Virus record (IMG/VR): IMGVR_UViG_3300007734_000498
Location: 1 to 23,942 of that record
DNA length: 23,942 nt
Direction: 5' to 3' (one strand)
DNA from: a virus
Shown: positions 1 to 23,942 of the stretch, one piece after another
How the letters are laid out: every line of letters starts with the position of its first letter
Position numbering within the stretch: the first letter of the stretch is position 1
Notes under the pieces: model-generated
What the model saw: the letters and a program-made list of their open reading frames with translations, nothing else
What the model was told of the DNA's origin: nothing
Databases searched by the model: none
Program-made: the position numbers and the translations under genes

Positions 1-274
1 TAAAAGCCTTTGATCCGTCCAATAAATTTATTTGACATTTCTCAGACCAGCCAAACGATTTGGCAAATCTTGCAAGTTTGATGTCATCCTCTCGTATCAA
101 CGCAAAGATCGGCTTTCCAATCAATGCGTCAAGACTAAAAAAATCCTTTTGACAATTTTTTTTAACTTTCGCTGACCATCTTTTGATGTCAATGTGAAAC
201 CAAAGCAAATTGTCAAAAAATTCCAAGTAAAAGATGTAATCATCTCTGATACATACAGGTACTTTTTCTGCCAT
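1..274 (-). CDS. Truncated hypothetical protein (N-terminal 91 residues)
   Basis: An open frame starts at ATG (274) and runs off the left edge of the window. It begins MAEKVPVCIRDDYIFYLEFF and continues with a mix of charged and aromatic residues and no stop. A GAGA-type ribosome binding site lies just upstream, and the start is 17 bases after the stop of the preceding structural gene, so it looks like the next gene of the same operon. The visible part has no signal peptide or membrane segment. The DNA is visibly richer in A and T than the neighbouring genes. I do not recognise the family. Its place after virion genes suggests a virion or late protein, which is inference only. Confidence 0.6.
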   Translation of the reverse strand, partial: MAEKVPVCIRDDYIFYLEFFDNLLWFHIDIKRWSAKVKKNCQKDFFSLDALIGKPIFALIREDDIKLARFAKSFGWSEKCQINLLDGSKAF

Positions 275-291
275 TTTCTCTCAATTTCGTC

Positions 292-1773
292 TCAACGCTT
301 ACCAGATGCCACAGCCTCAAGCCGATTGATGCCAACCCGCCAATCGTCTGTCACGGCTCCGGTATACCTGATCTTCACCTGACGGCCTGAGAACCTGACA
401 TCAGTCGGAATTGCCGCCGAGTACGGCCCATAGGTGTACTCAGTGTCCATTGGGTAAAAGCGCGTCTTGAATGAAATCTGTACCTCACCCAGCGTCTGCT
501 CATCCGGAATCACCTGGCGCACCGACATGATGCTGTCACCCTGACCTATCTCAAATGGTCCTGACTCAGCATAGACAGAGGCAGAGTCATAGGTATAGCC
601 GACCTCATGCTCGTAAACATATCCATCAGTGGATACCATCAATGGATTCAAGAACACGCCTCGATCTGTTCCTGCTGTACGCGCCAGAGTTCCAATGTTC
701 CAGTGCGATTCACGGTAGTTGAACAACACATATGAGTCCACCTCATTGCTGGCGCTTGATGGATAAAACCACCAGATTTCGCCAAATTTGCTGTTGTGAA
801 CCGCATAAATCTTACTGGATTGGTTGTAGTTCAAATTCTGGAAGACGTAATCAGAGACATCGCAAGGCAATGGCTTGACATATCCATCAAATATCCAAAA
901 TCCTGATTTGCTCATCCACATGGCGGCAGTATCAATTGCTGCAATTGCTTGTGCAGAAATCACGCCACAGCCTGATCCTGCTTTCTCAAACGAATAGACA
1001 TATGGCAAACCAACATAACTAGCGGTATGAACATCAATGTCAGTGAAAAGCAGATTGATGCCTCTGACGCGCTTTCCTGCTTTCAATGATCCAGCAGTTT
1101 GCAATTCAAAATCGCCTGCCTGATTGGTCGCAGACGCTGTCCAGACAGTGTTGTCCTCTTGATCGCACCACTTCACCAATCGAGGATTGCTGGATGCGCC
1201 CAAGGCGAAGATAAATCGTTCGGCTGTAGATAACAGAGCAACGCATCCAGTTGGTGCATTGGTAATGGCAGCCGCCAAGGTTGGTGTTGAAAATCCCAAT
1301 TGCCATTGGTACAACTTGCCATCAGAATCTGAGCACCCAACCAAATATTCACCCCAAGTATCCAGACTCCATGTAGTAGCAGGAGTTACAGAACCATCAT
1401 CAGGACGTGATACACCATAAGCATATGAACCATAAGGCCCATAACCATAACCAGTTTTGATAACTGCATCAGCAGTTCCTGCCGTGAATCCTGTTGGAGT
1501 AATATCTTTTAAAGTACCTCCTTCATTCATCACATATAACTTTGAATGCGTACCAGCAGCAATCCAACGACTGCCTGAGTTGTCTCGCCAAGTCAGTAAC
1601 CCTCTGCATGATCCTGTCATTTGACTATTTGACTTCTTACGCCAGCCGCCAACAGGGCGTAATGTGTTTTCGTACCAGCGCACAAGATTAGCGTCATACC
1701 AGCGTCCGGCAGACTGATACTCAGTACCATTTCGGTACACGCCTGGAGGGATTTTTAAAGGAATGAGTGCCAT
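292..1773 (-). CDS. Large beta-rich phage structural protein
   Basis: This is a 493-residue protein starting MALIPLKIPPGVYRNGTEYQ, a start I associate with virion or tail proteins of environmental podoviruses. The body is rich in Gly, Ser, Thr, Tyr and Trp and short beta-strand-like segments, with no membrane segment or signal peptide, which would fit a beta-propeller-like virion protein. Its size and makeup recall the P22 gp10 type of DNA stabilisation or tail-plug protein (about 470 residues), but I cannot show homology. It follows the jelly-roll gene after 7 bases and sits after the lysis genes, so it is probably a late structural gene. The exact role is unknown. Confidence 0.75.
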   Translation of the reverse strand: MALIPLKIPPGVYRNGTEYQSAGRWYDANLVRWYENTLRPVGGWRKKSNSQMTGSCRGLLTWRDNSGSRWIAAGTHSKLYVMNEGGTLKDITPTGFTAGTADAVIKTGYGYGPYGSYAYGVSRPDDGSVTPATTWSLDTWGEYLVGCSDSDGKLYQWQLGFSTPTLAAAITNAPTGCVALLSTAERFIFALGASSNPRLVKWCDQEDNTVWTASATNQAGDFELQTAGSLKAGKRVRGINLLFTDIDVHTASYVGLPYVYSFEKAGSGCGVISAQAIAAIDTAAMWMSKSGFWIFDGYVKPLPCDVSDYVFQNLNYNQSSKIYAVHNSKFGEIWWFYPSSASNEVDSYVLFNYRESHWNIGTLARTAGTDRGVFLNPLMVSTDGYVYEHEVGYTYDSASVYAESGPFEIGQGDSIMSVRQVIPDEQTLGEVQISFKTRFYPMDTEYTYGPYSAAIPTDVRFSGRQVKIRYTGAVTDDWRVGINRLEAVASGKR

Positions 1774-1780
1774 GGCTTGA

Positions 1781-2452
1781 TTATGCGGTTTCTGTTGACA
1801 AATTGGACACGAATGTCATGGTTGCCACCACTGACGCGGTTGACGGTCTGGTGGGTGATGTTCCTGCGGCATAGGCTTGAATGGAAATCTGAGTTGATGG
1901 TGTTGACCACCAAATCTCAACAAACTCATTTGCCAACAATGAGATGAAGTAATTCCAACCCACAATAATGTGACCATTGATGCCGCCATGCGAACTCGGA
2001 ATACCTACCAAACCAGCCGATCCAGAAATGTCCACGCCAGCGCCTGATGCGTCCTTACGCAGCCAAATGGTGACATCATGCTCTTGTGTGTCGGTATTTT
2101 CAAACTGCACGCTGAATTGCAAGTTGTAGATGCCAGCCTGCGCCACAGTCAACTTGGAGTTAGATACCACCGTCACGCCATTGCTAAAGTCAGTGGTGTT
2201 GAATGTCATCACGGTGGCAGTGTTGGCCGTTGCCGTCTGATCTGTAGTGTCCTCAAATGCACCATATGGATTGTTGATCCACTTTCCACCACGCGGTCCA
2301 AACAGCGCCGCAAACATTGCTGTCAGCTTGTTGAAATAGACATTGAGAGCACCAAAGGATTGAGCAAAAAACCTCTCCTCGTACCACGCCACCGGAGAGC
2401 CAAGGTTTGGCGGTGTCGGTGTCGTGATCTGCTGATTGAGGTTTGTTGCCAT
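1781..2452 (-). CDS. Jelly-roll (C1q/TNF-like) virion protein
   Basis: This 223-residue protein has two parts. Residues 1-70 are a helical linker (AQSFGALNVYFNKLTAMFAA). From about residue 75 to the end there is a beta-sandwich-like region with features typical of C1q/TNF-like phage domains: a strand ending in MTFNTTDFSNG, then KLTVAQAGIYNLQFSVQFEN, and a closing strand VATMTFVS. In this fold the segment 'AGIYNLQFSVQF' is usually a core strand. Such domains trimerise and act in fibre or receptor-binding proteins. The ATG is 3 bases after the endolysin stop; the ribosome site is weak. Assignment to the fold is by pattern, and the role in adsorption or decoration is inference. Confidence 0.65.
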   Translation of the reverse strand: MATNLNQQITTPTPPNLGSPVAWYEERFFAQSFGALNVYFNKLTAMFAALFGPRGGKWINNPYGAFEDTTDQTATANTATVMTFNTTDFSNGVTVVSNSKLTVAQAGIYNLQFSVQFENTDTQEHDVTIWLRKDASGAGVDISGSAGLVGIPSSHGGINGHIIVGWNYFISLLANEFVEIWWSTPSTQISIQAYAAGTSPTRPSTASVVATMTFVSNLSTETA

Positions 2453-2455
2453 GGA

Positions 2456-2920
2456 TTACGCCACCAAGCCAGGCAAATAGGTAGTCTTACCCGCAACCTT
2501 GGTGGCGGTCAGTTCCTGTTTTTTCAAATTGTTCGGGTCATAGCTGACGTGAACCCAGCCGCTGTCTGGAATGCCTGGCGTGTAAAACTCCAATATCAAC
2601 TGTGTGTACTCAAGGTTGTCCATGATCCACTGTGCAAGGTCAGCATTGGCCACGCCAGGTATCTCAATATCTGCCGCCATGCCCTTGCAATGGTCGCTGG
2701 TCTTTGACCCGCCGACAGCCGCATTTGACTCCGGTGAACGGTAGGCAGAGTTCACCTTCACGCCCTTGCCGTAATGATCACGCACCGGCTGCAACACCTT
2801 CTCGCACAACAGGCGCAAATTCTCTGTTGCTTCCTCGTCTGGCGTGTTGTCAAACCCCATCCGCAATGCGGTTTCAGATTTGCTCAGTTCATGCAGGCTG
2901 AAGTTGGCTGATAAATTCAT
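2456..2920 (-). CDS. Endolysin, peptidase M15-like
   Basis: This 154-residue protein has the zinc peptidase M15 (D-Ala-D-Ala carboxypeptidase-like, M15_3) signature. The sequence SAYRSPESNAAVGG is followed by SDHCKGMAADIEI, giving the H77-x6-D84 zinc-ligand pair, and WVHVSYD supplies the third ligand H124. These enzymes cut peptide bonds in peptidoglycan and act as endolysins. The protein fills a single catalytic domain, with no signal peptide, so it would need a holin for release. The ATG overlaps the Rz stop by four bases (ATGA), which suggests translational coupling inside the lysis cassette. Function by motif is strong; the exact bond cleaved is not visible. Confidence 0.9.
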   Translation of the reverse strand: MNLSANFSLHELSKSETALRMGFDNTPDEEATENLRLLCEKVLQPVRDHYGKGVKVNSAYRSPESNAAVGGSKTSDHCKGMAADIEIPGVANADLAQWIMDNLEYTQLILEFYTPGIPDSGWVHVSYDPNNLKKQELTATKVAGKTTYLPGLVA

Positions 2921-3390
2921 TTCATGGTCCTCATTTGTTCGTAGGTTTGGATGCAGGCGTTGAGTTTTCTGATGGCGGCATCTCCTTCGGCGGCGATGGC
3001 GACAAGATCGTCAGCAGTCTTTCGGTCAAGTTCGGCTGATGTTGTTCCGCTGTGATCTCCACCGGCAACGGCGGTATCTGCGGAGGCTGATACGGCGCAC
3101 TCGGCGGCTTTGACAGGAATGAACAGCTTACGCTCACCAGAGGCAATATCAGCGCGTAGCTTTGTTTCTTTAACCTTTGCAGCATTGTTCGCCTTTCGTA
3201 ATGTCTCGCCATAACTCTGCGCCACCTGAGCCATAGCCTTCTCAGTCTCTCTCGCCTTGGCATTCAGCGCAGCAATCTCCAACTGCTGGCGCTGATACTC
3301 AGCGTCCTTGCCCTTGTAGCATCCACCGCCAAAGGCTGAAAGCACCGCCATGACGATGCCAAGCAGTACCCAAGGGTTAAACAAACTCAT
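2917..3390 (-). CDS. Rz: Rz-like inner-membrane spanin (i-spanin)
   Basis: This 157-residue protein has one N-terminal hydrophobic segment (about residues 6-25, PWVLLGIVMAVLSAF), a long charged, Ala/Gln/Glu-rich coiled-coil stretch (about 30-85), and a C-terminal helix containing GDAAIRKLNACIQTYEQ. This is the layout and size of lambda-type Rz (153 aa). The segment LRADIASGERKLFIPV is also typical of Rz proteins. It spans the periplasm with Rz1 and fuses inner and outer membranes in the last step of lysis. A complete lipoprotein ORF, a good Rz1 candidate, is nested in the +1 frame. It overlaps the holin gene upstream and the endolysin downstream by ATGA junctions. Confidence 0.88.
   Translation of the reverse strand: MSLFNPWVLLGIVMAVLSAFGGGCYKGKDAEYQRQQLEIAALNAKARETEKAMAQVAQSYGETLRKANNAAKVKETKLRADIASGERKLFIPVKAAECAVSASADTAVAGGDHSGTTSAELDRKTADDLVAIAAEGDAAIRKLNACIQTYEQMRTMK
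2931..3185 (-). CDS. Rz1: Rz1-like outer-membrane lipoprotein spanin, nested in Rz
   Basis: The frame is +1 relative to Rz and lies wholly inside it. I chose ATG 3185 (84 residues): an AAAGG ribosome site sits about 7 bases upstream, and the protein then begins MLQRLKKQSYALILPLVSVSC, a short lipoprotein signal peptide ending at Cys21. The frame is open further up, to 3263, but that would put an Arg/Trp-rich stretch before the signal. The mature part is very proline-rich (about 16 Pro in 63 residues, including PPSAPYQPPQIPPLP), as in known Rz1 proteins. The lipobox (V-S-V-S-C) is not ideal. It would be lipidated in the outer membrane and bind Rz across the periplasm. Confidence 0.8.
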   Translation of the reverse strand: MLQRLKKQSYALILPLVSVSCSFLSKPPSAPYQPPQIPPLPVEITAEQHQPNLTERLLTILSPSPPKEMPPSENSTPASKPTNK

Positions 3391-3710
3391 GGCTGTGGCG
3401 GCTCGCTGTCAGCGTCAGCATCTGCCTTGGCTATCGCCTTTGCGGTGGCTGAGACAGCAGACCGGCCAGCGACACCGCCCAGCACGCCAGTGATGAAGAC
3501 CATGATGGTATTGATCTGCTGTGTGTACACCTTGTCAATGGCTGCCATACCAGACATCGGCTGAGTGACAAAGGAAACGCTGTATAGGAACATTGCCACC
3601 GATCCGAAAAGAATCAGCGTCAAGGCAGAAATCACAAATGCCCAGATGCGGACTTCGATCTCTTCTGCCGTCATGCGGCTTGGTTTGTTCATCACGACTG
3701 TTGGCATCAC
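3387..3710 (-). CDS. Holin-like protein with two membrane segments
   Basis: This 107-residue protein has two hydrophobic segments, about residues 22-46 (IWAFVISALTLILFGSVAMF) and 66-82 (INTIMVFITGVLGGVAG), and a charged C-terminal tail (KADADADSEPPQP). Size, topology and place directly before Rz/Rz1 and the endolysin make it the best holin candidate: a small protein that oligomerises in the inner membrane and opens it to let the endolysin out. It overlaps the lipoprotein gene upstream and Rz downstream by 4 bases each (ATGA). The start has two successive Met codons. Other neighbouring membrane proteins (the 73-residue and 64-residue ones) could be the holin or an antiholin instead, so the name is tentative. 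Confidence 0.65.
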   Translation of the reverse strand: MMPTVVMNKPSRMTAEEIEVRIWAFVISALTLILFGSVAMFLYSVSFVTQPMSGMAAIDKVYTQQINTIMVFITGVLGGVAGRSAVSATAKAIAKADADADSEPPQP

Positions 3711-3886
3711 TTCTTCTCCTGTTCGGGTTTAACAAGTTGCTCAGGACAAGTCCCTGTGGCGGTGCAGATAGGAGGCTTGCATTCTGCATTGTCCCAATTC
3801 TTTGGGTCCTGGCACGGGTATCTAAAACGGTCTTCGCACCCTGTCAAAAACAGGATTGTCAGTAATGGAATCAGGAGTCTTGTCAC
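3707..3886 (-). CDS. Small Cys-rich phage lipoprotein
   Basis: This 59-residue protein starts MTRLLIPLLTILFLTGCEDR, a lipoprotein signal with a textbook lipobox (L-T-G-C, Cys17). The mature part has four more Cys (RYPCQDP, AECKPPICTATGTC). I chose the GTG at 3886 because AGAGGA lies 6 bases upstream. A longer start, GTG at 3907, would add seven basic residues and has no clear ribosome site. The protein should sit in a membrane facing the periplasm. Its 5' end overlaps the upstream membrane protein gene by 65 bases out of frame, an arrangement like overlapping spanin genes. Similar RYPCQDP-type lipoproteins occur in other environmental phages as far as I recall; the function is unknown to me. 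Confidence 0.75.
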   Translation of the reverse strand: MTRLLIPLLTILFLTGCEDRFRYPCQDPKNWDNAECKPPICTATGTCPEQLVKPEQEKK

Positions 3887-4043
3887 GGTTTTTCCTCTCA
3901 ACTTCACGGCGTAATTTTTCCACTTTTTCCAACTGCTGTCTCACCTCTTGCTTTTGCTCTAAGGTATCGAGCAGCATGAATGCCAACAGTGGCAACATCA
4001 GCGCAACCAGCACCACCGCAGCAATCCATCCAAATGCACTCAT
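3822..4043 (-). CDS. Small membrane protein with coiled-coil tail
   Basis: This 73-residue protein has an N-terminal membrane segment (about 4-26, FGWIAAVVLVALMLPLLAFM) and then a strongly charged heptad-like helix (QKQEVRQQLEKVEKLRREVE). I chose ATG 4043 because it makes an ATGA overlap with the stop of the preceding gene. The frame is open to 4166, but that would overlap the previous gene by 127 bases. The 3' end overlaps the next gene, a lipoprotein, by 65 bases in another frame. One membrane anchor plus a periplasmic coiled coil, overlapped by a lipoprotein gene, is the i-spanin/o-spanin pattern, so a second spanin-like pair is possible. No family was recognised. Confidence 0.7.
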   Translation of the reverse strand: MSAFGWIAAVVLVALMLPLLAFMLLDTLEQKQEVRQQLEKVEKLRREVERKNRDKTPDSITDNPVFDRVRRPF

Positions 4044-4720
4044 CGCAGTATCCTCGCCTGACTCAGCCACAGGAACCATGTCCACAGGTATGCGATAAGG
4101 ATCAAGGTTAGGACGCTGACTCCCACCTTTAGCCGGTTGCTTGCCTCCCTTTGCTGACGTTGCCATAGCTTCCTCTTGGCCTTTGACTCTTGCGCCAGCC
4201 TTGCGGCCTCCTGCTCTGCACCAACGATCTCACGCATATCCATGACCTTGCTGTACAAGGCCCCAAGCTCTGGCGGCGCATTCCACGTCATCGCCATCCT
4301 GATGTCCTCAACCAGCTTTTGCATCTGGTCTTGTGCTCTGACTCTCTTGATGGCCGCCTCAAACAGATTTGCGTCAGGATCGTAGACCGTTCTGGATTTC
4401 TCCTCCTCAGACCGAATGTGATCAGCCAACTGTTGCTGCAAGTGGAAGAATTGAATTAGCTGATCTACAACGTCATTCAGTATTGCTTCCTCGTCTACCT
4501 CAACAAACTTTTCCTTCTTCTTTTCCGCTGGCTTTGATTGTTGCTGTTGCGGCTTTGGTTTTCCGCCAAAGAATTTTAGTAACTGTTTCCAGAAACCCTG
4601 TACCTCTTTGCCAATTGCAATAACCTCATCAGCGGTTTTCTTTACCTCAACGAATTGCGTTTTGCATTCACGGTACAAATCACATCCTGCTTGAATCTGT
4701 TTACAGATTCCGGCAGCCAT
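4040..4720 (-). CDS. Hypothetical protein with C-terminal membrane anchor
   Basis: This 226-residue protein is mostly helical and charged. Residues 50-75 are a Lys/Gln/Pro-rich linker (GGKPKPQQQQSKPAEKKKEK). Residues 75-190 are rich in Glu, Arg and Ala with coiled-coil character. Residues about 198-220 form one hydrophobic segment (VGVSVLTLILIAYLWTWFLW), so it is likely a tail-anchored membrane protein with most of its mass in the cytoplasm. The ATG (4720) has no strong ribosome site. It lies between a small membrane protein gene and the 73-residue membrane protein, with which it shares an ATGA junction. I do not recognise the family. A role in lysis control or host takeover at the membrane is only a guess from context. 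Confidence 0.7.
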   Translation of the reverse strand: MAAGICKQIQAGCDLYRECKTQFVEVKKTADEVIAIGKEVQGFWKQLLKFFGGKPKPQQQQSKPAEKKKEKFVEVDEEAILNDVVDQLIQFFHLQQQLADHIRSEEEKSRTVYDPDANLFEAAIKRVRAQDQMQKLVEDIRMAMTWNAPPELGALYSKVMDMREIVGAEQEAARLAQESKAKRKLWQRQQREASNRLKVGVSVLTLILIAYLWTWFLWLSQARILR

Positions 4721-4744
4721 GATGCATAGCGTGATCGGATCAAT

Positions 4745-4939
4745 TTACAGCCCCAATAATTTTTTGACAATGTCAGCAGCAACGCCTGGACCAAACAAGA
4801 TCGCAGCAATCACAATGTAGAGTTGAATTTCAATCATCTTCATACGCTGCTTTCCAGCCTCCAGCTTTGCCTCAATCGCTTCATAGCGTTGAGCGCAAAT
4901 AGCTTCATGCACTGCAAAATCTTTTTCTAAATCACTCAT
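4745..4939 (-). CDS. Small coiled-coil membrane protein
   Basis: This 64-residue protein has an N-terminal charged helix ([20 protein letters not shown]) running to about residue 37. One hydrophobic segment follows ([20 protein letters not shown], about 38-57) and the tail is KKLLGL. This layout recalls XhlA-like, holin-associated phage proteins, though I cannot show homology. A GGAG site lies about 6 bases before the ATG, and the ATG overlaps the stop of the tail-fibre gene (ATGA). It opens the run of membrane and lysis genes. It could be a holin, an antiholin or a membrane anchor for lysis factors. Confidence 0.7.
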
Positions 4940-6051
4940 TTTGTCTCCAGTGATTCAATTCGTGCTGTCAGGGCTGTGATGAGGGCTTGTTGTTCTTGAA
5001 TGAATGACACAAGGTTTGCCATAACTTCAGATGAAGATGGTTGAATTGATTGATAGACTGGATTGCCATCTATATCAACAGCGTCTTTAGTTCCGTTACC
5101 AGAATACTTGGCAACTTCCATAAACTCATGGGCGATAAAACCAACACCCTCACCTGAACCATCCCACCATTGCCACTTCTTAGGTTGAAGTGCCATGACA
5201 AATTCTTTTGCCCCTGTCAGCGGTTGTTGGTTATTCTTTAATCTGTAATCAGAAGTCAGATTATAAAGAACACCTGTTGTACCGTTTTGCGTAATTGTTC
5301 CAATGGTTGTACCAGCATATTTAAAATTCAAATATGCGTAACCTGATGGAGTTCCAGTAATATGACCAATATAGCCAGTTGAATATCCTGTGCCGCCATC
5401 ATTGATTAAAAAATTGTACCCGCCACTTGTAACTGATGTGCTTGTAGTCCCCACCAGCAAGTTACCGCTGTTATCTATAATCATTCGCCATGCACTGGCG
5501 GTTTCGTCTCTTACACCCCAAACTCCAGAAGCAAATCCACTTGTTGAATCAAATCCACCATATAAGAATGTTCTATTACTTGTGACTGATTGTGTATATG
5601 CCCCATAAGTACCAGAGTTTGTCATTCTGATTACGCAATTTGCGGCGGCAGAACCGTTTGTAATATCTAATTTATAACTTGGCAAAGCAGTACCAATACC
5701 AACATTGCCAGAGGAGTCGATACGCATCTTCTCACTGCCACCTGTAGACACACCAACAGTGTCAGCGGCAGGAAAGAAGATTCCTGTGTTTGTGTCGCCT
5801 GTATGAGCTATGGTTGGTGCTGATGCTGATCCATCTGCCGCAGTTAATGTTCCACTTACAACAGCAGTACCTGCCACTGTCAATGTCTTGCCTGATCCAA
5901 TATTCAATCCAACTGAAGTACCAGTGCCAGCAGCCGCAAAGACAGCATCAACGCTATCTAAGTCGGTATTGATCTTTGTTCCCCAGGTATCTGTTGATGC
6001 GCCAACTTCTGGCTTTGTCAACAGTAAGTTTGTGGTGGTTGTATCTGCCAT
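4936..6051 (-). CDS. Tail fibre protein with S74 intramolecular chaperone
   Basis: This 371-residue protein has three parts. The N-terminus ([20 protein letters not shown], then [15 protein letters not shown]) is the virion-attachment type seen in many phage fibres. The middle is Gly/Ser/Thr-rich beta repeats (about 45-260) including the [19 protein letters not shown] and [11 protein letters not shown] signatures. The C-terminus (about 264-371) is a peptidase S74 domain: SDYRLK gives the Ser267/Lys272 dyad, followed by VGFIAHE and a trimeric coiled coil at the end. S74 domains trimerise the fibre and then cut themselves off. It would bind the host receptor. A good AGGGG-type ribosome site precedes the ATG. 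Domain call is strong; the receptor is unknown. Confidence 0.9.
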
Positions 6052-6060
6052 TCTTTACCC

Positions 6061-7005
6061 CTATGCGGCCTCTTGCCAAGTGATTGAATTGTCTTCTAAA
6101 TCCGTCCAATTTTCTGAGCTGTCAGAAACTGGTGTCCAGCTTTCCGAGGAATCAGAAACTGGTGTCCATGTCTCGCTGTTGTCTGATTGCGCTGTCCACG
6201 TCTCGCTGGAATCTGGCACTGCGCCCCAGCCAAAGCCGATCATTGTGCCAACAGCGCAAATTGACTCAATGCCAGTGATTCCAATGGATACGATATTTCC
6301 AACAGTGCCGACTGCGCCTGTTCCAGCAACGCCAGTGATTGCTTGGAACGAAATAACCTCTGCCAACATTGTGCCAACAGCACCAGTAGCAGCATTTCCT
6401 GTTATTGCTTTAGTTCTTGTTGATCCAATTGAACCAGTGCCTTCTATGGCCGCATTGCCAAGCAAAATAGGCGCTGCCAGTATTGTTCCAATAGAACCAG
6501 TTGCGGCATTTCCAGTAACTGACTGAGAAATATTTGGCGTGATTGTGCCGACAGCGCCGGTGAAGGTATTTCCTGTGATGGCCTTGGTGCTGGTGACTCC
6601 AGTTGAACTAACTGCGCCTGTTGCCGCATTGCCGTCTTCTGCAATTGATATTGTCGCCGTTACGCTTCCAACCGACAAAGTTGATGCATTACCAGTGATG
6701 GCCTTGTTTGATGTCGCTAAGACCGATCCAACAGCACAGGTGGAATCATTACCAGTGATGTCAACCGAGACAGTTAGTCCGACTGTACCAACATTGCCTG
6801 TGGCAATCGTTCCATCTTCTTGAATTGATCGGCTAGCAAGTAAATTTCCAACAGCACCAGTAGCCGCATTACCTGAGAGTGTTAAATTACCCTTGTTGTA
6901 AGCGCCAATGCCATATTGACCTGTGCCATAGGGGTATGCAGGTATTTTTATTTCACTAGGTATTGCCCCAAATGTCGTTTGGGAAAATGCGGAAAAGCCA
7001 AACAT
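6061..7005 (-). CDS. Repeat-rich tail or fibre protein
   Basis: This 314-residue protein is built from low-complexity repeats. Residues 1-40 are a Gly/Tyr-rich start (FGAIPSEIKIPAYPYGTGQY). Residues about 41-258 hold some eleven imperfect copies of a roughly 20-residue unit with the core TGNAATGAVGT followed by a hydrophobic strand. Residues 264-313 hold five 10-residue units of the type SDSSESWTPV, and the protein ends WQEAA. There is no signal peptide. A very strong AAGGAGG site precedes the ATG, so it is probably made in large amounts. Repeats of this kind suggest an elongated beta structure in a fibre or appendage. It lies between two fibre-type genes. Repeat-count variation would be expected. 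Confidence 0.75.
   Translation of the reverse strand: MFGFSAFSQTTFGAIPSEIKIPAYPYGTGQYGIGAYNKGNLTLSGNAATGAVGNLLASRSIQEDGTIATGNVGTVGLTVSVDITGNDSTCAVGSVLATSNKAITGNASTLSVGSVTATISIAEDGNAATGAVSSTGVTSTKAITGNTFTGAVGTITPNISQSVTGNAATGSIGTILAAPILLGNAAIEGTGSIGSTRTKAITGNAATGAVGTMLAEVISFQAITGVAGTGAVGTVGNIVSIGITGIESICAVGTMIGFGWGAVPDSSETWTAQSDNSETWTPVSDSSESWTPVSDSSENWTDLEDNSITWQEAA
6067..6216 (-). repeat. Five tandem 30-bp units encoding SDSSESWTPV-type decapeptides
   Basis: Trp codons lie exactly 30 bases apart at 6076, 6106, 6136, 6166 and 6196. Units are PDSSETWTAQ, SDNSETWTPV, SDSSESWTPV, SDSSENWTDL and EDNSITWQEA. Two neighbouring units share the identical 17-mer TCAGAAACTGGTGTCCA on the plus strand at 6122 and 6152, so this block was duplicated more recently than the upstream repeats. 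Confidence 0.85.
6232..6885 (-). repeat. About 11 degenerate copies of a 20-residue coding repeat
   Basis: Within the 314-residue protein, the core TGNAATGAVGT recurs with variants (SGNAATGAVGN, TGNDSTCAVGS, TGNASTLSVGS, TGNTFTGAVGT, TGNAATGSIGT, TGVAGTGAVGT, TGIESICAVGT). Copies are separated by about ten variable residues with alternating hydrophobic character. The copies have diverged at DNA level, so this is an old protein repeat rather than a recent DNA duplication. Confidence 0.75.
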
Positions 7006-7014
7006 TAGCCCTCC

Positions 7015-8055
7015 TTATGACCAATTTCCTACTGAAACGGCTGTATTTGTTCCAACTGGATAACATTTAAACCAAGTATTTGCACCAATCACTGCAGCAT
7101 TAGCTGTTGTCAATTGAATGCTTGGAATAATTGTTCCAGCAGCATTGATCCTAAAAATACCCTTGATAAATACAGAGCAAGCAGTTCCAATACCAGCAAG
7201 AACAATATTGCCAGTTTCAGCATTGGCTGATGACCATAGACCGCCATATCCAGTAGCTGATGGAGTATTTTGAGTACTGTTATCAAAGCCAAATGAATGC
7301 CATGCCGCACTTGTAAATGTTGCAGTTCCTGCGCCGACAATTGAAAAACCCATATTGCCGGATGTGGCAGACATAGTGTTGACGTTAATTGATGCCTCAA
7401 AAAAATATGAAGTCGATCCACCAACGCTTAAAGCGCCATTGGTTAATCCACCAGTTCCACCGCCAAATATTGCCTGCAAATTGGTATTGCTGGTCATTGT
7501 CTTTGTGCCTGTTCTGGCAACAAAGTGCTCACTTAATAAAACACCACGGCTGCTTGCAATTGGGACAGCATAAAATGCAACGCCATCATATTCAATTGAT
7601 CCATCATCAGGCGATGTCATGACAGTGCCAGCAGATGATGTCAACTCAATTGGGGCTGTTGTAGCAGTACCAGCTTTTATTTGAATATTTGATGATCCAT
7701 CAGCAGTTATACCAACGCCAATATTTCCATTGGCATCAAAATAAACAGTCTTTTCTGCTGGCAACGTAACAAATACATTGACAGTATTACCAGCAAGTGT
7801 CAATGCAACTGCTGTTCCAGAAGAATTAGATAGAACCGTTGTTCTGGCTAACGTATTCCCTGCTGATGTATATGTGCCAATTCCTGTTTCCCAAACACTT
7901 GCCGTTGTATCAACAATTGTGTAGTAGCAAGTATTTCCATTGCCTATTGCACTTGAAAATGATTGATACCCAGCAATAGCCCCAGCAAGTGTTAATGTGC
8001 CAGTTCCACTTGTAATGGATGTTTCTAAAACACGATTGGCAAGGACAAGTGCCAT
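7015..8055 (-). CDS. Tail fibre/appendage protein
   Basis: This 346-residue protein starts MALVLANRVLETSITSGTGT, followed by LTLAGAIAGYQSFSSAIGNG and YYTIVDTT. This is an N-terminal domain often seen on phage tail fibres, with the typical continuation GTYTSAGNTLART. A linker with the common fibre segment PAEKTVYFDANGNIG follows, then a roughly 200-residue C-terminal beta-sandwich-like region ending TNTAVSVGNWS. There is no signal peptide or membrane segment. It lies between another tail-module gene (4 bases upstream) and the repeat protein (9 bases downstream). It probably contributes to receptor binding. The C-terminal domain family is not recognised. Confidence 0.75.
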   Translation of the reverse strand: MALVLANRVLETSITSGTGTLTLAGAIAGYQSFSSAIGNGNTCYYTIVDTTASVWETGIGTYTSAGNTLARTTVLSNSSGTAVALTLAGNTVNVFVTLPAEKTVYFDANGNIGVGITADGSSNIQIKAGTATTAPIELTSSAGTVMTSPDDGSIEYDGVAFYAVPIASSRGVLLSEHFVARTGTKTMTSNTNLQAIFGGGTGGLTNGALSVGGSTSYFFEASINVNTMSATSGNMGFSIVGAGTATFTSAAWHSFGFDNSTQNTPSATGYGGLWSSANAETGNIVLAGIGTACSVFIKGIFRINAAGTIIPSIQLTTANAAVIGANTWFKCYPVGTNTAVSVGNWS

Positions 8056-8059
8056 CGCA

Positions 8060-8515
8060 TTAAGCCAACCTGATCAGGCCGGTGCTTGCATCATTGGTCG
8101 GCATGGTCAGCGTGAACGTGCCAGCAGTCACTGTCTGGCTGCCAAAGGTATGGACGCTAACGGCCTTGTTTGACTGCGTTGAGTTGTAGATCAACACGCA
8201 ATCAAAAGCTGTGGACAAGGTCACCGCAGAATAACTAATGCTGGCGCTGGGTGTCCAGTACGCTGTGGTGCCGCTGGTGGCCGGTGCAGTGGCATTTGTC
8301 ACTGTCACTCCGCCTGCGGTATAGCCTGCTCCAGAAACCTCACCAGTGGCCGTATAAGCCGTTGTAGAGGCATTGATAGTGGCTGTGGTTAGATACAAAG
8401 CCGCCTTCAACGTGTCGGCGGTGGTCGCAGCGCGAACAACACCAGTGCCGAAATTGTGGTGGCCGACTAGCAACTCACCTTTGAAACTGGTGCAGAGGGC
8501 TTGAGTGTTTGCGAT
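8060..8515 (-). CDS. Tail-module protein, probable non-canonical ATC start
   Basis: The only canonical start in this frame is TTG at 8473, which gives 137 residues. Upstream the frame stays open to a TAA just before the ribosome site and reads (I)ANTQALCTSFKGELLVG. I recall related phage proteins starting MANTQALCTSFK or similar, so the true start is probably the ATC at 8515 (151 residues). It sits 7 bases after AAGAAGGG, an ideal ribosome site. The protein is Thr/Ala/Gly-rich and beta-like (EVSGAGYTAGGVTVTNATAP) with the ending PTNDASTGLIRLA. It sits between the adaptor region and the fibre genes, so it is likely a virion protein; its function is unknown. A sequencing error (ATG to ATC) is the main alternative. 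Confidence 0.7.
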   Translation of the reverse strand: MANTQALCTSFKGELLVGHHNFGTGVVRAATTADTLKAALYLTTATINASTTAYTATGEVSGAGYTAGGVTVTNATAPATSGTTAYWTPSASISYSAVTLSTAFDCVLIYNSTQSNKAVSVHTFGSQTVTAGTFTLTMPTNDASTGLIRLA

Positions 8516-8528
8516 GATAGTTCCCTTC

Positions 8529-8543
8529 TTGGGTTATACCCAA
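8529..8543 (-). other. Small inverted repeat before the ATC-start gene
   Basis: TTGGGT-ATA-ACCCAA on the minus strand is a perfect 6-bp stem with a 3-base loop. It lies between the stop of the 63-residue gene and the AAGAAGGG ribosome site of the next gene. It could position or expose that ribosome site, or simply mark the intercistronic gap. There is no T tract, so it is not a terminator. Confidence 0.4.
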
Positions 8544-8544
8544 T

Positions 8545-8736
8545 TCAAGTAATTGATTGACTGATTCCATCAGCGAAAACACTTCGCTTGAGAATCATGT
8601 GGACAGATCGATGAACCAACTCACCATCTAGCCAATACTCTACCCAACTGGTTGTTTCAGTATCGTTGTCAACAGACCCCTCACGCTTTTCCAGCAGTGA
8701 TTCATCCATGTCGCCTTTGGTGGTGGTGATCATCAT
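8545..8736 (-). CDS. Small conserved phage protein
   Basis: This 63-residue acidic protein contains GDMDESLLEKREG followed by TTSWVEYWLDGELVHRSVHM. It has no signal peptide, membrane segment or cysteine. It overlaps the adaptor gene stop by ATGA, which supports a real coupled gene. Small proteins of this type next to the adaptor occur in related environmental podoviruses as far as I recall. I cannot assign a function; a neck or tail accessory role is a guess from position. Confidence 0.65.
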   Translation of the reverse strand: MMITTTKGDMDESLLEKREGSVDNDTETTSWVEYWLDGELVHRSVHMILKRSVFADGISQSIT

Positions 8737-9362
8737 CCGAATGTCCTTGCACGCGCCATCAAAGCGCCGCCAGAGGTTGAACTACGGTCATCTGCTGTCT
8801 GCAACTGGTCAAGGCCAGCCAGGTATAACGATGACCACACTGAGATTCTCGCATCATCCTGCAAGTAAGGCGCAGCCTGCAACAGCGCACCGTACAGGTA
8901 AACATCTGGAGCCTGAGTCAGCAACCAGTTGGTTGCGACAGTGGATGACAACTTGGTCAACTTAGCGTAGTAAACCAAGTCGGCAGTGTATGCGCCATCA
9001 GGAATTGGCAACAGTCTGAATTGGTTGCCCACCACCGTGAAGTACAAAGGTTTGCCACTGGACAGATAGGTGGTGTTGGAGAGTTGATCCATCGCATCAA
9101 TTGTCTGAAATGTCAGCGATGTCACTGGATTGGTATCCAACTTGATAGATTTAACTTCCAAGAAATCATCAGGCACTGTGCCGTACTCAGCCGCAGCCGC
9201 AAATGATGCAGTTGCGCGCACAATCATCTGACGTGTGCGTAGCTGGCGCTCCATCTGCGCCTCAGCCAGGCTGATGAAGTCAGGAATGACAGATGTCAGA
9301 TCGGATCGGTTGAGCCAATCTGCCAGCGATGTCTTGAGTTCTGTGTAGGTGGTCAATGCCAT
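8733..9362 (-). CDS. Head-tail adaptor protein, SU10-type
   Basis: This 209-residue protein starts MALTTYTELKTSLADWLNRS and continues with DFISLAEAQMERQLRTRQM, VPDDFLEVKSIKLD and YLYGALLQAAPYLQDDARI. These are the hallmarks of the adaptor (connector) family typified by phage SU10: a helical bundle with a beta insertion that forms a ring under the portal and joins it to the tail nozzle. The length is typical. The ATG shares its last base with the glycosyltransferase stop codon upstream, and the gene runs into the 63-residue gene downstream by ATGA. Position after portal, scaffold and capsid genes agrees. The call is by remembered family pattern and is fairly secure. Confidence 0.82.
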   Translation of the reverse strand: MALTTYTELKTSLADWLNRSDLTSVIPDFISLAEAQMERQLRTRQMIVRATASFAAAAEYGTVPDDFLEVKSIKLDTNPVTSLTFQTIDAMDQLSNTTYLSSGKPLYFTVVGNQFRLLPIPDGAYTADLVYYAKLTKLSSTVATNWLLTQAPDVYLYGALLQAAPYLQDDARISVWSSLYLAGLDQLQTADDRSSTSGGALMARARTFG

Positions 9363-10015
9363 CAGACTGCCTCTTTTTCAAGCTGTTCCTTCATAACCCA
9401 AGTGTGGTCATGCCGGAATTCAAATGTGCCAATGTGTCCGATTTCTTTCGAGACATCATGGTCAATATACACCTTGAAACCCAATTCCTGAGCCTTCTTG
9501 CAGAAGAACACATCCTCACCCATATAGCCGCGAGTGTCGTACTGCCATGGCATATCAAACCACGGCTCAGACATCCCTTGGAACACTTCGCGCTTGATCA
9601 GCATTACGCCAGTACCAACTGATCCAATTTCTTCTAATCCGCTGGAATCAGGCATGGTGTAGACCGGCTTGCGCTTGCCATTTTCATCATAGTTTTGCGC
9701 GGTTGGTCCTGTTGGCATTCTGCGTCTGGCGCAGTTGGCGGCCACAATGTCCACGTCATGCGCCAGCAATCTGCCGATCATGTCCTGCGGGAAAGTCATG
9801 TCTGAGTCGATGAACAGAATGTGACTGCATCCCTCACGCATTGCGTCAAGGCACAGGTCGGCGCGCTGGTTTTGGATCAGTGTTCCTTGCAGTATCTTGA
9901 GGCTGACAGCGTCAGTGGTGTTCAGCGTGTGGTACGCAACCATGTTGACTAAGCAATAGGTGTAATTTGTGTGGACCATGTCACGCGCTGGCGTGCAGAC
10001 TGCGATGTATTTCAT
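9362..10015 (-). CDS. Glycosyltransferase-like protein (GT-A fold)
   Basis: This 217-residue protein has features of GT-A family glycosyltransferases. The N-terminal strand is MKYIAVCTPARDM. The segment ILQGTLIQNQRADLCLDAMR is followed by CSHILFIDSDMTFP, where D70-S-D72 is the metal/nucleotide-sugar DxD motif. GSVGTGVMLIKREVF lies in the acceptor region, GEDVFFCKKAQELGF (E167-D168) supplies the likely base, and a later H194 could be a metal ligand. There is no membrane segment, so it is cytoplasmic. It lies between the MCP-104-residue gene pair and the adaptor, an odd place for an enzyme. It may glycosylate a virion or host component; substrate and product are unknown. Confidence 0.75.
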   Translation of the reverse strand: MKYIAVCTPARDMVHTNYTYCLVNMVAYHTLNTTDAVSLKILQGTLIQNQRADLCLDAMREGCSHILFIDSDMTFPQDMIGRLLAHDVDIVAANCARRRMPTGPTAQNYDENGKRKPVYTMPDSSGLEEIGSVGTGVMLIKREVFQGMSEPWFDMPWQYDTRGYMGEDVFFCKKAQELGFKVYIDHDVSKEIGHIGTFEFRHDHTWVMKEQLEKEAV

Positions 10016-10326
10016 ACCTGTCCTGGTCTTACTCTGAAAAATCGATTATCACTGTCGTTGAGCCAACGCTTCATATATTCCGGATCATCCAACTTTCCCT
10101 CTGACTTCAACTGAAAGTAAATTGACTCAGGGATGCTGGCAACATGGTGCCATTCACCCTTCCAATTTGCTTTGTTGTCGATGGTGGCAAAGTCGCGCTT
10201 GTTGGCCTCAATGACCGCAGTCAAGTCCTGCGTAGTCTGAATCGTTGCCTCATCAGTCAGATCGTTGTAGTGCCAAGTGCGAGTGATCCCTTTTTCGGGG
10301 TTTGCATCAAAAAATCGTTTTTCCAT
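10012..10326 (-). CDS. Conserved small protein downstream of the capsid gene
   Basis: This 104-residue soluble protein contains TRTWHYNDLTDEATIQTTQD, WKGEWHHVASIPESIYFQLK and, near the end, MKRWLNDSDNRFFRVRPGQV. I recall the same block (WLND.DNR.FR.RPG.V) in many phages with SU10-like or T7-like capsid modules, always near the major capsid gene and without a known function. It overlaps the glycosyltransferase by ATGA and is separated from the capsid gene by a short gap with a stable hairpin. No enzyme motif, signal or membrane segment is visible. Confidence 0.75.
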   Translation of the reverse strand: MEKRFFDANPEKGITRTWHYNDLTDEATIQTTQDLTAVIEANKRDFATIDNKANWKGEWHHVASIPESIYFQLKSEGKLDDPEYMKRWLNDSDNRFFRVRPGQV

Positions 10327-10333
10327 GTAAGTA

Positions 10334-10353
10334 GGGGAGGATTTCTCCTCCCC
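10334..10353 (-). other. Stable GAAA-loop hairpin after the major capsid gene
   Basis: On the minus strand GGGGAGGA-GAAA-TCCTCCCC forms a perfect 8-bp stem closed by a GNRA-type GAAA tetraloop. It lies between the capsid stop (10369) and the next ATG (10326). No T run follows on the minus strand, so it is not a typical intrinsic terminator. It more likely protects the 3' end of capsid mRNA, acts as a processing site, or lowers expression of the downstream genes. The 5' arm contains a GGAGGA ribosome-site-like sequence that would be hidden in the stem. Confidence 0.55.
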
Positions 10354-10368
10354 TTTCCTCTTATTTGA

Positions 10369-11331
10369 TTAAGAAGTGATCAAGTCTGCTGCCAGACCGT
10401 GAGCATTTTCAGCCAGTACCTTGTGGCCGAATTCGATCAACAGCATACGCTTCTCAGCATCACCTGTTTTTGCCAATTCGACTTGCTGGTAAGGACGCAG
10501 CACAGTCATCTTTGCATACTCGGGATCAATCACCCATGCATCGCGCTCGCGCTGGAAGCGGTTGGCGATGACAGAGACTTGACCAAAGTCGCTGACGTAG
10601 ATGTCAACAGCGCCGATCAAGGTGGCAGGACGGTCACCACCGTTGATGTTGTAACGCTGTGAGGCGATACCAGAGAAACCGGAAACGCGCTGCTTGTTGA
10701 CAGGGCCAACCATCAGGATTTTCGGAGTGCCGCCAGCAGTCCATACTTTCTGAATCACATTCTTCAGAATGGTTTCAGTGAAAGTACGCACGTTGCCGTC
10801 AGTGCGAGCACTGTTTGGCAGTGTGGTGTAGCTGGGGTCAACACCGTTGGTCTGCTTGTCAGTGTTGGTCTTAACGAAAGCACCCAAAGAGGCAGTCACG
10901 CGAGCAGTGGTAGTGTTGCCGGCAACAGCCACACCGCCATTCAACATGATGAATTCTTGGTCGCGCTTCAACTCAGAGCCGCGCTTGGCGATCTGATAGG
11001 CCAACTCAGAACGCCGTCCTGCTTTGTTGACCACTTCTTCAGTGTTCGACAAGATGATGGTCTTGCGGCTGATCTGTGCGTAGTTGGTCAAACGAACAGT
11101 CGCGGTGACTGCATCAAATGAACCAACGTCATCACCTTCCAACTGAGCATTTGCGGCTGCATCTGCCAGTGTGTCGGTCTGCCATTCAAACAAAGTGTTG
11201 TTGATGGTTTCGCGACCAATGTTGGATTGGTAGGGAGTTTCTTCGGGAGCAATGTTGGTGATCACATTGCTCAAATCTTCACGAATACCCTTTGCAGAGT
11301 AGGTCGTGAACGTGCTTGCTACGATAGTCAT
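10369..11331 (-). CDS. Major capsid protein, SU10 family
   Basis: This 320-residue protein starts MTIVASTFTTYSAKGIREDL. Typical blocks are ITNIAPEETPYQSNIGRE, FEWQTDTLADAA, ISRKTIILSNTEEVVNKAGR with RGSELKRDQEFIMLNGG, and a C-terminal part with IDVY(V)SDFG-like strands and LRPYQQVELAKTGDAEKRML. These match the SU10 major head protein family (HK97 fold), as I remember it. Several hundred copies would form the capsid shell. The ribosome site AAGGA is about 6 bases before the ATG, and the scaffold gene ends 9 bases upstream. A stable hairpin follows the stop. Length and gene order fit fully. Confidence 0.9.
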   Translation of the reverse strand: MTIVASTFTTYSAKGIREDLSNVITNIAPEETPYQSNIGRETINNTLFEWQTDTLADAAANAQLEGDDVGSFDAVTATVRLTNYAQISRKTIILSNTEEVVNKAGRRSELAYQIAKRGSELKRDQEFIMLNGGVAVAGNTTTARVTASLGAFVKTNTDKQTNGVDPSYTTLPNSARTDGNVRTFTETILKNVIQKVWTAGGTPKILMVGPVNKQRVSGFSGIASQRYNINGGDRPATLIGAVDIYVSDFGQVSVIANRFQRERDAWVIDPEYAKMTVLRPYQQVELAKTGDAEKRMLLIEFGHKVLAENAHGLAADLITS

Positions 11332-11340
11332 GGTGTTTCC

Positions 11341-12333
11341 TTATTTCAAGAGTTTGAAGATTGCATCAGCCGCGTCATCGACACGGCCAGTTTTCGCAAG
11401 ACGCTGTTGTGCGCGCAATGCCTCAGTGTTGTTGGAAACTCTTCCCGCTGCGCCAGGCTTTGCGGGTCTTGGGCCATTGTTCGTCACCGGCTTGATCAGT
11501 CCACGCTTGGACACCATCTGGTCATACAGCGCCGCTTTTCGCAACAGTACAACCGCCCTGTGATCAAGAACATTCTTCAGTTCATCAGGAGAAAATCCGG
11601 CCTTCTGACCGAATTGAACAAGCATGGCCTTCTCAGCCGCAGCCTTTTTAGGGTCTTTCCATTCTGGAATCGCCGCCATCAAAGCCTCTTGCTCCTGCTG
11701 CAACACCATCTGATGCTGCTGCATTTGTTCCTGTTGCGATAACTGAGCCAGCCGCTGCTTTTCGCTTTGAATCGCTTGTGACTTCTCTTGGTTTTCACGC
11801 ATCAGTTCGCGCTGCCTTACCCATTCGATGGGGTCTTCTGTGTATAGACGATCCCAATCAATGTTTGGCTGCGCTGCCTGCTGAACCTGAGCCTCCAGAG
11901 CACTCAACAAATGAGAATATTGCTCACGCTCGGCACGCACTGCCTGCAACTCTGCCTCAGTCTGCTTTCGCACCTCGGCGATTTGCTGCGTTTTGCGTGT
12001 GTAATCCTGAGTCCTTGAATATCCCTTTTGGAGTTCCTCCAGCGTCACCTCGACTTCTTTACCGTCAACCTTGACGGTGAAGACTTGTGGCTGTTCTTCC
12101 TCCTCAGAATCCTCAACTTCTTCGGATTGTTCGGTATCAGTTTCATCGCTGGCCGCGTCTGCATCGTCCAGCAACTCATCATCTACCGCCGCGCCCTCAT
12201 CGGGCAACTGCGCCTCGCTGCTTTCCTCTTGTCCCTCATCGGGGAGAATCCCAGCAAGTGCATTGGCTGCTTCAGCCATATTCATCGGACCTTGAACTGC
12301 ACTGCCTGCTGGCGTTGGTGCTACTGTCTGCAT
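11341..12333 (-). CDS. Capsid scaffolding protein
   Basis: This 330-residue protein has the composition of a phage scaffold. Residues 30-85 are extremely acidic (SDETDTEQSEEVEDSEEEEQ). A short beta segment (FTVKVDGKEVEVTLEELQKG) and the motif YSRTQDYTRKTQ follow. Residues about 115-215 are a long Gln/Glu-rich coiled coil, and the C-terminus is basic (NNGPRPAKPGAAGR and following). Scaffolds guide capsid assembly through the C-terminus and then leave. It lies directly before the major capsid gene, the usual place. The VDGKEVEVTLEELQKGY element is shared by many phage scaffolds I remember. Confidence 0.88.
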   Translation of the reverse strand: MQTVAPTPAGSAVQGPMNMAEAANALAGILPDEGQEESSEAQLPDEGAAVDDELLDDADAASDETDTEQSEEVEDSEEEEQPQVFTVKVDGKEVEVTLEELQKGYSRTQDYTRKTQQIAEVRKQTEAELQAVRAEREQYSHLLSALEAQVQQAAQPNIDWDRLYTEDPIEWVRQRELMRENQEKSQAIQSEKQRLAQLSQQEQMQQHQMVLQQEQEALMAAIPEWKDPKKAAAEKAMLVQFGQKAGFSPDELKNVLDHRAVVLLRKAALYDQMVSKRGLIKPVTNNGPRPAKPGAAGRVSNNTEALRAQQRLAKTGRVDDAADAIFKLLK

Positions 12334-12348
12334 GGTCTATTTTCCTAT

Positions 12349-12612
12349 TTAAACAAGATTCTTCTGCGCTCGCTCAATGGCACGCTGTGCCACCTTGCCG
12401 TTGTCGATCATTTTGGTGAGTTCATTCTTGAAATTTTCAATGGCACGTAGTTGCGCCCAGCAAATCTCACGCTTGTTCGCCTCTTCGGGTTTGCTGTTCT
12501 CAAACTCCCAAAGTAAATCGCCGCGCATCTTCTCCAAGGCCGTTGCAAATACCTCGTCCTGCATAAACTGCTCGGACTTGCGGCCTTTTCGTACCTGTTC
12601 TTCCTGATTCAT
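12349..12612 (-). CDS. Small helical protein between portal and scaffold
   Basis: This 87-residue, highly charged helical protein contains MNQEEQVRKGRKSEQFMQDE followed by CWAQLRAIENFKNELTKMID. It has no signal or membrane segment. The ATG overlaps the portal stop by ATGA, and the scaffold gene starts 15 bases after its own stop. Small helical proteins in this place are common in SU10-type and related phages, and I do not know their role. It could be a portal or scaffold accessory. Confidence 0.7.
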   Translation of the reverse strand: MNQEEQVRKGRKSEQFMQDEVFATALEKMRGDLLWEFENSKPEEANKREICWAQLRAIENFKNELTKMIDNGKVAQRAIERAQKNLV

Positions 12613-14783
12613 TGAGCCATTCCATTAAGGTTGATGGGTGGAGGCACATTCGCCGCCGTCTGTACCGCCTGTTGGACGATGGCAGACTGCTGCGCCATGG
12701 CTTCCCGATCCATAGCCTGCCGAGCATCAATCTCGGCAGTGCTAATTTGTGTGCTGTACTTTAACTCAAGTTCGTATTTCTTGAGCATTAAGTCTTGCGC
12801 CATTTGATCTCTTCGATAATCGTCATCGCGGATCATCTTTTCACGCTGCAATTCCAACTCGGCAGCCTTCTTCTGGATGTCTGCTTGGATTGACTGCGCC
12901 TGCACCTGAGCCAGACTCTGTTCAGGTGTCGGCTGTGGTTGATCAGCCTGTGGCATTTGGAAGTCTGCTGGCAATTGCTGAATGTAACTCGATGCATCCT
13001 TGAATCCAGACAACTCAATGATGCGCTGAAGTGTGCGGATGTACATCGCCGGTGTCACCACCGGATTGTTCAAGCCGTATTGCTGAATAATTTGCTCTTG
13101 CTTGGACGCAATCATGGTCAGTGCTTGGATGCGCTCATTGCTGTCGCCATTGCCCAAACCGATATTCACCGTCACGTCCATGCTGGCATTCCATTCACGT
13201 GGATCAATCTCAACCCACTCATTCCGCAGGCGCACCATGCGCGGCTTGTCTTGATGGGTGGTGATCAAGTACAAAATGCCCTTGAACAGCTTTTTCATAC
13301 CCTCGGCCAGAATGCGCGCCTGCAATTCAAGCCGCCCTTGGCTGGCACCAATGGTGGCCGCCACCGCCGCCTTGGTGCTCGACTGCAATGCGTCTGCATC
13401 CAAACCCATTGCGGCCTTGCTCATGCCGGTGCGGTCTTCCTTCATGGAGTCCATGTAGTCCAGCATCGGGAATGCGGCCTGACCAACAAATGGGCTGGAG
13501 AATGGCTGCACCATGCCTGGTGCGCGCATCCGAATAATTGCGCCTGTCTCGTTGTTCAGCACGTCATCAATGTTGACCTGGCCTTCCACCACGGCGGTGC
13601 GCGGATGGATTGACTGCGCCAGTGAGTCCAGCGTGTTTCGCAGCACTTCGGACTTGATCTCTTGAATGTCATGCGTCAAATCAAACACCGACATGGCCTC
13701 CAGCGGAGACGTATGCGGCTCTGGATCGCAAGGGAAATCTACAAATGGGATGTAGCTGGACGGCAGATTACGCACCACCGTGTAGCCAGAACCCATGCAG
13801 CAGACTTTACGCAATTCGGGGATGCCGTCACCGTCAAAGTCAACGCGGATATAGGACTCAACGTACAGCACGCGGCGCTGACCAGGATTCAAACTGTCAC
13901 CGGCACCCATGGTGGTGGACAGCGGCTGGCGTGCCAAGTACTCGTCATTGCTGTCTAAGTCGGTGCTGCTAATGTTCTCTTCAATCTCCTCCAACTCGTA
14001 GCCCATGGCGAGCAAATCGTCCACGGTTGCCATCTGACGGTGAGCAATGATGCCAGCATCATCAAACGATCTGGCACGCCGGTCAATCACCAATTCTTCA
14101 GGTGGCACGGCCATGATCTTGATGCGGCCTTCCTTTGTCATGCGCTTGATCTGCACGTCATGCAGCATGGGCTGCGGTGGGAAATTGCCGGTCATCGGAT
14201 CAATCTGAGTCATATCAGGGGTCACTGATGGGTCAGGATAGCTGACCACAATCTTGACCTCGGCATTTTCGGACATCAGAATCTGCACGGTCTGGTCATC
14301 GAGGCCGGAGTATTCTTCAATCTTGACCTCTTCAACCTCATCCCACCAGTACTTTGCAATACCGCACTTACGCACCAGCGAGTCCTTAAACAGCGCGTAG
14401 GTGGTCATGAAACCGTTGTTGTCGTTGCTGAATATGTAGTTGGCGTAATCAGTGGCCTGCTGTGCGTTTGCGACATCCTCCGGCCCACGCGGTACATATT
14501 CCACGACATTCTCGGTGCTGAAGAAAACGCGCATCAGGCTTGGCAGCATGGCGCTCACCGTATCTCGCACCTCCATTGCCACAACCTGGCTGCGGCCATC
14601 TTCCTCGTTGCCAAAGGGGTCGCCACGGTAATACTCTGTACCCTTGGCGCGAATCGGTGAGACATCGGCATCAATGTAGCTGACGGCATCTTCCAACTCA
14701 CCGGCAATAATGCCCTGCAACTCGGTGTCATCCATCGGATTGACGGCGGCCATGTCGGTGGTCATTTGCAAATCGTTGATCAT
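12609..14783 (-). CDS. Portal protein
   Basis: This 724-residue protein has the portal pattern. The N-terminus includes AVSYIDADVSPIRAKGTEYY, YRGDPFGNEEDGRSQVV and VRDTVSAMLPSLMRVFFSTE. The core includes VFDLTHDIQEIKSEVLRNTL and DRTGMSKAAMGLDADALQSS, a portal clip/stem signature. The C-terminal 100 residues are a Gln-rich helical barrel region (ELQREKMIRDDDYRRDQMAQ). Length suits podovirus portals such as SU10 and P22 (about 725). It forms the dodecameric DNA channel at one vertex and docks terminase and adaptor. It is coupled by ATGA overlaps to the methyltransferase upstream and the small helical gene downstream. Confidence 0.92.
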   Translation of the reverse strand: MINDLQMTTDMAAVNPMDDTELQGIIAGELEDAVSYIDADVSPIRAKGTEYYRGDPFGNEEDGRSQVVAMEVRDTVSAMLPSLMRVFFSTENVVEYVPRGPEDVANAQQATDYANYIFSNDNNGFMTTYALFKDSLVRKCGIAKYWWDEVEEVKIEEYSGLDDQTVQILMSENAEVKIVVSYPDPSVTPDMTQIDPMTGNFPPQPMLHDVQIKRMTKEGRIKIMAVPPEELVIDRRARSFDDAGIIAHRQMATVDDLLAMGYELEEIEENISSTDLDSNDEYLARQPLSTTMGAGDSLNPGQRRVLYVESYIRVDFDGDGIPELRKVCCMGSGYTVVRNLPSSYIPFVDFPCDPEPHTSPLEAMSVFDLTHDIQEIKSEVLRNTLDSLAQSIHPRTAVVEGQVNIDDVLNNETGAIIRMRAPGMVQPFSSPFVGQAAFPMLDYMDSMKEDRTGMSKAAMGLDADALQSSTKAAVAATIGASQGRLELQARILAEGMKKLFKGILYLITTHQDKPRMVRLRNEWVEIDPREWNASMDVTVNIGLGNGDSNERIQALTMIASKQEQIIQQYGLNNPVVTPAMYIRTLQRIIELSGFKDASSYIQQLPADFQMPQADQPQPTPEQSLAQVQAQSIQADIQKKAAELELQREKMIRDDDYRRDQMAQDLMLKKYELELKYSTQISTAEIDARQAMDREAMAQQSAIVQQAVQTAANVPPPINLNGMAQ

Positions 14784-15277
14784 GCTATTACTTTCTTCAG
14801 AATAACGTACATAGAGTCTACGGCGCGAGGCAGCCGCAATATCTCATCTTGCGGTAATTTTAGGCTTGCACCGTACTCACTTAGGCGCATCTCTAGATGC
14901 GTCATCTCAAACTTGCTGCCCTTCCAGCCCAAGTACCACGCCCATTCGCAGTAGTACACCCATGATTTTTCATTGAACGCTCTGACGTGTGTCGGGTCTT
15001 GCCATGCGCCATGGCTCAAGTCGTAAGGCACATGAATGTGCATCTCGCCACCCATCTCCAGCAAGTCGCGGCAATTGGTCATGGCCTGCACTAAATTCGG
15101 TATGTGTTCCAGCACGTCAAAGGCCATGATCTTGGAAAACTGTCGGTCGATCTGCATCGGCGCACCAATATCCACCACCCAATCGGCACCAACATCTGCA
15201 CGAATGTCAGCATTCACGCAATCAGGCTTGTAATCCTTGCCGGAGCCTAAGTTAAGTGTCAAACCACTGTTTTGCAT
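14780..15277 (-). CDS. Class I SAM-dependent methyltransferase
   Basis: This 165-residue protein has the Rossmann methyltransferase motifs. LTLNLGSGKDY is motif I (SAM-binding Gly loop), NADIRADVGADWVVDI is motif II, and KIMAFDVLEHIPN with LLEMGGEMHIHVPY are the motif IV-V strands. HVRAFNEKSW is typical of Methyltransf_11-like enzymes linked to glycan genes. It is short but complete at both ends. It overlaps the glycosyltransferase-like gene upstream by 26 bases and the portal gene by ATGA, so the three are likely translated together. The target is not visible; a sugar methyltransferase partnering the neighbouring glycosyltransferase is an inference. Confidence 0.82.
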   Translation of the reverse strand: MQNSGLTLNLGSGKDYKPDCVNADIRADVGADWVVDIGAPMQIDRQFSKIMAFDVLEHIPNLVQAMTNCRDLLEMGGEMHIHVPYDLSHGAWQDPTHVRAFNEKSWVYYCEWAWYLGWKGSKFEMTHLEMRLSEYGASLKLPQDEILRLPRAVDSMYVILKKVIA

Positions 15278-15950
15278 ATTCTGGCCTGTTTTTTCTCAGC
15301 CATGGCATGGCCTGCTGGATCAATCTTTCTCCATCTAAGCCTATCGTCTGGCTGCCAATGTGATGCACATATGACCGGCTTAGGTAATGGTGAAAGCCAG
15401 CCGCGCGTAAATCCTCGCAGTGAACGTCATCTGAGTACCAGTTCAGCGGTGGAAATACAGCCGCGCTCCACGCATCGGCACCAATCCATGCAAAGATAGG
15501 GGATGGGCATTCCAGCGGCACAATTGCGTCTTCATATGGGTACTTGAAGTAGTGCAGCTGCTGATCAAAGGGGTTAGAGCGAATGTTTTGCACTGGCCTG
15601 GCTGCATCGCACCGCGCAGAAACCCATCCAACCGGCGCACCAGTTTCGGCTTTCAGCTGCTTGACATCCTCCATCAGCAGCCGGTAGCTCGTTGGTGTCA
15701 GCACGATATCGTCATTGGCGCAGATCACCGACTCAAACCCATCAGCAAAGGCACGGTCAATGATCTCGTTGTAGTCAAGACCGAAATTGTGCGCCGCACC
15801 AAACACCTTCAGGTCAGCGTCAAAGCCGCCAATGATGGACTCTGGCCCTCGCAAATACACAGGCACTTCGGGACAGTACTCGGCAATGCTTGTGAGCATC
15901 ACCCGCAAACCTTTGCCGTGTACCGTGCTGATGCAGATCGGGGAAATCAA
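15252..15950 (-). CDS. Glycosyltransferase-like protein
   Basis: This 232-residue protein resembles a GT-A glycosyltransferase. The N-terminus is ISPICISTVHGKGLRVMLTS, AHNFGLDYNEIIDRAFADGF is followed by ICANDDIVLTPTS, where the N-D-D is at the DxD position, and FAWIGADAWSAAVFP with WYSDDVHCEDLRAAGFHHYL forms the acceptor side. The start is TTG at 15950, overlapping the stop of the previous gene (TTGA). The first ATG, at residue 18, would remove the first core strand, so TTG is preferred. There is no membrane segment. It is paired with the methyltransferase by a 26-base overlap. Substrate is unknown. Confidence 0.72.
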   Translation of the reverse strand: MISPICISTVHGKGLRVMLTSIAEYCPEVPVYLRGPESIIGGFDADLKVFGAAHNFGLDYNEIIDRAFADGFESVICANDDIVLTPTSYRLLMEDVKQLKAETGAPVGWVSARCDAARPVQNIRSNPFDQQLHYFKYPYEDAIVPLECPSPIFAWIGADAWSAAVFPPLNWYSDDVHCEDLRAAGFHHYLSRSYVHHIGSQTIGLDGERLIQQAMPWLRKNRPEYAKQWFDT

Positions 15951-16471
15951 TCCGCTGACCCGATCTTGATGGTGAGCAATGAATCAGGCTCAGAATCGCT
16001 CTCTTCCGCATCCATCCCCCCATTTTCACCGTCACCGCCGCCGTCACCCTTGTTCGGGCCGCCAACAACCCAAGCATCACAGGTGCGCGTACCGGCGCAC
16101 TTGAAGTCGAATATCTCGCAGTAACCCAAGTCGGCCAGCTTAATCGTTCCCCATGGGTCAGCCTCGCGGCCAATGCCGTCAGCAATGCACTGCTTGACCT
16201 TGTCGGACACGTTAAAAGCCGCGCAGTTACCGCAACGGCTTTGCTTGGCATCATCCACAGACACGTCCCACTGGTCAGCCTTCTTGCTCCAAAAAGCATC
16301 ATTAGGCAGCGCCGGATTCTCAGGGCCGTAACCCGCGCTGGTGATCGCCTTGGCGCGATTCTTCAGATTCAGCGTCACGTCCTGCGTTGGAGCAGGGCAG
16401 CTGGCGCTGGTGTCCTGGTAGCCAGGCTTTTGATCCATGGCCTGCGCCATGGTGCGTTGCATGGTAGCCAT
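15947..16471 (-). CDS. Cys-rich phage protein of unknown function
   Basis: This 174-residue protein has a cysteine cluster in its middle: RCGNCAAFN (C80, C83), C95, LGYCEIFDFKC (C118, C125) and TRTCDAWVVGGP (C131). Spacing C-x2-C-x11-C-x22-C resembles a metal or Fe-S site; I considered a HiPIP-like protein but cannot confirm it. The last 35 residues are acidic and Gly-rich (GDGGGDGENGGMDAEESDSE). It lies between the small basic protein and the glycosyltransferase-like gene, with TAATG and TTGA junctions. Similar Cys-cluster proteins occur near terminase/portal genes in other phages as far as I recall. Function is unknown. Confidence 0.72.
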   Translation of the reverse strand: MATMQRTMAQAMDQKPGYQDTSASCPAPTQDVTLNLKNRAKAITSAGYGPENPALPNDAFWSKKADQWDVSVDDAKQSRCGNCAAFNVSDKVKQCIADGIGREADPWGTIKLADLGYCEIFDFKCAGTRTCDAWVVGGPNKGDGGGDGENGGMDAEESDSEPDSLLTIKIGSAD

Positions 16472-16653
16472 TACATCTTCCCTTTTTTCATGCCAGGCTT
16501 GGCCTTCATAGGAATCTTGGCTTCGGACATCGCAATGGCAATGGCCTGCTTGGGATTCTTCACAACCTTGCCGCCAGCACCAGAGTGCAGCTTGCCGGTC
16601 TTGAATTCATGCATTACCTTGCCCACCTTCTTTGCCGCTTTGGTCATCTTCAT
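16471..16653 (-). CDS. Small basic protein, DUF6496-like
   Basis: This 60-residue, very basic protein contains KVMHEFKTGKLHSGAGGKVV followed by NPKQAIAIAMSEA and a Lys/Met-rich end (MKAKPGMKKGKM). The block HEFK.GKLHSG...KQAIAIA.SEA is, from memory, the DUF6496 signature, found in many phages. A good AAGGAG site lies 7 bases before the ATG. It could bind nucleic acid because of its charge, but that is inference. It follows the large terminase gene after 29 bases and overlaps the next start (TAATG). Confidence 0.75.
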   Translation of the reverse strand: MKMTKAAKKVGKVMHEFKTGKLHSGAGGKVVKNPKQAIAIAMSEAKIPMKAKPGMKKGKM

Positions 16654-16682
16654 CTGAATGCTCCTTTAAACAATTACGTCAA

Positions 16683-18152
16683 TTATGCAACCCTAGACAG
16701 GTTTCTTTTCAGCGGTTGTCCCCACTTGGTGCTGGCTTTGCTTCCCATCATGCCGATTACAGCGTCACTGGCAAAGGTCAAGCAGAATGCATCAGCCTTG
16801 TCCGGAGAGGCCAAACCGCGTTTTTTGATCTCATCCTTGCTCTCAATCTGAATCTTGCCGTTGCTCGTAAACATATACCGCACGGTCGCCAACTCAGCCA
16901 CCAGCAACTCATCCTTTGGCAGCCGACAGTCACGCTGCTCCAGCCACGCCTTGGCCTTATACCAAAGCTCAGCCTTCAGATTCCTGTAAGTACCGCCCAT
17001 GGCTGGACTCTCGCTGACATTGATACCGCGTGCGGGTAATCCCAACTCTTTCAACCGATCCACGACTCCGGCACCAAGCCCAATGCTGTCCACCAGTATC
17101 TCTTCGGGCCTGTCGCTTGGCGGCAACGCCTCAAACTCAACCACCACCGCGCCGGTCAGCTGCATCAAGTCCAAATTCTTCCACGTCTTGATCGGCTCAA
17201 TCACCGCATTACCCCGCCGCTTGCACAGCGCCGAACGGTCAGAGCCAAACCTTGCAACGTCCAATCCCCAGACCAGCGGCGCATAAGGACTCGCCACCAC
17301 GTCACGATTCATCGCCAATTCCAGCAACTCCATGGGTATGACGGTGTCCTCGTCACTCCTTGGAAATTCACCCAATACCCTGATGCGGTAGGCGTTTGAC
17401 TCCTCGCCGTACCTCGACTTCATCTCCTCAATGTAAGCCTCAGATACCCTCGGCGAGTCGGCGCAGGACACCTTCATGGTCACCCAATCCCCCGCCAGAC
17501 GGTTATGGGTGTCATAAAAGAACCCGCTACTCCTTACTGGATTGCCCAGCAGCAACGTGACGGCGTTATGGCCGGACATACTTCCGCTGGCCGCCTCAAA
17601 CACCTTCTCCGGAATACCGCTGGCCTCGTCCCCCACCAGCATCACATGGTCGCTGTGTACGCCTTGCAGCGCCTCGGGCTGCTCTGCCCTCGATGTCCTG
17701 GCTGAGATAAACGCCTCCTCGTTGGCATCCTTTACCTCAATGCGATCCTGCTTCACCTCCAACATATCAGCCAGCATCGGCGGCAGCACCTTCACCCACC
17801 GCTTGACCTCCGCAAACAGCGCGTCATACAGCTGGCTGCTCGTTGGTGCCGTCACCACCACCTTCACCGGAAAGCGTAGCAGCAGATACCAGATCATCGC
17901 CCAGGCGCTGGCCGTTGACTTGCCCACGCCATGGCCCGATCTGACAGAGATACGCCGATTACCCTTGGCAATGTGATTCAAGAATTCCACTTGCCACGGG
18001 TCAGGCTCAGTGTTCAGCACCTCGCGGACAAACAGCACAGGGTTGTTCTTGTATAGCTTGACGAATTCGACAAATGGATTGTTTACCAGCAAGTCATTAT
18101 TTTTTTTGGCTGGACGCGGTTTCGTAGCAGTGGGGGGTAGGGGGTCGGTCAT
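16683..18152 (-). CDS. terL: Terminase large subunit (packaging ATPase/nuclease)
   Basis: This 489-residue protein carries both terminase domains. ATPase: Walker A SGHGVGKST (about 72-80), adenine-side TAPTSSQLYDALFAEVKRW, Walker B VMLVGDEAS with D175-E176, and a coupling motif near LLGNPV. Nuclease (RNase H fold): VWGLDVARFGSDRSAL (D298), EILVDSIGLGAGVVDRL (D355) and SPDKADAFCLTFA (D451/D454) supply the metal-binding acids. It drives genome packaging through the portal and cuts DNA. No good ribosome site is seen before ATG 18152. The N-terminal Pro-rich stretch is encoded by C-tracts. The gap to the small terminase gene is unusually long for this genome. Confidence 0.95.
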   Translation of the reverse strand: MTDPLPPTATKPRPAKKNNDLLVNNPFVEFVKLYKNNPVLFVREVLNTEPDPWQVEFLNHIAKGNRRISVRSGHGVGKSTASAWAMIWYLLLRFPVKVVVTAPTSSQLYDALFAEVKRWVKVLPPMLADMLEVKQDRIEVKDANEEAFISARTSRAEQPEALQGVHSDHVMLVGDEASGIPEKVFEAASGSMSGHNAVTLLLGNPVRSSGFFYDTHNRLAGDWVTMKVSCADSPRVSEAYIEEMKSRYGEESNAYRIRVLGEFPRSDEDTVIPMELLELAMNRDVVASPYAPLVWGLDVARFGSDRSALCKRRGNAVIEPIKTWKNLDLMQLTGAVVVEFEALPPSDRPEEILVDSIGLGAGVVDRLKELGLPARGINVSESPAMGGTYRNLKAELWYKAKAWLEQRDCRLPKDELLVAELATVRYMFTSNGKIQIESKDEIKKRGLASPDKADAFCLTFASDAVIGMMGSKASTKWGQPLKRNLSRVA

Positions 18153-18464
18153 GTGTTTATGGGATTCGGTAGGTGTTCGGTTGCATCTTCAGCCGCCCCC
18201 GCCGAAATCGCGCAAGGGGGGGGTCATCGCCGCCCACGGCCAGCGGCACGCTCCAGCGCCAGCAGCGGCCACTTTACCGCTGAAAGTTATCCACAATCCA
18301 CTATTCATGCAAGTCATTGATCTATATGCTTTCTTACAGAATGCTGACATATTCCATTTAACACGATGTCCATTATGTTAAGTCAATTGTGGATAACTGA
18401 CCAGTATTTGCTCAACAAACAGGCAGAGTTGCGTTATCCACAGGGCAATGTGTTCAATCATGGC
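18153..18464. other. Noncoding gap between the terminase genes
   Basis: At 312 bp this is the longest gap in the window. The part next to terL (about 18150-18286) is very GC-rich, with a G8 run at 18216-18223 on the plus strand. The middle (18296-18387) is about one third G+C by my count and includes an inverted repeat TTAACA/TGTTAA (18358-18363 and 18376-18381). Three perfect DnaA boxes lie here and a fourth in the end of terS. A weak minus-strand promoter-like TTGACT (near 18383) with a poor -10 was noted. The gap could hold an origin, a packaging site and a late promoter together. Confidence 0.6.
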
Positions 18465-18491
18465 TTAATCGTGCCTCTCGCCTGTGGATAA
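18287..18491. promoter_or_regulatory. DnaA-box cluster, candidate replication origin
   Basis: Four perfect TTATCCACA boxes (the sequence of E. coli oriC R1/R4) occur in 205 bp: 18287-18295 (plus), 18388-18396 (minus), 18434-18442 (plus) and 18483-18491 (minus, inside the terS reading frame). The last three are spaced 46 and 49 bases apart with alternating orientation. Boxes 1 and 2 share the longer AGTTATCCACAAT; boxes 3 and 4 share GTTATCCACAGG. The interval between boxes 1 and 2 is AT-rich and could be the unwinding element. By chance about 0.2 perfect boxes would be expected in the whole window on both strands. Confidence 0.65.
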
Positions 18492-18896
18492 CTCGTCAAC
18501 CACTTCGACATGGCGCAGTGCCGCCATGCGTAAGTCTTGGATGTTGATGTTGATTGAGGCTGCTTTTTGTAGGCCGTAAGTCTTCTGATCCCATCGCTCG
18601 GCCAGCCACTGGCGAGTGCGGATGCGCTGGACATCGCGCTGCGGATGCTCCACGTCCATGTCATCCGCAATGGACATTGTCTCTACAGCCAGCTTATCGG
18701 CGGCTATCGCGCGCGCACGCGCAATTATAGAGGGATCAGTATCTTCGATCCATTGCTCTAGCGCCCTGCGCCCAATGCCAAGTTCGTAGCAGATCGTTGT
18801 CTGTGACTTGCCTGCCTCAAACATGGACACGATCATGTCGTGAGGCAAATCCTCAAGCAGAGCCATGTCCTCTCTGAATTTTGGTCTTCCTGCCAC
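18465..18896 (-). CDS. terS: Terminase small subunit
   Basis: This 143-residue protein starts at GTG with a strong GAGGAGGG site 7 bases upstream. The N-terminus (MAGRPKF) leads into a helix-turn-helix, SQTTICYELGIGRRALEQWI (about 31-50), for binding the packaging site. Helices with ARAIAADKLAVETMSIADDM follow, and then the typical RTRQWLAERWDQKTYG block of Sf6-like small terminases. It would recognise phage DNA as an oligomeric ring and regulate TerL. It lies just before terL in transcription order, as usual, but separated from it by 312 bp. One DnaA box lies in its last codons. Confidence 0.85.
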   Translation of the reverse strand: MAGRPKFREDMALLEDLPHDMIVSMFEAGKSQTTICYELGIGRRALEQWIEDTDPSIIARARAIAADKLAVETMSIADDMDVEHPQRDVQRIRTRQWLAERWDQKTYGLQKAASININIQDLRMAALRHVEVVDELSTGERHD

Positions 18897-18953
18897 GCTC
18901 AGACCCTCCTCAGAGCCGTTTTAATCCGCTGGACGATATCCAGTACCCATTGC

Positions 18954-19637
18954 TTAATTCGCTGCATTCTTGAGCCTTCCTGCGAGTTTGGTGTCGAATT
19001 TCTTTTCCATGACTTCATTGTCATCGAATTTCAAGTCGTTTTCAAAGTCATCAAATCCTGTTGCACCGCCGAGCTTGAAGTCTGGCGCTGGTTTGAATGC
19101 TGTGACTTTGGCCGTTGGGAATAGTGCTTTGATCTTGATGACCTGTTGCATACGCTCATCGGCCATCAGTGCCTCGATCTCTTCCATTGCCCAGATATTC
19201 TGGTTGCTGATGTCTTGACGCTCCCGCTGTATTGCCACGGCCTCGTTGACAGTTCTGACAATCACCATAACCTGGCCGTTTTGCATTTCCCACTCAATCC
19301 TTGGGATGCTGTCGCTGGCTGGCGTTATGCCTTGATCGGTTGCCCACTGATCCAGTACGCCATACGCCCTGATCATTCCCGCCAGGCTTGAATCGAATCT
19401 CGCCTGATCCTTTGCCGTGACTGCTTGCTGCAATCTGGCGTTCTGAATCCAGAATTTCTCTCTCAGTCCACTGTCAACTAAAGTAATCAGTCGATTTTCT
19501 CCCCATTTCCTGTCGCTGACTGCTTTGGCAGCCTCCAGTTCCACCAGTTTGGATTGAACGTAAATCGTCCAAGGGTCTGCTTGTGGACTTGGACTCGTTG
19601 CTGGTGGATGCTGTCTACTCTTTTGCTTTGTTGCCAT
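18954..19637 (-). CDS. Hypothetical protein between replication and packaging genes
   Basis: This 227-residue soluble protein starts MATKQKSRQHPPATSPSPQA. I chose ATG 19637, since AAGGAG lies about 7 bases upstream; an in-frame TTG at 19655 would overlap that ribosome site. Residues 25-130 are helical (YVQSKLVELEAAKAVSDRKW, NRLITLVDSGLREKFWIQNA) with a strand pair near IEWEMQNGQVMVIVRT. The C-terminus is Phe/Asp/Lys-rich (FDDFENDLKFDDNEVMEKKF). There are no enzyme motifs or cysteines. The repeat array lies directly upstream, so this protein could bind or be controlled by those repeats, as origin-linked initiators often are. That is inference only. Confidence 0.75.
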   Translation of the reverse strand: MATKQKSRQHPPATSPSPQADPWTIYVQSKLVELEAAKAVSDRKWGENRLITLVDSGLREKFWIQNARLQQAVTAKDQARFDSSLAGMIRAYGVLDQWATDQGITPASDSIPRIEWEMQNGQVMVIVRTVNEAVAIQRERQDISNQNIWAMEEIEALMADERMQQVIKIKALFPTAKVTAFKPAPDFKLGGATGFDDFENDLKFDDNEVMEKKFDTKLAGRLKNAAN

Positions 19638-19672
19638 TTCTGTTCTCCTTATCAAAATTCACTGAAGCGTCT

Positions 19673-19777
19673 GTCGGAACGATCGGAAACTACGAGTCTT
19701 CTAGACTCTCGTTTCCGATTCCGACTTCCGATGATCGGAAGCATCTGATTTCCGATCGCTTCCGATCGCTTCCGATC
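19673..19777. repeat. Nine-copy TTCCGAT(C) repeat array (iteron- or operator-like)
   Basis: Copies on the plus strand: TCGGAA type at 19673-19679, 19681-19688 and 19733-19740; TTCCGA type at 19713-19719, 19719-19725, 19726-19732, 19750-19757, 19760-19767 and 19770-19777. The last three are identical decamers at exact 10-bp steps, one helical turn, so a protein would meet them on one DNA face. Five copies contain GATC (Dam site). The array fills the gap between the primase-helicase stop (19779) and the next gene. It looks like iterons of a replication origin or a cooperative operator. Confidence 0.75.
19682..19719. other. Long imperfect hairpin inside the repeat array
   Basis: ATCGGAAAC (19682-19690) pairs with GTTTCCGAT (19711-19719), and GAGTCT (19694-19699) pairs with AGACTC (19703-19708) around a TCT loop, with a 3/2-base internal loop between the stems. 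The outer arms are themselves repeat copies. It could act as a terminator after the primase-helicase gene, though there is no T run, or as a single-strand initiation structure. Confidence 0.6.
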
Positions 19778-19778
19778 G

Positions 19779-21872
19779 TTACTTATTAAAACTGTATGCT
19801 GTTTCATTTGCTATTTTCGTCATGACATCTTGACTAAGCCATGCCACTTTGTCGTAATGTCCACCCGAATTATTTCCCTTGAGTCGCTTCTTCGCTTCAT
19901 AAATTGCGTTATTTATCTGCGTCTTTGATGCATCCGAGGCACTGGCTTGGCGTATAAATTCCTCCTTCCAATCATCAATTTTTACCACTTTCATGCTGAC
20001 CCCATTTACATCCTCAATGAAACCCTTATTCTTAATTGCTCGATAAAGCGATGGGATCTCATATATCTGCCATTTGCCACCACCTTTATTGGCTGGAGCC
20101 TTTGGCTCGGTCATTTTTGCGTGATCATTTTTGGCTTGATCTGATGCCTGCACCGCCAGGCTTGTGATCGGCTCGCCTATTTGCAGTGATCCAGCTGGCG
20201 GCGCGAGTTCCACGCTGACCATCTCAAAGCCGATTCTTGTGCCGTCCTCGCCGTCCTTTTGCTTGGCCGTGCGAATGATTCCTTTCATGGAGTCCTCAAA
20301 CCGGATCAGTTCCAACTCTGTGTCTACCGCGCCTAAGAGGCTGGAGTGGCCGCGCAGTCCTTTGGTGGCATCCTTTCCACTGTGGTGCAGGATCATCAAG
20401 GCGCAGTCCTGAACGATCTGCTGGATGCGTCCGCAGCTGGAGATGAACGATCCCATGTCGCTGGAGTCGTTCTCATTGCCGCCGCCAAAGGCTCTAGCTA
20501 ACGTGTCAATGATGATCAGCTTGAAGTTGATGCCGGTGTCTATAACCAGATGCTCCACGGCTAGCATCAGCGCGTTGAAGTCCTCCACGCTCGATCTGAG
20601 GTTGAGTTGGTGCCTGATAACGTAGATCGGCGCACCGTCCTCGGTGCCGTGGTGCTGCTTAATTGCCTTGATCCTTGCGCCGACACCGCCAAATCCCTCG
20701 CCACACAAATACAGCACCGCGCCTTGCTCGCTGACTTCGTTGCCCATCCACGTTCTGCCGGTGGCGATCGCCTCGGCAATGTCCAAGGCAATGAATGACT
20801 TGAATGAGCCTGGCGGCCCGAATAACGCGCTGAACGATCCCACCGGCAACACCTTATCAATCATCCACTTCACCGGCTCGTCTTGGATGCTGTCCCAATG
20901 CTCGATGTTGATCTGCTTTGTTGGCTTGGCTGGAATCGGTGTCGCTGGCTCTGTTTCAAACTCTTTTGCTATGTTTTCAATCGGATTCCATTCAGCCATG
21001 GTGACTTCTACAACTGAATTTGTAATCGGATTCAATCTTTCGGGCATCGTTACCTGATCCACACTAGTAAGTATTTGCGCTGCCTTGACTAAACACACCA
21101 GCTTTTCTCTACCAGCGCCAGCCTCAATGAATTCATAGGCATCATCGCCTTGCCCTTGCAGTCCGAGGTCAACTACCTTGACCGACTTGGCGATGGGCAG
21201 TATTGCTTGGGCCGCCTTGTGCGCGTACTGCCAGCCTGGTACATCGTTATCCGGAAGGATGATGACCTGAGCGCCAGCAAAGTACTCGGTGATGGCCTCC
21301 GGCCAGCTGCCGGCACCAGTGTGCGCCGTTGTTGCAATCATGCCAATGCTTGTGATGGCATCCGCTGCCTTCTCGCCTTCCACAAGGAAGATATTGCGGC
21401 CTGCTGTCTTCGCGTCTAAGAGTGCTGGCAGGTTGTAGGGAACTATGCGTGCATCGCCAAGGCTTGAGTGCCTGCGGCCATCCGCGTCAACCTTGTACAG
21501 CCGGTAGGTTTTGCCTGTCTCGCCTACCTTGTAACGCTGTTTTACAAAAACTGTTTGTCTGTCCTCGTCCTGGTATTGCCACTCCTGCTCCAGCACATTG
21601 CGCGGTATCGGTTTGATGTTTGCGAGTGGGTCTGGCCGTTCCATGAGTTCCGGCAACAGGTGCAATTCCCTGATGGTCTGGAACACGTCCTCCTGTGAGC
21701 ATCCACCGTGGCAGTGGAACAACGGCTTGCCCTCGTCATTGATGTCTATGGAGAGGCTTGGATTCCTGTCGCCGTTGCCCTTGCCGTGACCTGGCACTGG
21801 GCAGCTGGCTACCCACTGACCGTTTGCTTTCTTTGCGTTGCCCAGCGTCTTGGCTATTTGTTCTGCTTGCAT
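19779..21872 (-). CDS. Primase-helicase (zinc-finger, TOPRIM and RecA-like domains)
   Basis: This is a 697-residue fusion. Residues 24-58 are a CHC2 zinc finger (C24, H29, C54, C58; CPVPGHGKG and FHCHGGCS). TOPRIM primase: IFLVEGEKAADAI (E166) and VIILPDNDVPG (D208/D210). Helicase/ATPase of the RepA/AAA_25 kind: GPPGSFKS Walker A (352-359), FKLIIIDTLARAFGG Walker B (D456), and ALMILHHSGKDATKGLRGHS sensor. It would prime and unwind phage DNA. I chose ATG 21872, with AGAGG upstream and a 19-base overlap with the methyltransferase gene; the open frame extends to 21908 without better support. The repeat array follows directly. Confidence 0.9.
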   Translation of the reverse strand: MQAEQIAKTLGNAKKANGQWVASCPVPGHGKGNGDRNPSLSIDINDEGKPLFHCHGGCSQEDVFQTIRELHLLPELMERPDPLANIKPIPRNVLEQEWQYQDEDRQTVFVKQRYKVGETGKTYRLYKVDADGRRHSSLGDARIVPYNLPALLDAKTAGRNIFLVEGEKAADAITSIGMIATTAHTGAGSWPEAITEYFAGAQVIILPDNDVPGWQYAHKAAQAILPIAKSVKVVDLGLQGQGDDAYEFIEAGAGREKLVCLVKAAQILTSVDQVTMPERLNPITNSVVEVTMAEWNPIENIAKEFETEPATPIPAKPTKQINIEHWDSIQDEPVKWMIDKVLPVGSFSALFGPPGSFKSFIALDIAEAIATGRTWMGNEVSEQGAVLYLCGEGFGGVGARIKAIKQHHGTEDGAPIYVIRHQLNLRSSVEDFNALMLAVEHLVIDTGINFKLIIIDTLARAFGGGNENDSSDMGSFISSCGRIQQIVQDCALMILHHSGKDATKGLRGHSSLLGAVDTELELIRFEDSMKGIIRTAKQKDGEDGTRIGFEMVSVELAPPAGSLQIGEPITSLAVQASDQAKNDHAKMTEPKAPANKGGGKWQIYEIPSLYRAIKNKGFIEDVNGVSMKVVKIDDWKEEFIRQASASDASKTQINNAIYEAKKRLKGNNSGGHYDKVAWLSQDVMTKIANETAYSFNK

Positions 21873-23131
21873 ATTGCCTCTACTTCGTTTATGCGTTGCC
21901 CGATCCATACCATCACAGGCACTGCCATGCTGTTGCCCAATGCTTTGTACCTTGGCCCGTCTGGAGTGGGTTTGTTTTTGCTTTTTTTCTTTTTACTTTT
22001 GATGTCGGTGTAGTTGTCAGGAAATCCTTGGAGTCTCTCGCATTCCTTTGGCGAGAGTCTGCGTACTGCCATTGCTTGCATCACCACAGGCTCATGCCCA
22101 TGCGTTTCACGCCGCAATGTGCCTGTCATGTCGTGTTCAATGTTCATCACACTGCCGCCTTGATCCATTAAACATACCGCCATCGGATTCTTGGCTTGCA
22201 GGGTTTGCGTGACATCAACATTAGTTTGCGGTTGCGACATCTGACCGCTGAATGCAATGGGTTGCGCCACGCCATGCTGATCAGCCTTGGTAAGGCATGG
22301 CGCAATGTCATACATTGGCTCTGTGGCGTTGCCACCGTTCTCAGGCTTGCGCCCAATCCAATTGCCAGGTATGCCGTAGGCTGGCACAAACATTGGACAA
22401 CCAGCATTAACGTGTTGATTTTCCAAGCCCATCTTTGTACCAAATGTTGTATCCAATGTGCTGCTTATTTCGGCAGGCCATTGCGTACAAGCAATCATCG
22501 GATGCTCTACGTCAACCCCACCTGTTCCAATGCTTGCTTTAATTGTGGGGGCAACACTTTGCCTCTTTTCTCTGCTCGGCGCAGGATGCCCTGACAGGCT
22601 GTGGCGCTCAAAAAGAACCGCTGCGGCAGCTCGCCAGTCTCCAAGGTATCCGACAACGAACACACGGCGGCGGCGCTGTGCCACTCCGAAGTATTGAGCG
22701 TCAAGAACCCTGTATGCGAACCCATACCCGAGTTCTCCCAACGCCCCGAGGAAGACTCCAAAATCTTTTCCTCCGTTAGATGACAGAACGCCAGGGACGT
22801 TCTCCCAGACCAACCATCTGGGCCGATATTTGTCAGCAATGGCAAGATAGGTAAGCATGAGGTTGCCACGCGGGTCATCCAATCCTTTTCTGAGTCCTGC
22901 GACTGAGAATGATTGGCAGGGAGTTCCTCCGACAAGAAGATCGACATTTGATTCAATTGACCACTCCTTAAATTTCGTCATGTCGCCAAGGTTTGGCGTT
23001 TGTGGGTAATGGTGCGCCAGCACCTGAGATGGAAACTTTTCGATCTCCGAATACGCCACTGCCTCCCATCCAAGGGGATGCCATGCTACTGTTGCCGCCT
23101 CAATACCACTGCAAAGTGAGAGATATTTCAT
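21854..23131 (-). CDS. DNA (cytosine-5) methyltransferase
   Basis: This 425-residue protein has all main C5-methyltransferase motifs: I, LSLCSGIEAATVAWHPLGW; IV, GGTPCQSFSVAG with catalytic Cys72; VI, WENVPG (E110-N111-V112); VIII, AQYFGVAQRRRRVFVVG; IX-X, RRLSPKECERLQGFPDNY and GPRYKALGNSMAVPVMVW. The target-recognition region (about 180-355) is of the type found in many phages, and the specificity cannot be read. A Lys-rich insert (SKKKKSKNK) encoded by A-tracts precedes motif X. It probably protects phage DNA from restriction. A terminator lies just upstream and no ribosome site is seen before ATG 23131, so expression may be low. A 149-codon ORF is nested in its +1 frame. Confidence 0.93.
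   Translation of the reverse strand: MKYLSLCSGIEAATVAWHPLGWEAVAYSEIEKFPSQVLAHHYPQTPNLGDMTKFKEWSIESNVDLLVGGTPCQSFSVAGLRKGLDDPRGNLMLTYLAIADKYRPRWLVWENVPGVLSSNGGKDFGVFLGALGELGYGFAYRVLDAQYFGVAQRRRRVFVVGYLGDWRAAAAVLFERHSLSGHPAPSREKRQSVAPTIKASIGTGGVDVEHPMIACTQWPAEISSTLDTTFGTKMGLENQHVNAGCPMFVPAYGIPGNWIGRKPENGGNATEPMYDIAPCLTKADQHGVAQPIAFSGQMSQPQTNVDVTQTLQAKNPMAVCLMDQGGSVMNIEHDMTGTLRRETHGHEPVVMQAMAVRRLSPKECERLQGFPDNYTDIKSKKKKSKNKPTPDGPRYKALGNSMAVPVMVWIGQRINEVEAICKQNK
22507..22956 (-). CDS. Candidate overprinted gene nested in the methyltransferase gene
   Basis: This 149-codon frame lies wholly inside the methyltransferase gene, +1 to it. TTG 22956 lies 7 bases after a perfect AAGGAG (22964-22969); an ATG follows at 22947. 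The product looks protein-like: MNQMSIFLSEELPANHSQSQ, NSGMGSHTGFLTLNTSEWHS, then CSLSDTLETGELPQRFFLSA and ACQGILRRAEKRGKVLPPQL. I recall hypothetical phage proteins with nearly this ending (LSD.LETG..P.R.FLSA.AC.GILRRAEKRGK), which suggests that this frame is conserved. It may be a real overlapping gene or only a by-product of a conserved methyltransferase. No function is known. Confidence 0.45.
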   Translation of the reverse strand: MNQMSIFLSEELPANHSQSQDSEKDWMTRVATSCLPILPLLTNIGPDGWSGRTSLAFCHLTEEKILESSSGRWENSGMGSHTGFLTLNTSEWHSAAAVCSLSDTLETGELPQRFFLSATACQGILRRAEKRGKVLPPQLKQALEQVGLT

Positions 23132-23149
23132 GTTGTATTTTTTTAGAGG

Positions 23150-23178
23150 AAAAAAAACCGCTGGTGCTACCCAGCGGT
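23150..23178 (-). terminator. Intrinsic terminator upstream of the methyltransferase gene
   Basis: On the minus strand ACCGCTGG-GTAGCA-CCAGCGGT forms a perfect 8-bp GC-rich stem followed directly by a run of eight T (23157-23150). It lies after the stop of the 198-residue gene and only about 18 bases before the methyltransferase ATG. It should end most transcripts of the ssDNA-binding gene and limit read-through into the methyltransferase and primase genes. Confidence 0.85.
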
Positions 23179-23194
23179 GCTTAAAGCCGATCAG

Positions 23195-23791
23195 TTAAAA
23201 CATCTCGTCATCAGCCACTGCCGCGGCCATCGCTGACTTCGCTGGCACTGCAACTGGTGGAATGAACGCTGGCCTTGCTGGTGCCACCGGCGCTGGTGCT
23301 GCCTCCTGAGCCGCGTCAGCGTCCATGCCAGCGGGACGGTCGATCCATGACACGATATTGAAGTTCGGGATGCGGGTGGTGCCTTTACCGATCTTTTCCA
23401 GCTTGGAGCCTGCATACTCCAGCACAGGCAACTTGCCAGGGTTGGCGGCCTGCTGCGCCGCACATTCCATGTACAGCTTCTCCAGCCCCATGTTTGGGCC
23501 TACTCCGGAAGATGACCACTCGCACAGGCCAAGAGCCTTGTTGTAGAAGTGGATGATGAATCCGCGCTTGTGGTCAGGTGTCGGCTGTGGGCCTTTCTTA
23601 CCAAGGCTTGCATCGGGTTGCCAATCGCGTACACCAACACCGAGTTGCAGCCAGCCTGTTTGCACTGCATTGATGTCGAAGACAACCTTACCGAGTTGGA
23701 TTTCCTCGCCTTGGTTGTTTGTCCATGCGTTGGCTTGGGGAGAAAAGCGGATGTAGTTTCCATTACCGCCACCAGAAGATAAATTTAGCAT
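23195..23791 (-). CDS. Putative single-stranded-DNA-binding protein
   Basis: This 198-residue protein starts MLNLSSGGGNGNYIRFSPQA. Residues 1-150 are beta-rich with aromatic residues (GWLQLGVGVRDWQPD, HKRGFIIHFYNKALG, TRIPNFNIVSWIDRP), consistent with an OB-like fold. Residues 155-190 are an Ala/Pro-rich flexible linker, and the end is an acidic, hydrophobic tip (ADDEMF) like the SSB C-terminal peptide that binds partner proteins. I recall this block (SSGGG..YIRF.P.AN.W) from phage proteins near replication genes. It would coat ssDNA during replication. The ribosome site is weak. An intrinsic terminator follows the gene. Function is inferred from composition and context. Confidence 0.65.
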   Translation of the reverse strand: MLNLSSGGGNGNYIRFSPQANAWTNNQGEEIQLGKVVFDINAVQTGWLQLGVGVRDWQPDASLGKKGPQPTPDHKRGFIIHFYNKALGLCEWSSSGVGPNMGLEKLYMECAAQQAANPGKLPVLEYAGSKLEKIGKGTTRIPNFNIVSWIDRPAGMDADAAQEAAPAPVAPARPAFIPPVAVPAKSAMAAAVADDEMF

Positions 23792-23825
23792 TTTGCGTTT
23801 CGCTTTCAGAAGTTTAGGGATTGCA

Positions 23826-23942
23826 TTATTGACTCAGACTGCGATCTCTCGCAAGCGTGAGTCCACTTGATACCTTGACCGTGAGTTCGTCCAAGATAAC
23901 TCTTTGTTCCTTTGGCAGTAGCTTTTCCGCTGCCGCAGGAGT
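23826..23942 (-). CDS. Truncated gene at the right edge (C-terminal 38 residues)
   Basis: A minus-strand frame enters from the right edge and ends at TAA (23826-23828). Its visible end reads AAAEKLLPKEQRVILDELTV then KVSSGLTLARDRSLSQ, an amphipathic, protein-like sequence. It ends 34 bases before the ATG of the putative ssDNA-binding gene. The other two minus-strand frames are also open for about 35-45 codons here, so the frame choice rests on amino-acid composition only; one alternative ends nearer 23810. The family is unknown. Confidence 0.4.
   Translation of the reverse strand, partial: TPAAAEKLLPKEQRVILDELTVKVSSGLTLARDRSLSQ

Follow-up and report, generated by a model that had tools for sequence, protein, structure and literature searches.

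In Escherichia coli, the infC gene for initiation factor IF3 starts with AUU, and this start codon serves the autoregulation of IF3. Both AUC and AUU pair poorly with the CAU anticodon of the initiator and are disfavoured by IF3 (PMC10158994). Free-standing homing endonucleases of the HNH and GIY-YIG types are found in T-even phages (mobE, segA-segG) as optional genes between conserved phage genes, and spread by recombination with their flanks while their neighbours must stay expressed (PMC2988022). They carry ribosome-site hairpins, there located upstream of the endonuclease (PMC2988022), and alleles that have acquired a free-standing endonuclease are assumed to be resistant since the cleavage sequence has been replaced (PMC12724721). 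The hidden ShiLan HNH in a phage methylase is an insert that is neither an intron nor an intein, and the invaded alleles show a change in a flanking residue (PMC11855218).

At the locus described here, a virion gene of a freshwater phage starts with ATC. We estimate with a probability of close to nine in ten that this codon forms the right end of a mobile HNH cassette, which was inserted at the junction of codons 1 and 2 and has since been deleted in the phage studied. The sequence analysed, referred to as the window, is the 23,942-base virus record IMGVR_UViG_3300007734_000498 (positions 1 to 23,942), an SU10 type virus according to its matches to the SU10 capsid, portal and adaptor. The virion gene matched the phrog_644 profile (E 1.3e-13), a family of unknown function. 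The features of the locus are as follows:

8060-8515, minus strand: virion gene of the phrog_644 family, with a predicted tail-fibre-adaptor-like fold, putatively read from the second ATC to give the protein fM-ANTQALCTSFKGELL...
8513-8515, minus strand: ATC start codon, the presumed last codon of the right end of the homing cassette
8516-8518, minus strand: upstream ATC codon, counterpart of an ATC that often precedes the ATG in native leaders; dispensable (AAG in L676)
8523-8530, minus strand: Shine-Dalgarno-like AAGAAGGG of the putative substitute leader, conserved in cassette ends
8471-8473, minus strand: TTG, codon 15, an ordinary Leu codon (CTG, CTT, CTC or TTA in relatives)
8545-8736, minus strand: conserved 63-aa gene upstream, with its stop codon TGA (8547-8545) now within the presumed cassette remnant
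8513-8549, minus strand: probable scar, a remnant of the cassette 3' end (CTTGAATTGGGTATAACCCAAGAAGGGAACTATCATC) with one mismatch to the occupied allele L609
8529-8543, minus strand: predicted RNA hairpin UUGGGU-AUA-ACCCAA of the cassette 3' end, with covariation in 34 distinct leaders

Elsewhere in the window, positions 6241-6880 hold eight diverged 40-nt repeat units, mostly at a spacing of 60 nt or multiples thereof, inside a 314-aa gene (6061-7005) that adjoins an S74-peptidase tail-fibre gene. Three ORFs in the packaging region (15252-15950, 15947-16471 and 18954-19655) had no PHROG or Pfam match.

The frame that follows the in-frame stop codon TAA at 8536-8534 (minus strand) reads CCC AAG AAG GGA ACT ATC ATC GCA AAC ACT CAA GCC CTC TGC ACC AGT TTC AAA and contains tandem ATC codons at 8518-8516 and 8515-8513. 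The second of these aligns with the ATG of the homologues and lies 7 bases behind AAGAAGGG. No NTG codon (ATG, GTG or TTG) is present in this frame between the TAA and TTG 8473, the codon at which a mechanical ORF caller placed the start. The initial annotation had seen both of these features in the sequence and proposed the ATC, rather than the TTG, as the likely start of a tail-module protein; it had also stated that related phage proteins begin M-x-x-T/S-x-A-x-CTSFK, and suggested a comparison with their N-termini.

Relatives were gathered by protein searches of IMG/VR, which identified hundreds of sequences and yielded 316 loci after removal of duplicates. The start codon was scored in all but 6 of these, and the 310 scored loci comprised 227 NTG (214 ATG, 10 GTG and 3 TTG) and 83 AUC or AUU, hereafter AUY (71 ATC and 12 ATT, at the same codon as in the window). 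The overall AUY share is inflated, since part of this set was collected with AUY-specific patterns; searches that were blind to the start codon gave a share of 22 among 246 distinct alleles (9%). Most relatives have the N-terminus MANTQ[AS]MCTSFK, which bears out the motif given in the initial annotation. The codon pairs ATC-ATC, ATT-ATT, ATT-ATC and ATC-ATT were all found, as was AAG-ATC in L676, which points to the second codon of the pair as the decisive one. A start with ATT is coupled to Ser (TCN) at codon 2 and one with ATC to Ala (GCN), for example in L031, L654 and L646, with L653 (ATT GCT) as an exception, as if codon 2 sometimes travelled with the cassette end.

The initial annotation had also considered a read error or a recent change from ATG to ATC. 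Such an isolated event lies only one base away from ATG, but is so improbable that it can be set aside, given that many metagenomes together supplied 83 distinct AUY alleles, that ATT variants occur and that an allele (L002) 96% identical to the window gene also starts with ATC. The allele is instead old, recurrent and horizontally spread, and the comparison of alleles confirms the ATC start as real, neither a read error nor a private mutation.

We calculated pN/pS for codons 2-6 and obtained 0.127 for AUY alleles, 0.07 for the presumed deletion scars described below and 0.18 for NTG alleles, low values that indicate that these codons are read as protein. An in-frame ATG, GTG or TTG between the last stop codon and the AUY was absent in 76 of the 83 AUY alleles, the window included; seven HNH-carrying alleles had an in-frame TTG 33 nt upstream. 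Codon 7 is ATG in 60 of the 83 alleles, which could give some truncated product, and is not ATG in the remaining 23, among them the window (CTC). A first AlphaFold model of the window protein had a pLDDT of 56, and a deeper alignment of 103 sequences yielded a model with a pLDDT of 91.8 and an ordered N-terminus, in which residues 3-6 form a strand and residues 8-14 a helix. Both elements would be removed by a start at TTG 8473. The selection on codons 2-6, the lack of an upstream NTG in 76 of 83 alleles and the confidently predicted N-terminal fold together argue for translation from the AUY, and we infer that ribosomes start the virion protein at the second ATY.

The predicted fold resembles parts of phage tails and suggests a beta-rich, tail-adaptor-like protein, in keeping with the assignment to the tail module, though the likeness is no proof of function. 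VIA-align gave a Z score of 11.9 to part of a baseplate protein of Klebsiella phage Lilla1 (9f4a_A0). The fibre-tail adaptor of Ralstonia phage GP4 (PDB 8jou_a) was matched by Foldseek with a probability of 0.93 but an E value of 0.09, and VIA-align 2 gave a Z score of 8.3 over 114 residues at 10% identity. A sequence search of the PDB identified no relatives. In many relatives, the second gene upstream encodes another phrog_644 protein (MSIVQTQTTSFKKELYQGIHDL...), which is a paralogue with a normal ATG start; in L654 its gene occupies the stretch from about 1100 to 690 nt before the virion gene.

Initiation from AUY is expected to be weak because IF3 disfavours AUC and AUU (PMC10158994), and is presumably weaker than from AUG. 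A Shine-Dalgarno-like AAGG is located about 8 nt before the AUY codon, and the energies of its duplex with the anti-Shine-Dalgarno sequence were -5.3 to -5.6 kcal/mol for scars with the hairpin versus a mean of -6.0 for NTG alleles. These energies are about equal, and only the scars without a hairpin had stronger values; we therefore rejected a stronger Shine-Dalgarno sequence as an offset to the AUY. A phage-encoded unusual initiator tRNA was likewise rejected, since no tRNA genes were found in the window or in 12 long relatives.

In most AUY loci, a gene of about 155 aa is located between the conserved 63-aa gene and the virion gene. Its product is an HNH endonuclease with matches to PF13392 (HNH_3; E 7e-9), zf-His_Me_endon and the PHROG HNH families, and the active-site motifs MHxCD and CxNPxHL are present in all 38 distinct copies. 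The gene is intact, with an overall pN/pS of 0.31 that indicates purifying selection. All 53 HNH-carrying alleles have AUY starts, and the HNH gene is directly upstream of none of the 220 NTG alleles for which the upstream sequence was long enough. Because some of the AUY loci came from AUY patterns, we ran a second test in which the HNH protein was the sole query, and all 68 matches before the virion gene were AUY (56 ATC and 12 ATT), including the divergent L658 and L676, which have other leaders.

On the virion gene tree, from which the 5' end was left out, the start class changed 56 times and the HNH state 42 times (303 rows), as expected for horizontal spread independent of the host gene phylogeny. 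Among 29 supported independent pairs that differed in HNH, the start codon went along in about 23 and in the opposite direction in none (p about 2e-7), with the reservation that the tree is approximate because of mosaic recombination.

In four NTG loci (two same-contig pairs), another gene located 1.48 kb upstream is accompanied by a different HNH (33-34% identity). In L499 (554-1015) and L504 (561-1019), a second HNH gene, with an identity of about 33-34%, lies right before the ATG of a 217-aa gene (NYIAVCTPARD...), which is another HNH insertion at a start codon, here with the ATG retained. We thus rejected a rule that the neighbours of HNH genes generally have non-ATG starts, and such insertions do not generally bring an AUY. 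In annotated phage records with HNH proteins of 38-44% identity, the neighbouring CDS were ordinary at the level of annotation. An intron as carrier was also rejected: no Rfam match was obtained in five loci, and the insert, consisting of the ORF and about 30 nt, is too short for group I or II introns.

The insertion junctions were examined in pairs of occupied and empty alleles. On the left side, L651 (HNH, ATC) and L358 (no HNH, ATG) differed by only 5 mismatches in 1946 nt, which include the native leader TTAATGAAAGGAAGCTGCA and the ATG, and on the right side 531 nt were identical, counted from the start of codon 2. The HNH frame in L651 starts on the native ATG, and occupied and empty alleles begin to diverge at the third base of the start codon. 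These alignments place the cassette of about 490 bp precisely at the junction of codons 1 and 2, with an uncertainty of one shared GC. Both empty and occupied forms of this one site were found in several further backgrounds, where the HNH start is on a leader that matches the empty relative (L643/L365, L672/L350, L620/L523, L671/L424, L655/L393 and L647/L542). Among 45 HNH starts, 11 are GTG and 2 TTG, and some lack a Shine-Dalgarno sequence, a decay that is expected once the virion gene has ceased to depend on the native leader. The leader alone has been exchanged between L408 and L409, the genes of which are 99.4% identical, and between others.

We propose that an HNH homing endonuclease (about 155 aa, PF13392) inserts directly behind the start codon of the virion gene, ahead of codon 2, and would then be translated from the native ribosome site and ATG of that gene. 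The 3' end of the cassette, consisting of the hairpin, AAGRRGGAACT and ATY, would provide the virion gene with a new leader and an AUC or AUU start, at which the initiator tRNA would begin the virion protein. The endonuclease would later have been deleted in 30 distinct alleles, the window among them, along with the native ATG and, except in the hairpin-less scars, the native ribosome site, so that the AUY stays as a scar. The position of the cassette, the capture of the ATG, the exclusive linkage to AUY, the scars, the purifying selection on the N-terminus and the pyrimidine-only third base are each demonstrated at the level of sequence comparison.

Selection for a low-efficiency start, which would keep the virion protein scarce much as AUU does for infC, had been offered in the initial annotation as the reason for the ATC. 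The poor pairing of AUC and AUU and their disfavour by IF3 (PMC10158994) and the conserved pyrimidine would suit such a purpose, but nearly identical or identical protein is made from ATG in close relatives (L358 versus L651, L409 versus L408) and 227 relatives have NTG. The AUY state tracks the HNH cassette or its scar and not the protein, which makes deliberate inefficiency improbable; lower expression is likely a consequence of the AUY, and not a demonstrated purpose.

The cassette ends share a hairpin of 5-6 bp located 5' of AAGRRGG. In 34 distinct leaders, 99.4% of the cells were paired and two pairs had changed on both sides (C-G/U-A with a U-G intermediate, and G-C/A-U), and the covariation score was reached in none of 500 shuffles. 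The hairpin is dispensable for AUY because it is absent from L658, L676 and the hairpin-less scars; candidate roles are the end of the HNH mRNA, a standby site and repression. A short leader peptide that overlaps the hairpin was rejected, being unconserved and broken in the L194-type leaders. The leader occurs only once in the window, and a search of IMG/VR with the leader pattern placed all but 4 of 64 distinct matches before the virion gene family, and a repeated promoter-like or regulatory element was rejected on these grounds.

The loop of the hairpin often holds the HNH stop codon, and in some leaders the reading frame stays open across the hairpin, as would be expected if ribosomes came to the AUY, as an internal Ile codon, from a frame farther upstream through a frameshift, bypass or readthrough. 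Yet the upstream stop codon occurs in all three frames relative to the virion gene, which excludes a programmed fusion, and the scars lack an HNH frame from which reading could continue. In the window, an in-frame TAA lies 8 codons ahead of codon 2; 76 of the 83 alleles lack an upstream NTG, and codon 1 is exactly at the ATG of the homologues, leaving such a fusion with a very small probability.

The AUY alleles without HNH number 30, with the window among them. Nineteen, again including the window, retain the hairpin end of the cassette and have stop-to-start distances of 29 to 72 nt, while 11 have 'TTTAAGGRGAANTATCATC' (11 nt) and no hairpin. The latter are as expected of a deletion that runs from the AAGG in the native leader to its counterpart in the cassette end and would have removed the native ATG with the endonuclease. 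Stop-to-start spacing was mostly 8-12 nt in empty alleles and 482-506 nt in occupied alleles, versus 11 or 29-72 nt, with many different lengths, in scars. The window retains about 37 nt (8549-8513) that agree, apart from one mismatch, with the L609 HNH cassette at its 3' end, and the HNH gene, the native ribosome site and the native ATG are all missing; judged by these matches, the window is a deletion scar of an HNH cassette. Neither this mobile-element origin nor the upstream hairpin at 8543-8529 was part of the initial annotation.

The third base of the AUY codon changed 10 times between C and T on the gene tree and never to a purine, whereas 64 of 97 changes at five nearby third positions were between purine and pyrimidine. 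At a rate of two-thirds, the chance of none in 10 is about 2e-5 by simple arithmetic that assumes independence, and something thus seems to select against ATG at this codon. From the junctions and the substitution pattern, we infer the HNH target to be NTG|GCNAAYAC. A G at the third base would rebuild the sequence of the empty site beside GCNAAYAC at the right junction, and C or T would not; the simplest reading, with odds at or slightly above even, is self-immunity, in which the change from G to a pyrimidine keeps the right junction from re-forming the target. We give even odds to the start codon being an immunity allele, in which the G of NTG is within the endonuclease target and AUC or AUU is selected, even in scars, at a cost to translation initiation. 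If true, scar phages would resist cleavage by HNH-carrying co-infecting phages.

It is also possible, if rather doubtful, that the AUY is carried by recent descent in the cassette ends, without selection by immunity or expression. The ends do share descent, and a return from AUY to ATG requires a transversion, but transversions are common at the neighbouring third positions, and the divergent HNH lineages L658 and L676, with their other leaders, also have ATC.

The result is a structural gene in which AUC and AUU starts have arisen many times at the population level and from a clear cause, an HNH gene taking the start codon of its neighbour, and it ties the choice of start codon to conflict between phages. 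Natural pairs in which the same protein is made from ATG or ATC allow the cost of a near-cognate start to be measured. For annotation, ORF callers limited to ATG, GTG and TTG will truncate the virion gene, as at TTG 8473 in the window, or mis-start it in genomes with the cassette or its scar. The literature searched, in which subscription journals were largely missing, contained no previous description of such an arrangement.

As in infC, an AUY start is conserved in a functional gene, but its product is a phrog_644 virion-type protein and not an IF3-type autoregulated one, a homing cassette would be the source of the AUY, and ATG is common among the alleles. The T-even endonucleases (PMC2988022) are alike in their optional presence, spread and dependence on expressed neighbours, whereas the insertion here is exactly between codons 1 and 2 of the downstream gene, takes over the ribosome site and AUG of that gene and leaves it with a non-AUG start. 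In alleles with free-standing endonucleases the cleavage sequence is assumed to be replaced (PMC12724721), and here the replaced base belongs to a start codon. The ShiLan insert (PMC11855218), similarly carried by neither intron nor intein, is located inside the methylase frame, while the host gene at this locus is given a new leader and a new start.
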